A DNA stretch of 64,000 nucleotides from Clostridia bacterium (GTDB taxonomy: Bacteria > Bacillota > Clostridia > Christensenellales > SZUA-584). Positions 1 to 64,000 of this stretch are shown piece by piece. The stretch is from the NCBI GenBank assembly GCA_003249555.1, contig QKIQ01000046.1, forward strand, positions 24,259 to 88,258. The letters run 5' to 3'. The position numbers were made by a program, and so were the translations under genes. How positions within the stretch are numbered: position 1 is the first letter of the stretch; every line of letters begins with the position of its first letter. The notes below the pieces were generated by a model. It was not told the DNA's origin and made no database searches. It saw only the letters and a list, made by a program, of their open reading frames with translations.

Positions 1-698
1 ACGCTGCCGAGCGCGTAATGCGTGTCTTCACGCATTACCGCGTCTTCCACGGCTTCGGAGATCGCGATGCCGAGGCTGCCGAGAGAATCCGGGTCTTTGG
101 CGAGTATCGCGCGTCCCGCAGTGGTCAAGCTCGACGGGCTGGCGACCACGCTGGCGCCATAGGTTTGCATCAGCGTTTTTCTGTATGGTTTTTGCTCATA
201 CGATACGCGAACCATATAAACCGCACATTCAAGGCCGAACATGGCGCATGCGATGGAAAGCGCGCTACCCCATTGGCCAGCCCCGGTTTCTGTAGACAAA
301 CGTTTGATACCTTCTATTTTGTTATAAAAAGCCTGCGGTACAGCGCTGTTTAATTTATGGCTGCCCGAGGGGTTGTTTCCTTCGTATTTGTAATAAATCT
401 TGGCGGGTGTGTCCAACGCTTTCTCCAGCCCGTATGCGCGGACGAGCGGCGACGGACGAAATTTTGCGTAAATTTCTCTGACTTCTTTTGGAATGTCAAT
501 ATAACGCTCTGTCGACATTTCCTGTTCGATCAGTGCTTTTGCAAAAAGCGGCTCCAAATCGGAAGCGGTCGCCGGATGCTGTGTCATCGGATGCAAATAA
601 GGCTGAGGCTTGTTTGGCATATCTGCCGCAATGTTGTAATACTGTTTGGGTAATTCGTCTTCGGATAAAAAGATTTTGTTAGGAATGTTTTTGCTCAT
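1..698 (-). CDS. TrpB-like (TrpB2) PLP-dependent tryptophan synthase beta-like protein, 3' end cut by window edge
   Basis: Reverse complement from ATG at 698 reads [56 protein letters not shown]...[53 protein letters not shown], typical TrpB2. Missing from the ORF track because it runs off the edge. Confidence 0.9.
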
Positions 699-821
699 AC
701 TCGTCTCCTCTAATCATGTTATTTTTGAGTCGTCAAGAATAACACCTGTTCTCTTCTCATCTTATGGTCATGAAATGCATTCTCTCTAATCTCGTTAACT
801 AGTATAGGACAGTGATAAACT

Positions 822-1130
822 TTATGTCAATAGCAAAGCGCACAAAGACGCATTTACAATATCCCAAGTTAATTCCCAAAGCGAGCGTCTCGCAGCATAG
901 TTATAAAATTCATTTCCTTTTATAGGGCGTTTTTCATCCGTCAGTTTTAGAAGATAATCGATGCTGACATTGTGTATGCGAGCCAACTTGATAAGGATTT
1001 CGGGCGACATTGAGCGAACGCATGTTTCATAACTAGAATAGGTGCGTCTATTAATAAACAGAAGCTCAGCCATGCGCTTCTGTGTCCAAACTCTATCTTC
1101 TCTTAAGCTTCTGATTCTCTCGTATTCCAT
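822..1130 (-). CDS. XRE-family helix-turn-helix regulator
   Basis: MEYERIRSLREDRVWTQKRMAELLFINRRTYSSYETCVRSMSPEILIKLARIHNVSIDYLLKLTD, HTH_3 pattern; internal ATG chosen. Confidence 0.75.
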   Translation of the reverse strand: MEYERIRSLREDRVWTQKRMAELLFINRRTYSSYETCVRSMSPEILIKLARIHNVSIDYLLKLTDEKRPIKGNEFYNYAARRSLWELTWDIVNASLCALLLT

Positions 1131-1427
1131 AAATCTCACCTGCCTATGATAATAGTGTTGTACAAATAAAAAGTATGCAAACTGAAACAAAAGATATTTA
1201 CCGATAGAGAATAAGAAGAGGGAGTATGTCGTATTTAATATCGTTACATTTCATTTTTTTCGGCGTTTCTTTTCGCTTAGAATTGAGCCAAGAATGGTAA
1301 ACAAGACAGTTGCGCCGATAGCTGCATTCCCTGCGGTTTTCAGCCATTCGATTTTCGTCAGAAAAAACAGACCGAATACGAACAAAACAATGGCAAGCAA
1401 TAAGAAGGTGTTGCAATAAATATGTAT

Positions 1428-1574
1428 TCACGTTGACTTTTCATTTTTTGTTTTTCCGAGGGATCTGCGATGAAGTACATTGTTGATAGAAGTGGGCCTT
1501 TTTTTGGCGTATGCAAAACAAGCATATATAAAACACGCAGCAGCAATAATAACTAAAACAATTCCGGCAATCAT
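1428..1574 (-). CDS. 48-aa small single-pass membrane protein
   Basis: MIAGIVLVIIAAACFIYACFAYAKKRPTSINNVLHRRSLGKTKNEKST; AGGAGTC RBS-like sequence upstream; below the ORF-track length cutoff. Confidence 0.45.
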   Translation of the reverse strand: MIAGIVLVIIAAACFIYACFAYAKKRPTSINNVLHRRSLGKTKNEKST

Positions 1575-1680
1575 GTTTCTTGACTCCTAAAATAAAAATA
1601 TACACCTCTACAGACATATTATACATTAACGTGTTCTTATACTAGTTCGATGCAAATATTCAAAATTCTCGTTTGAATAA

Positions 1681-1710
1681 CTCAAGCCATGCCGAATGGC
1701 ATGGCTTGAG
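1681..1710. terminator. Perfect 13-bp stem hairpin, probable terminator
   Basis: CTCAAGCCATGCC-GAAT-GGCATGGCTTGAG followed by a T-rich stretch. Confidence 0.65.
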
Positions 1711-1806
1711 TGTCTTTTGCTTCTTTTCTTCAAGAAATAAAGAGGTTTTCTATGTTTTATCCCATATCATTACGAATGGGTTTTGAAACCCGTCTCTACG
1801 GTGTTA

Positions 1807-3195
1807 TTAGAATTTCACCTTGTCCGCGATGTACGCGCTGACCTTGCTGATGTCGATACGAATCTGCTGCATCGTGTCGCGGTCGCGGATGGTGACCTGA
1901 GAGTCTTCAAGCGTGTCGAAATCCACGGTGATGCAGTACGGTGTGCCGATCTCGTCCTGACGGCGGTAACGCTTGCCGATGCTGCCGGTCACGTCGAAAT
2001 CCACCATGTGGTCTTTGAGGAGCATCTCGTATACCTCGCCCGCTTTTTCCACAAGCTGCTTTTGCTGCGGCAGAATCGCCGCTTTGTACGGCGCAAGCAC
2101 GGGGGAGAGGCGCAGCACCGTGCGCGTATCATTTTCCAGCTGCTCTTCATCGTACGCGTCGCACAGGAACGCGAGCGCGACGCGGTCGGCGCCAAGAGAG
2201 GGCTCAATGCAGTACGGCAAATATTTTTCGTTGGTGACCGGGTCGATATACTCAAGGCTCACGCCCGATGTATCCATATGCTGTTTTAAGTCAAAGTTTG
2301 TTCGGTCGGCAATGCCCCAAAGCTCGCCCCAACCGAACGGGAACAAAAACTCTATATCCGTCGTCGCGTTGGAGTAGTGCGATAACTCTTCGGCGTCGTG
2401 GTCACGCAGGCGGATGCTGTCTTGCTTCATGCCGAGCGAGAGCAACCACTTGTGGCAGAAATCCTTCCAGTAGTTAAACCACTGCATTTCCTCGGCGGGC
2501 GCGCAGAAGAACTCGAGCTCCATCTGCTCAAACTCGCGTGTGCGGAACGTGAAGTTACCCGGGGTAATCTCGTTGCGGAACGATTTGCCGATTTGACCGA
2601 TGCCGAACGGCACGCGCTTGCGCGTGGAACGCTGTACGTTTTTGAAGTTCACGAATATGCCCTGTGCGGTTTCGGGACGAAGGAAAATCTCGCTTGCCGT
2701 ATCCTCGGTGACGCCCTGAAACGTTTTGAACATTAGATTAAACTTTCGTATACCTGTGAAGTTGCGTTTGCCGCACACGGGACAGTTGATTTCCTTTTGG
2801 GCGATAAACGCCTCCATGTCTTCAGGCTGCATCGCCGCTACGTTGATATCCAGCTTTTTCTTCGCGGCATAATCCTCGATAAGGTGGTCGGCGCGAAAGC
2901 GCGCTTTGCATTCCTTGCAGTCCATCAGCGGGTCGGAAAAGCCGCCCACATGGCCCGAAGCCACCCACGTTTGAGGGTTCATGAGTATGGCCGCGTCCAG
3001 CCCAACGTTGTACGGGCATTCCTTGATGAACTTTTTCCACCATGCCTGCTTCACGTTGTTTTTAAACTCGACGCCCAAGGGGCCGTAGTCCCATGTGTTG
3101 GCCAATCCGCCGTAAATATCCGATCCTGGAAACACATACCCTCTGTTTTTGCAGAGCGCGACGATGCGCTCCATCGTTTGCTTATCTTTTTTCAT
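1807..3195 (-). CDS. glyQS: Glycyl-tRNA synthetase (single-chain, class II)
   Basis: [53 protein letters not shown]...; the longer track ORF start lies inside the T-box leader. Confidence 0.95.
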
Positions 3196-3204
3196 ACGGT
3201 CCTC

Positions 3205-3420
3205 CGATATAAAAAATAAAGCCATTTTGTCCACTTTACTGGGACGAAAATGACAACTTTCCGCGGTTCCACCCGTCTTGGCATATAATGCCCGCTTTTT
3301 GGCATTCGGTATTGTTGAAGCGCCCATGTGCTTTTCTGCCACCGCAGGCTTTCACCCTCCCTGCGTCGCTTGATAGGCATATTTAAGAACCCATGCTCTT
3401 CACCGAAACAGTATTTTTTT
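3205..3420 (-). promoter_or_regulatory. T-box riboswitch upstream of glyQS
   Basis: Conserved T-box GGTGGAACCGCGG (revcomp of 3261-3275), upstream GCAGGGAGGGTGAAAGCCTGC stem, then a terminator-type stem CATTTTcGTCC...GGACAAAATG with TTTATTTTTT. Confidence 0.9.
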
Positions 3421-3566
3421 ATAATATATCAAAACGCGCGCTTTTGTGCAAGTGCCATGATTGACAAGAATTATTATGCATAATCCAAATTTTAAACTTG
3501 CAAAATTTCTTGTTTTATGCATTTTCGTATTGATTTTTTTATCATACGTGTTATACTGAAGGCGAA

Positions 3567-4023
3567 ACGAGGGCGTTTTATGTATACAGTACTCGTTTCG
3601 GGGCTGTTTTTTTGTACGAAGATGTGCAAAAACAAATCTTTAGGATTTGACAGCCTGCAAATAATGTGTAAATCCTGTTTGTAACAAAGGCTCAAAGATG
3701 AACCGATCGGTTTGTTTTTGTGCCTTGTTTATATTACGGGATCCCCGCAAAAGCGGAGCTTAGCGGGATGAATGTCGGGGTTCACAAAAATGTCGGGGTT
3801 CACAAAGCGGATGCAGTTCGTATCATAAAGTGTATCAGTAACGGCAATGCGGTTATGCTGCACAGCTTATGCTAAAGGTGTAGCTTTTGCACAAGCTGAA
3901 ATAATGAAGCCAAAGAGGCTTCGTTTACTTATTGAATATTGTTTGGTGTATAAAGGCTCAAAGATGAACCGAATGTGTTTGTTTTTTGTGCCTTATTTAT
4001 TTATAAAACATTGGGAGGTTAAT
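3567..4023 (+). promoter_or_regulatory. Long structured leader of amtB with two copies of a hairpin element
   Basis: Candidate promoter TTGATT-N16-TATACT just upstream; stem CGAAACGAG...CTCGTTTCG; repeated AAAGGCTCAAAGATGAACCGA...GTTTGTTTTTTGTGCC at about 3686-3723 and 3953-3992. Confidence 0.5.
3769..3807 (+). repeat. Short tandem repeat AATGTCGGGGTTCACAAA x2
   Basis: gAATGTCGGGGTTCACAAA-AATGTCGGGGTTCACAAA read directly. Confidence 0.8.
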
Positions 4024-5358
4024 ATGGATACACAGGTTGTTCTTGATACCCTATGGGTACTTTTGGCCGGTATGCTGGTTTTCTTTATGAATCTGGGCTT
4101 TGGCATGGTGGAGAGCGGTTTTGCCCGGTCTAAAAACACAGTCAACATACTGTCAAAGAACTTTATTGTCTTTGCGGTATCGTCACTTGGATTTTTGGTT
4201 CTTGGATGGGGGCTGATGTTTGGTGACGGAAATGGCTTTATCGGATTAAAAGGGCTTTTCATGGCCGGCGGCGCGGATAATTCTCCCGCGGTGGGTGATG
4301 CCTATCAGGGCGTTTATTCGGCTATTTCATGGGCCGGCGTTCCTTTCTGGGCAAAATTCTTCTTCCAGCTGGTGTTCTGCGGGACGGCGGCGACTATCGT
4401 GTCCGGCGCTGTGGCGGAACGCATCAAGTACATTTCATTTATCGTGTTCTCACTGGTGCTGACAATGCTGATATACCCCATCGTTGGCCACTGGATTTGG
4501 GGCGGCGGCTGGCTGCAGAGCCTCGGCTTTCAGGATTTTGCGGGTTCGACCGTGGTGCATTCAGTTGGCGGCTGGGCGGCGCTTTCAGGCGTTATCATAC
4601 TGGGGCCGCGCTTTGGCAAATACGGCGCAGACGGCAAAATACACCCTATTCCGGGTCACAATATGCCCATTGCGACAATCGGTTTGTTTGTGCTCTGGAT
4701 TGGCTGGTTCGGGTTTAACCCCGGCTCCACAATGGCGGCAAATCCGGAATCCATTTCGCATATACTGGTCACGACCAATACGTCGGCTGTGGTGGCAGTG
4801 CTGACTTCCACAGCGGCGTCGTGGATACTCATGGGCAAGCCCGATCTTGGCATGACGATCAACGGCTGCCTTGCGGGTCTTGTGGCCATCACAGCGGGCT
4901 GTGCGTACGTGAGCGTGACGAGCGCCATGATTATCGGCGCGATTGCGGGTGTGATGGTTGTCATCGCGGTGCGTATGTTTGATAGGATCAAAATTGACGA
5001 CCCCGTTGGCGCAACGGCCGTTCATCTGTTTTGCGGCGTACTGGGTACGCTGATGGTGGGTCTTTTTGCCCAGAGCCAGTTTAACGGCGGCGCGGACGGC
5101 CTGTTCTTTGGCGGCGGCTGGAATCTGCTGGGCGTTCAGGCGTTGGGTGTGCTGGCAGTGGCAGGCTTCGTGTTTGTGGGGGCAACCATAACGTGGCTGC
5201 TTATCAAGGCGACAATGGGCATGCGCGTATCCTTGAAGGAAGAGATAGAGGGGCTTGATATAGGTGAGCATGGCAACCAGGCTTATCCGGAGTTTGTGAT
5301 TCGCCGTCCTTCAATGATTTCGGATATGCCTATTCATGTGGAAACAAAGAAAAAATAG
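4024..5358 (+). CDS. amtB: Ammonium transporter (Amt/Rh family)
   Basis: MDTQVVLDTLWVLLAGMLVFFMNLGFGMVESGFARSKNTVNILSKNF... with RBS GGGAGG; the track start at 3847 is in the leader. Confidence 0.95.
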   Translation: MDTQVVLDTLWVLLAGMLVFFMNLGFGMVESGFARSKNTVNILSKNFIVFAVSSLGFLVLGWGLMFGDGNGFIGLKGLFMAGGADNSPAVGDAYQGVYSAISWAGVPFWAKFFFQLVFCGTAATIVSGAVAERIKYISFIVFSLVLTMLIYPIVGHWIWGGGWLQSLGFQDFAGSTVVHSVGGWAALSGVIILGPRFGKYGADGKIHPIPGHNMPIATIGLFVLWIGWFGFNPGSTMAANPESISHILVTTNTSAVVAVLTSTAASWILMGKPDLGMTINGCLAGLVAITAGCAYVSVTSAMIIGAIAGVMVVIAVRMFDRIKIDDPVGATAVHLFCGVLGTLMVGLFAQSQFNGGADGLFFGGGWNLLGVQALGVLAVAGFVFVGATITWLLIKATMGMRVSLKEEIEGLDIGEHGNQAYPEFVIRRPSMISDMPIHVETKKK

Positions 5359-5385
5359 TATAAGTGATATAAGGAGGTGTCTGAC

Positions 5386-5727
5386 GTGAAACACATAAAA
5401 GCGGTAATAAGACCAGAGATGCTGGAAAACGTACGTGCGGCGCTTGAAAAAGAAGGCTGCTGCAATGGTGTCACCATCAGCGAAGTGATGGGGCAGGGCA
5501 AACAAAAAGGCGTTGTTCAGGTATGGCGCGGAGAAAAATTTCATCTTGATTTACTGCCAAAGGTGATGATTGACATGGTGGTCAGAGACAAAGATGTGCC
5601 CACGATAAAGAAAGTCATTATTGAGACCGCTTCAAAAGGTGAGTGCGGCGACGGTAAGATATTCATTTACGATGTAGCCGAGGTTGTGCGCATCAGAACG
5701 GGTGAAGAAGGCGAAGACGCGCTATAA
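5386..5727 (+). CDS. glnK: PII nitrogen regulatory protein, GlnK-like
   Basis: GTG start after AAGGAGG; MKHIKAVIRPEMLENVRAALEKEGCCNGVTISEVMGQGKQKG...GDGKIFIYDVAEVVRIRTGEEGEDAL. Confidence 0.93.
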   Translation: MKHIKAVIRPEMLENVRAALEKEGCCNGVTISEVMGQGKQKGVVQVWRGEKFHLDLLPKVMIDMVVRDKDVPTIKKVIIETASKGECGDGKIFIYDVAEVVRIRTGEEGEDAL

Positions 5728-5743
5728 CTTTAATAAAACTGGA

Positions 5744-5775
5744 GACGTCAGGGCGGCAGTTCTGACGTCTTTTTT
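5744..5775 (+). terminator. Rho-independent terminator after glnK
   Basis: GACGTCAG-ggcggcagtt-CTGACGTC followed by T run. Confidence 0.9.
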
Positions 5776-5918
5776 GCATATTACCGTAATATACTTTGCG
5801 AATGAGCTTTTAAGCATGAATATAGGGCGTTTTTATACTAGGGGTTACAGTATTCTTGACGAAAGCTTTGCTCTGATATAGTATGAAATCTGTTGCATTA
5901 TACTCCAAGGAGCGGTAT

Positions 5919-6851
5919 ATGGTTTCGTTGACAGTCACAAAAGAATACGAAGGCCGGGAGCTTTTTGATTTGCTGACAGAGGCATATCCTGATTTTTCTC
6001 AGAAAGCGAAGCAAACGTCTTTTAAAAAACGTTTTATTACCATTAACGGGAAGGATGCTGCCGGAAGCGAAGTTGTGAATGAAGGCGATGTCGTTGAACT
6101 CTATTTACCGGGTGATATACTCGGGCTGGATTTGATGCCGGTTATCGTGTATCAGGATGAAAACATCATCATAGTGGATAAGCCCGCGGGGTTGCTGTCC
6201 AGATCGGACACAGGCGATGTGAACGCGGTGGATATGGTGGAATACTATATGAAAAAACGCGGCGAGTTTAACCTTGACGCGCTGATGGTACCGTTTCTCT
6301 TGTATCCGTTGGATGAGTATGTGAGCGGTCTTTTGGTGATGGCCAAGCATGAAGATGCGTATCTGTTTTTGGCTGAGGCAATAAATCAGCGTCGCATCAC
6401 GCGCTATTATCACTGTGTGGTAAAGGGGCAGGCAGATGAAAGCGGAGAACTGATGGGTTATCATTTGCGGGAAAAAAACTCAAAGCGTGTGCAGATACTC
6501 AGCAAATTTAAAAAAGAATCCAAACCGATTGTGACACGTTATCAAAAACTTGCTCAAGGGGAGACAATATCTCTTATCAGCGCGCGGCCGTTGACAAATG
6601 CGCTGCATCAGGTGAGAGCACATCTTGCTTTTGGTGGTCTGCCTGTAGTGGGCGACGATGTATATGGCAACGCGCGTTTCAATAAGAAAAACGGGGCGGA
6701 GTATATTTGTATGTGGCTTAAATCGCTTGTGTTTGAGGTGGGAAAAGGCCACAGCTATGCATACTTGAACGGTCGGCGCTTTGAATCGGATAAGCACAGT
6801 TTCCCCAGGTGCGCATATGAGCAGGGGTTGATGGAGAGTGTTGAACGTTAA
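5919..6851 (+). CDS. RluA-family pseudouridine synthase
   Basis: S4-like N-terminus, VDKPAGLLSRSD, YPLDEYVSGLLVMAK, HQVRAHLAFGGLPVVGDDVYG; RBS AAGGAGCG before ATG 5919. Confidence 0.88.
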   Translation: MVSLTVTKEYEGRELFDLLTEAYPDFSQKAKQTSFKKRFITINGKDAAGSEVVNEGDVVELYLPGDILGLDLMPVIVYQDENIIIVDKPAGLLSRSDTGDVNAVDMVEYYMKKRGEFNLDALMVPFLLYPLDEYVSGLLVMAKHEDAYLFLAEAINQRRITRYYHCVVKGQADESGELMGYHLREKNSKRVQILSKFKKESKPIVTRYQKLAQGETISLISARPLTNALHQVRAHLAFGGLPVVGDDVYGNARFNKKNGAEYICMWLKSLVFEVGKGHSYAYLNGRRFESDKHSFPRCAYEQGLMESVER

Positions 6852-6862
6852 AAAATATGCAA

Positions 6863-7411
6863 TTACGGAAGTATGATGACAGGCGTGCCGGTTTCAGCGT
6901 AATTCCAGAGCAGCTTAATATCGTCGTCGCGCAGGGCGATGCAGCCCGCAGTGTTATCCGAAAGAACGCCATCCTCTTCCACACCTCCGCCGTGTATGCC
7001 GATTTGTCCGCCGAGGGGTGTGTCCCATGGTGGGCGCAGGCCGTTAACATGTGCATGGCAAATTGCTTTAAGCTGTTCTTGTGTGATGATGCTCTGCCTG
7101 AAGGCTTGCTGCGCGTCTAAAACAGAAGGGTAGTTAAGTCCGAGGAAGAGCGTATACTTAGACCTCTCGTTGCGTGTGCACACAGTATAACGGCCTTCAG
7201 GAGTTTTCCCATCGCCTTCGCGTGTTTTTGGTTTTTCAGGAACGGGGCCAAGACCGATGCCGCAGGAGAGTACGATTTGATTACCGTATATTAACTGCAA
7301 ACATCGTTGTTTTTTTAATATATTGATTATATACACAAGCAATACCATCCATAAAATAATAATTATAATAAAATATAGAAAATAATACAAATAACTATAA
7401 ATAAAATTCAC
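6863..7411 (-). CDS. L,D-transpeptidase (YkuD/YafK-like), membrane anchored
   Basis: N-terminal TM segment; KTPEGRYTVCTRN, IGIHGGG, AGCIALRDDD. Confidence 0.85.
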   Translation of the reverse strand: MNFIYSYLYYFLYFIIIIILWMVLLVYIINILKKQRCLQLIYGNQIVLSCGIGLGPVPEKPKTREGDGKTPEGRYTVCTRNERSKYTLFLGLNYPSVLDAQQAFRQSIITQEQLKAICHAHVNGLRPPWDTPLGGQIGIHGGGVEEDGVLSDNTAGCIALRDDDIKLLWNYAETGTPVIILP

Positions 7412-7770
7412 TGCTCACCTCAAAATTTAACACTTTTTTTGTCGAAAAACTATACATTTTTGATAATATGTGTGATATTATAACATAAGACTATATGGAG
7501 GTATGGTAAAAAACTCTTTGTTCTGTTTTTCATAATTTGAGAACCCGTAAAAAAATAGATAAGGGTTATACCTAAATAACGAAGAGAAAACACTTTTTTC
7601 AGGCATCAGGGTAAAAGAATGGTTGCGAATTGCAGGCTTAGTACGGTAATACGGTTTCAAGCTGCGGCAATCGGTACGGCAAAGGTTGCTCATTTTGTGA
7701 GGAAGAGAAACCATTGCTGAAGGAAGCGCCAGTCATTTAACGACATGTGAGTTTGTTGGGGGGTATCATT

Positions 7771-8037
7771 ATGGATCATCTCACGAAACAGAAAACCGTG
7801 GGAGCGAATAGCTGTACGGTTTTGGATCTGGAAAGAGTCAGAGTTCGTCACAAATTTAGAGAAGAACAAAAGAAGCTTGAAGATATGGTGACAGCGCGGT
7901 TTAAGAGCGGCTATATCAATTTAGGTGCTGATTTGTGTATCCTAAAACAAAGCGTCTTACTGGATCAACTCGTTGTGACTGAAATGGAGCTCGACGAGGT
8001 ATATACAAGATATCATAAAGATCAGCTTTTAGACTGA
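7771..8037 (+). CDS. Small Spo0E-like protein (putative)
   Basis: KFREEQKKLEDMVTARFKSGYINLGADLCILKQSVLLDQLVVTEMELD resembles the Spo0E pattern (S-x-x-LDxL); GGGGGG RBS-like. Confidence 0.45.
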   Translation: MDHLTKQKTVGANSCTVLDLERVRVRHKFREEQKKLEDMVTARFKSGYINLGADLCILKQSVLLDQLVVTEMELDEVYTRYHKDQLLD

Positions 8038-8102
8038 TCTTATTATTATTGGTCGCCATAGTGCGAACTTTTTATTAATATTGTTTTTAGGGGTATTGTG
8101 AA

Positions 8103-9191
8103 ATGCAGGATGTTGGGGTATTTTGTTCAAACACATTTTCCGTTGCCGTGCTCGAAGAAATACCGGATATGGTACGCGTTATCGATGATGAAGGGTGTGT
8201 GCTTTTTGCAAACAGTGCGCTAAGGGAAAGGTTCGGTGATGATGTCGGAAACCGGTGCCTGAAAATGCCGGGCGCAACCAGCTGCTGCACCGATTGTGTG
8301 GCGCTTCGATGCATACGCGACAGACGTCGGTACAACGTCATTACGCAGGTACAAGGGCGTATATATTCCGTAAGCGCAGGCCCCGTGGATTATGACGGCG
8401 GCATTTATGCGCTGGAAATCTATTCGGATATTACCAAGGAGCAAAACTTAAAAGAGAAGCTGATGGCGAACAATTCTCGTATGATGAAGGATTTAGAGAT
8501 TGCGCGCAGCCTTCAGTTATCCATCTTGCGCCATAATTTGCCCAGAATTAAGGGGTATCATTTCGGTGCGGAGTTTTTGCCGTGCGAAGCGCTTGGCGGA
8601 GACATGTATGATTGTTTCCTCGCGCGTGACGGACGCGTCATTATGTATATTGCGGATGTGTCGGGGCACGGCGTGATGCCCGCGATGCTCACTGTTTATC
8701 TGCGTCAGGAGATGTTTGCGCAATGCAAAGTGCCTGGCGTATCGCCCGCGGAAGTGCTTCGTAACATTCAGGATTCGTTTGAAGAGCTTAATACCGAGGA
8801 GAGCATATATATCACGGTGTTTGTCGTGGCGATGGATCCCCAAACCGGTGCGTTTGTATGTGCCAACGCGGGTCACAGTGTACCGCCGCTGATTGCCGGA
8901 AACGGACAGCTTAAGGAAATACTGCTTCCGGGAACGCCCATTTGCCGCTGGATGGATAATGCCCGGCGCGATGAGTTTGAAGGGGTGCTCCAAAAGGGAG
9001 AGCGGCTGTTCCTCTACACTGACGGATTGGACGGCATTCAAATTGAGCAGGCTTCAAGGCAAGATTTGAGCGACATTCTGCAAAGCGAGCGGCTTCACGG
9101 CAAGCAGCTTTTGTACGAGATTAAAAAGAAATTCACACAGACGCGCGCGGACGACGTGACGATGCTGCTTTGTGAGAGGGACAAGCTCTAA
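8103..9191 (+). CDS. PAS + PP2C/SpoIIE-type serine phosphatase (RsbU-like)
   Basis: ALGGDMYDCFLARDGRVIMYIADVSGHGVMPAMLTVYLR...FLYTDGLD...ADDVTMLLCERDKL. Confidence 0.88.
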   Translation: MQDVGVFCSNTFSVAVLEEIPDMVRVIDDEGCVLFANSALRERFGDDVGNRCLKMPGATSCCTDCVALRCIRDRRRYNVITQVQGRIYSVSAGPVDYDGGIYALEIYSDITKEQNLKEKLMANNSRMMKDLEIARSLQLSILRHNLPRIKGYHFGAEFLPCEALGGDMYDCFLARDGRVIMYIADVSGHGVMPAMLTVYLRQEMFAQCKVPGVSPAEVLRNIQDSFEELNTEESIYITVFVVAMDPQTGAFVCANAGHSVPPLIAGNGQLKEILLPGTPICRWMDNARRDEFEGVLQKGERLFLYTDGLDGIQIEQASRQDLSDILQSERLHGKQLLYEIKKKFTQTRADDVTMLLCERDKL

Positions 9192-9260
9192 GAGTGAAGC
9201 CAGCCGGTAAGATAAAGTTTTTAGACTGCAATAATTTGAGACGCTTATTTTGTTGCAGCT

Positions 9261-9596
9261 TTAAACAAATATCGTCTGCACCAAAAACATATAAACTACT
9301 GTTCCGCCGATGATGCTTATTAGCACGTTGTTTTTCCATTTGTGCAAAATCACAATAACTGCAATCGAAATGATTTCGGGCAAACCATAAGGTATGGCCG
9401 TAAATGTCACGTTTTTTAGGCAGTATACCACAAGAAGCCCCATCATGGCCGGCGGAAGCACCTTGCTTAATAAGGTGACGATTTTTGGCGCCTGCTTTTT
9501 CTCCGGAAACAGAAAAAAAGGGAGAAACCGCGTCAGTACTGTGCCGAGCGCCACGGCCAATATGGTGATAAGCGTTTGGATACCGGTCAGTTGCAT
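9261..9596 (-). CDS. azlD: AzlD-family branched-chain amino acid transport protein
   Basis: MQLTGIQTLITILAVALGTVLTRFLPFFLFPEKKQAPKIVTLLSKVLPPAMMGLLVVYCLKN; downstream of azlC. Confidence 0.88.
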   Translation of the reverse strand: MQLTGIQTLITILAVALGTVLTRFLPFFLFPEKKQAPKIVTLLSKVLPPAMMGLLVVYCLKNVTFTAIPYGLPEIISIAVIVILHKWKNNVLISIIGGTVVYMFLVQTIFV

Positions 9597-10285
9597 ATCT
9601 TTTTCCTTTCCACAATCAATGCAAGCAATATCATCGCCATGGCGGGAATGATAAAATTGTCTTTGCCAAATATGACGAGCGCCAGTGCCGTGACACCAAT
9701 GCCGATGATGCCGGGAATTCTGTTTTGCTTTTGTTTCCAATGTTCCAGAAACAGCACGACGAACAGACCGGTGAGCACGAAATCCAGCCCGCGTGTATCA
9801 AACGCAATGACGTTTCCCAGCAAGCCTCCAAGAAAAGAGCCAGTCACCCAATACAGGTAATTCAGCAATGATATAAAAAAATAAAAGGGCTTGCGGTCAA
9901 TGCCTTTCGGCGGTTCCACGCTAGATACGATGGAAAAGGTCTCATCACACAGCGTATAAATGAGAAAACCTCTTATTTTTCCAAGACCTTTATACTTTTC
10001 CAGCAGAGAAATGCCATAGAACAGATGCCTTGCGTTGACCATGAGGCTTAATATAAAAGCCTGAACGGGATCGAAAACGGCGGTCAGCAGCGTGATGGCG
10101 ACGAACTGCATACTGCCGCAAAACGCGATTGCGCTCATCAGCAGCGACCATATGGCGCCGTAGCCCTTTGTCTGCATGAGCACGCCGTAAGCTATGCCTA
10201 ACGCTAAAAAACCGGTGAGCACAGGTATTGTTTTCGGGAAGGCGGCGGTTAAGGCTTTTTTCAGCCGTTCGGACCGATTTTGCAT
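9587..10285 (-). CDS. azlC: AzlC-family branched-chain amino acid exporter subunit
   Basis: LKKALTAAFPKTIPVLTGFLALGIAYGVLMQTKGYGAIWSLLMSAIAFCGSMQFVA; start uncertain (10285 or 10309). Confidence 0.9.
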   Translation of the reverse strand: MQNRSERLKKALTAAFPKTIPVLTGFLALGIAYGVLMQTKGYGAIWSLLMSAIAFCGSMQFVAITLLTAVFDPVQAFILSLMVNARHLFYGISLLEKYKGLGKIRGFLIYTLCDETFSIVSSVEPPKGIDRKPFYFFISLLNYLYWVTGSFLGGLLGNVIAFDTRGLDFVLTGLFVVLFLEHWKQKQNRIPGIIGIGVTALALVIFGKDNFIIPAMAMILLALIVERKKICN

Positions 10286-10329
10286 AATGCTATTGAAACC
10301 CCTCAACATGACGGTGTATAATATATCGA

Positions 10330-10372
10330 ACAATCGTAAAAGATATATTATTATACGATATTTTACGATTGT
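10330..10372. promoter_or_regulatory. Putative operator between divergent azlC and XRE-cupin regulator
   Basis: Perfect 12-bp inverted repeat ACAATCGTAAAA ... TTTTACGATTGT. Confidence 0.65.
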
Positions 10373-10408
10373 CAGTTATATTTGTCAATGGCGGTTTGGA
10401 GGTATCTT

Positions 10409-10960
10409 ATGCATATCAATCAGACGGTTGCTGTGAACTTAAAAAGGCTGCGCACCGAAAGAAATTTGAGCCTTGGGCAGCTTTCTGAGCTCTGTGATAT
10501 CAGCAAGGTCATGCTGTCTCAAATCGAGAAGGGCGATACTAACCCCACAATCAATACGCTTTGGAAAATCGCAAACGGTTTAAAGGTGCCATATACGGCG
10601 CTGCTTGAGCAGCAGGAGCACAAGGCCTCCGTGATAAGAAAAACGAATGTGACCGCTCAGGTCGCTCAAGACGGCTGTTACCGCATTTACTGCTATTATC
10701 CCAACACGCCGCATCGCAATTTTGAGCTGTTTCAGCTGGAAATGGATACGGGTTGCACCCATGCGTCGGTGGGGCATTGTGAAAAGTCTCAGGAGTATAT
10801 AATGGTGACACAAGGCGAGCTGACACTGACAGTGAACCATAAAGCGCATGTGCTGCACGCGGGCGATTCAATTAGCTTCGACGCATCGTTTGAGCACATT
10901 TATGCCAACAGCGGCGAAGGGATGCTAAAAGCCGTGGTGACAAATTTCTATCCGGCTTAA
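10409..10960 (+). CDS. XRE-family regulator with C-terminal cupin domain
   Basis: HTH: NLKRLRTERNLSLGQLSELCDISKVMLSQIEKGDTNPTINTLWKIANGL; cupin: GELTLTVNHKAHVLHAGDSISFDASFEHIYAN. Confidence 0.92.
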   Translation: MHINQTVAVNLKRLRTERNLSLGQLSELCDISKVMLSQIEKGDTNPTINTLWKIANGLKVPYTALLEQQEHKASVIRKTNVTAQVAQDGCYRIYCYYPNTPHRNFELFQLEMDTGCTHASVGHCEKSQEYIMVTQGELTLTVNHKAHVLHAGDSISFDASFEHIYANSGEGMLKAVVTNFYPA

Positions 10961-10970
10961 GCCACAAAAT

Positions 10971-11001
10971 AAAAAGGACGCATCTTTCGATACATCCTTT
11001 G
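10971..11001 (-). terminator. Terminator of rplM-rpsI
   Basis: Minus strand AAAGGATG...CGTCCTTTTTATTTT. Confidence 0.6.
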
Positions 11002-11013
11002 AGTATTTGCCAA

Positions 11014-11406
11014 TTATCTCTTGGAGAACTGCGGCGCACGTCTTGCGGCTTTAAGACCGTATTTCTTTCTTTCCTTCATTCTTGCGTCTCTTGTCAAGAA
11101 TCCGGCTTTTTTTACAATCGTGCGGAGCTCCGGTTCGGCTTTGACGAGCGCCCGGGCGATGCCGTGGCGAATCGCGCCGGCCTGTCCTGTGTAGCCGCCG
11201 CCTTTCACGGTGACAACCACGTCATACTTGCCAAGCGTTTCGGTGAGCACCAGAGGAGACTTTGCCAGCATACGCAGCGTTTCAAAACCGAAATACTCTT
11301 CAATTGTTTTCTTATTAATCAGCATTTTGCCGTTGCCGGGGGTAATGATCACCCGTGCGACAGAGCTCTTCCTTCTTCCCGTGCCTAAAAACTGTATCTT
11401 TGCCAC
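11014..11406 (-). CDS. rpsI: 30S ribosomal protein S9
   Basis: [31 protein letters not shown]...[25 protein letters not shown]. Confidence 0.98.
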
Positions 11407-11408
11407 GA

Positions 11409-11852
11409 TTAATTCCTCCTACCTTTGAGCTCTAAAAGCTCGGGCTTTTGTGCTGCGTGGTCGTGCTCGGCGCCTTTATAGATTCTCACCTTGGTGAGCA
11501 TCTGGTGACCAAGCTTGTTTTTGGGCAGCATGCGGCGGATTGCTTCGTACATCGCAAATTCCGGCTTTTCCTGCATAAGGTGTTCGTATTTGGTTTCCTT
11601 CATGTGACCCATGTAACCCGAATGACGACGGTAAAGCTTCTGATTCAGCTTGTTGCCTGTGAACACAGCTTTTTCAGCATTGATGATGATAACATAGTCG
11701 CCCGTGTCGACATGCGGCGTAAATTCCGGCTTGTTCTTGCCTCTCAAGATGGACGCGACTTGGCTGGCCAGACGGCCGAAAACCATGCCGTCGGCATCAA
11801 CGAGATACCACTTGCGTTCCACAGAGCCGGGTTTTGCCATATATGATTTCAT
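11409..11852 (-). CDS. rplM: 50S ribosomal protein L13
   Basis: [57 protein letters not shown]... Confidence 0.98.
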
Positions 11853-11893
11853 TAGGCTTCCTCCCAGTGTTTGCTTTCAATTTAATCGCAGCC

Positions 11894-11918
11894 TATCGAT
11901 CGGGGCTAGTGATCGATA
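11894..11918 (-). promoter_or_regulatory. Hairpin in rplM leader region
   Basis: TATCGATC-ggggctagt-GATCGATA; might be part of an L13 leader, family not established. Confidence 0.4.
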
Positions 11919-12184
11919 AGACATGCAAAATATATTCTATACATTGCTGCCGTGTGTGTCAAGAATTTTTACGATGAATACGGCGCGTTTATACTCATTA
12001 TATCCGCCTTTTTTGTTGTTATTCGGATCGTGGGCTGCCGTGAAGCCGCTTGGATAGAGAAAGCAGCAAAAACTGCACTGCTTTGCCGTAAGAATTGAAA
12101 GCCAAAGATCAAGGCTGACCTTGTCCAAAAGCCTTCGATTTACCGATAGTTCGCCGTTTGGTCGTCCATTTTAATTGATGATTC

Positions 12185-12442
12185 TTAATTGATTTTGGAA
12201 ATTGCTTCTATATGTTTTGCAATGTCGCCAAGCGTCTGACGCGCTTCCTCAAGAGAAAGAGAATGGTAATCGTGACGACTCACAGCATACCATAGTTGCA
12301 AATGTAGTTTATTTAGGCCCAGCCGGACGTCGTTCACATCTTTTTGAAGCCTTGCGTAAGCATCCTTTTGTGCCGCAGTTGCCGGGCGCTTTCTGTTGAA
12401 GCTGAGCGTACTTAGAATTTCGTGAATTTTTTGATTCTCCAT
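12185..12442 (-). CDS. Small hypothetical protein
   Basis: MENQKIHEILSTLSFNRKRPATAAQKDAYARLQKDVNDVRLGLNKLHLQLWYAVS...; starts just after the stop of the MBL gene. Confidence 0.5.
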   Translation of the reverse strand: MENQKIHEILSTLSFNRKRPATAAQKDAYARLQKDVNDVRLGLNKLHLQLWYAVSRHDYHSLSLEEARQTLGDIAKHIEAISKIN

Positions 12443-12444
12443 TT

Positions 12445-13269
12445 TTAAATCTCGATAATATCTCCTGTATTCATCTTTTTCACACGGGACAGCGTGCTCA
12501 ATTTTTCGAGTGGCTTCTGACCTGTACAATGACCTGAGTAGACCTTTTTAATTTTATTATTATCAAAGTATTTTGCGATGGCGTAAATTTCGGACTCGGG
12601 TTCTTTTTTGAAGCCGCGTTTGCCGCTGCCACTCAAATGGAACCCTCCCACAACACCTTTAATCGTACCGAACTCCTCATTTGCGCTCATAAGAATGTTA
12701 AGCACGCCGTGATGCGCGCAGCCTGTCAGCACAACCACACCGTTTTTTGTGTTTATGGCCACATAAAGCTCGTGGTCGAGGTTATCGGCAATAAACTGAC
12801 CATTCTTTTTTTCCAGCATTAATGATGTGTAAAGAGGTAAACGGCGGAGTTTTTTGATGCTTGCTGCTGACACGCCATCGGCTAAGTCGATGCGGCCGTC
12901 AAAAAAATGCAAGCGTTCTTCATATTTGTCAAAAAAAGCAGGCTCAAGCCCGGATCTTTCATTTTTACCGATGCGCTTTTCGTAATAATCGCTGTGGACG
13001 GCGCTTTTTAAATAGACTTGTGCATGATTGTTAATGCCAAGAAAAGCTTCAAGACCACCGATATGATCGTTGTGCGCGTGTGATATCACACATATATCCA
13101 CTTTGTTAAGATCGATGCCAAGCAGGGTGGCGTTGTATACGAATGCGTCGGAAGCGCCTGTATCAAAAAGTATGTGCTTACCGCCATGTTCAAAGTATAA
13201 ACTCAAGCCATGTTCTGAAATAAACCCGTTGTTTTTTTTATTATCCTCAACTAATACATATATCTTCAT
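12445..13269 (-). CDS. MBL-fold metallohydrolase
   Basis: SEHGLSLYFEHGGKHILFDTGASD...VISHAHNDHIGG...LTGCAHHGVLNIL...GGFHLSG. Confidence 0.9.
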   Translation of the reverse strand: MKIYVLVEDNKKNNGFISEHGLSLYFEHGGKHILFDTGASDAFVYNATLLGIDLNKVDICVISHAHNDHIGGLEAFLGINNHAQVYLKSAVHSDYYEKRIGKNERSGLEPAFFDKYEERLHFFDGRIDLADGVSAASIKKLRRLPLYTSLMLEKKNGQFIADNLDHELYVAINTKNGVVVLTGCAHHGVLNILMSANEEFGTIKGVVGGFHLSGSGKRGFKKEPESEIYAIAKYFDNNKIKKVYSGHCTGQKPLEKLSTLSRVKKMNTGDIIEI

Positions 13270-13317
13270 AATTCACCTTTGCTTGTGCATATAACGCCAT
13301 TGTTATATGTACACGGT

Positions 13318-13656
13318 TTATGGGTTTTGCACGTTCCTTCTTTCTGCTTCATAGAGTTCTTTGATCGTTTCTATTGAAAGTTCATCTAAAGCTAAGCTGG
13401 AATTAACGTTTTTATGTCTTTTTTGTTCAAAAAGCTTTTTATTTGTTTTAAGTACGTCATAGGAAAACAATTCGAGGATGCTGATATCAAGACCGCGACA
13501 AATGGCAGATAGAGTATCAAACTGAGGGATTTTTTTCCCGTTTTCAATATAGGAGAGCGTTGATTGTGCAATGCCGGCTTTATGCGCAAGTTCGCATTGG
13601 GATATGCGTTGGAGCTCGCGCAGCTTTCGTATCTTCGCGCCAATTTCTCTATTCAT
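13318..13656 (-). CDS. XRE-family HTH regulator
   Basis: MNREIGAKIRKLRELQRISQCELAHKAGIAQSTLSYIENGKKIPQFDTLSAICRGLDISILELF. Confidence 0.9.
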   Translation of the reverse strand: MNREIGAKIRKLRELQRISQCELAHKAGIAQSTLSYIENGKKIPQFDTLSAICRGLDISILELFSYDVLKTNKKLFEQKRHKNVNSSLALDELSIETIKELYEAERRNVQNP

Positions 13657-13918
13657 TGTTATCGCCTTCCTTTCAAGGCTTTTCATTACTTATTCTATCA
13701 CCAAAAAATTCAAAGCACAACCCGTATAAACGACATATGATAAAAGAATTCACTATTGTTGCTCATTTCATTGTTATACATAAGATATTGGGATTATGAC
13801 AGACACATAAGGGATATAAGCAGAGATTATTTAAAGAGAAAATGGCCAAAATCGACATGGATTGCTTTGCAAAGCTTGTCGATTAATAAGAAGTGAGATG
13901 CAGAATTTAAAAAAAGTT

Positions 13919-13969
13919 ATTGACATATGCTCATAATGCGCTACAATTGAGTTATGAGCATATGTCAAT
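13919..13969 (+). promoter_or_regulatory. SigA-like promoter with overlapping 18-bp inverted repeat operator
   Basis: TTGACA(13920)-N16-TACAAT(13942); arms ATTGACATATGCTCATAA (13919-13936) and TTATGAGCATATGTCAAT (13952-13969), perfect. Confidence 0.8.
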
Positions 13970-14085
13970 AATGATCTGGTTAAGCTAATTGTGAAAAATG
14001 ACTGCTTTGAATGGATTATATTTATTAACAGTAAAAGCAGTACTGGTAAACAAGAGGAAAAGGATAAGGAAGGAGGTGAATGAAT

Positions 14086-14298
14086 ATGCCAAGAGGAGAC
14101 GGAACAGGCCCTGTGGGAATGGGGCCGATGACCGGAAGAGCGATGGGTTATTGCGCAGGAGCTGTTGTGCCCGGCTATGCAAACGCCGGGGCTGGCAGCG
14201 GGCGCGGAAGAGCGTTTCGAAGAGCATTCCGGATTTTCGGGCTTGGTAGACGTTTTCGTTTTAATGCCCGAAGAGCAGGTCGTATGAGATGGCAATGA
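14086..14298 (+). CDS. DUF5320-like Gly/Met-rich small protein, copy 1
   Basis: MPRGDGTGPVGMGPMTGRAMGYCAGAVVPGYANAGAGSGRGRAFRRAFRIFGLGRRFR; AAGGAGG upstream. Confidence 0.8.
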   Translation: MPRGDGTGPVGMGPMTGRAMGYCAGAVVPGYANAGAGSGRGRAFRRAFRIFGLGRRFRFNARRAGRMRWQ

Positions 14299-14339
14299 AG
14301 CGGACGCTTTCCGCACAAATGAAAAGGAGGTAACTGAAT

Positions 14340-14663
14340 ATGCCAAGAGGAGACGGAACAGGCCCTATGGGAATGGGGCCGATGACCGGAAGAGCGATGG
14401 GCTATTGCGCAGGATATGCTGCACCTGGTTTTGCTAATGCCGGATTCGGCATGGGGCGTGGCCGTGGTTTTAGACAAATGTACAATATGACCGGTCGGCC
14501 GGGTTGGACGCGTAATGGTGCGTATCCATATGGAGCATATGCGTATCAGGGTGTAGTACCTGAAGTGGATGAAAAGGAAGTCCTGCAAAATCAGGCCGAT
14601 TATCTTGAAAAGCAACTCAATGATGTACGCAAAAGGCTAAAAGACTTTGAAGAAAACGCGTAG
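14340..14663 (+). CDS. DUF5320-like Gly/Met-rich protein with C-terminal coiled coil, copy 2
   Basis: MPRGDGTGPMGMGPMTGRAMGYCAGYAAPGFANAGFGMGRGRGFRQMYN...EVDEKEVLQNQADYLEKQLNDVRKRLKDFEENA. Confidence 0.87.
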   Translation: MPRGDGTGPMGMGPMTGRAMGYCAGYAAPGFANAGFGMGRGRGFRQMYNMTGRPGWTRNGAYPYGAYAYQGVVPEVDEKEVLQNQADYLEKQLNDVRKRLKDFEENA

Positions 14664-14670
14664 CACACAA

Positions 14671-14708
14671 AGGAAAAGAAGGCAGGAATGATCCTGTCTC
14701 CTTTTCTT
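14671..14708 (+). terminator. Terminator-like hairpin after DUF5320 genes
   Basis: GGAAAAGaagGCAGGA-atga-TCCTGtctCCTTTTCTT. Confidence 0.5.
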
Positions 14709-14901
14709 ATTCTATATTATTGTTGAACAAGTATTATAAATGGACTTGGTTATGATAGCAGATGTGAGCGTACAGAATTAAAAAGCAGTCTGACTTTAGT
14801 ATTGCTTGCAGGAGTAGAAAATTCGGGCTTAAATAAATGTGTCTAGTGAGTTATGATAAAGCACATACAATGTAACTATTGAACGATAAGTGAGGTGTCA
14901 A

Positions 14902-15378
14902 ATGGCAAGACCAACGAAGTGGCGGAAGATTGAACATATTCCAACGGTGGAGAATTTTATTCCGATAGATAAGGGAACGACTCAATTTGATGAAAATGTT
15001 TTGAAGCTGGAGGAATTGGAAGCGATACGGCTCAAAGATCTCGAAGGTTTGGAGCAGGGTGAGTGCGCTGAAAAAATGCAGGTATCCCGCCCAACTTTTC
15101 AAAGAATCCTATTCTTGGCGCGTGAGAAGGTTGCGGACAGCTTGATTAACGGTAAGGCGATTCGTATTGAAGGTGGCAGCTTTACGCGCAATATTTGTCC
15201 GGTTCGGTGTCTTGAGTGCGGCAACGAGTGGACAGAAAGCTTTGAAAATATGGAACGAATGGGCAATAAAGAGTATGCCTGTCCAAAATGCGGCTCGAAA
15301 AATGTATTGTGCGGCCGCGGCGGGAAGGGGCAGTTTTGCAGAGGCAATTGTCATCGTCACGGAAGAAACGGACGGTAA
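14902..15378 (+). CDS. DUF134-family HTH protein with Cys-rich zinc-ribbon-like C-terminus
   Basis: ARPTKWRKIEHIPTVENFIPIDKGT...LKLEELEAIRLKDLEGLEQGECAEKMQVSRPTFQRILFLAREKVADSLINGKAIRIEGG + CPVRCLECGNEW...CPKCGSKNVLCGRGGKGQFCRGNC. Confidence 0.88.
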   Translation: MARPTKWRKIEHIPTVENFIPIDKGTTQFDENVLKLEELEAIRLKDLEGLEQGECAEKMQVSRPTFQRILFLAREKVADSLINGKAIRIEGGSFTRNICPVRCLECGNEWTESFENMERMGNKEYACPKCGSKNVLCGRGGKGQFCRGNCHRHGRNGR

Positions 15379-15476
15379 AATTTTATTTTGCTGCGTATAT
15401 GTGCTTTGAGCGGCTTGCATTGATCAAGCGATAAATATAAAATATAAAAAAGCACAAGCATGAAGGGAGCATATAA

Positions 15477-15788
15477 ATGTCTGAGGTTAAAGTCAATCCC
15501 GGAATTTGCGGTCTTGAAACGAATATCACGATTACATCGGATATGGATACGGCAAGCATCGCTATTTCATCACAGTGTCCCAGCGTTCAAAAAATGCAGG
15601 AAGATTTAACGGATATCGATTGTCTTGAAGAATGCTTTTCAAAAATCGGCACATCACAAGTATATGAAGCGGCAGGCAAGCATTGCAAGCATGTCGGTTG
15701 TCCCGTGCCTTCGGCCATTATCAAAGGTTTAGAGGTCGCATGCGGGTATGCCCTGCCTAAGGATGTTGAGATTAAAATAAGCAAGTAA
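15477..15788 (+). CDS. Small Cys-containing protein, DUF6951-like
   Basis: VKVNPGICGLETNITITSDMDTASIAISSQCPSVQKMQEDL...HCKHVGCPVPSAIIKGLEVACGYALPKDVEI. Confidence 0.6.
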   Translation: MSEVKVNPGICGLETNITITSDMDTASIAISSQCPSVQKMQEDLTDIDCLEECFSKIGTSQVYEAAGKHCKHVGCPVPSAIIKGLEVACGYALPKDVEIKISK

Positions 15789-15868
15789 TTGGTAATAGAT
15801 TCGGGCCGGACACTGACAGCGCCATGATTTAGCCGGGATTTTTCAAGTCAGCAGTATTTGAATCAATA

Positions 15869-15928
15869 TTGACGTATGCCCATAAAAGTGATACCATGCT
15901 ATTGGCGGTTATGAACTTATGCTCATAA
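15869..15928 (+). promoter_or_regulatory. SigA-like promoter with two TATGNYCATA operator-like sites
   Basis: TTGACG(15869)-N17-TACCAT(15892); TATGCCCATA 15875-15884 in the spacer and TTATGCTCATAA 15917-15928 downstream, matching the 13.9-kb promoter. Confidence 0.7.
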
Positions 15929-15957
15929 CTGAAGGTATATGAAGGTGTTGATTAAAT

Positions 15958-16779
15958 TTGAGAGTTGCTCTTTTAGCAGATGATATTGTAAACAAAAGAG
16001 GCCTGCTTGCCGAGCATGGGCTTTCTCTTTACATAGAACATAAAGGAATCAACATACTATTTGATACGGGGCAGTCTTCTGTTTTTTGTCATAACGCTGC
16101 TGCCATGGGAATCAATTTGCAAAATACGGATTGTGTCGTACTCAGCCACGGGCATTATGATCATTGCGGCGGACTGGTTTATTTCCCCAAAACAAATAAA
16201 TACCCTGATATTTATGCGCACCGCCAAGCGTTTTTTAAGCGTTATAAAAAGAGTTCTGATGAATATATTGATATCGGAATTCCATGGCGTCTTGCAGATC
16301 ATCGAGGTATTCAAAACAGTCTGATTTACAACCCAGGCATGCTGAATCCATATCCCGGAGTTCACCTTTTGTCCGAAATACCCTGCTCAACGGATTTTGA
16401 AGACTTTCCAAAAGGGTTTTTTATTAAACAATCTGAACAAATGACTGTAGATATGTTTTATGACGAGCAAATACTCGTGATTGAAACAGACGCAGGCCTT
16501 GTTGTTTTTCTCGGTTGCAGCCATCCCGGCGTTATTAATTGCCTCAAGTATGTAAAAAAGCGTTTTCCGGAACAAAACATTTATGCGCTTTTTGCCGGAA
16601 TGCATATGGAAAAAGCAAGCCCGATACGGATAGAAATGACCATATCACATATGTTAAAGTATCACATTCAAAATATTATACCACTGCATTGTTCGGGTAT
16701 TATGACTATCTGTGAGATGAAACGTTTTTTAAAAGAGCGCTGTCACGTACACGTTGCGGGAGACGTCATTAAGATTTAG
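15958..16779 (+). CDS. MBL-fold metallohydrolase (paralogue of 12445..13269)
   Basis: TTG start after GAAGGTG; LAEHGLSLYIEHKGINILFDTGQSS...VLSHGHYDHCGG...FLGCSHPGVINCL...AGMHM. Confidence 0.88.
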   Translation: MRVALLADDIVNKRGLLAEHGLSLYIEHKGINILFDTGQSSVFCHNAAAMGINLQNTDCVVLSHGHYDHCGGLVYFPKTNKYPDIYAHRQAFFKRYKKSSDEYIDIGIPWRLADHRGIQNSLIYNPGMLNPYPGVHLLSEIPCSTDFEDFPKGFFIKQSEQMTVDMFYDEQILVIETDAGLVVFLGCSHPGVINCLKYVKKRFPEQNIYALFAGMHMEKASPIRIEMTISHMLKYHIQNIIPLHCSGIMTICEMKRFLKERCHVHVAGDVIKI

Positions 16780-16827
16780 CTGAAAATTAAAAAACTGTTA
16801 ATGATACGCTGTATAAAGGATGATTAT

Positions 16828-17229
16828 ATGGGATGTTTTGATTTTTCTGATGCTGTGCTTGATCATTTTATGTGTCCAAGGAATATAGGCGAAATGGATG
16901 ATGCGGATAGTGTCGGAACTGTCGGTGAGCCTGACTGCGGAGATGCGTTGACGATATACATTAAGGTTGAGAATCATGTCATCACGGATATCAGCTTTTT
17001 GGTTTATGGCTGCGCAGCGGCTATCGCGACAAGCAGTATGACGACGGAGCTTGCAAAGGGCAAGACGCTGGAAGAAGCTTATCGGATGACGGAAGAGGAT
17101 ATTGTAAGCGCGTTGGGCGGTCTGCCTAATGACAAGCTGCATTGTTCTGTGCTTGGACCGGGAGCGCTTAAGAAAGCGATTGATAATTATCGGTCAAAGA
17201 CTGCTGATGAAAGGAGCGCGCCATGCTGA
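16828..17229 (+). CDS. NifU-like iron-sulfur cluster assembly scaffold
   Basis: DHFMCPRNIGEMDDADSVGTVGEPDCGDALTIYIKVENHVITDISFLVYGCAAAIATSSMTTELAKGKTLEEA...LHCSVLG; three conserved Cys. Confidence 0.92.
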   Translation: MGCFDFSDAVLDHFMCPRNIGEMDDADSVGTVGEPDCGDALTIYIKVENHVITDISFLVYGCAAAIATSSMTTELAKGKTLEEAYRMTEEDIVSALGGLPNDKLHCSVLGPGALKKAIDNYRSKTADERSAPC

Positions 17230-17543
17230 CAATAAGAACAATTAACAGCCCTTCAAAAGGAACGGTCAATATTTTATCACGTAAAATTCATGAAGATTGC
17301 ATAAAAAATAAACTTGATAACGGTATATACAATGCTCTTGGTTTGATACAAGGCCCTTTGGCAGAGATTATCGTCGCAGGTGATGTGGCTGAAAAGGCAT
17401 CGAACGTGGATATGACCGAAATACAGGGTGTTTGTCCCCAACACATCACAATGATCGGTGTATTTGGAGATACGGCAGCTGTATCCGAAGCACTAAAAGC
17501 AGTTGCTAAACTGGAAGATCATTCGCCGGCAGCGGTGAAATGA
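17223..17543 (+). CDS. Stand-alone BMC-domain-like protein (EutS/PduU-type permuted)
   Basis: RTINSPSKGTVNILSRKI...NALGLIQGPLAEIIVAGDVAEKASNVDMTEIQGVCPQHITMIGVFGDTAAVSEALKAV resembles EutS ([26 protein letters not shown]...GSVGAVEEAL). Confidence 0.65.
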   Translation: MLTIRTINSPSKGTVNILSRKIHEDCIKNKLDNGIYNALGLIQGPLAEIIVAGDVAEKASNVDMTEIQGVCPQHITMIGVFGDTAAVSEALKAVAKLEDHSPAAVK

Positions 17544-17571
17544 AATAAAAATTTTGATTGGAGAGGTAAAA

Positions 17572-18387
17572 ATGTCCGAAAAAAACACGACATGTGACGG
17601 CAAAGAATGCGGAAAAGATAAAGAGAGCTTTCTTGAAAAAACAAACGAGCTGAATTCAATTAAAAGAGTTGTCAGTATCGTCAGTGGTAAAGGCGGGGTG
17701 GGTAAATCGCTCATCACATCGATGACGGCTGTCGTGCTGCGCAGAAAGGGCTATCAGGTTGGTGTGATGGATGCCGATATCACAGGGCCTTCCATACCGA
17801 AAATGTTTGGTGCGGAAAGCTATAAACCGGATAGTTCGGAAATGGGTCTTTTTCCTGTCGCCACGCATAACGATATCAAGCTTATGTCCATCAACCTGCT
17901 TCTGGATAAGGCCGATCAGCCTGTCATATGGCGCGGGCCTTTGATTGCCGGTACAGTGAAGCAATTTTGGACGGATGTTATTTGGGGCGATCTTGATTAC
18001 CTGCTGATCGACATGCCGCCGGGAACAGGCGATGTGCCGCTTACGGTATTCCAGTCGATACCATTGGATGGCATCATTATTGTGACATCTCCTCAGGATC
18101 TGGTCTCGCTGATCGTCAGAAAGGCGTACAATATGGCGAAATCAATGAATATACCCATATTGGGTGTTGTGGAAAATATGAGCTATGCGATTTGCCCAAA
18201 ATGTGGGGATAAGATAAACGTTTTTGGAGAAAGCAAAGCGCAGAAAGTGGCTGATGAACTGGGTATTCCTATGCTGGGAAGGGTACCTATTGATACGGAA
18301 CTGGCTACCCTTTGTGATAAGGGCGAGATTGAGAAGTTAAGCAAAAATTATTTGTCCGGATGTGAAGAGGCGTTGGAAAACTTATAA
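17572..18387 (+). CDS. Mrp/NBP35 family P-loop ATPase
   Basis: VSIVSGKGGVGKSLITSMTAVVLRRKGYQVGVMDADITGPSIPKMFG...DYLLIDMPPGTGDVPLTVFQS...CPKCG. Confidence 0.95.
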   Translation: MSEKNTTCDGKECGKDKESFLEKTNELNSIKRVVSIVSGKGGVGKSLITSMTAVVLRRKGYQVGVMDADITGPSIPKMFGAESYKPDSSEMGLFPVATHNDIKLMSINLLLDKADQPVIWRGPLIAGTVKQFWTDVIWGDLDYLLIDMPPGTGDVPLTVFQSIPLDGIIIVTSPQDLVSLIVRKAYNMAKSMNIPILGVVENMSYAICPKCGDKINVFGESKAQKVADELGIPMLGRVPIDTELATLCDKGEIEKLSKNYLSGCEEALENL

Positions 18388-18459
18388 AGTGTCTATTAAG
18401 GGAGAACTGATACATTCGGTACTTCTATATGATTTCATTACGTAAAAAGGAGAAAATCA

Positions 18460-18951
18460 ATGAATAAAAAAGAAGCGAATTTCAAATCATGCCTACAGCC
18501 GGCACCAAAAGTTCTTGTTTCATGCAGAGGAAAAAACGGAGAGAATAACGCGCTGGCCGTTGCGTATTGCGGCAACTGCAGCTATGATCCGCCAATGGTC
18601 ATGGTCGGCATTGTGCCTTCGCGTTACTCATATAAAATGATTAAGGAATCCGGCTGCTTTGTGGTAAATTTGGCGAGCAAAGAGAACAAAGAAATGTTCG
18701 ATTATCTTGGTTCGCACAGCCGCAGAGATGGGGATAAACTCAAAGAGATTGGTGCCCGGCTGGGTGAGGCGGTCAAGGTAAACGCGCCGATACTCGAGGA
18801 TTGTCCGGTCAACATTGAGTGCAGCATTGTTGACTCTATTGTCACCGGCTCGCATGAGATGTTTGTGGGTAAGGTGGAATATGTGCATGCTGCATCGGAG
18901 TTGGTAAAAGAAAACAAGGACATAGATTTTTGCTCGATGGAGCTTCTATAG
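18460..18951 (+). CDS. Flavin reductase family protein
   Basis: ALAVAYCGNCSYDPPMVMVGIVPSRYSYKMIKESGCFVVNLASKENKEMFDYLG. Confidence 0.88.
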   Translation: MNKKEANFKSCLQPAPKVLVSCRGKNGENNALAVAYCGNCSYDPPMVMVGIVPSRYSYKMIKESGCFVVNLASKENKEMFDYLGSHSRRDGDKLKEIGARLGEAVKVNAPILEDCPVNIECSIVDSIVTGSHEMFVGKVEYVHAASELVKENKDIDFCSMELL

Positions 18952-19138
18952 TTTTTTAAGCAGGAAAAGCTGACGCGCTACCTTTGTTGTTTATAGAGGC
19001 ATTTTGTTTTCATACACATTTTGCGTGTATTTTGGGTATTGTGTGCAAGCTGCATACCTTTTCAGCTGTATTTAGTGCTAGCATGAATTTAGCCAAATAG
19101 ACATGAACTCTTGTTTAAATTTATAAAGGAGATAATCG

Positions 19139-19912
19139 ATGAAAAGAGCGTTTTATTTTGTGTTTGTGCTGCTAATGCTGGGACTGACGGCATGCGGTGC
19201 GCCCGCCGCGGAGACGACGCCGTCAGCGCCCGTTGCGACCCAAGCGCCTACGGCTGAACCCACAGAGGAACCCGCGCCTGAGCTCGCTGTTGTTGAGTTT
19301 ACAGACCCTGTACTTGAGGAGCAGATACGCAAGGCAATGAACAAGCCTGAGAGCGATATCACGCTTGAGGAGGCAGAGCAGATCACCGAATTGGACCTCA
19401 ATATGGAGAATGCAGGGTCTGTTGCTAGAATTGCTGATGTCAGCGATCTCGTCCAATTTCCCAATTTGACTTATCTGAATCTGGGATGGGCGCTCAATAA
19501 TGGTGATAAGGCTGTGGATATAAGCCCGCTTGCCGATTTAAAAAAACTTGGAGTTCTGCATTTAAACTGCAACAATATTGACGATATCAGCGCTTTGGCA
19601 GGTTTGACAGATATGATGGATCTCAAAATATGGGGCAATAGCATAAAGGATATCAGCGCGCTGACCGGAATGACCATGATGGAGGATTTGTGGATTCAAG
19701 GAAATCAAATAACAGATATTAGCGCACTATCCGGTATGACAATTAACCTGTACCGTCTTTATTTGGATGATAATCAAATAACGGACGTGACGCCGCTCGC
19801 AGGATTGACAAAGCTGACATCCTTAAAACTTGGTGGGAACCCTGTCGAGGACTATTCGCCGCTTGCGGATATCTATCAGAATCTTGAGGAGAAGGATTTC
19901 GAATTAAACTAA
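19139..19912 (+). CDS. Leucine-rich-repeat lipoprotein
   Basis: Signal peptide with lipobox LTAC; internalin-like repeats LTYLNLGWALNNGDKAVDISPLADLKKLGVLHLNCNNIDDISALAGL... Confidence 0.88.
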   Translation: MKRAFYFVFVLLMLGLTACGAPAAETTPSAPVATQAPTAEPTEEPAPELAVVEFTDPVLEEQIRKAMNKPESDITLEEAEQITELDLNMENAGSVARIADVSDLVQFPNLTYLNLGWALNNGDKAVDISPLADLKKLGVLHLNCNNIDDISALAGLTDMMDLKIWGNSIKDISALTGMTMMEDLWIQGNQITDISALSGMTINLYRLYLDDNQITDVTPLAGLTKLTSLKLGGNPVEDYSPLADIYQNLEEKDFELN

Positions 19913-19965
19913 ACGTGGTTTTAATAACAATTCATGATGCAATCCCGATGCAGACGCAGATACGC

Positions 19966-19995
19966 ATATCCCGTTTGTACCGGGATATTTTTTAT
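19966..19995 (+). terminator. Rho-independent terminator
   Basis: ATATCCCG-tttgtac-CGGGATAT + TTTTTTA. Confidence 0.85.
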
Positions 19996-20144
19996 TGATT
20001 TGTCTGCTGCATCATACTTTGGATGAATTCTATCCAAGTGTATAAGCTTCTTGGCATCGCCCGACGGCTGACTTGTTTGCTTGTCTATTTTTGTTAAAAC
20101 AAGTATAATTATTGTATGAGTTTGCGGTGAAAAGGAGACGAGAA

Positions 20145-20579
20145 ATGGCGACGAAAACTTTGCGTCAACGATTGTTTAAAGCCCCCGATTTTGAAACTTT
20201 CGTAGAGGAAAATGCCGAATTATTAACGCCTTTAAAGCTCAGTGACTATTTGGGGGAGTTGCGCAAAAAATCAGGCCAGTCCATGGGGCAGATTGTTTGC
20301 CGTTCCAATATTGACCGCACATACTTATATCAGATTTTTAACGGAACGCGAAAACCGTCACGTGATAAACTCATACAACTCGCGTTTGGGCTGGGGCTGG
20401 ATGATGACGGTGCGCGAAAGCTGCTAAAGGTTGCGCAAAAGAGCCCGCTGTATCCCCGTATCATGCGCGACGCAGCCATTCTTAGATGTATCCACGACCA
20501 AAAGCGCATAGACGAAACGCAGGAGCTTCTTAATAGAATGGGTCTGACGCCGCTGGGTGGTGAGGATAAGCATGGATGA
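20145..20579 (+). CDS. HTH-domain protein of the kinase-partner type
   Basis: MATKTLRQRLFKAPDFETFVEENAEL...LSDYLGELRKKSGQSMGQIVCRSNIDRTYLYQIFNGTRKPSRDKLIQLAFGL; overlaps start of decayed kinase. Confidence 0.75.
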   Translation: MATKTLRQRLFKAPDFETFVEENAELLTPLKLSDYLGELRKKSGQSMGQIVCRSNIDRTYLYQIFNGTRKPSRDKLIQLAFGLGLDDDGARKLLKVAQKSPLYPRIMRDAAILRCIHDQKRIDETQELLNRMGLTPLGGEDKHG

Positions 20580-20942
20580 CGCTTATATGTAAAGCATTAT
20601 TGCCGAATGTAATTACGCCCGTTATCCTAAAGAGTTTCTCCAAGATTATGAAGCGATGGAGTGTCTGTCTTATAACGACCATTGCGAAACGCTGCTTGTG
20701 AAAAGCAAACAGACGGGCGAAAAATATGTGGTGCTATATCGACGAATACGCATCTTAAAACGATTGCAGGACTCGAGGACTTTGCCTGTTTGGAATTTAT
20801 CAGTCTGTCCGATGTGGCAGACGACGATCTGCAACCGCTGTTTGCGTTGCCGAGGCTTAAAGAAGTGTATCTTGATGAGGCGCTGCTGCACACGGCCGAA
20901 GACCACTTGAATCAAGCGGCGTTTCATATCGTTTATCAGTAG
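20572..20942 (+). pseudogene. Decayed Ser/Thr protein kinase with LRR-like C-terminus
   Basis: ATG GAT GAC GCT TAT ATG TAA then in frame SIIAECNYARYPKEFLQDYEAMECLSYNDHCETLLVKSKQTGEKYVV, then frame shift to STNTHLKTIAGLEDFACLEFISLSDVADDDLQPLFALPRLKEVYLDE; kinase core missing. Confidence 0.75.
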
Positions 20943-21022
20943 ATAAAAAACGAATATTGTGTAAACAAATCTATTTTTGTGCCTTTGGTGTTGAACTTAA
21001 AGGCAAATGGTGTTAAAATATC

Positions 21023-21051
21023 GTTAGCACTCTTGAACGATGAGTGCTAAC
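21023..21051 (+). promoter_or_regulatory. CIRCE element (HrcA operator)
   Basis: TTAGCACTC-N9-GAGTGCTAA, exact consensus. Confidence 0.97.
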
Positions 21052-21078
21052 AAAACAACATAAAAGGAGACGGTGAGA

Positions 21079-22959
21079 ATGGCAAAAAAGCAGTTTAAAG
21101 CCGAATCAAAACAGCTGCTGAATCTTATGATTCATTCAATCTATACGCACAAAGAGATATTTTTAAGAGAGCTGATTTCCAACGCCAGCGATGCGATTGA
21201 CAAGACTTATTACACGGCATTGACGGACGAATCCATCAGCTTCAACAGCGCGGATTATTACATAAAGCTGATACCCAATAAGACGAGCAGAACGTTGCGC
21301 ATTATCGATACGGGCATCGGCATGACCAAGGAGGAACTGGAAAGCAATCTTGGCACCATCGCAAAGAGCGGTTCATTGAATTTCAAAAAAGAAAACGAAA
21401 TCAAAGACGGCTACGACATTATTGGTCAGTTTGGCGTGGGCTTTTATTCCGCGTTTATGGTGGCAGACAAGGTGACTGTGGTCAGCCGGTCGCTGGGTAG
21501 CGATGAAGGCTACAAGTGGGAATCTGAAGGGGTCAGCGGTTACAACATTGAACCCTGTGCCAAAGAAGATGTGGGAACGGAGATTATTCTGCACATAAAA
21601 CAAAACGCGGAGGATGAAAACTACGATGAGTTTTTGGAAGAATATCGTCTGCGCTCGCTTGTGAAGAAGTATTCAGACTTTATCCGCTATCCTATTAAAA
21701 TGGATATGCAGGAGAGCCGTCTTAAGGAAGGTAGCGAGGACGAATATGAAACCGTCGTGGAGGAACAGGTTTTAAACAGCATGGTGCCAATCTGGCGTAA
21801 AAACAAAAATGAGATTACGGATGAAGACTACGAGCAGTTCTACTCGGAGAAGCATTTTGGGTTTGACAAGCCAGTCGCCCATCTGCACATTAAAACCGAG
21901 GGCACGGTACGCTACAACGCGATTCTGTTTATACCTGAAAAGACGCCGTATGATTTTTATACAAAGGATTATGAAAAAGGGCTGGAGCTGTATGCAAGCG
22001 GTGTGCTTATCATGAACAAGTGCCCCGATCTGCTGCCGGATTATTTCAGCTTTGTGCGCGGCATGGTGGAGTCTGACGATCTGTCGCTCAATATCTCGAG
22101 AGAGCTGCTGCAGCACAACCGCCAGCTCAAGCTGATTGCCAAGAACTTAAAGAATAAAATCAAATCTGAGCTGGAAAGCCTGCTTAAAAACGACCGTGAA
22201 AAATATGAGGCATTCTATCAGTCGTTCGGCAGACAATTAAAGTTTGGTACGTACAACAGCTTCGGTGCGGATAAGGAAGATCTGCAGGATCTGCTGATGT
22301 TCTATTCCTCGTCTGAGAAAAAGATGGTGACGCTCGCCGAATATGTGGACCGTATGAAGGAAGACCAGAAATATATTTATTATGCGGCGGGTGAATCCGT
22401 GGAACGTATCAACAAAATGCCGCAGACCGAAATGGTACTCGATAAGGGGTATGAAATCCTTTATCTCACGGAGGATGTGGACGAGTTCGCGATTCAGGTG
22501 CTTATGAATTACAAGGAGAAGGAATTCAAGTCTGTCTCGGCGAGCGATGTGGATCTGGATACGGAAGAAGAGAAGAAGGAAGTTGAAACTCAAGCTAAGG
22601 ATGACAAAGCGCTTTTTGATAAGATGAAGGAGATTCTTGGCGATAAGGTTAAGGATATCCGTTTATCCAAACGGCTCAAAACGCATCCGGTATGCCTCAT
22701 CAGCGAGGGCAATGTGTCCATTGAGATGGAAAAGATATTGAAGACGATGCCGGGCAATCAAAACATTACGGCGGAAAAAGTATTGGAGCTTAACCCGGGA
22801 CATCATGTATACGCGTCGCTCAAGGATGCTTTTGAACACGATGAAGAAAAGTTTAAGCTCTTTACAGACCTGCTGTATAATCAAGCGCTGCTGATGGAGG
22901 GGCTCAGTGTGGAAGATCCGCTGGCATTCAGCAACAACATATGCAAGCTGATGGCTTAA
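21079..22959 (+). CDS. htpG: Molecular chaperone HtpG (Hsp90)
   Basis: [38 protein letters not shown]...[18 protein letters not shown]. Confidence 0.98.
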
Positions 22960-22972
22960 GGAAGAGCTTCCC

Positions 22973-23488
22973 ATGCGCTTGTTTATCGGTGTGAAGACAG
23001 GCTGCGAAGACTATTTGTCGTCGTTGCTGCAGAAACTGAGAAAGTTTGGGCAAGGCAGCTTCACTAGCAGAGAAAATCTGCATATGACGATTAGGTTTTT
23101 GGGTGAGGTGCCGCCCGCCAAAATAAAAGATATCCGTGAAGCAATCACCGAAGCGCAAAGAGGGACTTTCAGCCTAACCTGCCAGGGTTTGCAGATAATC
23201 GGCAGAGATATTGTGACGGCGAAGGTGGGCGGAGAGAAAGACAAGCTCTCCTCCCTCTACGACAGTCTGGAAACGGCGCTTGAGAAACGCGGCTTCCAAA
23301 GAGAAGCAAGGCGTTATCAGCCGCACATCACGCTCGCACGTCAATTTCGTCCATCCGCTGGTTTTGATGTCACGTCAATCCCTCCTGTGCCGGCTCTTTT
23401 TATGGTGACCGAAATCATACTGTTTGAGAGCAAGAGGAAAGAAGGCAGGTTGGTTTATCAATGCTTGTTTCGAGAGCCGCTTAATTGA
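22973..23488 (+). CDS. thpR: RNA 2',3'-cyclic phosphodiesterase
   Basis: MRLFIGVKTG...HMTIRFLGEV...YQPHITLARQF; two HxT motifs. Confidence 0.92.
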   Translation: MRLFIGVKTGCEDYLSSLLQKLRKFGQGSFTSRENLHMTIRFLGEVPPAKIKDIREAITEAQRGTFSLTCQGLQIIGRDIVTAKVGGEKDKLSSLYDSLETALEKRGFQREARRYQPHITLARQFRPSAGFDVTSIPPVPALFMVTEIILFESKRKEGRLVYQCLFREPLN

Positions 23489-23629
23489 GGTTTAGGGGGG
23501 CTCTTCTAACACTAAACACATCAATATACTAAATATGAACACCGACTTTACCTATTTTTTACGAAAAGCCGGTGTTTTTCTATGTTAAAATAAATTTGTC
23601 GGATTTTATCTTTTTTTGGCGGGGGGATT

Positions 23630-24568
23630 ATGAATTACGGTATTATAGACATCGGATCCAATACGATACGCATTGTGGTGTATAAGATCACAAAGAATCG
23701 TTTTGAGTGTTTGTTCAACAAAAAGCAGTTCGTTCAGCTGATCGGCTATGTTAAAAACGGCCGAATGCGCGACGAGGGTAAGAGAAGCATGATTCTTGCT
23801 GTGAAACAGCTTGCAGAAATCGCACAGCATTTCAATCCGAAAAGGATCGATTGCTTTGCCACAGCTCCTTTCAGAGCCGTAGACAATGCGGATGAATTAA
23901 TCGGCATGATCAAAAATTTCACGGGTTTGAAGACAAGGGTGTTGAGCGGCGAAGAGGAGGCACAGCTTGAACTGATTGGCGCACAATACTTAAACGGTAC
24001 TAAAACGGGGCTGTTTGTGGATCTTGGCGGCGGAAGCTTGGAAGCGGGATTGCTGGAAAACGGCGAAATCAAGCATGCTCAGAGCATAAATATTGGCTGC
24101 GTCAATTTGACAGACGGGTTTGTGAGCGGGCTTTTCCCGACCAAGCAGGAGCTGAAGCGGCTAAAAACGCACATCGACGAAAAGCTCGGTGAACTGAGCT
24201 GGCTTCATGAAGCCGCAGGCTTTCGTATGATCTGTACCGGCGGCACGGCGCGTGCGCTGGGAGAACTCCATCAATCACTAACAGGCAGCACGATTCCTCT
24301 TGATGCCTACTCAATGGATGCAAAAGAAATCAAGTCAGTATATAAAACCATTATAGAAATGGAAACTGAGGGGCTGCGCCTTATTTCAAAGCAGGCATCA
24401 GGGCGCATATTTACATTTGTACCCGGTACGGTGGCGCTTTGGAGGATTGCGAAAACAGTACAGGCGAAACAAGTGAGCTTTAGCACCTACGGTGTCAGAG
24501 AAGGCTTCCTGATTAAATATATACTGGGCATGGCCTCGGGAAGCATATTGGCACAAACAACCGCATAA
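23630..24568 (+). CDS. Ppx/GppA family phosphatase (exopolyphosphatase-like), copy 1
   Basis: MNYGIIDIGSNTIRIVVYKI...LSGEEEAQLELIGAQY...FVDLGGGSLEAG...TGGTARALGELH. Confidence 0.92.
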   Translation: MNYGIIDIGSNTIRIVVYKITKNRFECLFNKKQFVQLIGYVKNGRMRDEGKRSMILAVKQLAEIAQHFNPKRIDCFATAPFRAVDNADELIGMIKNFTGLKTRVLSGEEEAQLELIGAQYLNGTKTGLFVDLGGGSLEAGLLENGEIKHAQSINIGCVNLTDGFVSGLFPTKQELKRLKTHIDEKLGELSWLHEAAGFRMICTGGTARALGELHQSLTGSTIPLDAYSMDAKEIKSVYKTIIEMETEGLRLISKQASGRIFTFVPGTVALWRIAKTVQAKQVSFSTYGVREGFLIKYILGMASGSILAQTTA

Positions 24569-24606
24569 TGGATTGTTGTCATCCGTAAGCGAGAGGAGGT
24601 TGTTCG

Positions 24607-26076
24607 ATGGAAAGGATAACATGGTATAAACCGGTAAACGGCAGTGGTGTATTCAAAAGCGACCATTTCAAAAAGAATCTCAAGAAAAATGAAGACGCGT
24701 CACTGGTGGAATGTCTGCATCTTGACACATCTGAAATGGTCTTGCTGCAAAACAAAGCGGCTTTTATGATTGTTGACCGCGACGGAGAGCTGAAACAGAT
24801 GGCTGTGTTTGAGCAGCCGGATGAAGGAATGAACAAAGAATACATTGTGGATTTGCCGCAAAGCGGTATCGATCTGACGCTGTTTCCTCAAGAAGTTTGC
24901 AAAAAACTATGTGGTATTTTGCAGAATGCGCCGCTCCAGATACATTTGATTTTTGCTTTTGAAGAAAAAACGCGGCTGCTGGCAATGGAAGGATACGAGC
25001 CTTGCATTCTCTTGCGTTTATTGGGGTTATTTGAAAACGAGAGTGCCAAAGAAGAGCTTTGTGCGCTGCAGCTTGTAAGCATAAATGAACCGAAAGACGA
25101 TGCGCTGGCTGAAAAGCTTGTCAACGAGGGGATATTCACACCGTCAATATCGCCGTGGATTCAAACGATGTGGCTTCGGGAATCCGGATTAAAGCCGCTT
25201 CTTTCAGAAAAAAAGATTAAAAAAATCGATTTATCAGAAATATCGGCTATGATCGTTATCCGTTTATTTGAACTGGTGAGAGCGTATGCGGCGGTTAATG
25301 AAGGGGATTTTAAAAAAGAACCTGTTCACAGCCTCCGAGTGGAAGCAAGAAAAATGCTTACACTGATTGAAATATTTGATGATATTTTTGCGGAGAAAGC
25401 AATTCTGTATACGTCGTTTCTAAATAAACTGATTGATGATACCGATGAGCTTCGCGCCATAGATTTTGTGAGTGAGGAGCTCGATACAATTGATGCGCTT
25501 TATAATCATTTTGATTTTGAACCTCTTAAGCAAAAGCTCGCATCAAAACGCTCGCTCATATACAGCACGATAAAAGATGCCTATCACCAAGGCAGCTATG
25601 CCGACTCTCTGGCTGCTTTTTGGGTGGATATGCACGTCAAAACACATCATGGTTTTGAGGACGAGAAACTGCATATCGTAAAAGCTTCTGAGCAAATTAA
25701 AGAATGGGCAATTCAATTAAACGTGTACAAAAAATCTGAGCTGTATGAAACCGGACAGATGCATGAATACCGAAAAACTTCGAGAAAGCTGAGGTATTCA
25801 CTTGAAAGCCTGAAAAGTCTTGTGCAAAAGCGGATTGGCAAAGCCATAAAAAGCTGCAAAGCGCTTCAGGATGAGTTCGGTATGGTTGTTGATGTCGCGC
25901 AGCATATAAAAACGCTGCAGGAACTGGCCGCAGAAGAAAAAAACGCTGAATTGTCGCTGTTGTGCGGCGTTTGCTGCGGCGTGTTTGCGGAAACACTGCT
26001 GGATATCCAAAAGGAAGCGATTAACGCTTGGAAGGATTGCCGAATCGATTTGAAAGTGCTGGAAGATACGCTATGA
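24607..26076 (+). CDS. CHAD-domain protein with a ~210-aa N-terminal region I could not assign
   Basis: VHSLRVEARKMLTLIEIFDDIF...EYRKTSRKLRYSLESLKSLVQKRIGKAIKSCKALQDEFGMVVDV. Confidence 0.85.
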   Translation: MERITWYKPVNGSGVFKSDHFKKNLKKNEDASLVECLHLDTSEMVLLQNKAAFMIVDRDGELKQMAVFEQPDEGMNKEYIVDLPQSGIDLTLFPQEVCKKLCGILQNAPLQIHLIFAFEEKTRLLAMEGYEPCILLRLLGLFENESAKEELCALQLVSINEPKDDALAEKLVNEGIFTPSISPWIQTMWLRESGLKPLLSEKKIKKIDLSEISAMIVIRLFELVRAYAAVNEGDFKKEPVHSLRVEARKMLTLIEIFDDIFAEKAILYTSFLNKLIDDTDELRAIDFVSEELDTIDALYNHFDFEPLKQKLASKRSLIYSTIKDAYHQGSYADSLAAFWVDMHVKTHHGFEDEKLHIVKASEQIKEWAIQLNVYKKSELYETGQMHEYRKTSRKLRYSLESLKSLVQKRIGKAIKSCKALQDEFGMVVDVAQHIKTLQELAAEEKNAELSLLCGVCCGVFAETLLDIQKEAINAWKDCRIDLKVLEDTL

Positions 26077-26993
26077 AAGAAAACAAGAGCTATGCGGTCA
26101 TCGATTTCGGATCAAATTCAGTGAACCTTGCCGTCTATCATGTGTATGACGGCAGGTTGGAGAGACTGAAAAACAGAAAATCCATGCTCGGCATTTTGGG
26201 CTATACGCATAAGGGCAGCATCACGCATGCAGGTATCGCCAAAGCCGTTGAGGTGATTGCGGAGCTGAAAAAGAAAGCTGACAATATGGGAGCTGTGGTG
26301 TACTGTTTTGCGACAGCATCGCTGCGTGGCGTGAATAACGCAAGGGAAGTGACGGATGCCATATTGGAGGAGACCGGGCTGGTTGTGGATATTATTTCAT
26401 GGCAGCGCGAGGCGTATTATGACTATTTGTCTTTGGTTAAACTGCTGAAAATTCAAGATGCGGTGGCGGTGGATATCGGCGGCGGAAGCACGGAGATTGT
26501 CCATATACAAAACGCGCAAATGACACATAGCGCCAGTCTGCCGGTCGGCTCACTTAGGCTATATCAGGATTATGTGAGAGGCATTCGGGCGGATGAAACG
26601 GAGATATTACGGATTGACAGTGCTGTGAACGGCTATCTTGACGATCTTATTTGGTTACCGAAGACGGAATGCGATGTGATGTATGCGATAGGCGGCACGG
26701 CCAGAGCAGTGGTGAAGCTGCATAGAGCTGTTTTTCCGTCCAGTGCCAGCAAAAACGATTATGTTTACAGCGCGGAAGATTTGGATGCGCTGCTTTCTTA
26801 TTTGTTGGACACAAACGGACATTTTGACATGATCACAAAGCTCATGGCTGAGCGGATTCACGTGATTGCGCCGGGGCTCACGGAGCTTCGTGCAATCGCA
26901 AAAAGAACCGGAGTGAAAAGCATCGCGCTCAGCAAATACGGTGTGCGTGAAGGCTATATAATAGAAAATGTCTTCTTAAAGGGTGGGGTATGA
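26073..26993 (+). CDS. Ppx/GppA family phosphatase, copy 2
   Basis: MKENKSYAVIDFGSNSVNLAVYHV...AVDIGGGSTEIVHI...IGGTARAVVKLHR; ATGA overlap with CHAD gene. Confidence 0.92.
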   Translation: MKENKSYAVIDFGSNSVNLAVYHVYDGRLERLKNRKSMLGILGYTHKGSITHAGIAKAVEVIAELKKKADNMGAVVYCFATASLRGVNNAREVTDAILEETGLVVDIISWQREAYYDYLSLVKLLKIQDAVAVDIGGGSTEIVHIQNAQMTHSASLPVGSLRLYQDYVRGIRADETEILRIDSAVNGYLDDLIWLPKTECDVMYAIGGTARAVVKLHRAVFPSSASKNDYVYSAEDLDALLSYLLDTNGHFDMITKLMAERIHVIAPGLTELRAIAKRTGVKSIALSKYGVREGYIIENVFLKGGV

Positions 26994-29065
26994 ACAAAAG
27001 AGAGAAACAAGGCAGCTCCGTGTATATCAACAGAGAGTTAAGCTGGCTCAAGTTTAACGAGCGTGTGCTTGAAGAGGCGGCTGATATGACCGTTCCTATA
27101 TTTGAGCGGCTCAAGTATATCTGGATATTTATGAACAATCTTGATGAGTTTTTTATGATTCGCGTCGGAAGTTTGCAGGACCAGACGTTCCTTAAGAGTG
27201 CCCCTCCCGACAGCAAGACGGGCATGACGCCCAAGGAGCAGATAACCGCAGTGCTGAAAGAAGTTCGCTGCATGGTCAAGCATAAAGATACGGCATATTA
27301 TGCGTGTATAAAAAAGCTTGCGCGGCACAATATCCGCCGCCTCAATATGAATGAGCTGACAGCGCAGGAGGAGGAATATGTCCGCGAATACTACATGCGT
27401 GAGATATACCCGCTGCTTTCACCGCAGATCATCGACAATCGTCATCCCTTTCCGTTTCTGCTCAATAAAGGCATTTATGTGGGTGTCTATTTTGAGAGCC
27501 ATCACGATACGAATTTTGGTATTATACCAGCCGTAGGAGCCTTTAGTCGCTTGGTGATGCTGCCGGGATCGGGCGTTCGTTTTGTGCTTACGGAGGAAGT
27601 TATTTATCACTATGCTGACATGATGTTTGGCAGCCATGATCTGCTGGACAAAATGATATTCCGTGTGACGCGCAATGCAGACATCATCACCGATGTGTCT
27701 TTGTTTGATGAAGATGTTGACTTTCGGTTTACAATGAAAGAACTTTTGAAAAAACGTGTCAAACTGGCTCCGGTCAGGCTGGAGATTCAGGGCAAGCTGA
27801 AAAAGGAGTTTATCCGATATATATGCAAAAAGCTTAATTTGAGGCAAAATCACGTGTTTATCACAAGAAGCCCGCTTGATTTGTCCTACGTTCCAAAGCT
27901 TGAGGACTTGCTGACCAAGACGCAGAAAGGCAAGCTGCTGTTTGAACCGCTGACACCGCAGATACCCCCGGAAATTGATTCGGAAGAAAGCATGATGCAG
28001 CAGGTGCTCAATCGCGACTTTTTGCTTGCCTATCCGTTTGAGTCGATGCGTCCCTTTATCCGGCTTCTATATGAGGCAGCGGAAGACCCGGACGTGGTAT
28101 CCATCAAGATCACGCTATACCGCGTGGGCAAAGAATCCGAGATTGTCCGCAGCCTCATTAAGGCGGCGGAGAAAGGCAAGGATGTGACCGCGGTTGTGGA
28201 ACTGCGCGCACGTTTCGACGAGGAAGACAACATTGAATGGGCCACGCGCCTGGCTGAAGCGGGCTGCCGCGTCATATATGGCGTTGACGTATATAAGGTT
28301 CACAGCAAGGTGCTGCTTATCACCCGTAAAACGGATAAGAGTATTCAATACATTTCACAGATTGGAACAGGCAACTACAATGAGCGTACGGCCAGACAAT
28401 ACACTGACCTGTCTCTGATGACTTCTAATCCCGACATCGGGCTTGACGCCGTGGCGCTTTTTAACGACATACTCGTCAACAACATACATGGAAGATACAG
28501 GCATTTACTGGTTGCGCCGTCTTGCATGCGCGGTTCTATCATCAATTTGATACAGACAGAAATTGATCATGCAGCAAAGGCAGAGCCCGCGTCAATATTT
28601 GCGAAATTCAACTCACTGACGGACAAAGCCATTATCGATAAGCTCGTGGAAGCATCCGAAGCGGGTGTGAATATCCGGCTGATTATCCGTGGTATCTGCT
28701 GCCTGAACACGGGTATTCCGTTGCAGACGGATAACATCACCGTGGTGAGCATCGTGGGGCGCTTTCTTGAACACTCGCGCGTATACTGCTTCGGCGTGGG
28801 AGAGCGCAAGCGCGTTTATATCTCCAGCGCAGACTGGATGACGCGAAACACCGAGCGGCGTATTGAGGTGGCGTGCCCTGTATTGGATGCTGAGCTTGCG
28901 GCACGTGTGGAGGGTATGCTGGAAACCGCGTTCCGTGACAATGTGAAGGCGCGTGTTCTTATGCCCGATGGCACATATGAGAACCAGATGGCAGAGGACG
29001 ACGAGGTGAGTCTCAACAGCCAGATTCATTTTTACGAACAGGCTTATGCCGCGGCGGGTAAGTAA
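26990..29065 (+). CDS. ppk1: Polyphosphate kinase 1
   Basis: YINRELSWLKFNERVLEEA...VYKVHSKVLLITRKTDKSIQYISQIGTGNYNERTARQYTDLSL...RGICCLNTG...SIVGRFLEHSRVYCF. Confidence 0.97.
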   Translation: MNKREKQGSSVYINRELSWLKFNERVLEEAADMTVPIFERLKYIWIFMNNLDEFFMIRVGSLQDQTFLKSAPPDSKTGMTPKEQITAVLKEVRCMVKHKDTAYYACIKKLARHNIRRLNMNELTAQEEEYVREYYMREIYPLLSPQIIDNRHPFPFLLNKGIYVGVYFESHHDTNFGIIPAVGAFSRLVMLPGSGVRFVLTEEVIYHYADMMFGSHDLLDKMIFRVTRNADIITDVSLFDEDVDFRFTMKELLKKRVKLAPVRLEIQGKLKKEFIRYICKKLNLRQNHVFITRSPLDLSYVPKLEDLLTKTQKGKLLFEPLTPQIPPEIDSEESMMQQVLNRDFLLAYPFESMRPFIRLLYEAAEDPDVVSIKITLYRVGKESEIVRSLIKAAEKGKDVTAVVELRARFDEEDNIEWATRLAEAGCRVIYGVDVYKVHSKVLLITRKTDKSIQYISQIGTGNYNERTARQYTDLSLMTSNPDIGLDAVALFNDILVNNIHGRYRHLLVAPSCMRGSIINLIQTEIDHAAKAEPASIFAKFNSLTDKAIIDKLVEASEAGVNIRLIIRGICCLNTGIPLQTDNITVVSIVGRFLEHSRVYCFGVGERKRVYISSADWMTRNTERRIEVACPVLDAELAARVEGMLETAFRDNVKARVLMPDGTYENQMAEDDEVSLNSQIHFYEQAYAAAGK

Positions 29066-29163
29066 ATAAAGCAAGTCTGACGGTTTGCCGATTTATGAAA
29101 AACAAAGCTCTCTTCGCATGGATATATGAGACGGTTCGGGAGGAGCTTTTTTGTTGCTCTGAT

Positions 29164-30093
29164 TTATTCACTTCCAGTGTGCGAAAGCAGCCGTTTTGTT
29201 GCCTTTTTTGTACCAATCAGCATCATGCCAAGTATCACAAGCGCGCCGCCCGCCCATTGCGCCCAGCTTGTACGCTCGCCCAGCAGCAGCACGGATAGCA
29301 GCAACGAAGTAAACGGCATCAGGCCGGCAAACGCGGCGGCTGTGCTGGCGGGGCAGCGTTTAATGCCGGCAAACCAGAAGATAAAAGCAAGCGCTGTCAC
29401 AAATACGCCGTACCAGACGAGTGCGAGCCATTCTGCGACACCGATTGCACCTAATTTTTCATATGGCTGTTCAAACAGCATGGGAACAACGCAGAAAAGA
29501 AGAGCGATCATGGATACCAAAGTGGTTCGCACAAGCGGATCGAGAGGCTTATGTTTTTCGGCTTTGACGGCGCTGACGCGTGACAAAACGTTGAAAGCGG
29601 ATTCGCTGGCTGCGGCACCGAGTACGAGCAAATTTCCCAAAAGGTGATTTGTAGAAAAGCTGCTGGCGGTAAGCCCCTGTATAAGAAGAACGCCGCCGAC
29701 GGTGCATATCATTCCTGCAAAGCCATGCGTACACACTCGTTCCTTGAGAAAAATCCAAGCAAACGATGCTGTGATGGCGGGTGTGGCGCCCGTAAGCAAG
29801 CCCGCCTCGCTTGCGCTTGTGCGCGAAATGCCCTGAAGCAAAAACAGACGAAATAAAAATATGCCAAGCAGCGCCTGAAGAAAAAGCATGATAGTTTCCG
29901 ACCAGCGCATATGCTTTACAGTCTGCTTAAGTTTACTGGCGCAAAACGGCAGCAGTGCAATAATCGCTAAAGTTAGGCTGACGGCTGTGATGGTGAATGC
30001 GCCGAGATGACCAGATAAAAGTCTCGCGGATATCACAGACGAACCTGCAAGTGAAAATGCGCCGGTAAGACATAGCGGCCCCGAGAATTTCAA
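29164..30093 (-). CDS. EamA/DMT-family transporter
   Basis: ~10 TM helices; GLLTGATPAITASFAWIFLKERV...FAGLMPFTSLLLSVLLLGERTSWAQWAGGALVILGMML. Confidence 0.9.
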   Translation of the reverse strand: MKFSGPLCLTGAFSLAGSSVISARLLSGHLGAFTITAVSLTLAIIALLPFCASKLKQTVKHMRWSETIMLFLQALLGIFLFRLFLLQGISRTSASEAGLLTGATPAITASFAWIFLKERVCTHGFAGMICTVGGVLLIQGLTASSFSTNHLLGNLLVLGAAASESAFNVLSRVSAVKAEKHKPLDPLVRTTLVSMIALLFCVVPMLFEQPYEKLGAIGVAEWLALVWYGVFVTALAFIFWFAGIKRCPASTAAAFAGLMPFTSLLLSVLLLGERTSWAQWAGGALVILGMMLIGTKKATKRLLSHTGSE

Positions 30094-30212
30094 AAAAAAT
30101 ACCTCCTATGCATTTTCAAAGGTGCTTGACGGTGATATGATTTTACCAAATAAACTGGTTTGTAATAAGCGCCAGTGCAGCGTGAATTTGAGCAGACCAG
30201 TTGGAGGCTGCT

Positions 30213-31610
30213 ATGTGGGGGATTAATCTGAGCAGACAAAGCGGCGTGCCGATTAAACGGCAGATATATGAAGCCTTTAAACAGCGCATGATGATCGGAA
30301 ACCTCGAAGAGGGAGAAGCGATGCCCTCCACGCGTGAGCTGGCGTCAGCACTTTTAGTGTCTCGCAGCACCGTCTGCGAGGCATACGATATGCTTCTGGC
30401 CGAAGGCTTCATCATCGCGCATCAGGGCGCGCCCACGCGAGTGGCACCCGGACTGAGGGTGGATATAAGCTTTGAGCAAAAACCTCGAAGGAAGGCGCGA
30501 AGCGAAAAAAAGTACGCTGCGGATTTCCAAACAGGGCAGCCTGATTTGCGCGAATTTCCGCGTTTTTCTTTCGAACAGTGTCTTAAACGGGCAGCGGCGG
30601 AGCTGTCGCTATCTTCGTTTGGTTATTCGGGTGCCTGCGGGTCGCTGCCGCTTCGGGAAGAGATTGCGGCGTATCTTTACCGCAGCCGGGGCATTAAAGC
30701 AGATTCACAGGACATTTTCATCACGGCGGGCGCCACGCATGCGCTGCATGTGTGCGCCGCATTATTTAGAGAGCAAAGCCGCGAAATACTTATAGAAGAT
30801 CCATGCCACGCGGGTATGCTCAAAACCTTCATGTACAAAGGCTTTACGCCCATACCCGTTCCCGTTGACGAATCGGGCATGCAGACGGACAACCTCAAAA
30901 ACAGGCGAGGCTGTCCGGTGTATGTGACCCCATCGCATCAGTTTCCTTTAGGCGGCGTAATGACTGCGCCAAGGCGGGCGGAAATTATCCGATGCGCACG
31001 CCGAAATGAAAACTACATCATTGAGGACGACTATGACAGTGAATTTCGTTATCAGGGTGAGCCTATCGCGCCGCTGTATGCGATGGATCCGCAGCGCGTG
31101 ATCTATGTGGGCACATTCAGTAAGGTGCTTTATCCCGCGCTGCGCATCGGCTACGTGATATTGCCTCGTTTGCTGCAAAAACGCTGGATTCAGCTGCGTA
31201 CCTGCACGGACGTGCAAAACCCTGTGTTTGAACAGGCGGCGCTGACGGATTTTTTGCAGACACGCCGGTTAGACCGACATATCCAGAAAATGCGCAAGAT
31301 ATATGGAAATCGTCGCCAGATACTGCTCGAAAGTCTTGGCGACGCGTTCGGAGACACATGGCGGCCTTGGGGAGATGCGGCAGGGCTTCATATCGCCGTG
31401 CAGTTTGACGGGCTGCGATTTGATGAAAGTGTTGAGACGATATGCCGTGAACAGGGAGTGCGCATTTCATCCGTTGCTCGATACTGTATCGAAAAAGGAT
31501 GCCACGAAGATAAGCTGCTTCTGGGCTACGGGCATCTTAACCATACCGAGATTGTAAACGGCGTCAGACTGCTCTGCATCGCCATGTGCGGATATCTGCC
31601 GCAAATATAG
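30213..31610 (+). CDS. MocR/PdxR-type GntR-aminotransferase regulator
   Basis: GntR wHTH QIYEAFKQRMMIGNLEEGEAMPSTRELASALLVSRSTVCEAYDML + PLP aminotransferase fold (EDDYDSEFRYQGEP...GTFSKVLYPALRIGY). Confidence 0.93.
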   Translation: MWGINLSRQSGVPIKRQIYEAFKQRMMIGNLEEGEAMPSTRELASALLVSRSTVCEAYDMLLAEGFIIAHQGAPTRVAPGLRVDISFEQKPRRKARSEKKYAADFQTGQPDLREFPRFSFEQCLKRAAAELSLSSFGYSGACGSLPLREEIAAYLYRSRGIKADSQDIFITAGATHALHVCAALFREQSREILIEDPCHAGMLKTFMYKGFTPIPVPVDESGMQTDNLKNRRGCPVYVTPSHQFPLGGVMTAPRRAEIIRCARRNENYIIEDDYDSEFRYQGEPIAPLYAMDPQRVIYVGTFSKVLYPALRIGYVILPRLLQKRWIQLRTCTDVQNPVFEQAALTDFLQTRRLDRHIQKMRKIYGNRRQILLESLGDAFGDTWRPWGDAAGLHIAVQFDGLRFDESVETICREQGVRISSVARYCIEKGCHEDKLLLGYGHLNHTEIVNGVRLLCIAMCGYLPQI

Positions 31611-31722
31611 ACTATTTGTAATTAAGACTCACATAAACCGAACTTTACACAAAAAATCTTGTATTATTTCCGTCAAAAGCTTATAATCATTTGCGGTCAA
31701 CAATTGAGAAACTGGGGTTACT

Positions 31723-33537
31723 ATGCATAAACAAGAGAATATAAGAAACATTGCGATCGTGGCGCACGTCGATCACGGCAAAACAACGCTTGTGGATCAG
31801 ATGCTGCGGCAGTCGGGCATATTCCGTGCCAATGAAGTGGTGCGAGAGCGTGTGATGGATTCGGAGGATTTGGAACAGGAGAGGGGAATCACTATACTCT
31901 CCAAAAATACAGCCATCGAATACAAGGGAACGAAAATCAATATTGTGGATACACCGGGCCATGCGGACTTTGGCGGCGAGGTGGAGCGCGTGCTGACAAT
32001 GGTCGACGGCGTGCTGCTGCTTGTGGACGCGTTTGAAGGTTGCATGCCGCAAACACGCTTTGTGCTGAAAAAAGCGTTGATGCTGAACAAACACGTCATC
32101 GCGGTCATCAACAAGGTGGACAGGCCGGGTTCGCGCCCTGAAACGGTGCTGGACGGTATTATCGACCTTTTCATTGAGCTGGACGCGGCAGAGGAACAGC
32201 TGGATTTTCCCGTTGTGTATGCATCTGCCAAGGCTGGCACGGCATCCGTCAAGCTGGAAGATGAGATGACGGATATCACGCCGCTTTTCGACGCGATTAT
32301 CGAGCATGTTCCCGCGCCCGAGGGTGAACCCGAAGGACCGCTTCAGATGCTTGTGTCCAGCATTGATTATGACGATTATTTGGGCCGTATCGCCATTGGT
32401 CGTATTGAGCGGGGCATGGCGCAAAGAAACATGGCGGCGGCACTATGCCGGCAGGACGGAACAACGCAGAATGTGAAGATAACGCGGCTTTATGAGTTTT
32501 CAGGGCTTAGGCGCAAAGAAACTGAAAGCGCGCGATTTGGCGATATTGTGGCGATTGCGGGACTGCCAGACGTCAATATCGGAGAAACAGTCTGCGACGC
32601 TGAATGTATCGATCCGCTGCCGTTTGTCAAGATCGACGAACCGACGGTATCCATGAACTTTATCGTCAACAACAGTCCTTTTGCGGGGCGCGAAGGCAAA
32701 TATGTGACCTCTCGCAATCTGCGCGAGCGGCTTTGGCGCGAGATGGAGACGAATCTTAGTCTTAAGGTGGAGGAAACGGATTCGACCGACTCGTTCAAGG
32801 TGTCGGGCCGTGGTGAGCTTCATCTGTCCATACTCATTGAAACGATGCGTCGTGAAGGGTATGAATTTTCGGTGTCGCGGCCGCGCGTCATACTCAAAAA
32901 AGAAGACAGCGTGACCTTGGAGCCGTATGAACTGCTTATGATTGATGTGCCGGGCGACTATGCGGGTGTCGTGATTGAGAAATTAGGGCCAAGAAAAGCG
33001 TCGCTTGTAGACATGAGCACGGACGGCGGTACGACACGCATGTCGTTTAATATCCCGTCGCGCGGGCTTATCGGTTACCGCAATGAATTTTTGACGGACA
33101 CAAAGGGCAACGGCATTCTGAACCATATTTTCTGTGGATACAAGGAATGGGCGGGCGACATCGCAGAACGCCAGAGAGGCTCGATTATTGCGCATGAACA
33201 GGGAGAATCCACAGCGTACGGTTTATTCAACGCGCAGGAGCGCGGGAGGCTTTTCATCGGCGCGGGCATACCCGTTTATACAGGCATGGTCGTGGGTGAA
33301 AACGCGCGTCAGGAAGACATTGTCATCAACGTCTGCAAGAAAAAGCAGCTGACCAATACCCGGGCTTCCGGTTCGGACGATGCGCTGCGTTTAACGCCGC
33401 CTACAGTACTGAGCCTAGAGCAGTCTCTTGAGTTCATTGCGGATGATGAGCTCGTTGAAGTCACGCCCAAAAACATCCGGCTTCGCAAAGCGTTGCTGGA
33501 TAAGGGAGACAGGGCCAGGCTGCAAAAAGTAAATTAG
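31723..33537 (+). CDS. typA: Ribosome-associated GTPase TypA/BipA
   Basis: NIRNIAIVAHVDHGKTTLVDQMLRQSG...NIVDTPGHADFGGEVERVL...GVVIEKLGPRKA. Confidence 0.97.
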   Translation: MHKQENIRNIAIVAHVDHGKTTLVDQMLRQSGIFRANEVVRERVMDSEDLEQERGITILSKNTAIEYKGTKINIVDTPGHADFGGEVERVLTMVDGVLLLVDAFEGCMPQTRFVLKKALMLNKHVIAVINKVDRPGSRPETVLDGIIDLFIELDAAEEQLDFPVVYASAKAGTASVKLEDEMTDITPLFDAIIEHVPAPEGEPEGPLQMLVSSIDYDDYLGRIAIGRIERGMAQRNMAAALCRQDGTTQNVKITRLYEFSGLRRKETESARFGDIVAIAGLPDVNIGETVCDAECIDPLPFVKIDEPTVSMNFIVNNSPFAGREGKYVTSRNLRERLWREMETNLSLKVEETDSTDSFKVSGRGELHLSILIETMRREGYEFSVSRPRVILKKEDSVTLEPYELLMIDVPGDYAGVVIEKLGPRKASLVDMSTDGGTTRMSFNIPSRGLIGYRNEFLTDTKGNGILNHIFCGYKEWAGDIAERQRGSIIAHEQGESTAYGLFNAQERGRLFIGAGIPVYTGMVVGENARQEDIVINVCKKKQLTNTRASGSDDALRLTPPTVLSLEQSLEFIADDELVEVTPKNIRLRKALLDKGDRARLQKVN

Positions 33538-33575
33538 TTTTTGATATTAACGAACCGATATAAAAAAATGATAAC

Positions 33576-33612
33576 ATCTTCTGCACGGCTCGACATGTTT
33601 CGTGCAGAAGAT
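33576..33612. terminator. Hairpin downstream of typA
   Basis: ATCTTCTGCAC...GTGCAGAAGAT, 11-bp stem. Confidence 0.55.
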
Positions 33613-33689
33613 ATAAAAAAATTAAAAAAATACTTGTTTTACATCATACAAATGTGGTATATTATAGATAAATAAATAACTGTTTGGTA

Positions 33690-33795
33690 TTGGCTTTTAA
33701 GCCGATAAAGGCAAACTCGGTGAAAATCGGGGACGCAAAGCAAGGGGTCTAAGTCCATTGGATATGACAGCCCGGTTACCGAAGATTAGAGGTTT
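33690..33795 (+). ncRNA. Class-I cyclic-di-GMP riboswitch (GEMM-I)
   Basis: AAAGGCAAACTCGGTGAAAATCGGGGACGCAAAGCAAGGGGTCTAAGTCCATTGGATATGACAGCCCGGTTACCG matches the conserved GGCAAAC / GGGACGCAAAGC / CTAA / ATGACAGCCGGGTTACC pattern; T run downstream. Confidence 0.92.
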
Positions 33796-34026
33796 TTTAT
33801 TTTGTAACTTTTGCGCCTAAACCCTGATTCGCAGGGTGAAATAAATAGGGGAGTAGATATTGAACAAACGCACTCAAATTAAAGCTTAAAGCCTACATTT
33901 CGGGCTACATACACCACATATAAAGCAAAAATACATTTGGTTGGAAAAGGATAGACACAATTTGAAGGACATCTTCCATACCGTTCCCCTGCATAATGTT
34001 TCAAGTCCGAAAAGGGCGAAGGAAAG

Positions 34027-34049
34027 CCACAGCAGATGCTGTGGTTTTT
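34027..34049 (+). terminator. Terminator
   Basis: CCACAGCA-GA-TGCTGTGG-TTTTT. Confidence 0.85.
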
Positions 34050-34063
34050 CTTATGCGCCATTG

Positions 34064-34384
34064 TTATTTAGACCGATAGGTTAAACAATTGCATATGACC
34101 GAATCATGCGGATCATCAATATCCACGTTTCTTGCGCGGCAATGAAATGATTTGTTATATACGCACTGTGTCACATTACAAGAGATGCGGGGCGCATTTT
34201 CTCCCGGCTCAGTGCCGAATTCGGTATCCGCAGGTATATGCGAGGATGCCGCAAACGTGTTTTCTTTGGTGTATGTGTCACAATACGTTTCTTCAGACGT
34301 ATTGCTTACAAGTATTGTGTTGGCATCGCAATATTGATTCGTGTTGTATATGCAGTCGGTAGCCTGGCATTTTAAAGATTTCAT
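34064..34384 (-). CDS. Protein with two DUF1540 domains
   Basis: MKSLKCQATDCIYNTNQYCDANTILVSNTSEETYCDTYTKEN...ISCNVTQCVYNKSFHCRARNVDIDDPHDSVICNCLTYRSK. Confidence 0.85.
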   Translation of the reverse strand: MKSLKCQATDCIYNTNQYCDANTILVSNTSEETYCDTYTKENTFAASSHIPADTEFGTEPGENAPRISCNVTQCVYNKSFHCRARNVDIDDPHDSVICNCLTYRSK

Positions 34385-34385
34385 T

Positions 34386-34550
34386 TTAATCATCCTTTCG
34401 TTCAAAACATTCGCACATGCTTTCATCCGGGGAGTTGGCACCGCTGGTGAGCGGATTGATTTGTATGTTGTATAACATACATAAGTCATTTTTACCGTGA
34501 TTCTGACAGGATTCAACAGAGCAGTAAATGGTTTGATGATATTTGCTCAT
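34386..34550 (-). CDS. 54-aa DUF1540-like protein (absent from ORF track)
   Basis: Revcomp GGGAGGAGCAAT-ATG: MSKYHQTIYCSVESCQNHGKNDLCMLYNIQINPLTSGANSPDESMCECFERKDD; Cys pattern matches DUF1540; strong RBS. Confidence 0.75.
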   Translation of the reverse strand: MSKYHQTIYCSVESCQNHGKNDLCMLYNIQINPLTSGANSPDESMCECFERKDD

Positions 34551-34891
34551 ATTGCTCCTCCCGGCTTTTGCTGTTTTCTTTATTATGGCTCAATATTTTA
34601 TGTTTTATGTAAGTGTTAAAACAGCTGCTTTACAAACCGGAATTCATCATCTGTTATTAATTTTAAAAAGAATATATGTCTAGTTTTATACGAATTTGGG
34701 TATTATTATACTGTAGACTTTTGAGAGTATTGACAATATTGCGAGCACGATTATATAATACAATTGGTCTAAGAAGGGCTGGAATTTCTTTAAGTAGTAT
34801 TAATTCCCAATATTTACATAAATATCGTCGGGTATGCGTTATTACTGATGTCTGGCATTTTCATTTTTATATATTTAGAAGGAGACGACAA

Positions 34892-36475
34892 TTGGATATT
34901 AGTTTGCTAAAAGAGAAGAGTTTAATGGACCTGCGCGAAATTGCCAAAATGGCAGGCATTAAATCTGTTACCAAATACCGAAAGGGTGAGCTGCTGGATA
35001 TGCTTTACGAGCTCGATCGGCGCGCGCGAAGCAGCGAAAACCCGGAGAATGCCCAAAGCAGCGAAGACTTAGAAAATGATTATAAATCATACGACGAGGA
35101 TGTCTATGAAGAGAATTATGAGCGCCAAGAGGACTCTTTCGTATCTGATGAGATCCCTTCATACCAGCAGGATGTGCTGGATAGGCGTGAGCGTGAGGAA
35201 GAAATAAAAAAGCAGCATGAGGATGAGAGCCCCGCCAGAAACGAAGAAAAGAAAATGATCGAATATGTGATGGGCAACGATGCTGTGAACGAGCTGCTTA
35301 ACAAAGGCGACTGCGGAGATGCCCTGGGTATACTCGAAGTGCTCCCCGAAGGATATGGTTTTTTGCGCAGTGAGAACTATCTGCCAGGCAATAAAGACGT
35401 TTATGTGTCGATGGCACAGATTAGAAAGTTTAACCTTAAAACCGGCGACAAAGTGAGGGGCAAAACGCGCCCGGCGAAAGACGCAGAAAAGCTCAATGCA
35501 CTGCTTTATATCGAACAGGTCAATGACGATATCGTTGAAAAATGTCTTACACGCCGTCCGTTTGAAAACCTCATACCCATCCATCCCGAGCAGCGACTCA
35601 CGTTGGAACGGCCGGAGGCCACTCGGGATCTTGCCATTCGTTTGATAGATCTTATTTCTCCCATAGGAAAAGGACAAAGAGGACTCGTGGTTTCGCCGCC
35701 AAAAGCGGGAAAAACCATTATGCTAAAGAAAATCGCCAACAGCATCACATCCAACTACCCTGATGTCAATTTGATTGTTCTGCTTATCGATGAGCGTCCG
35801 GAAGAAGTGACGGATATGCAGCGCTCGATAAAGGGTGAGGTTGTATATTCCACATTTGATGAAAAACCTGAAAATCATACACGTGTGTCTGAAATGGTCA
35901 TTGAGCGCGCCAAACGCCTTGTGGAGCAGGGCAAAGATGTTGTTGTGCTGCTGGACAGCATTACGCGTCTTGCACGTGCGTATAATCTTATCATTCCTCC
36001 CACTGGACGTACGCTCTCGGGCGGTCTGGATCCGGGATCGCTGTATAAGCCCAAACGCTTTTTCGGAGCGGCGAGAAATATTGAATTTGGCGGCAGTTTG
36101 ACCATTATTGCGACGGCATTGGTTGATACGGGTTCGCGTATGGATGAGATTATATATGAGGAATTCAAAGGCACTGGCAATATGGAAATCCATCTTGACA
36201 GGCGACTCTCCGAAAAACGTATTTTCCCAGCCATCGATCTGCATAAGTCGAGCACACGCCGTGAAGAACTGCTTCTTTCCAAGAGAGAGCTTGAGGGCAT
36301 TTGGGCAATACGCAAGGTAATGTCTAACGGAAACACCTCCGAGGTGACCGAACAGCTTATAAGCATGCTTGCCAAAACGCAAAGCAACGAAGCATTTCTT
36401 GAAAAGCTTAAAGGCTGGCTCTCCATATGGGATAAGGAAGGATATAACTTCGCTCCCAAAAGAGGGGGGTTCTAG
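34892..36475 (+). CDS. rho: Transcription termination factor Rho
   Basis: TTG start after AGAAGGAGACGACAA; ...LPEGYGFLRSENYLPGNKDVYVS...IGKGQRGLVVSPPKAGKTIMLKKIA...LIDERPEEVTDM. Confidence 0.96.
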   Translation: MDISLLKEKSLMDLREIAKMAGIKSVTKYRKGELLDMLYELDRRARSSENPENAQSSEDLENDYKSYDEDVYEENYERQEDSFVSDEIPSYQQDVLDRREREEEIKKQHEDESPARNEEKKMIEYVMGNDAVNELLNKGDCGDALGILEVLPEGYGFLRSENYLPGNKDVYVSMAQIRKFNLKTGDKVRGKTRPAKDAEKLNALLYIEQVNDDIVEKCLTRRPFENLIPIHPEQRLTLERPEATRDLAIRLIDLISPIGKGQRGLVVSPPKAGKTIMLKKIANSITSNYPDVNLIVLLIDERPEEVTDMQRSIKGEVVYSTFDEKPENHTRVSEMVIERAKRLVEQGKDVVVLLDSITRLARAYNLIIPPTGRTLSGGLDPGSLYKPKRFFGAARNIEFGGSLTIIATALVDTGSRMDEIIYEEFKGTGNMEIHLDRRLSEKRIFPAIDLHKSSTRREELLLSKRELEGIWAIRKVMSNGNTSEVTEQLISMLAKTQSNEAFLEKLKGWLSIWDKEGYNFAPKRGGF

Positions 36476-36487
36476 GGAACTCTTGAA

Positions 36488-38521
36488 ATGACACATAAAG
36501 CTTCGTTGGTCGACAAGGGACGGCTTTTCGGAAAAGTTGTTTATATCTTTTTTTGTTTCTATTCGATGGCCGTGGCGCAGCGCTTTGAGATGAATATTGT
36601 CTACGGGGCTGCGCTGTTCATATCTCTTTCGGCATCAGCGAGGATGCTAAAGTTTACCCTTCAGACCACATACGATACGCGCTGGCTTAAAATTTTTAAG
36701 CTGGGGCTGATCGTATTTTTTATACTATCAACGGCATATGTTTTTATTCTCTATCCGTTTCTATATACATATTCACATACTATTTTTTCGATATTTATTA
36801 TTGTATTACCTTTTTTAGCGCAGGTAACCCAGACTATGGTGCTGCGTGTATTGATGAATGCGGGCAAAATGACGAACCGCACTTTCATACTAACGCTGTC
36901 TGGCTCTGCGTTATTGTGCATTGGCATCACAAGTATGCTCATTTGGTTATCGGGTGTAGATGCGTTTTTGCTGATATCTCCACTGGCAGTGGGAATGGGG
37001 CTTGTCGCATTCCGGCAGTGGACGTATAAAGAATATGCGTCTGAATACCCAAGACCCGATACTCATTTAAATGACTTCAGTCAGATCGCAAGCGCGCGCC
37101 TTTACGACGGTATGGTGGTTACATCGGGCGTTGCGCTCAATGTGTTCACGTTTACGTATGTGCTCTATATGATGCTGATACACAAGAGAAGTTTTTCACT
37201 GGATGTGTTTGTCATTTTTACGCTGATGACGCTGGTGTGCAGTATTATATTCCTTGGCACTTACCGGTTTGCGCAAAGATCGCTGATAAAAAAGATTGGC
37301 ACCAACGCGGCGTTTGTACTGGGCACGGGCATTGCTATTTTTGCGGTTTATGTGTTCAGAGACAGCTGGTGGGGGGGAGGACTTGCCATTTCTGTGCAGT
37401 CGCTGCTGCTTCTGTTCGGACTGATGCTGCAAATGATTGCGGCGATGGATCTGCGTGAGGATATTTTACTGGTGGTGAGGCTGCAGAACAAGAATGTGAA
37501 CGCGACGGCGTTAATGCAAAGGACGCAGCGTCTGGAGCATTGGACTAAGACGATCTCTGAAGGCATCTGTTTGATTGTACTCAGTTTGCTTATTTCAGAC
37601 CCGCTGATTTACAGCATGGATTTCGACAGTTATATTTCATTGGCGCCGAAAGTTGGCAGCAGCTTGATTGTGGTGCCCACGGCGTTTTTGATCGCTTCTT
37701 TCGTGTATTCAATCAGGCAGCCGCTTACCAAAAAATACGACCGGAAGCTTAAAGCTTATGTACGCAACAAAGAGGTGGGCAAAGACAATCCCGTGATGGA
37801 AAAGCGTCTCAAAAGCGTGCTGATAAAAAAGTATAAGAAACGTGTCGGCGTCCATGTGATCCGAATGCTGCTCAAACCCGTGATGTATCATACGGTGACT
37901 GGGCGTGAGAATGTCCATGAGCTGCCCGGCATCTTTGTATTCAACCACCGCGAGGTATATGGCCCTATTGCGGCCGTGGTGTTTCTTCCGTACGATATGC
38001 GGCCCTGGATACTCGATAAAATGATCGATAAGCAGCAAATAACCGCGCACATGTATGAAGGCACGTTTAGTCATTTAAGATGGCTGCCTGTGTTTTTGCG
38101 CAAGGCGCTTACAAATATACTAAGCCCGCTTGTGGTGTGGGCTTTGAGTTCATTCGAGCCGATTCCTGTATATCGGGGAACTGCCAGAAATGTACTCAAA
38201 ACGTTTGAGCTGTCTGTTGAATGTTTGCAGTCGGGCGACAGCATACTGCTTTTTCCGGAAAATCCGGAAGATAGGTATACAGATAGTGAACAAATCAGCA
38301 ATTTTTACCGCGGCTTCGCCAACTTGGGAAGGCTGTATTACAAAAGAACCAAGGACTGTGTGACGTTTTATCCTGTTTATGCGAGCCGACGCGGGCGTGA
38401 ATTGCGAATCGGAGAAGGTGTGAAATACAATCCGGCAAACGGGCGCCGGGAAGAAGGACGCATCGTGGAAGCGCTTCAGCTGCGCATGCGAGCCTTGCAG
38501 AGTCTGGACGAGGAAAGCTAA
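36488..38521 (+). CDS. Polytopic membrane protein with C-terminal PlsC-like acyltransferase domain
   Basis: ~12 hydrophobic helices then FNHREVYGPIAAVVFLPYD...SFEPIPVYRGT...SILLFPENPEDRY. Confidence 0.7.
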   Translation: MTHKASLVDKGRLFGKVVYIFFCFYSMAVAQRFEMNIVYGAALFISLSASARMLKFTLQTTYDTRWLKIFKLGLIVFFILSTAYVFILYPFLYTYSHTIFSIFIIVLPFLAQVTQTMVLRVLMNAGKMTNRTFILTLSGSALLCIGITSMLIWLSGVDAFLLISPLAVGMGLVAFRQWTYKEYASEYPRPDTHLNDFSQIASARLYDGMVVTSGVALNVFTFTYVLYMMLIHKRSFSLDVFVIFTLMTLVCSIIFLGTYRFAQRSLIKKIGTNAAFVLGTGIAIFAVYVFRDSWWGGGLAISVQSLLLLFGLMLQMIAAMDLREDILLVVRLQNKNVNATALMQRTQRLEHWTKTISEGICLIVLSLLISDPLIYSMDFDSYISLAPKVGSSLIVVPTAFLIASFVYSIRQPLTKKYDRKLKAYVRNKEVGKDNPVMEKRLKSVLIKKYKKRVGVHVIRMLLKPVMYHTVTGRENVHELPGIFVFNHREVYGPIAAVVFLPYDMRPWILDKMIDKQQITAHMYEGTFSHLRWLPVFLRKALTNILSPLVVWALSSFEPIPVYRGTARNVLKTFELSVECLQSGDSILLFPENPEDRYTDSEQISNFYRGFANLGRLYYKRTKDCVTFYPVYASRRGRELRIGEGVKYNPANGRREEGRIVEALQLRMRALQSLDEES

Positions 38522-39132
38522 ACATCGACGGGTATACGCCTTTGACCGATGAATTTAGGAATTGTTTGTCCCTGCGTGAAGTTTTGTACGTGATTGAAAA
38601 AAGCGTCTTCACAACCGGATATGACGCTGATTTGTACGGTAACGGCCGCCGCATAGGCAATATCATCAAAGAGATATCCCGCATTCTGAAACGGCGTTTG
38701 CGCCCGTGAGAAGGTGGCAAAATCAAACTCGCAGGAGTATATGCTGCATGGAACGAGTTCTACCTTAGGCGCGTCTTCCAGCGTTTGTGCTGTGCTCTGC
38801 GTATACGCCCGCGCGAGACCGCCCGCGCCAAGCAGCGTGCCGCCGAAATAGCGTGTGCACACCGCAAGCACGTTTTGCACTCCGGATTTTTTTAGCACCT
38901 CCAACATCGGCAGTCCCGCTGTGCCTTGGGGCTCTCCGTCGTCGCTGTAGCGCATGGCGCCGTCTTCAAGCAGCCAGGCAAAGCAGTTGTGCCTGGCGTC
39001 GTAATGCTGTTTTTTTCGCTGCTCAATGATCTTTTGTGCGTCGATTTCGCTATTGACGTGGCAGGCATACCCGATGAACCGGGATTTTTTTATGATAAGA
39101 GTGGTTTCTTTGTCGTGCTTTAATGTGATCAT
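38518..39132 (-). CDS. YigZ/IMPACT family protein
   Basis: KKSRFIGYACHVNSEIDAQKIIEQRKKQHYDARHNCFAWLL...SDDGEPQGTAGLPMLEVLKKSGVQNVLAVCTRYFGGTLLGAGGLARAY. Confidence 0.95.
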   Translation of the reverse strand: MITLKHDKETTLIIKKSRFIGYACHVNSEIDAQKIIEQRKKQHYDARHNCFAWLLEDGAMRYSDDGEPQGTAGLPMLEVLKKSGVQNVLAVCTRYFGGTLLGAGGLARAYTQSTAQTLEDAPKVELVPCSIYSCEFDFATFSRAQTPFQNAGYLFDDIAYAAAVTVQISVISGCEDAFFNHVQNFTQGQTIPKFIGQRRIPVDV

Positions 39133-39566
39133 GATGATGGAGCGGCGCTTTTTAGCCGCATGAGATAGGCTCTTGGCTTAAAGCCCAACGATGTCCAGAA
39201 GCCGATGCCGCAATCGTTCCATACGAACACATCCAAGTCAATAATGTCCGTATTTAATGTAACCATAAGCTTATGAAAAGCGGCGCTGCCAAAGCCTTTG
39301 CGACGCTCGCCTCGGCAGATGAAAAAATGGCGCAAATAAATGGGCTTACGATGTGAGATGACAAGCGCATAGCCCACTATTTTTTCACCAATCATAAATA
39401 AATAAGCCTGATCTCCTTTTTTGAGAAAACCTTTCATAAATTGTGTATATTGCTCGTCTGTCTGAGACAAATCGCTTTTTTCGTCATCCGCCATCTCTTT
39501 ATACATCTGAGACAAAACATCAACATCATGACTTAGCTTTATTCGTATTTCAGTTTCATCTGGCAC
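39129..39566 (-). CDS. GNAT-family N-acetyltransferase
   Basis: YLRHFFICRGERRKGFGSAAFHKLM...DLDVFVWNDCGIGFWTSLGFKPR. Confidence 0.88.
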   Translation of the reverse strand: MPDETEIRIKLSHDVDVLSQMYKEMADDEKSDLSQTDEQYTQFMKGFLKKGDQAYLFMIGEKIVGYALVISHRKPIYLRHFFICRGERRKGFGSAAFHKLMVTLNTDIIDLDVFVWNDCGIGFWTSLGFKPRAYLMRLKSAAPSS

Positions 39567-39680
39567 AACATAGCCCTCTTTTTAAATGTTTCATTTATTT
39601 AATGAAACACGGATTTTATTACAGCAAAGCCAGACTGTCATTTGAAAATCGGACTTATTGACATTTTTCGATACGGCCAG

Positions 39681-40895
39681 TTATTTCAATACAACCTTGT
39701 GGAATATCTTTTTGCCTTTTTTTACTAGCATTTCTCCGCCGTTAAAGCAATCTGCCGTGACAGGCATAAACTCTTCGGTGACCTTACTGCCGTTGATCGA
39801 GATACCGCCTTGAGCAATAAGCCGGCGCCCTTCACCGCGTGACGATGTGAGCCCGCAGGTTTGCAGCAGGTCCACAAGTAATAGATCGCCTAAATGGTCA
39901 ATGACCGTTTCCGGTGCGTTTCCGTCTTCGCTGCCGCCTTCAAACAACGCTTCGGCCGCTGCTTTGGCTTTGTCTGCTTCATCCTGACCATGAACCTGAC
40001 GCGTGACCTCGTAAGCGAGCTTCACCTTGGCTTCGTTAATGCGCTCGTCGTGATAGCTGCAAAGCTGCCTGATCTCATCCATAGGCAGGAACGTCAGCAG
40101 AGACAGGCATTTTTCCACATCGCTGTCGGCCACGTTACGCCAGTACTGATAAAAGTCATACGGGGATGTTTTTTCAGGATTCAGCCACACGGCACCTTTT
40201 TCCGTCTTGCCCATCTTGCGTCCATCGCTTGTGAGCAGCAGAGTAAACGTCATGCCATAGGCTTCTTTTCTTTCTTTTTTGCGAATAAGATTCGCGCCTG
40301 CAAGAATATTCGACCACTGATCGTCTCCGCCAAGCTGCAGCTTGCAGCCGTGAAGTTGATTGAGCACGAGAAAGTCATAACCCTGCATGAGCATATAGTT
40401 GAACTCTAGGAAAGTCAGCCCCTTTTCCATGCGATTTTTGTAACATTCGGCGGTGAGCATACGGTTGACTGAGAAATGGACGCCGATATCGCGCAGGAAC
40501 TCAATATAGTTTAGTTTTAGCAGCCAGTCTGCGTTGTTGATCATGAGCGCTCTGCCGTCGCTAAAATCAAGGAAACGCCTCATCTGAACTTTAAACGCTT
40601 CCGCGTTGCTTTCAATATCTTTTTTTGACAGCATTTTTCGAAGATCCGATTTTCCTGACGGATCGCCCACCATTGTGGTACCTCCACCGATGAGCGCGAT
40701 AGGGCGGTGCCCCGCACGCTGCATATGTGCCATGGCCATGAGTTGGACATAATGCCCCACATGCAGGCTGTCCGCCGTCGGGTCGAAGCCAATATAGAAT
40801 GTGACGCTTTCCTTTTCGAGCAGTTCTTTGAGCCCCTCGTGCGTCACCTGTTTTAAAAATCCTCTTTCGTTTAATACGTCATATACGTTTGCCAT
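39681..40895 (-). CDS. tyrS: Tyrosyl-tRNA synthetase
   Basis: [21 protein letters not shown]...[13 protein letters not shown]-terminal S4 domain. Confidence 0.97.
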
Positions 40896-41136
40896 AGCGT
40901 TCTCCTACTCTTTTACATTCGTATTGTATTATAGCCCTTGATGCGCTATGTGGCAAGAATTCATACAGTTCTCATTAATTATGAGTGCTATAAATGACCG
41001 AAAAGTCGAGAAATATAGCTTTTTCTGGACTTTTTTCATATAAACAATAATTTCTTGCATGAATAAGCAGGAAATACAGGCATCAATGGCGAATTTTTAC
41101 TAGTACATTTTTGTGCTTGCATAGGAGGGTTGCTTT

Positions 41137-41421
41137 ATGGAAATCACGGACATCCGTATTCGGCGGATAGACACGATGGGAAAACTGAAGGCAGTTGTGT
41201 CTGTGACTTTTGACGACATGTTTGCCATCCATGACATGAAAATTATTGAGGGCCAAAGCGGTTATTTCATTGCAATGCCGTCACGGAGAACGCCCAATGG
41301 CGAGTATAAGGATATTGCACATCCGATTAATTCGTCAGCACGATCGCTGATTCAGACAGCCATACTGGAAAAGTTTGAAAGCCTGCCAGAAGACGAAGGA
41401 TACGCCTCGTTTCAGGTATAA
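41137..41421 (+). CDS. spoVG: SpoVG family protein
   Basis: [69 protein letters not shown]. Confidence 0.97.
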
Positions 41422-41433
41422 ACAGCGGACGAA

Positions 41434-41463
41434 GTCCCGTCATATTTTGGCGGGATTTTTTGT
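41434..41463 (+). terminator. Terminator after spoVG
   Basis: TCCCG-tcatattttgg-CGGGA-TTTTTTG. Confidence 0.75.
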
Positions 41464-41523
41464 TTTTCATGATTGTCTAAAGTAAAAAACTGCCTGTTTC
41501 AACTGTTTTTAAGTTTGCTGCTG

Positions 41524-42624
41524 TTATTTGAGTTTTGCAAATATCATACGGCCCGCCGCTGTTTGTATCACACTGGTTACCAGCACAGTGGTCGGTTTAT
41601 TAAATTCCCTATGTCCGTCTTCAACAACGATCATCGTGCCGTCGTCAAGGTAGGCAATGCCTTGCCCCGGCTCCTTGCCGTCTTTGACCACAGTCACTTT
41701 CATTTCTTCGCCTGGCAACACCACGGGCTTGACCGCGTTGGATAGTTCGTTGATGTTTAGAACACGCACGCCTTTGACTGCGGCGACTTTATTGAGATTA
41801 TAATCATTGGTGACCACAATGCCGTCCATCGTCTTGGCCAAACTCAAAAGCTTGGCATCCACGTCGCTCGCGTCATCAATGTCCGCATGAACGATTTTCA
41901 CCGGTAAATTCAGATCGGTTTGTATTCGTTTTAACACATCCAGCCCGCGCCTGCCCCTGTTTCTTTTGAGGTCGTCCGACGAATCGGCGATATGCCTTAG
42001 CTCGTCGAGCACAAACTCTGGGATAATGAGTGTGCCTTCAATTATGCCTGTATTGCAGATATCAAATATTCTTCCGTCGATAATGACGCTGGTATCAAGA
42101 ATCTTTGGCCGTGCCAATGATTCTTCATTAGAATTGTCCGCTTCTTTGTCTTCTTTATGACGACGAAAAAAGCCGGATTCAGCATCGGGGCGGTGACGCA
42201 CAAGGACGGAGATACCAAGGTATACGCAAACGATATAAATAATGACGTTCACAATACCTGCGATCCACGACACCATGATGATGCTGGATATGAGATCGGA
42301 AAGAAAAAATGCCACAACGAGACCAAGCAGCAAACCGCCAACGGCCGGCAGCACAACATTTGTAGGCAAATTGGAAAGCCTTTTGTCGGCTTGTCCCGCT
42401 GCGTCGAATATGGCGTCTACAATAGGTTTTGATAAAATAAGAAATACAAGCCCGGACGTAATACCTGAAAGGATAAAAATGAGAAGATTCACCCAATCTA
42501 AAAAGATTGTATACGTGTTGATACTGTTTATTTTGCTCAGCACTTCAAAAGCAAGAACAACGATTCCGGGGCCTATAAATAAGCCAATTAATATGATAAA
42601 AAAGCGCGCAATATTTTTTGCCAT
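41524..42624 (-). CDS. PIN/TRAM-domain membrane protein (YacL-like)
   Basis: N-terminal TM helices; PKILDTSVIIDGRIFDICNTGIIEGTLIIPEFVLDELRHIADSSDDLKRNRGRRGLDVL; C-terminal TRAM. Confidence 0.94.
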   Translation of the reverse strand: MAKNIARFFIILIGLFIGPGIVVLAFEVLSKINSINTYTIFLDWVNLLIFILSGITSGLVFLILSKPIVDAIFDAAGQADKRLSNLPTNVVLPAVGGLLLGLVVAFFLSDLISSIIMVSWIAGIVNVIIYIVCVYLGISVLVRHRPDAESGFFRRHKEDKEADNSNEESLARPKILDTSVIIDGRIFDICNTGIIEGTLIIPEFVLDELRHIADSSDDLKRNRGRRGLDVLKRIQTDLNLPVKIVHADIDDASDVDAKLLSLAKTMDGIVVTNDYNLNKVAAVKGVRVLNINELSNAVKPVVLPGEEMKVTVVKDGKEPGQGIAYLDDGTMIVVEDGHREFNKPTTVLVTSVIQTAAGRMIFAKLK

Positions 42625-42741
42625 GCATTCACCTCAATAAGCGGATTCCCGTAAGCTTCAAAGGTTTCTAATGTGGCTCATTATATCACAATAAAACGCA
42701 GAAAACATATCAGTCGCTAAAAAACCTTTAAATGTTCACAA

Positions 42742-43218
42742 TTACAGGACTTGTGTAATGATTTTTCTGACTTCTTCGTCTTTCTTATTGCTTGCGAGTG
42801 CAAGCTCTGAAACGAGAATCTGCATCGATGTTCCCAGCATTTTTTTCTCGCTGGAGGATAGATTTTTATGCGTTTCACGCTTTAGCAAACTCTTTATCAC
42901 CGTCGCAATCTCAAAAACATCACCGGATTTCATTTTTTCAAGATTCTCACGGTTACGCCTGTTCCAGTTATCTGATTCTTCTATTTCATCAGAAGAGCGG
43001 AAAAGCTCGATCACTTCATGACACTCATCTGTACTGATTATACTCCGAAGCCCTGCTTTTTCAGCATTTTCCACCGGCACATGGACCTTAATATCGCCTT
43101 CTGAAAATCTCAGGACATAATAGCGCTTTTTCTCATCAAGAAAATCACGTTCTTCAACGGCTTCAATAAATCCTGCACCGTGCATCGGGTATGATATTTT
43201 ATCGCCTTCTTTAAACAT
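42742..43218 (-). CDS. CarD-family transcriptional regulator
   Basis: MFKEGDKISYPMHGAGFIEAVEERDFLDEKKRYYVLRFSEGDIKVHVPVENAEKAGLRSII. Confidence 0.93.
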   Translation of the reverse strand: MFKEGDKISYPMHGAGFIEAVEERDFLDEKKRYYVLRFSEGDIKVHVPVENAEKAGLRSIISTDECHEVIELFRSSDEIEESDNWNRRNRENLEKMKSGDVFEIATVIKSLLKRETHKNLSSSEKKMLGTSMQILVSELALASNKKDEEVRKIITQVL

Positions 43219-43359
43219 TCGATACACCTGCCTCATATTTATATGATATAGCAGGAGTCAGGCTTTGTCAAATGCACAGGGTGGATTTTAAACGAGCGAG
43301 CAGAAAAATCGGCAGAAATTTACCTTAATATATAGTGAATCAAGGGGGGATAGACATAT

Positions 43360-43800
43360 ATGGAGAAGAAAAGGTGCCGTGCAATGGCTTTGATAATAGG
43401 CGCAAGCGATATGCCGCGTCTTTCGGGAACCGTTTGGTTGACGGATTCACCCGCGGGTGTATGCGTAGAAGCTAACGTGAGAGGGCTTCCGCCCAATGAG
43501 ACGGGGTTTTACGCATTTCATCTGCACGAGAGAAGCAGCTGCTTGCCGCCAGACTTTACGAGCGCAAAAGGACATTATAATCCGAGCGGCGCGCCCCATC
43601 CGCAGCATGCGGGAGACTTTCCAATGCTGATGGCCACAAAACAGGGCGAGGCATGGCTTTCGTTTGTGACCACGCGGTTTACCGTCAGCGAAGTGATTGG
43701 CCGTGCCGTGGTGATACACGCTAACCGGGATGACTATACCTCACAGTCGTCTGGAGACGCAGGGGCGCGTATTGGCTGCGGTGTGATTCAAATATTTTAA
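43360..43800 (+). CDS. Cu/Zn superoxide dismutase-like protein
   Basis: GFYAFHLHERSSC...SAKGHYNPSGAPHPQHAGDFP...GRAVVIHANRDDYTSQSSGDAGARIGCGVI; metal-ligand residues retained. Confidence 0.9.
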   Translation: MEKKRCRAMALIIGASDMPRLSGTVWLTDSPAGVCVEANVRGLPPNETGFYAFHLHERSSCLPPDFTSAKGHYNPSGAPHPQHAGDFPMLMATKQGEAWLSFVTTRFTVSEVIGRAVVIHANRDDYTSQSSGDAGARIGCGVIQIF

Positions 43801-43946
43801 TGAGCTGTTATTTTTGGTAATTTTGTGGTATAGAAAAAAAGGACAGGCTGTCATATTATAGACATAAATTGTTCACATGACTCTAAAAAAGTTGTAGGAT
43901 TAACTTTTTAATAAATATGATACAATGGCACTTAGAGGTGAGATGT

Positions 43947-44390
43947 ATGAGCGGATTGTACGAAGCGACCGCACTGGCCCTGCGATACTGGTTTATAATC
44001 GTCGCGGTGATAATTGTGCTGGGTGTAACGAGTATATCCATAAAAGAATACAGAGACAAGCGAATGGTGCTCGATGTCGCGCAAAGCAGCATCGGTTATC
44101 TTGCGATTATATCGGGCCCGGATGATGTCATGGGAGAAAATGTACCGCTGCTGGGTCAAAACACGATCGGCCGTTCGCGCAGCGCCGATATTATATTTGC
44201 CGACCGAAGCGTTGACAGGGCGCATTCGCAAATTTATCTAAACGAAGACGGCACGGTGATGGTTAATAAGCTGGGGCGGGGTGATGTGACGGTGAACGGT
44301 ATTATAATAGACGGAAGTGAACTGCTAAAAAACCGCGACATCGTATGCTTTGGTAATGTGGTGGCGAAAGTTTTTTTGAAGGAAGGATAA
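43947..44390 (+). CDS. Membrane-anchored FHA-domain protein
   Basis: TM segment then NTIGRSRSADIIFADRSVDRAHSQIYLNEDGTVMVNKLGRGDVTVNG. Confidence 0.88.
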   Translation: MSGLYEATALALRYWFIIVAVIIVLGVTSISIKEYRDKRMVLDVAQSSIGYLAIISGPDDVMGENVPLLGQNTIGRSRSADIIFADRSVDRAHSQIYLNEDGTVMVNKLGRGDVTVNGIIIDGSELLKNRDIVCFGNVVAKVFLKEG

Positions 44391-44394
44391 TTGC

Positions 44395-45645
44395 ATGGTA
44401 CTGCAAAGAAGGGGCGCCGGAGCCATGCTGGCGCTTACAATACTATTCATACTTTCCGCATGCGCACTGCTTTCGTTTAGAGAGGGCACATTCAATCTGG
44501 GCATTGCGATTTTTGGCCTTGGTGTATCACTTGTGGTTCTGCTTGGGTATAATTTGGCCGCATTGATATTCCGTCATGTCGACCGGATCACGCTTGTTAT
44601 TTGTTTTTTTCTTGCAAGCGTCGGGCTCGTGATGCTGGCAAGGCTCAACATCGACGTAGCGATACGGCAGCTTATCTGGCTCGCGTCAGGCACGGTGATA
44701 TTATATATTACAATAGTCATTATCAAACGCGCTTCCGATTTCGGACGCCTGAATTATTTGATGATGGCGGGTGCCTTGGGACTGATTGCTTTTGCGTATG
44801 TGTTTGCCAAAACGGTGGGCGGCGCGCGCAACTGGGTGAATATAGGGCCGCTATCGTTTCAGCCAAGCGAAATTGCCAAGGTGTTGTTTATAATTGTGTC
44901 AGCGTATTTTTTTGCGGAGCGGCGGGCTGTTTTAGGTAATATTGCCTATGCAGGCTTTGCGGGTGCCTGTGTGATGGTGCTGGTGCTTTCTAACGACTTG
45001 GGTGCGGCGTTGCTTTTTGCGGGTACATTTTTGATTATGTTCTTTGCGGGCACCGGGCGGACGCTGCTCACCATTGCGGGGCTTGGTGTGGCCAGCGGGG
45101 GTGCGGTGGCAAGCTATTACATGTTTTCACACGTTAGAACACGTGTGGAAATATGGGAAAACCCGTGGCGATATCACAGAACCCAAGGGTATCAGATCGT
45201 GCAGGGGCTAATGGCTATCGCAGCGGGCGGCGTTTTTGGCGCGGGTCTTGGACTTGGCTATCCAAGCGCTGTGCCAGTCAATACGAGTGACTTTATATTT
45301 GCGGTGATTTGTGAGGAATTCGGTATCATATTCGGTATTATAATCATTCTGCTTTATCTCGTATTCATTATTCGCGGAATGATTATTGCGATGAACGCAG
45401 GCTCGCGGTTCGACGCGCTGCTGGTGTTCGGCGCCACGTGCATGCTGTCGCTGCAATCGTTCATTATCATCGGCGGCGTGATTAAGCTGATTCCGCTGAC
45501 GGGCATCACGCTTCCTTTTATCAGCGCGGGCGGCAGTTCTATGGTGGCGTGCCTTACGCTTGTCGGCATTATCGAGGGCGTGAATGTCAAGAACGGTGAG
45601 CGTGATGAAGTGGAAATCAGAAAGGCGGGAGGCGAGGTTATATGA
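44395..45645 (+). CDS. FtsW/RodA/SpoVE family (SEDS) protein
   Basis: KTVGGARNWVNIGPLSFQPSEIAKVLFI...SNDLGAALLFAGTFLIMFFAGTG...LPFISAGGSSMVACL. Confidence 0.96.
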   Translation: MVLQRRGAGAMLALTILFILSACALLSFREGTFNLGIAIFGLGVSLVVLLGYNLAALIFRHVDRITLVICFFLASVGLVMLARLNIDVAIRQLIWLASGTVILYITIVIIKRASDFGRLNYLMMAGALGLIAFAYVFAKTVGGARNWVNIGPLSFQPSEIAKVLFIIVSAYFFAERRAVLGNIAYAGFAGACVMVLVLSNDLGAALLFAGTFLIMFFAGTGRTLLTIAGLGVASGGAVASYYMFSHVRTRVEIWENPWRYHRTQGYQIVQGLMAIAAGGVFGAGLGLGYPSAVPVNTSDFIFAVICEEFGIIFGIIIILLYLVFIIRGMIIAMNAGSRFDALLVFGATCMLSLQSFIIIGGVIKLIPLTGITLPFISAGGSSMVACLTLVGIIEGVNVKNGERDEVEIRKAGGEVI

Positions 45646-47021
45646 AAAACGTCCTGCGGCGCAACATACGCACACTGCTCATCGTTTTTACGGTGATGTT
45701 TGCGGGCCTCGTTGTATATCTCGGGTACGTGGTGTTCATGTACGGCGAACGTTGGTTCGTGACGCCATACAATCCGCGTATTCAGCAGGTTGAGTCTTCT
45801 GTGGAACCCGGAAATCTGCTTGACAGGACGGGCAGAGAGCTGCTTTATACCAAAGACGATGAACGTGTCTATATCAGCGATGACGACATCCGTGAATCTG
45901 TCGCGCATATCATCGGCGACAGCTACGGCATGACATACGGTGCGCAGACGATGTTCGCCAAATACATGTTTGGCTTCGATCAGGATACGCTTTCGCGCAT
46001 TGTAGGGCTTGTGAAAGGAGACGAACGGCGCGGCGGCGACGTGACGCTGACGATTGACGCCAAATTGTGCGAAAAAGCGCATGACGCACTGGACGGCTAC
46101 AACGGGGCGGTTGTGGTTATGAATTACAAGACGGGGGAGATACTCGCGAGCGCATCGTATCCGACGTTTGACCCTGAGGATATGGATGAATTCTTGGAAG
46201 GAGGCGGCGAGAGCGAACTGGTCAACAGGGCTTTTACGGGGCTATACCCGCCCGGCAGCACCTTCAAGCTGATTACGGCGGCGGCGCTCGTTGAAAACGG
46301 TATGGACAGCTTTGAAACGACCTGCACAGGCAGCACCGAAATCGGCGGCAAAACCATCGCTTGCACAGGTGAGCACGAGCAAGAAGATTTGGAAGATGCG
46401 ATTCGGCATTCGTGCAACGTGTATTTCGCTGAGGCAGCACAGGAGCTCGGCAAATCCAAACTGATGAGCGAAGCAAAAAAGTTCCTGTTCAATAACCAGA
46501 TGCTGTTTGACGATGTGGTGATGGGCGAGAGCGTGTTTGATAACGCGGATACCGGCGCAAACCTTGGGTGGGCAGCCATAGGCCAGTACCACGATCTGAT
46601 TACGCCGCTGCATGCGTGCATGATTGCGGCTTGTATCGCCAACGATGGGGTAATGATGCAGCCAAAGCTGCTGGAAAGCGTGTCATATGGTGAGACGCAA
46701 ACATATACACTGACGCCTGAATCTGCCGCTGTGCCGATGAACGATACCACGCTGCTCAAAGAGATGATGATCGCGGCGGTGGAAAACGGTACGGGTGAAA
46801 AAGCCGCTATAGACGGCGTGACAGTAGGCGGCAAGACAGGTACTGCTGAGATTGCGGGCGAAGACGGCAACGAAGAACATGCGTGGTTCGTCGGATTTAT
46901 TCAGGATGACGACCATCCGCTTGCCATCGCCGTGGTGATGGAAAAAGCGGGCTCGGGCGGTTCTCACGCGGCGCCTGCGGCGCAAAAGGTGCTTAAAAAA
47001 GCGATAGACTTAGGATACTAG
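45642..47021 (+). CDS. Penicillin-binding protein (PbpA/PBP2-like transpeptidase)
   Basis: YPPGSTFKLITAAALVE (SxxK), HSCNVYF, GGKTGTAEI (KTG). Confidence 0.95.
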   Translation: MKNVLRRNIRTLLIVFTVMFAGLVVYLGYVVFMYGERWFVTPYNPRIQQVESSVEPGNLLDRTGRELLYTKDDERVYISDDDIRESVAHIIGDSYGMTYGAQTMFAKYMFGFDQDTLSRIVGLVKGDERRGGDVTLTIDAKLCEKAHDALDGYNGAVVVMNYKTGEILASASYPTFDPEDMDEFLEGGGESELVNRAFTGLYPPGSTFKLITAAALVENGMDSFETTCTGSTEIGGKTIACTGEHEQEDLEDAIRHSCNVYFAEAAQELGKSKLMSEAKKFLFNNQMLFDDVVMGESVFDNADTGANLGWAAIGQYHDLITPLHACMIAACIANDGVMMQPKLLESVSYGETQTYTLTPESAAVPMNDTTLLKEMMIAAVENGTGEKAAIDGVTVGGKTGTAEIAGEDGNEEHAWFVGFIQDDDHPLAIAVVMEKAGSGGSHAAPAAQKVLKKAIDLGY

Positions 47022-47023
47022 AC

Positions 47024-48850
47024 ATGAACGATGAGATTCGCGAAAAGCTGAAAACGCTGCCCAAAACCCCGGGTGTTTATCTTATGAAAAACGCCGATGG
47101 CAATGTGATTTACGTGGGCAAAGCACTTGCGCTCAAAAACCGCGTCAGCAGCTATTTTCAAAATACGAGGAAGGATCCAAAAACAGCCGCGCTGGTGGCT
47201 GAGATTGAGGATTTCGATTATATTCTGACACAGACGGAAATCGAAGCGCTGATACTCGAGTGCAACATGATTAAGCGGTACAGCCCGTACTACAACATCA
47301 TGCTGCGCGACGACAAGCACTATCCATATATCCGCATTGATTTCAATGAGAAGTTTCCGCGCGTGACTGTCACGCGGAAGGTGAAAAACGACGGCGCGAA
47401 ATATTACGGGCCTTACATTGCGGCGCATATTCTGCACGACGTACTGGATACCGTGACGCGTGTGTTTCCCGTCAGGCTGTGTAAAAAGGAATTGACGGGC
47501 GCGGAAAAGGGGCGTCCGTGCCTCAATTATGAGATGAATCGTTGCCTCGCACCGTGCTCGGGCAAGGTCAGCGAATATGAATACAAGTTCATGGTTGATG
47601 AGGTGGCGGAGTTTCTTCAGGGCAGATACAAGGGACTGGAAAAGCAGCTTCAGGAGGATATGAAGACCGCGTCGGAGAGCATGGAGTACGAAAAGGCCGC
47701 TGCCATCCGTGACCGTATCCGCGCACTTCATCGGCTTTTTGAAAAGCAAAAGGCAGGCTTCCCGGATCTTAACGATAAAGACGTGTTCGCGGTATATCAG
47801 AATGGCGATGAAGCGGTGGTGCAGGGCATGTTCGTGCGTCGAGGCGAGCTCAACCACACGGAGCGGTATTTTATGAAATGCGCGGGTGAGGCAGAGCCGC
47901 AGGTGCTTTCGCATCTTGTGAAGCAGTATTATTCGAGCGTAGATGGTGTTGCCAAACAGATTTACGTGAACGTACAGCCAGAAGAGAAGGCGCTTATTGA
48001 GCAGTGGCTTACGGAAAAACGCGGCTCGCGTGTCGCGCTGCATGTGCCCGAAAAAGGCGCGAACAAAAAGCTCACTGAAATGGCGCTTGCGAATGCCAAA
48101 GAAGCGTTGGAGCGGCGTTTGGCGCGTATTGCGCGCGACCACGATACCACAGTGGGTGCTCTGGCCGAGCTGCAAGCCGCGCTTGGTTTTTACATGCCCA
48201 TTGACCGCATGGAATGCTACGACATCTCCAACACGCAAGGAGCGGATTCTGTCGCGTCGATGGTGGTGTTTCGGGGAGGCAAGCCCGAGAAAAAATCTTA
48301 TAGGCGTTTTCGCATCAAGACGGTGGAGGGCGCGAATGATTTCGCGTCGATGAATGAGGTGCTGATACGGCGCTTAAAGCGCGGCCTTCAGGGTGCGGAG
48401 GGCTTTGACGAACTGCCGTCGCTGATCATTGTGGACGGCGGCAAGGGACAGCTTTCCTTTGCGTACGATGCGCTTGCTTCGCTTGGACTTGAAGACCTGC
48501 CGCTCATCAGCTTGGCCAAGCGCGAGGAAGAAGTTTTCGTGGTGGGCAAGAGCGCCCCGATTTTGCTGGATAAAAAGAGCCATGCCTTGGGGCTGCTGAC
48601 GCGCATACGCGACGAGGCGCACCGTTTCGCTATCACGTATCACCGAAGCCTGCGGCTGAAAAAGGTGGAGGACAGTGTGCTCCTAAAGATCCCGTATGTG
48701 GGGCCGTCCCGCGCGCGTGCGCTGCTGAAGGCTTTTGAGACGGTGGGAGACTTAAAAACAGCAAGCTTTGAGGATATCGCGGCGGTGCCGGGCATGGATA
48801 TGCGCAGCGCGCAGGCTGTTGTGGAATATTTTGAATCGGAACAATCGTAA
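47024..48850 (+). CDS. uvrC: Excinuclease ABC subunit C
   Basis: LKTLPKTPGVYLMKNADGNVIYVGKALALKNRVSSYF...ECYDISNTQGADSVASMVVF. Confidence 0.98.
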   Translation: MNDEIREKLKTLPKTPGVYLMKNADGNVIYVGKALALKNRVSSYFQNTRKDPKTAALVAEIEDFDYILTQTEIEALILECNMIKRYSPYYNIMLRDDKHYPYIRIDFNEKFPRVTVTRKVKNDGAKYYGPYIAAHILHDVLDTVTRVFPVRLCKKELTGAEKGRPCLNYEMNRCLAPCSGKVSEYEYKFMVDEVAEFLQGRYKGLEKQLQEDMKTASESMEYEKAAAIRDRIRALHRLFEKQKAGFPDLNDKDVFAVYQNGDEAVVQGMFVRRGELNHTERYFMKCAGEAEPQVLSHLVKQYYSSVDGVAKQIYVNVQPEEKALIEQWLTEKRGSRVALHVPEKGANKKLTEMALANAKEALERRLARIARDHDTTVGALAELQAALGFYMPIDRMECYDISNTQGADSVASMVVFRGGKPEKKSYRRFRIKTVEGANDFASMNEVLIRRLKRGLQGAEGFDELPSLIIVDGGKGQLSFAYDALASLGLEDLPLISLAKREEEVFVVGKSAPILLDKKSHALGLLTRIRDEAHRFAITYHRSLRLKKVEDSVLLKIPYVGPSRARALLKAFETVGDLKTASFEDIAAVPGMDMRSAQAVVEYFESEQS

Positions 48851-48919
48851 ACATAACCAATGTGTATTGCTCTGGCGGCAGACGTGTTGTAAACTGTAGA
48901 GACTAAGCGAGGTTATCGA

Positions 48920-49825
48920 ATGAACGCAGGCGAGGTGTTTGGCACTCTCTCGGAAAAAATAAAAGATGTGCGTCGTGATGAATGTATGGCGGCCCATACG
49001 TCGTTCAAGGTGGGCGGCTGTGCGGATATCTTGGTGATGCCCGGAAGTACGGACGAGGTGCGTTATGTGCTGAACATTGCGCGGCAGCTTGATGTGCCTT
49101 TGTTTGTGATGGGGCGGGGGACGAACCTGCTTGTGACCAGCAAGGGTATCCGAGGCATTGTGATGAAGCTGGCGGACAACTTTTCGGGCGTTGAGTTTGA
49201 CGGCACATGTGTGACCGTGAAGAGTGGCACACCGTTGGCTGTGCTGGTGCTTAAAGCCATGGACCATTCGCTCGGCGGTGCGGAGTTTTTGGGCGGTATA
49301 CCGGGTACATTGGGCGGCGCTGTTTGCATGAACGCGGGCGCTTACGGCAGCGAGATCGGCGATTTCGTGGAAGAAGTGTATGCTGCAACGTGGGCCGGAG
49401 AAGTGACGTTGAGCCGCAGTGAAATGGATTTCGGTTACCGGCATAGCATCCTTTCCGATACACCGCTGATCGTGACAGGGGCGCGATTAAAACTTGTAGC
49501 CTGCTGCCGCGATGAAAGCAAAGATAAGCTTTGCGGCTTGAACGAAAAGCGCCGGGCCAAGCAGCCGCTGGAATATCCGAGCGCGGGCAGTACCTTTAAA
49601 CGGCCGGAGGGCGGCTATGCAGGAACGATGATCGAACAGGCGGGGCTTAAAGGCGTATGTGTGGGCGGCGCGGCAGTTTCGGAGAAACACGCGGGTTTTG
49701 TTATCAACACGGGTTGTGCCACACCTGAAGATATTATTTCGCTGATAGAAAAGGTGCAGCAGCATGTGTTCGAGCATTGCGGAGTTATGCTGGAGCCTGA
49801 GGTGAGGATCGTGGGGCAAAGATGA
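48920..49825 (+). CDS. murB: UDP-N-acetylmuramate dehydrogenase
   Basis: AHTSFKVGGCADILVMP...GRGTNLLV...GIPGTLGGAVCMNAGAYGSEIGD...YPSAGSTFKRPEG. Confidence 0.97.
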   Translation: MNAGEVFGTLSEKIKDVRRDECMAAHTSFKVGGCADILVMPGSTDEVRYVLNIARQLDVPLFVMGRGTNLLVTSKGIRGIVMKLADNFSGVEFDGTCVTVKSGTPLAVLVLKAMDHSLGGAEFLGGIPGTLGGAVCMNAGAYGSEIGDFVEEVYAATWAGEVTLSRSEMDFGYRHSILSDTPLIVTGARLKLVACCRDESKDKLCGLNEKRRAKQPLEYPSAGSTFKRPEGGYAGTMIEQAGLKGVCVGGAAVSEKHAGFVINTGCATPEDIISLIEKVQQHVFEHCGVMLEPEVRIVGQR

Positions 49826-50523
49826 AGCTGATCGCCGATTATCATACACATACCGTGCACAGCCATGGGACAGGCCGTGTGGAAGACAATGTGGAGGCGG
49901 CGTTGCAGCGCGGTCTGCAAACGGTCGGTATTGCCGATCATGGCATTGCGCATTTTACATACGGAGTAAAAAGACGAAAATTTGGCGATTATCTATCGTG
50001 TATAGAAAATGCCAAAAGACAGTATGACGGACGGATTGATGTGAAAACCGGCATTGAGCTTAACCTCATTGGGCTGGACGGCAGCGTGGATCTGCCGCAG
50101 GGTCGTTTCGATGTGGTTGTTCTTGGTTATCATAAAGCGGCTGTTTGCAAAAATCTGAAAACAGCATGGACATTCGCGACAGGTCAGCTTTTGCACAATG
50201 ACGGAAAAATTACGGAGGCGTATATGCGCGCCATACAGCGCCATCACATCACCATCGTGGCACATCCGGGCTATGGGGTGCCTGTCGATTATCAAAAACT
50301 TGCGCAGGCATGTGCCGACTACGGTACGCTGTTTGAAATCAACAACAAGCATGGCGACCTGACAACAGAGGACTTGCAGCAGGCGGCTCTTACCAATGTG
50401 AAGTTTGTCATTTCGAGTGACGCGCACAGTCCTTGTCATGTTGGGCTTGCGCCAAATGCCATTCAATTGGTAACGAGAGCGGGTATTGCCCCAAGCCGCA
50501 TTGTTAATATGACGGAGGATTAG
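49822..50523 (+). CDS. PHP-domain phosphoesterase
   Basis: MKLIADYHTHTVHSHGTGRVEDNVEAALQRGLQTVGIADHGIAHFTYG...SSDAHSP. Confidence 0.93.
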   Translation: MKLIADYHTHTVHSHGTGRVEDNVEAALQRGLQTVGIADHGIAHFTYGVKRRKFGDYLSCIENAKRQYDGRIDVKTGIELNLIGLDGSVDLPQGRFDVVVLGYHKAAVCKNLKTAWTFATGQLLHNDGKITEAYMRAIQRHHITIVAHPGYGVPVDYQKLAQACADYGTLFEINNKHGDLTTEDLQQAALTNVKFVISSDAHSPCHVGLAPNAIQLVTRAGIAPSRIVNMTED

Positions 50524-50524
50524 C

Positions 50525-51379
50525 ATGAAATTTGTTATTATCACGGGACTATCGGGAGCCGGACGTTCTCAGGCATTAAAGCGCCTTGAGGACACGGGCT
50601 ACTTTTGTGTGGACAATCTTCCGCCAAAGCTCATTCCGGATTTTGCCCAAGTCTGCATGAACAACGACTGCATAGACAAAGCGGCGGCGGCTGTGGATAT
50701 GCGCATGGGCGATATGTTTGAAGATATCTTTTCAACAATCAAATGCTTAAAAGAGATGGACGTTGAGCTGGATATTTTGTATCTTGACGCGAGTGACGAG
50801 GTGCTTGTCCGGCGGTTTAAGGAGACAAGGAGGCGGCATCCGCTGTCGCCCGACGGTACCATTATGGCGGGCATATTCAAGGAACGCGAAAAACTAAAGG
50901 GCATTAAGGATATCGCCAATAACATCGTGGATACATCCACCTATTCGATCAAAAAGCTCGGAGAAACCATAGACAGGATGTACAGCGAGACCGATGAGCA
51001 AGGAATCAAAATCACCGTAAGCACATTCGGCTATAAGCGAGGTATCCCGATTGATGCGGATATGGTGTTTGACATGCGGTTTATACCAAATCCGTTCTAT
51101 GAGGAAGTTCTGCGTGAGCAGACGGGCCGCTCGCAGGCTGTGAAGGATTACGTGCTCTCTTTTCCGCGTGCGCGTATTTTCCTTGATAAGATCAATGAGC
51201 TTGTAAACTACGTGGCGCCGTATTATGTGGAGCAGGACAAAAAACAGCTTGTGATTGCCATCGGCTGCACGGGGGGTGTGCACCGCAGCGTGGTCATTGC
51301 CGAGGAGCTTTACCGGGTGCTGTGTGAGCAGGGGCATAACGTAACGCTTGAGCACCGCGATATTGAACACGGATACTAA
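50525..51379 (+). CDS. rapZ: RapZ/YvcJ family P-loop nucleotide-binding protein
   Basis: VIITGLSGAGRSQALKRLEDTGYFCVDNLPPKLIPDF...AIGCTGGVHRSVVIAEEL. Confidence 0.97.
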   Translation: MKFVIITGLSGAGRSQALKRLEDTGYFCVDNLPPKLIPDFAQVCMNNDCIDKAAAAVDMRMGDMFEDIFSTIKCLKEMDVELDILYLDASDEVLVRRFKETRRRHPLSPDGTIMAGIFKEREKLKGIKDIANNIVDTSTYSIKKLGETIDRMYSETDEQGIKITVSTFGYKRGIPIDADMVFDMRFIPNPFYEEVLREQTGRSQAVKDYVLSFPRARIFLDKINELVNYVAPYYVEQDKKQLVIAIGCTGGVHRSVVIAEELYRVLCEQGHNVTLEHRDIEHGY

Positions 51380-51388
51380 GGAGAGTGT

Positions 51389-52321
51389 ATGTCGTTTTCT
51401 GCTACGGCCAAGGCTGAGGTGTGCCGGACGAATACAGGCAAGGAATGCTGTGAGATGGCCGAGCTGAGCGCTCTAATACATACGGCTGGGTCTATAAGCA
51501 TCTCGGGCGGCGCGTTTTCGTTGCGTGTTGATACAGAAAATGCCGCTGTGGCGCGGCGTGTGTTCGCGCTGATAAAAAGCCTTTACGGCGTTCAGGCAGA
51601 TACGCAAAGGCACACCAATCAGATGAAACACAATCATATTTATTCGTTGTCGGTGGATAAGGCGGTGGCGAGAATGATGGCGATCGATGCCCATATCCTA
51701 AGTGATGAGGGGCTTGAGTTTGGCGGTGATTCATCCTTTTTGACGTCGCGGTGCTGCCGTATTGCATTTGTGCGCGGGGCCTTTTTGGGCGGCGGTTCCA
51801 TCACTAATCCGGAAAAACGTTATCATTTGGAATTTGTTTGCGGACAAAAGGAATTTGCGCAAGGGTTGTTGAATATAATAGTAGAACTTGGCGTAACGGC
51901 TAAAATGATATTGCGGGGCAAAAACCATGTGGTATACATCAAAGAAGGAGACGCCATTGTTACGCTGCTCACCATGATGGGGGCGCATACATCGATATTG
52001 AATATCGAGAATATACGTATTCTAAAAAGTGTGCGCAATAACGTCAACCGCAAGGTAAACTGTGAAACTGGCAATCTTTCTAAAACGGTCAACGCATCCG
52101 TCAGGCAGCAGGAGAGCATCGAATATATCCGAACCCATATGGGACTAGATAAACTGAGCCCGGCACTCAAACAGGTGGCAGAGGCGCGGATAAGCTATCC
52201 CGAAGCGACGCTGGAGGAGCTTGCCTCTTTGCTGGGTGCGGAATCAAAATCGGGTATTAACCACAAGCTGCGAAAGCTCAACAGCATTGCTGAGCACCTG
52301 AAAAAGACAAGGGGGGAGTAG
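51389..52321 (+). CDS. whiA: WhiA, putative DNA-binding/sporulation regulator
   Basis: SFSATAKAEVCRTN...CCRIAFVRGAFLGGGSITNPEKRYHLEFV...LKQVAEARISYPEATLEELASLL. Confidence 0.97.
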   Translation: MSFSATAKAEVCRTNTGKECCEMAELSALIHTAGSISISGGAFSLRVDTENAAVARRVFALIKSLYGVQADTQRHTNQMKHNHIYSLSVDKAVARMMAIDAHILSDEGLEFGGDSSFLTSRCCRIAFVRGAFLGGGSITNPEKRYHLEFVCGQKEFAQGLLNIIVELGVTAKMILRGKNHVVYIKEGDAIVTLLTMMGAHTSILNIENIRILKSVRNNVNRKVNCETGNLSKTVNASVRQQESIEYIRTHMGLDKLSPALKQVAEARISYPEATLEELASLLGAESKSGINHKLRKLNSIAEHLKKTRGE

Positions 52322-52322
52322 C

Positions 52323-52577
52323 ATGCAGGCAAAGGAACTTACAATCGCGAATGCCGACGGGTTAAGAGCTTCCAAGGCGGCCATGTTTGTGCAGGTCGCG
52401 GGGGGGTTCTCTTCACAGATCTTTGTCGAAAAGGGCAACAAGAAAATCAATGCCAAAAGCATCATGGGTGTGTTGTCGCTAGGCGTCAAGCAGGGAGAAA
52501 AAATATATATCTTTGCGAACGGCAAGGATGAACAGGACGCTGTCGCTGCGATCGAAAAACTCGTGACATCCTTTTAG
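52323..52577 (+). CDS. HPr-family protein lacking His15 (Crh-like)
   Basis: MQAKELTIANADGLRASKAAMFVQVAGGFSSQIFVEKGNKKINAKSIMGVLSLGV; Arg at position 15, Ser46 kept. Confidence 0.9.
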   Translation: MQAKELTIANADGLRASKAAMFVQVAGGFSSQIFVEKGNKKINAKSIMGVLSLGVKQGEKIYIFANGKDEQDAVAAIEKLVTSF

Positions 52578-52603
52578 ATACCGGGAAAATTTGAATTGTG
52601 AGA

Positions 52604-52632
52604 AGCTGCAAGTCTACGGCTTGCGGCTTTTT
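52604..52632 (+). terminator. Terminator after HPr-like gene
   Basis: AGCTGCAAG-tctacgg-CTTGCGGCT-TTTT. Confidence 0.85.
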
Positions 52633-52874
52633 GGTCAGTTATAAATCGTCTTCTAAAACTCTTAAAAGAAGAAAAAAATGTAAGAATATAAAAAATACAA
52701 GAATACTTTGGTGTCAGAACCTCTGTTGACAAATCATAGAGGTTGTTTTATGATGAAGCAGATATTATTATTGGTGAAGGCATTTCGCATTGCGAAATGT
52801 CTTTTGCTATGGCTAGCCGTGTGGAAAAAAATACATATATAATATATTGCAAGCTGAAAATGAGGGGGTTATGA

Positions 52875-53888
52875 ATGAGGTTTTTTGATAACGACAGTAT
52901 TGGTATCGATCTTGGTACAGCGAATGTGCGTATATATGTGAAAGGAAAAGGCATCGTACTCAATGAGCCCGCTGTTGTGGCGGTGAACAAAAGCACTGGC
53001 GAAGTGCTTGCGATTGGGGAAGAAGCACACGATATGCTGGGCAGAGCACCCGGCAACATCGCTGTTGTGCGTCCGCTGCTCGGCGGCGTGATATCCAGCT
53101 ATCACGACACGGAAAGAATGCTGAGCCTTTTTCTTAGAAGGGTTATCGGCAGGAGGCTTTTTACAAAGCCTAATGTGATGGTTTGTGTGCCTTCGGGCGT
53201 AACTGATGTGGAAAGGCGAGCGCTGATTGAGGTGACTGAAGAAGCAGGCGCGCGAAGAGCGAGCCTGATTGAAGAGCCGATTGCGGCTGCCATCGGAGCA
53301 GGCCTTGATATTGCCGCACCCCTGGGCAGCATGGTTATCGATATCGGAGGCGGTACCACCGATGTGGCTGTCATCTCTCTCGGAGGCATGGTCGTTCATC
53401 AATCAATCAAGATTGCCGGAGACAAGCTGGACGAAGCCATCATGAGACACATGAAGAAAAAGCACAATATCTTGATCGGTGAAAGAACAGCCGGCGACAT
53501 CAAGGTTAACGTGGGATCCGCTTTTCCCAGAGAGGAACAGGTTGTGATTGAGATTGCAGGCCGAAACGTGGTGACGGGACTGCCTAAAACGATGCGACTG
53601 AACTCCAATGAGACGATTGAAGCTTTTGAAGAACCGTTGTCTAAGATGCTCGAGGCTATCCACAGCGTGCTTGAGCGTACACCCCCTGAACTGGCATCGG
53701 ATGTGGCGGAAAACGGTATCTGTTTGACAGGCGGAGGCGCGCTGTTGTATGGTCTTGACAAGCTGATCAGCGTCAAAACTGGGCTGCCATGCTATGTGGC
53801 CGACGACGCGATGTCGTGTGTCGCTATCGGAACAGGCAAGTCAGCGGATACCATGGCGTATCATCTCGATGCTAATATCTATGAGTAA
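52875..53888 (+). CDS. mreB: MreB/Mbl-family actin-like protein
   Basis: DSIGIDLGTANVRIYVKGKGIVLNEPAVVAVNKSTGEVLAIGEEAHDMLGR...VIDIGGGTTDVAVISLGG. Confidence 0.95.
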   Translation: MRFFDNDSIGIDLGTANVRIYVKGKGIVLNEPAVVAVNKSTGEVLAIGEEAHDMLGRAPGNIAVVRPLLGGVISSYHDTERMLSLFLRRVIGRRLFTKPNVMVCVPSGVTDVERRALIEVTEEAGARRASLIEEPIAAAIGAGLDIAAPLGSMVIDIGGGTTDVAVISLGGMVVHQSIKIAGDKLDEAIMRHMKKKHNILIGERTAGDIKVNVGSAFPREEQVVIEIAGRNVVTGLPKTMRLNSNETIEAFEEPLSKMLEAIHSVLERTPPELASDVAENGICLTGGGALLYGLDKLISVKTGLPCYVADDAMSCVAIGTGKSADTMAYHLDANIYE

Positions 53889-53907
53889 CCAAATATCTTT
53901 TTAATAA

Positions 53908-54101
53908 GGAGCTGTGTTGCCGTAGCTTTAGCTTGATGAAAAACCTACGGTTTTCCAACAGCTTTCCGATTATGCTTGTTCCTCGATACGCTCGGAACGG
54001 CGCAAAACCGCAAGGTGTGGGCTGCGCGGGCAAAGCCCGTCTTGCCCACGGATTATATTTTTATCTTTTTTAACACTTTGGAGCTGCGTTGCCGCAGCTT
54101 T
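53908..54101 (+). repeat. Duplicated terminator-like repeat flanking a ~150-bp structured insert
   Basis: GGAGCTGTGTTGCCGTAGCTTT (53908-53929) and GGAGCTGCGTTGCCGCAGCTTT (54080-54101); insert holds GTGGGCTGCGCGGGC-AAA-GCCCGTCTTGCCCAC hairpin. Confidence 0.65.
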
Positions 54102-54106
54102 TTTTA
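54082..54106 (+). terminator. Rho-independent terminator
   Basis: AGCTGCG-TTGC-CGCAGCT-TTTTTTT. Confidence 0.88.
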
Positions 54107-54194
54107 TTTTGTCGTAGCACTTTTGCCTTTTTAGAACGTCTTATATATAGCAACATATACATAAGCTGTAAATATGAATAAGGAGGATGTACAA

Positions 54195-54314
54195 ATGGAA
54201 ATGGCTCTTCATAGTTTGAATCTGCTTTTCTTTGTATTTGGTGTAGCGACGATGGTCGTTGTTTTTGTTGCTTGTTTAAAGGTCATCGGTTATATCAACA
54301 GCAAAAAACGCTAA
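54195..54314 (+). CDS. 39-aa small membrane protein (absent from ORF track)
   Basis: AAGGAGGATGTACAA-ATG: MEMALHSLNLLFFVFGVATMVVVFVACLKVIGYINSKKR. Confidence 0.65.
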   Translation: MEMALHSLNLLFFVFGVATMVVVFVACLKVIGYINSKKR

Positions 54315-54340
54315 GCAGGCTCGCCGATAAGGAGTGTTGT

Positions 54341-54721
54341 ATGCGGTATACAAGACGAAAAGAAAGTTATGAGTGGGAGCCTGTTTTTTTGGACGTGAGT
54401 GATATCATTTTGCTCATGAATAAAGCTGTGATGGTGGAACTGGTGGTGCTCTTTCATGGATGTCTGCACTGGGTCGGAGTTGCCTGCACATACGATAGGC
54501 TAAGGCATATGTTTGGAGACCAGATCTATTACATTGATGAACACGAATTTATGACGATTGAAGATTTCGTATCTTATGCGGCGCTGGACGGGCAACGCTT
54601 TGCTGATATCGACGAGCCGCTCAGCGTAATCGATTCACAGGAAGGTGATCCGAAATGCTATCTGGATCTCGTTGCCAAGATTCGAAAGGATATTGCAAAG
54701 CATAAAAGAAAAAGGGAATGA
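54341..54721 (+). CDS. Hypothetical protein
   Basis: AAGGAG RBS; MRYTRRKESYEWEPVFLDVSDIILLMNKAVMVELVVLFHGCLHWVGVACTYDRLRHMFGDQIYYIDEHEFMTIEDFV. Confidence 0.65.
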   Translation: MRYTRRKESYEWEPVFLDVSDIILLMNKAVMVELVVLFHGCLHWVGVACTYDRLRHMFGDQIYYIDEHEFMTIEDFVSYAALDGQRFADIDEPLSVIDSQEGDPKCYLDLVAKIRKDIAKHKRKRE

Positions 54722-54806
54722 CGTCTTTCTTCGGTTCGGCTCTCTTGACTTGTTATGATATTCTCGGCTATGCTGAATTATCAATAGCAATTTGAGGTGA
54801 TTGGAA

Positions 54807-55736
54807 TTGAAGAGAATTTGTGTGCTCGGCAGTATTAACATTGATCTTGTAACAAAGACACAAGCCTTCCCCAAAGCGGGGCAAACCGTGAGTGGACACG
54901 AGTTTTGTACCTTCCCGGGCGGCAAGGGTGCAAACCAGGCCGTGGCCGCAGGGCGTTTGGGTGCAAACGTCACGTTCTTAGGTAAGGTGGGCAGCGATAC
55001 GTTCGGTGAAATGGCGCTAGAGTCACTGCGAAAAGCCAATGTGGTTATATCTTATATCGAAATAGAAAAGACAGGCACCGGCACAGCGTCGATCACGGTG
55101 AACGCGCAGGGCGAAAACAGTATTATTGTTGTGCCCGGGGCGAACGGTCTTGTCGACGTTGACTATGTGCGGCAAAACACACGGGCGATCGACGATGCGG
55201 ACATCCTCATGCTTCAACTGGAAATACCCATGGAGACGGTGCAGTGGGCGGCGGAATATGCGGCTAAGGCAGGTAAGCTGGTGATGCTCGACCCCGCACC
55301 GGCACGAAAGCTGCCGGATACGCTGCTTAGATGCAGCAGCATGGTGACGCCCAATGAAACGGAGCTGGCCATCATATCACAAATGGAGGTAAGCGATGAA
55401 AACAGTGCGGTTGAGGCGGCGCGTGCATTGTTAAAACAGGGCGTTCGCACAGTTGTACATAAAAGCGGCGGCAAAGGCGCCTATTTGATGACGCAAAATG
55501 AAGCCGAGTTGATTCAGGGGTTTAAGGTCAGCGTGGTGGACACCACGGCGGCGGGCGATTCGTTTAACGCGGGGCTTGCGGTGTCGCTTGCGAAGGGCAA
55601 CGATTTAAAAACGAGCATACGCTATGCCAACGCGGTGGGTGCGATGGCGGTGACAAAGATGGGCGCGCAAAGTGCGATGCCCACCGAAGCGGAACTAAAG
55701 GCGTTCATGGAAAACACAACATCAATGGGTGAATAA
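54807..55736 (+). CDS. rbsK: Ribokinase (PfkB family)
   Basis: RICVLGSINIDLVTKTQAFPKAGQTVSGHEFCTFPGGKGANQAVAAGRLG...VDTTAAGDSFNAGLAV; TTG start (54801 or 54807). Confidence 0.95.
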   Translation: MKRICVLGSINIDLVTKTQAFPKAGQTVSGHEFCTFPGGKGANQAVAAGRLGANVTFLGKVGSDTFGEMALESLRKANVVISYIEIEKTGTGTASITVNAQGENSIIVVPGANGLVDVDYVRQNTRAIDDADILMLQLEIPMETVQWAAEYAAKAGKLVMLDPAPARKLPDTLLRCSSMVTPNETELAIISQMEVSDENSAVEAARALLKQGVRTVVHKSGGKGAYLMTQNEAELIQGFKVSVVDTTAAGDSFNAGLAVSLAKGNDLKTSIRYANAVGAMAVTKMGAQSAMPTEAELKAFMENTTSMGE

Positions 55737-55781
55737 GGACGATGCTTTTTTTAAATTGTCAGTTTGAAAAGAGAATAAACG

Positions 55782-56218
55782 ATGATAAGTGAAAGAGCGC
55801 AAAAAGCGCTAAAGCTGTTTGAAGAAGGGTTTGTATGCTCGCAGGCTGTTTTATCAGCATATTGCGGCCTGCTTGGGCTTGAAGAGGATGTGGCGTTGAA
55901 AATCGCGAATGGGTTCGGGGGCGGGGTCGCCAGAAAACAGGGAATTTGCGGGGCTGTGTCGGGCGCGTGATGGCGATAAGCTTTAAGTACGGCAAAACGC
56001 AAGCCAATGATACTGCCGCTCATGAGAAAACCTATGAGGTGATTCATGCGTTTTGCGATGCGTTTACAAAAAAGAACGGTTCATTGATTTGCCGTGAACT
56101 CTTAGGGTGCGGTATGACGCAAGCGCGGGAAAAGGGGCTTTTTGGCATGCTGTGCAAACAGTATGTGCGCGATTCGGCGCAAATTTTGGATGGCATTTTG
56201 GAGTCATATAATGCTTGA
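55782..56218 (+). pseudogene. C_GCAxxG_C_C family redox protein, frameshifted
   Basis: ...VCSQAVLSAYCGLLGLEEDVALKIANGFGGGVARKQGICGAVSGA* then another frame VMAISFKYGKTQAND...CRELLGCGMTQA; one base missing around 55966-55972. Confidence 0.85.
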
Positions 56219-56272
56219 GAAAAGATGGTGAGCTATGCCAAACACATGAATGATCAATGCGCAGTTACAAAA

Positions 56273-56314
56273 CAAAAAAAGTCCTCGGTTTGCAAAAAAA
56301 CACTCCGAGGACTT
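56273..56314 (-). terminator. Terminator of the GGGtGRT operon
   Basis: Minus strand AGTCCTCGG-agtgtttttttgcaaa-CCGAGGACT-TTTTTT. Confidence 0.85.
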
Positions 56315-56330
56315 CGTTATTTGTGTTGTC

Positions 56331-57341
56331 TTACTTAGATAACGCCTGCTCAACAGCCACCGCGACAGCCACGGACGCGCCCACCATCGGGTTGTTGCCC
56401 ATGCCGATGAGACCCATCATTTCCACATGTGCCGGCACAGACGAGGAACCCGCGAACTGCGCATCGCCGTGCATACGGCCCATGGTGTCCGTCATGCCGT
56501 ACGAAGCGGGACCTGCCGCCATGTTGTCGGGATGAAGCGTACGGCCTGTGCCGCCGCCCGAAGCGACAGAGAAGTATTTTTTGCCGTTCTCAATGGCCCA
56601 TTTCTTGTATGTACCCGCAACCGGATGCTGGAAACGTGTCGGGTTGGTTGAGTTGCCTGTGATAGACACGTCGACGCTCTCGTGACGCATGATCGCCACG
56701 CCTTCGTTCACGTCGTCCGCGCCGTAGCATTTCACAGCCGCGCGTTCGCCCTTGGAGAACGCTTTTTCCCAGACGACTTTTAATTCGCCGGTGCTGTAGT
56801 CGTAATCAGTCTCGACATTCGTGAAGCCGTTGATACGCGAGATGATGTAAGCGGCGTCTTTTCCAAGGCCGTTTAAGATCACGCGAAGCGGTGTTTTTCT
56901 GACCTTGTTGGCCGTTCTTGCAATACCGATGGCGCCTTCCGCCGCCGCGAAAGATTCGTGCCCCGCGAGGAAGCAGAAACACTCAGTTTCTTCACGCAGC
57001 AGCATGGCTGCGAGATTGCCGTGGCCAAGGCCCACCAGACGCTGTTCCGCCACGCTGCCCGGTATGCAGAATGCCTGAAGACCGATGCCGATGGCTTCCG
57101 CCGCGTCTGCCGCAACCTTGCAGCCTTTTTTAAGCGCGATGGCGGCGCCGAGCATATATGCCCATGACGCATTTTCAAACGCAATGGCTTGTACGCTTTT
57201 GACAATGCCGTCTACGTCAATACCGAAGCTCTTGCAGTATTCTTCCACCTGCTCTAAGCTATCAAAGCCGTATTCCTTCATGCATTTTTCAATGCCTGCA
57301 ATACGTCTGTTGTAACCTTCAAAATTCACCATATTAAGCAC
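56331..57341 (-). CDS. GGGtGRT-motif protein, function unknown
   Basis: YFSVASGGGTGRTLHPDNMAAGPASYGMTDTMGRMHGDAQFAGSSSVPAHVEMMGLIGMGNNPMVGASVAVAVAVEQAL. Confidence 0.85.
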   Translation of the reverse strand: MLNMVNFEGYNRRIAGIEKCMKEYGFDSLEQVEEYCKSFGIDVDGIVKSVQAIAFENASWAYMLGAAIALKKGCKVAADAAEAIGIGLQAFCIPGSVAEQRLVGLGHGNLAAMLLREETECFCFLAGHESFAAAEGAIGIARTANKVRKTPLRVILNGLGKDAAYIISRINGFTNVETDYDYSTGELKVVWEKAFSKGERAAVKCYGADDVNEGVAIMRHESVDVSITGNSTNPTRFQHPVAGTYKKWAIENGKKYFSVASGGGTGRTLHPDNMAAGPASYGMTDTMGRMHGDAQFAGSSSVPAHVEMMGLIGMGNNPMVGASVAVAVAVEQALSK

Positions 57342-57344
57342 CTC

Positions 57345-58037
57345 CTATTTGGCACGCGGGTCGATGTATTTCGCCGCGCCGTCGAACTGTCCGTAGGTTC
57401 CTGTGTTTTTGGCAATCGCTTCCGCAGGATCGACGCCCTTGCGGACAGACTCCATCATTTTGCCGAGGTTTACAAACTTGTAACCGACCACTTCGTCGTT
57501 TCCGTCGATGGCAAGCTCCGTCACATAACCTTCAGCCATTTCGAGGTAACGTACGCCCTTTTCCTTTGTGCCGTACATCGTGCCCACTTGAGAACGAAGC
57601 CCCTTGCCGAGGTCTTCAAGACCCGCACCGATGGGCAGCCCGCATTCGGAAAACGCTGTCTGCGAACGGCCGTAAGCGATCTGCAAAAACAGCTCGCGCA
57701 TCGCGGTGTTAATCGCGTCGCACACGAGGTCTGTATTGAGCGCTTCGAGTATTGTTTTTCCCTGAAGAATCTCCGCCGCCATGGCCGCGCTGTGCGTCAT
57801 ACCGCTGCAGCCCAAGGTCTCCACGAGAGCTTCCTCGATAATACCTTCTTTCACATTCAGCGTCAGCTTGCATGCGCCCTGCTGCGGTGCGCACCAACCC
57901 ACGCCATGCGTCAGCCCCGAGATATCCGTGATCTGTTTCGCCTTTACCCAAAGACCTTCTTCGGGGATAGGCGCAGGGCCATGCTTTGGCCCCTTGGCCA
58001 CGTATACCATTTCATCCACTTCTCTGGAATACTGCAT
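57345..58037 (-). CDS. NifU/IscU-like iron-sulfur scaffold-type protein partner of GGGtGRT
   Basis: HGVGWCAPQQGACKLTLNVKEGIIEEALVETLGCSGMTHSAAMAAEILQGKTILEALNTDLVCDAI...FSECGLPIGAGLEDLGKGLRSQVGTMYG. Confidence 0.8.
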   Translation of the reverse strand: MQYSREVDEMVYVAKGPKHGPAPIPEEGLWVKAKQITDISGLTHGVGWCAPQQGACKLTLNVKEGIIEEALVETLGCSGMTHSAAMAAEILQGKTILEALNTDLVCDAINTAMRELFLQIAYGRSQTAFSECGLPIGAGLEDLGKGLRSQVGTMYGTKEKGVRYLEMAEGYVTELAIDGNDEVVGYKFVNLGKMMESVRKGVDPAEAIAKNTGTYGQFDGAAKYIDPRAK

Positions 58038-58352
58038 AAACTTAACCTCCTGATAGAAATAGAAACTTTATATATCCAATTTGACAATTAGTTATCATTA
58101 TAACAGCAAAAATCGACAAAGCCAATAATGAATATTAACCTTTTTCATTCCCGGAAGCAAAAAGATGCAAATATTAATTATACGCAAAAAGTGCAAATTT
58201 AATACGCAGAGCCGCAAAAAAATGTTATGTTGTCGGCAAATTATCTGCCCTTCAAACGCGCAGTGCGACAATGTTTACAAAAAGGTCTGCTTATAATGGG
58301 TGATACAACAAGGAAGGGTAAACACGCCCCGTAATAAAGGAGTGATCATCTC

Positions 58353-60683
58353 ATGTCGACTCAAGCCGCTGCAACAGCAAATCAAAGCTCCGGCTTTTCT
58401 GTAAAGCTATTTATTAGCCGTCACGAGGGCATATTGAAAAAAATCGTGATTGCTTTTCTATTTATGGTTTTTGGTTTTCTGTTGGGGCGCATAAGGCTGA
58501 TCGGCGGTATATCGCCCTTTGGTCCCGCGTTTGTGGGTGCCTGTTTTTTTTCCCGCAGGCAGGAGGTGCTGCTTGCCGCCGCGGGTGTGAGCCTCGGGGC
58601 GCTACTTGTGCCGGACGACACGCTTTATATCGTCGTCATCGTACTTGTGGTATGCAGTGTGCTTTTAACGATGGGACAGACCCGTATGCGGCGCTGGACA
58701 GCTGTGCTGACCACGGCCGGTGCTTACGCAATAGGCACAGCCATTTTTAAAACGGCCGACCTCGAAGTGTTTATGAAATCAGTACTCGAGTGTATGGTGG
58801 CATTGCTGATGATTTATGTGCTCAGCACGCTTATTCATATGTCGGTCACAGGTGCCAAACGTACGCTTTTCACGGTGGAAGAAACGATTTGCCTGGCGCT
58901 CGGTGCGTTGGTGTTCGTCTGTATGTTCGGCCCGTTGAATGTCAAGGGCGTCTATATCGCCAGCATCATCGCGCAGTTTTTGGTGCTGTGCATGGCTTAT
59001 ACAGGCGGCGCCGCGTTGGGGGCAGGTGTGGGGCTTGCGCTCGGGATGGCGCTTTGCTTCGGCATATCCGCGGAGGTGACCATGATCGGTATGATGGGTA
59101 TAGCGGGTATGCTGGGGGGGACGCTGCGCAAGCTGAAAAAACCCGGCGTCGCCTTTTCTTATATCCTGACGGTACTTTTGTTTCTGATGGCGTTTTTTAA
59201 TCAGGCGATATGGACCTTAGTGCTGATTGAGACAGGGTTTGCGGTGGTTCTTTTTGTGGCGCTGCCGCGCACTGTGCTGATTCTTGCTGGGCGGTATATT
59301 GACCTCAAAACGCGCCGCGAGTTTGAGTACAGGATGCACACGCGCCGTTTCAAGGAGCTGACGGTGGGGCGGCTTCAGGAGGTGTCCGAGGTCTTCTTGC
59401 AGACGGGCGATCTGTTTGCTAAAGAAGCGGAATCCAAGGTTCACGGCAACATGCAGATATCCGGTGTGCTTTCCATTGTGGCAGACAGCACCTGCAAAGA
59501 TTGCGTGTTTCGCAAAAGCTGCTGGGACAAGGATTTTTTGAGCACATACAATGTGTTTAACCGCCTTTTTGTCGCGTTTGAGAAAAACGGCTATCTTAAC
59601 GAATCGCATATCGATGCGGCATTCGCAAAGAAATGCTACAACGTAAAGGGCATATTGACCACGGCGGAAAGTATGTTTGCATCATACTTGCTGAGCTTGA
59701 AATGGCAGAAGAAGATCGAACAGTCTCGCATGATCACGGGAAAGCAGCTTAAAGGCGTGGCCAAAGTGGTGGCCGATATCGGCCGTGAGGTGGAGGCCGG
59801 CTTTAAGTTTTTGGAATCCGTGGAGGAAAAGGTGGCGGGGGCGCTGGATGCAGCGAATTACAGCGTCAAAGAGGTTTGCGCGGAAAGCCTTGCGGGCGGC
59901 GTGGCTGTGGGTATCAAAATCAAGGGAAGCGACAGCGAAAGCGGAAGATGCCTTGAAAGCGTGGTGAGCGGCGTCTGTGGTGTGCGCATGCAAAAGGCGT
60001 CTGAAACACCCAGCGGCGGGGGCGCTTACTGCACGATACGATTTGAACAGGCAAAAAAGTATCGGGCGGAGACAGGCATTGCGAATGTGGCCAAAGGCGA
60101 TATATCCGGAGACAGTCAGGTGGCCATGCCACTTAAGGACGGGCGGTATCTGCTGATGCTGTGCGACGGCATGGGCAGCGGTGAAGCGGCCCATCGGGAA
60201 AGCACCGCGGCAGTATCGCTTGTGGAAAACTTTTTCAAGGCGGGCTTCGATGATGCGGTGATATTCGACACGATCAACCGGCTGCTGATGCTCAAAGGCA
60301 ATGACGAAGTGTTTACCACGGTAGATCTTTGCGTATTGGATTTAAAAACAGGTGACGCACGGTTTACAAAGATCGGAGCGGAAACCTCTTATATACTCAG
60401 CGATGAAGGCGTGGCGACTGTCACGCCTGGTTCGCTGCCGATGGGTATTATTGATGAGTTAAGGCCTGTAAGCGTACGTCAGACTCTGACGTATGGGGAT
60501 ATGGTCGTTTTGATGAGTGATGGTGTGGCCGATGAAATTGATGACGACTTTTCGTCGTGGTTCGCGGATATTCCGCAGACAGACGCGCAAAGTGCGGCGA
60601 ATGCGATACTGGACAAGGCGCTGGGCAACCGGCCTTTGCGCGATGACATGACTGTGATGGTCAGCTTGCTCACCAAGGGATGA
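58353..60683 (+). CDS. spoIIE: Stage II sporulation protein E (SpoIIE)
   Basis: N-terminal polytopic membrane region, CKDCVFRKSCWDKDF, PP2C domain LLMLCDGMGSGEAAHRESTAAVSLVENF...DGVADEID...LRDDMTVMV. Confidence 0.95.
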   Translation: MSTQAAATANQSSGFSVKLFISRHEGILKKIVIAFLFMVFGFLLGRIRLIGGISPFGPAFVGACFFSRRQEVLLAAAGVSLGALLVPDDTLYIVVIVLVVCSVLLTMGQTRMRRWTAVLTTAGAYAIGTAIFKTADLEVFMKSVLECMVALLMIYVLSTLIHMSVTGAKRTLFTVEETICLALGALVFVCMFGPLNVKGVYIASIIAQFLVLCMAYTGGAALGAGVGLALGMALCFGISAEVTMIGMMGIAGMLGGTLRKLKKPGVAFSYILTVLLFLMAFFNQAIWTLVLIETGFAVVLFVALPRTVLILAGRYIDLKTRREFEYRMHTRRFKELTVGRLQEVSEVFLQTGDLFAKEAESKVHGNMQISGVLSIVADSTCKDCVFRKSCWDKDFLSTYNVFNRLFVAFEKNGYLNESHIDAAFAKKCYNVKGILTTAESMFASYLLSLKWQKKIEQSRMITGKQLKGVAKVVADIGREVEAGFKFLESVEEKVAGALDAANYSVKEVCAESLAGGVAVGIKIKGSDSESGRCLESVVSGVCGVRMQKASETPSGGGAYCTIRFEQAKKYRAETGIANVAKGDISGDSQVAMPLKDGRYLLMLCDGMGSGEAAHRESTAAVSLVENFFKAGFDDAVIFDTINRLLMLKGNDEVFTTVDLCVLDLKTGDARFTKIGAETSYILSDEGVATVTPGSLPMGIIDELRPVSVRQTLTYGDMVVLMSDGVADEIDDDFSSWFADIPQTDAQSAANAILDKALGNRPLRDDMTVMVSLLTKG

Positions 60684-60684
60684 T

Positions 60685-61824
60685 CTATAATTCGTTTTCG
60701 TGCGCGGATTTTTCACCAGCTTTGAGTACCTGCGGGTTGATACCGATAAAATGCGACGCGATAAACGCGGTGATGGGAATGGTCATTACCATACCGATGC
60801 TGCCGCACAGTGATTTGGCGATTTCCAGCACGATATAGCCTTTGTTGAGCATGTCTGCGAAAGAAACGCCATATACAGACCAGACCACCATCAGCATGAT
60901 AGAACCGCCCGTGTAGGCAAGAATCAATGTGTTGGCCATCGTGCCGATAATATCGCGGCCAACAGACAGCCCCGAATGAAAAAGGCGCTTGGCATCGATG
61001 GAAGGATCAATGCTGTGCATTTCATTGAGCGAGGAAGAAATGGACATGCCGATATCCATCACGGCGCCGATACAGCCGATTAGTATGCCGGCCGTCAATA
61101 TGCCCTGATAATCAAAAATCACATTGGTGTTCGCGACCATGAGCAGCTCGACCTCCGAGGTGTCAATACCGGTGATCCGCATAAGCGCGCTGAATATCAG
61201 CGTGATAACAGCGGCGCAGACAAGCCCGCCTGTGGTTCCAAGTATCGCGGAAGCTGCTTTTTTATTGAAGCCGCCCACGGCCAGCATTGTAACAATGGTG
61301 ATAATGATGCAGACAAGCGAGGCGGACAGAACGGGGTCATAACCGTTTGCAATAAGCGGCACGAGTATGAATATGACCGCGCTCACGGTAAACATCAGCG
61401 CGAGTATTGTTTTTAAACCCTTCAAACGCCCCATGACCACAATGAGAATCAAAAACACAGCGGCCAGCGCGATCACATACGGCGCGCGAACAAGTGTATG
61501 CACGCTCACGTGTTCAACCTCGCCGGACTCGTTCAGATTGACAAAGACCTCCACCGTATCGCCTGTGCGGTAAAGCGCGATATTTGTGTTGTTCGCGGCA
61601 TCGATGTACACCTCTGCTTCGTGAGTTTCACCTTCATGATCTCCTTCGAGAAGCGTGAGCGTTAAGTATTGCGTGCAGTAAAATTTACCCGCAGCCTCAT
61701 CCCGGTAGGATTCATCAATGACGTTGATGACTTTGGCTTTTTGCGTTTCATTTCCGGAAGCTTCGGGCGCACAGCCGCTGAATGCAATAATTAATATGAT
61801 AGCCCAAACGATGATTTTTTTCAT
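60685..61824 (-). CDS. YibE/F-family membrane protein with lipoprotein-like N-terminus
   Basis: MKKIIVWAIILIIAFSGCAPEASGNE...KGLKTILALMFTVSAVIFILVPLIANGYDPV...GCIGAVMDIGMSISSSLNEM. Confidence 0.92.
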   Translation of the reverse strand: MKKIIVWAIILIIAFSGCAPEASGNETQKAKVINVIDESYRDEAAGKFYCTQYLTLTLLEGDHEGETHEAEVYIDAANNTNIALYRTGDTVEVFVNLNESGEVEHVSVHTLVRAPYVIALAAVFLILIVVMGRLKGLKTILALMFTVSAVIFILVPLIANGYDPVLSASLVCIIITIVTMLAVGGFNKKAASAILGTTGGLVCAAVITLIFSALMRITGIDTSEVELLMVANTNVIFDYQGILTAGILIGCIGAVMDIGMSISSSLNEMHSIDPSIDAKRLFHSGLSVGRDIIGTMANTLILAYTGGSIMLMVVWSVYGVSFADMLNKGYIVLEIAKSLCGSIGMVMTIPITAFIASHFIGINPQVLKAGEKSAHENEL

Positions 61825-62017
61825 ATGTATCCTTTCGGCATGTTTGCCTCCACTATAACATATCCGCCTTTCTTTTTGCACCTGTGCATTGCAGACGCGT
61901 TGTTGACACTTTGTTCTTACAAACGCCAAATATAAAAAAATGACAAAAGAATTAAAATGTTTATAATTACCACGCAAATTCCAAAGGGAACTTTGAAACG
62001 CTGAATATCGCCCCTCT

Positions 62018-62308
62018 GACGCCTGAGTACAGGTACTTGAGACGGGGAGTACTTGGACCAAGGTCAAATACGGGGGCGGCGAGGGATACGTGTATTTGCA
62101 ATATCTCAAGGCATCCACTGCCACTTACGGCACGGTGACGGCGAGCGTGCTCAATGTACGTAGCAAAGACTCCACATCGTCCACAATTCTCGGCAAACTG
62201 GGCAAAGGTGAGGTTGTCGAAATCACGGAGTCTGGCAGCTTGTGGTATAAGATCATGTACAGGTCATCTACCGCGTATGTTTATGCGGCGTATGTTAATA
62301 TTATGTAA
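62018..62308 (+). pseudogene. 5'-truncated SH3b-repeat protein remnant
   Basis: In frame: VQVLETGSTWTKVKYGGGEGYVYLQYLKASTATYGTVTASVLNVRSKDSTSSTILGKLGKGEVVEITESGSLWYKIMYRSSTAYVYAAYVNIM; one full SH3b repeat plus the end of another, no plausible start or signal peptide. Confidence 0.7.
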
Positions 62309-62374
62309 AGTTAACGAAACGGGGCGCTCACTTCGCCTTGTTTTTTTGCGCCTGTTTTTTATAGTACAAACAAC

Positions 62375-62491
62375 TTATCCACACCCAAACTTTGAATAAG
62401 CAAAATATATCAAACGTGTAGAAATGGGGAAAACAACGCTTTTGTACACATCTATACACAGTTATCCACCATAAAAACAGGGTTATCCACA
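62375..62491 (+). promoter_or_regulatory. DnaA-box cluster
   Basis: TTATCCACA at 62375-62383, TTATCCACC at 62462-62470, TTATCCACA at 62483-62491, same strand; box-like TTGTACACA / CTATACACA between. Confidence 0.75.
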
Positions 62492-62716
62492 TGGTTTGGT
62501 GGACAAGTCATTAATTTCTCGTCCTGCATAACGCGTTAATAAATATTCCTTTGCGACACGATTCGACAAATTCAAGCTGTTTTCTCTATGCAAGCTTGCG
62601 TTAAACTGTCTGCGCATTTATGTTAAGTACCGGTTAATGTTTTCATCATAAAGAGACGATAACGCATACTTTCGCTGCATATGTTCAGTGCGTGATTTCA
62701 TTTTCTATAATAAAAG

Positions 62717-62742
62717 GGGCGGTGCTTATTTGAGCACCGCCC
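62717..62742 (-). terminator. Terminator of downstream minus-strand gene
   Basis: GGGCGGTGCT-tatttg-AGCACCGCCC, T-rich on the minus strand. Confidence 0.85.
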
Positions 62743-62758
62743 GAATCATTTTGGTGGA

Positions 62759-64000
62759 TTAGAAATTGTTTCTGTCGCGATAGTTTTTTTGCACCGGTTT
62801 TTTGTTGCGCGAGTATGAAGAAGCGGGTCTCTTCCTGCCGGGAGGTGTGGTCGATTTTCTCGGAGAAGAAGACTGACCTTTCTTCCATAGCACAAGCAGC
62901 GCGATGCCGACGCCGATTATCAGCACGACCAGCACGATGGCGATGATACCCAGCGTACCGATGGAACCGAGCCCGACGTTTTTATCAAGCGCAAGAGGTG
63001 TTTCCGCAATATCGGCCGCGTCTTCAAAGCCGGGTGTGGCCTCAGGGCCGGCAGACTGTATCGTGACGGTGATGGGTTCGTGGTTCACCGTGTATGTGTT
63101 GCCATCTTTATCGGTAGCCGTCAGCACAAAGCTGTATGTGGTCGTCTCGTTGATGTCCGTTGAGAACGGCACATTGGCCTTGCCGCCCGCGGCCAGCGTG
63201 TTGGCGCTGAATATGTTGCCCAAAGTGGCTTCATCCACCTTGACGTTGGTGAGCTCATAATCTGTGCCGTTGGTAATCAAACCGGTGAAATTGATTGTGC
63301 CGGCAGCGGTTAACTGAGGACGGTCCACGTTCATGTCAAACTTCAGCTTGCTTTCCACTGCGTTCGGGTCTACCGGCAAGTCGATGGAAACCGTGTTGCT
63401 GCTGATGTTTTTGATGACGCCTGTATGGTCTTTGAGCGAAATGGAGCAGGACACATCCGTTGAGGTCTGGAACGACATTTTAAAATCGCCCGTTGCTTCG
63501 GCGCTTGCGTCCAGCTTGGAGGGATAATCCTTTTCTTCGCCGTTGACCGTTACTTTTATGTCCGAATACGGTACATTGCCGCCGTTGACCAGCTTGAGCG
63601 TAAACGTGACTTCTTCACCCGCGGCAGGTTTGTTGTTGCTGACGGTCAGCTCCGTTTTCACGTCGCGGGATTCTCTTGTGAGTGTAATCGGGCTTATGCT
63701 CACCGCCGACTGCGCAGCGCCGCCCACGGAATAGGACACAGCGGCATTCACGGTGACATCTTTGGTCATCGTGTGGCTGTATTTCACCGTTTGGCTTTTT
63801 CCGGGCGCCAGCGAGAACGCGTCGTTCAATGCCTTGCCGTTATTGAGCTCCGGCGCTTTGACGACGATGCCGTCAATCGTGGTTTCGCCCTGATTCTCTA
63901 TCTTAAACTCGAACTTAACCGTTTCGCCTTCGCCGTACAGCGTACGCGGCACGACGCCCGAAGCGGCCAGCTTGGTCACAAGTTCTTTCTTGTTGACTTT
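62759..64000 (-). CDS. Secreted CARDB/COG1361-like repeat protein, C-terminal TM anchor and basic tail; 5' end beyond window
   Basis: Ig-like repeats (FEFKIENQGETTIDGIVVKAPELNNG..., FTLKLVNGGNVPYSDIKVTVNG...), C-terminal LGIIAIVLVVLIIGVGIALLVLWKKG + RKSTTPPGRKRPASSYSRNKK; frame is open to the window edge. Confidence 0.8.
   Translation of the reverse strand, partial: KVNKKELVTKLAASGVVPRTLYGEGETVKFEFKIENQGETTIDGIVVKAPELNNGKALNDAFSLAPGKSQTVKYSHTMTKDVTVNAAVSYSVGGAAQSAVSISPITLTRESRDVKTELTVSNNKPAAGEEVTFTLKLVNGGNVPYSDIKVTVNGEEKDYPSKLDASAEATGDFKMSFQTSTDVSCSISLKDHTGVIKNISSNTVSIDLPVDPNAVESKLKFDMNVDRPQLTAAGTINFTGLITNGTDYELTNVKVDEATLGNIFSANTLAAGGKANVPFSTDINETTTYSFVLTATDKDGNTYTVNHEPITVTIQSAGPEATPGFEDAADIAETPLALDKNVGLGSIGTLGIIAIVLVVLIIGVGIALLVLWKKGQSSSPRKSTTPPGRKRPASSYSRNKKPVQKNYRDRNNF

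Follow-up and report, generated by a model that had tools for sequence, protein, structure and literature searches.

Within the stretch of clostridial DNA analyzed here (the window, 64 kb in length), nine consecutive genes on the plus strand, at positions 14080–18951, encode two DUF5320 proteins, a DUF134 protein, a DUF6951 protein, an MBL-fold hydrolase, a NifU-type scaffold, a BMC-domain protein, an Mrp-type ATPase and a flavin reductase. A preliminary description had listed these genes, and all were found in the order given there, with the family of each supported by Pfam. The genes are probably arranged in three transcription units rather than one. The first comprises an operator and the two DUF5320 genes. 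DUF5320 protein a (14080–14298) is a Gly/Arg-rich protein of 72 aa with a pI of 12 and one Cys, assigned by PF17253 (E = 6e-16) and by composition, and the gene of protein b (14340–14663; 107 aa; PF17253, 1e-30) is its tandem duplicate, matching it at 82% over 151 nt of DNA (direct repeat D1). This unit is closed by a terminator-like stem at 14680–14699 on the plus strand, recognized by consensus match only. The second unit contains a long-form DUF134 gene (14902–15378; PF02001, 7e-22), whose product combines an HTH, a C-terminal zinc ribbon with a weak Pfam match and a Cys-rich tail, and the DUF6951 gene (15477–15788; 103 aa, 7 Cys; PF22263, 5e-37). A DUF6951 gene also belongs to the related island L061/L066; across the order's other genomes, the family is mostly solitary and uninformative.

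The third unit consists of a further operator and five genes. The MBL-fold hydrolase (15958–16779; PF00753, 3e-13) is followed by the NifU/IscU-type scaffold (16828–17229; NifU_N, PF01592, 2e-41), which scores below the cut-off of TIGR03419 and carries Cys 37, 62 and 106 at the positions expected of cluster ligands. The BMC gene (17223–17543; BMC, 2e-8) precedes that of the Mrp/NBP35 Fe-S carrier ATPase (17572–18387; NUBPL/Mrp, PF10609, 2e-94). The latter protein has a Walker A motif, GKGGVGKS, at 39 and a CxxC at 208–211, lacks a NifX domain, and reaches 345 bits over the ATPase part of the MrpORP model NF041136, below the cut-off of 450. The flavin reductase (18460–18951; PF01613, 4e-31) completes the unit; it occurs in the same neighborhood in loci L068, L069, L076 and L077 and lies behind the operator in L062. 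The spacing comprises 21 nt between MBL and NifU, an overlap of 7 nt between NifU and BMC, 10 nt between BMC and Mrp (28 nt if a later Mrp start is used) and 72 nt between Mrp and the flavin reductase, which supports the linkage of the genes from MBL to the flavin reductase.

The shared operators proposed in the preliminary description are real. At P1 (13917–13971), TTGACATATGCTCATAA and TTATGAGCATATGTCAA are separated by 15 nt and form a perfect 20-bp inverted repeat (arms 13917–13936 and 13952–13971) around TTGACA-16-TACAAT, a near-consensus sigma-70 promoter with an 11/12 match. Two further copies, the half-sites TTGACGTATGCCCATAA and TGAACTTATGCTCATAA, make up P2 (15869–15928) upstream of the MBL gene. 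Across the 64 kb, matches of at least 14/17 to the operator TTGACATATGCYCATAA, which overlaps the -35 box, number only four, namely the half-sites of P1 and P2. The P1 layout is repeated in other genomes and before an ORP operon on contig C78 of the same genome, and the MBL gene of L069 and L080 likewise has a P2-type arrangement in front of it. The operator is thus common to several genes, contigs and genomes. In G240 and G440, the motif sits among unrelated genes.

The ORP operon on C78 lies downstream of the sole other paired operator site of this genome. Behind it stand a NifX-type ORP gene, two ferredoxin-ParA ATPase genes and a second NifX gene; the window itself contains neither the NifX-type ORP gene nor the two ferredoxin-ParA genes. 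In L068, L069, L076, L077 and L084, the island genes are contiguous with ORP NifX/ParA/ParA. Synteny was assessed among 80 relatives of the MBL gene. Near the top 20, ORP NifX was found at 13/20, Mrp at 11/20 and DUF134 at 12/20, whereas the 29 MBL-paralogue loci used as a control yielded one ORP NifX and no Mrp or DUF134. The neighborhood, whose conservation the preliminary description had suggested checking, is conserved as far as distant clostridia and, in part, Planctomycetes. At the level of sequence, gene identities, conserved linkage and the shared operator identify the island as one half of a divided ORP/Mrp metal-cluster gene set, with its second half on C78. Since this MAG shows 5.6% contamination, a foreign origin of the C78 operon is conceivable in principle; in composition, however, it is compatible. 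The cluster carried by the founding member of this gene set is a Mo-Cu sulfide (PMC6345978). The earlier reading of the island as a metal-cluster module was therefore right in kind, since its genes belong to the ORP/Mrp set, but missed the ORP half on C78; its further elements, storage and an unusual cluster, are conjectural.

These data also bear on two simpler readings. Many anaerobes have homologues of NifU, Mrp and MBL, so a chance cluster of unrelated adjacent genes could be imagined. Yet the counts at the 29 paralogue loci argue strongly against it, and chance co-occurrence with no shared regulation, which had been named at the outset as the outcome that would overturn the module, is excluded by the conserved neighborhood and by an operator shared across genes, contigs and genomes; we regard such a cluster as extremely improbable. 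That the island is simply a NIF/ISC-type operon for Fe-S assembly, next to genes unrelated to it, is quite unlikely. The NifU_N scaffold and the Mrp carrier are general Fe-S proteins, but synteny and operator tie the island to ORP, and a complete NIF/ISC machine was rejected for the island because its nine genes include no cysteine desulfurase.

The BMC-like protein was assigned to the correct family in the preliminary description; profile and structural comparisons specify it as GrpU, a circularly permuted BMC-H protein known for an Fe-S pore. Profile matches to PDB entries were led by the GrpU structures 4olo (7e-23) and 4olp (4e-19). An AF2 model built from 4 sequences had a pLDDT of 68, and one built from 19 sequences reached 89; with the latter, Foldseek returned 4olp/4olo first, followed by other permuted BMC-H proteins. 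EutS/PduU, considered as an identity for this protein, was replaced by GrpU, with EutS far down the match list. The pore motif of form G-x-C-P-Q-H is intact (GVCPQH, residues 69–74) and fits the general GrpU pattern G-x-C-P-Q-N/H, and GxCPQ is invariant in 19/19 homologues. Together with the published absorbance of GrpU at ~420 nm (PMC6325248), the motif suggests that an Fe-S cluster may occupy the pore of the hexamer. The protein shares its fold, its motif and a length of ~100 residues with GrpU of glycyl-radical microcompartments (GRM; 4OLO, 4OLP; PMC6325248).

Published descriptions confine GrpU almost entirely to the loci of glycyl-radical microcompartments. Unlike GRM grpU, the gene in the window lies in an ORP/NifU/Mrp operon, with neither shell genes nor a glycyl radical enzyme gene next to it, and the island was accordingly rejected as a GRM locus. 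No other BMC gene is nearby, and the four remaining BMC-domain matches of the genome are all on contig C7. In all, GrpU genes occur in ORP clusters without adjacent shell genes in the window and about nine other loci; in L212/L217 the GrpU gene overlaps NifX and ParA genes, and one lone GrpU gene stands directly behind the operator. ORP-type GrpUs lie mostly apart from microcompartment GrpUs in the tree (2 changes versus 6.2 when shuffled, with one PDU-locus exception), and operator-like sites accompany 10/11 ORP-type GrpU loci versus 0/8 of the others. At the sequence level, tree and sites delineate a group of ORP-type GrpUs accompanied by the operator, with members in several clostridial groups. 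We give roughly even chances to the further proposal that GrpU-type BMC hexamers serve as an Fe-S relay or reservoir of the ORP system outside compartments, in several clostridial families and under a DUF134-read operator.

A less probable alternative, though one of some weight, is that the island GrpU is a satellite shell gene whose product is exported to the microcompartment encoded on C7, with NifU and Mrp loading its cluster. A shell role in trans is conceivable because each of the 13 GrpU-bearing genomes examined contains further BMC genes at another location. Moreover, the BMC matches at C7 (locus L065) contain no GrpU-like match, and the closest relative of the window's GrpU belongs to a PDU microcompartment operon. 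Against such export, ORP-type GrpUs group apart and carry the ORP operator, and C7 encodes a methylthioribose-type compartment (mtnK/mtnA); no glycyl radical enzyme was seen in the part of that locus that was read. A further point against export comes from Acetobacterium woodii, where expression of the pdu genes was up to 250 times that of the remaining BMC clusters, the ORP-side GrpU gene being among the latter (PMC7593272). That gene, Awo_c10540, had been noted before as a single oddity and ascribed to B12 synthesis (PMC7593272), whereas here the pattern extends to several families with a shared operator. The B12 assignment was set aside, as the corresponding genes of L212/L214/L217 match ORP ferredoxin-ParA and NifX.

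The likely reader of the operator is the long-form DUF134 protein. Across 49 genomes compared, the motif occurs in 19/21 with long-form DUF134 versus 3/28 without it (p = 2e-8), p-values here being inflated because the genomes are related. Two genomes have long-form DUF134 without the motif, and G573 has the motif without DUF134. In two other genomes, the operator lies 58–89 bp upstream of the DUF134 gene itself. As the operator tracks long-form DUF134 across genomes, this protein is likely the regulator that binds it. A metal repressor encoded in the ORP locus and resembling DtxR is an unlikely substitute. A DtxR-like gene is present in the ORP locus of this genome and stands directly behind the operator in L067/L148, and G573 combines the motif with a DtxR-like gene. 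Nevertheless, G572, G581, G588 and G592 have the motif and long-form DUF134 with no DtxR-family match, and association of close DtxR relatives with the motif gave p = 0.16, which disfavors a DtxR-like protein as the general reader.

Taken as a whole, a split ORP/Mrp set with GrpU as a non-shell Fe-S device and a DUF134-controlled operator is the best explanation, and we consider it fairly probable. We infer the cluster chemistry, the metal binding, the binding and repression by DUF134 and the shell-free action of GrpU. NifU would build Fe-S clusters, and the GrpU hexamer, with a cluster in its central pore, would serve not as a compartment wall but as a soluble Fe-S relay or reservoir. Mrp, with ATP, would hand clusters to the ORP ferredoxin-ATPases; published in vitro work shows MrpORP passing Fe-S clusters to the ferredoxin proteins of the ORP system (PMC6345978). 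A possible role of the DUF5320 proteins is to retain anionic metal-sulfide species. Long-form DUF134, bound to the operator half-sites over the -35 box, would repress these promoters until its zinc ribbon or Cys tail senses metal, sulfide or redox state.

Compared with the ORP complex and MrpORP of Desulfovibrio vulgaris (PMC6345978), the system shares an Mrp/NBP35 carrier with Walker A and CxxC motifs and, as in the orp operons, an Orp3/Orp4-like ferredoxin-ParA pair with a NifX-type ORP, here under one operator type. It differs in its two separate loci, in an Mrp that lacks MrpORP's fused NifX domain, and in the additional NifU, MBL, DUF5320, DUF6951, flavin reductase and GrpU genes. The predicted promoters are of sigma-70 type with the TATGNNCATA operator, whereas D. 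vulgaris uses sigma-54 with DVU2106. DUF5320 protein a resembles in character the tail of the thioferrate storage protein IssA (PMC5524996), being cationic and Gly/Arg-rich with one Cys. This is an analogy, as the DUF5320 proteins share Gly/Arg-rich sequence alone, lack the NifX domain (IPR003731) and have no established homology to IssA.

The links of operon, phylogeny and operator between GrpU and ORP open both to testing: the stimulus of the ORP regulon, DUF134 as its regulator, and a shell-fold hexamer as a shell-free Fe-S device. For the A. woodii GrpU homologue, the ORP reading is offered as better than B12 synthesis. A shared pathway is predicted for the DUF134, DUF5320, DUF6951 and CGGC families. 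If true, these proposals would give the microcompartment shell fold a non-shell job and DUF134 its first regulatory function.

Pfam bore out the nine gene families, order and common strand named in the preliminary description: on the + strand lie DUF5320 (14080-14298), a second DUF5320 (14340-14663), DUF134 (14902-15378; zinc ribbon at the C terminus), DUF6951 (15477-15788), MBL (15958-16779), NifU_N (16828-17229), BMC (17223-17543, a 7-nt overlap with the NifU gene), Mrp/NUBPL (17572-18387) and flavin reductase (18460-18951). Upstream of the first promoter (P1, below), a further MBL gene of the same kind and an XRE-type regulator are encoded in divergent orientation (12445-13686, -). The gene 3' of the island (19139-19912, +) encodes a lipoprotein-like protein with leucine-rich-repeat-like sequence, with no link to the island seen. 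The BMC protein is GrpU, a shell-type protein with an Fe-S pore motif. The GrpU structures 4olo (7e-23) and 4olp (4e-19) were the top PDB matches of a four-homologue profile, and Foldseek with an AlphaFold2 model (19 homologues; pLDDT 89.4) placed GrpU chains at ranks 1-2 (target-normalised TM 0.81-0.82), ahead of other permuted BMC-H proteins. The G-x-C-P-Q pore motif is invariant in 19/19 homologues.

The neighbourhood is conserved. Scanning the MBL protein against 84,980 species genomes gave 80 loci, and the 20 closest were compared with 29 MBL paralogue loci from the scan, mostly from Lachnospiraceae and some on short contigs, serving as an internal control: orange-protein (ORP) NifX occurred in 13 versus 1, DUF134 in 12 versus 0, DUF5320 in 12 versus 1, Mrp in 11 versus 0, ORP ParA in 11 versus 1 and NifU in 9 versus 2. 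L068 and L069 carry island-type and ORP genes in a single run (MBL, SCIFF-type radical SAM maturase, NifU, flavin reductase, BMC, CGGC, Mrp, C_GCAxxG/NifX, ParA, ParA, thioesterase); L076 and L077 have a similar run without the BMC gene, and L084 the same content in changed order. The maturase-type gene between MBL and NifU (TIGR03974, 626 bits; L069:10843-12210), found likewise in L061, L068 and L077, is absent from that position in the window.

The shared operators proposed earlier were also recovered. The promoter before the DUF5320 pair (P1, 13917-13971) is bracketed by a perfect 20-bp inverted repeat, and two more half-sites lie upstream of the MBL gene (P2, 15869-15928). The clostridial half-site is TTGACATATGCYCATAA, whose left end also serves as the -35 box; at >=14/17 it has four matches in the 64-kb window, all of them P1/P2 half-sites. 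The full palindrome TTATGNNCATATGNNCATAA is the form in L076 and in Planctomycete MAGs (L123:3681-3698; L140:3786-3803), and since in these MAGs it stands 5' of DUF5320 or NifX genes, the operator is conserved outside Clostridia. Core sites (10 observed, 0.5 expected under a first-order Markov null) reach 0.29/kb upstream of these genes versus 0.04/kb in the remaining non-coding-hit DNA at those loci (7x). Genes directly 3' of motif copies encode DUF5320, NifX, MBL, ferredoxin-type, Mrp, CGGC, thioesterase-like and GrpU proteins. Candidate further regulon members are the genes behind the motif in L062 (2129-2578, site 2598), L173 and L149, which we take to be C_GCAxxG_C_C-like, DUF1847-like and pyridine-nucleotide-disulfide-reductase-like.

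The rest of the genome (2.97 Mb, 130 contigs, 92.7% complete, 5.6% contaminated) yielded only one other paired operator, at C78:3350-3399. Directly behind it lie NifX-ParA(ferredoxin)-ParA(ferredoxin)-NifX, then genes for a DtxR-like regulator, a peptide-deformylase-like protein and a radical SAM protein. This operon matches the orange-protein complex gene set, its NifX resembling the NifX-type Orp8 and its ferredoxin ATPases Orp3/Orp4 (PMC6345978). The island system is thus ORP, divided over two loci.

DUF134 is the likely reader of the operator. With <=1 mismatch allowed, the motif occurs in 19/21 genomes with long-form DUF134 versus 3/28 without (49 genomes; Fisher p=2e-8, inflated by kinship; long form split from other DUF134 at E ~1e-30, a cutoff chosen after scores were seen), and a reversed-pattern control matched in 2/49. 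The motif directly precedes a DUF134 gene twice, which fits autoregulation, and coverage of the -35 box by the operator suggests repression. The alternative that a DtxR-like protein reads the operator is at odds with its absence from four motif-bearing genomes with long DUF134. In addition to the long-form DUF134, the genome has a short DUF134 gene (L034, contig C62) divergent from another Mrp gene and a NifX gene and hence a second Mrp/DUF134/NifX unit.

Searching 391 class-level genomes for GrpU gave 18 further strong matches, whose neighbourhoods were read. Seven lie in ORP clusters or adjoin an MBL gene (L206, L207, L209, L212, L214, L217, L221), eight in microcompartment loci (L210, L213, L215, L216, L218, L219, L220, L223; CutC in two), and three are isolated (L208, L211, L222). 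ORP-type GrpU, the window, L068 and L069 included, spans about five families and several gene orders, among them GrpU-Mrp (window, L206) and NifX-GrpU-ParA with 4-nt overlaps (L212, L217). An operator-like site (>=14/17) marks 10/11 ORP-type versus 0/8 microcompartment loci tested (p=1e-4), a partly circular count, L208 having been included on account of its operator; at 15/17 the figures are 8/11 and 0/8 (p=0.003), and the best site in L209 and L214 reaches only 14/17. In L150/L208, a lone GrpU gene, the operator begins 81 bp 5' of the start codon. Mapping the ORP and microcompartment labels onto the GrpU tree takes 2 changes, versus 6.2 for shuffled labels (0/500 shuffles as low), and G316 carries one GrpU of each type. 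Exceptions are L221, on a long, poorly placed branch, and L224, a PDU-locus GrpU from the same order as the window and the nearest relative of the window's GrpU. The L224 gene, on contig C73 of G022, stands last in a B12-dependent propanediol operon with PduCD/PduG, a non-glycyl-radical setting at odds with the usual description of GrpU. The window's own genome has a microcompartment locus (L065, contig C7) with S-methyl-5-thioribose kinase and isomerase, PduL- and PduS-like and shell genes.

The main doubt is that ORP-type GrpU may be a satellite shell protein, a possible role because 13/13 GrpU-bearing genomes checked have other BMC genes. Around the gene identities, linkage, operator and pore motif established here, we propose a transfer route along which the proteins of the set would bind and pass on clusters, with DUF134 acting on the operator; in the weakest step, DUF5320 might hold metal sulfide, by analogy with the cationic, Gly-rich tail of IssA (PMC5524996). 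The literature searched, mostly without subscription papers, contained no description of the ORP-GrpU link, the operator or DUF134 function. We read the neighbours of the Acetobacterium woodii homologue Awo_c10540, tentatively ascribed to B12 synthesis in a 2020 study (PMC7593272), as ORP NifX and ParA. ORP clusters are a second genomic home of GrpU.
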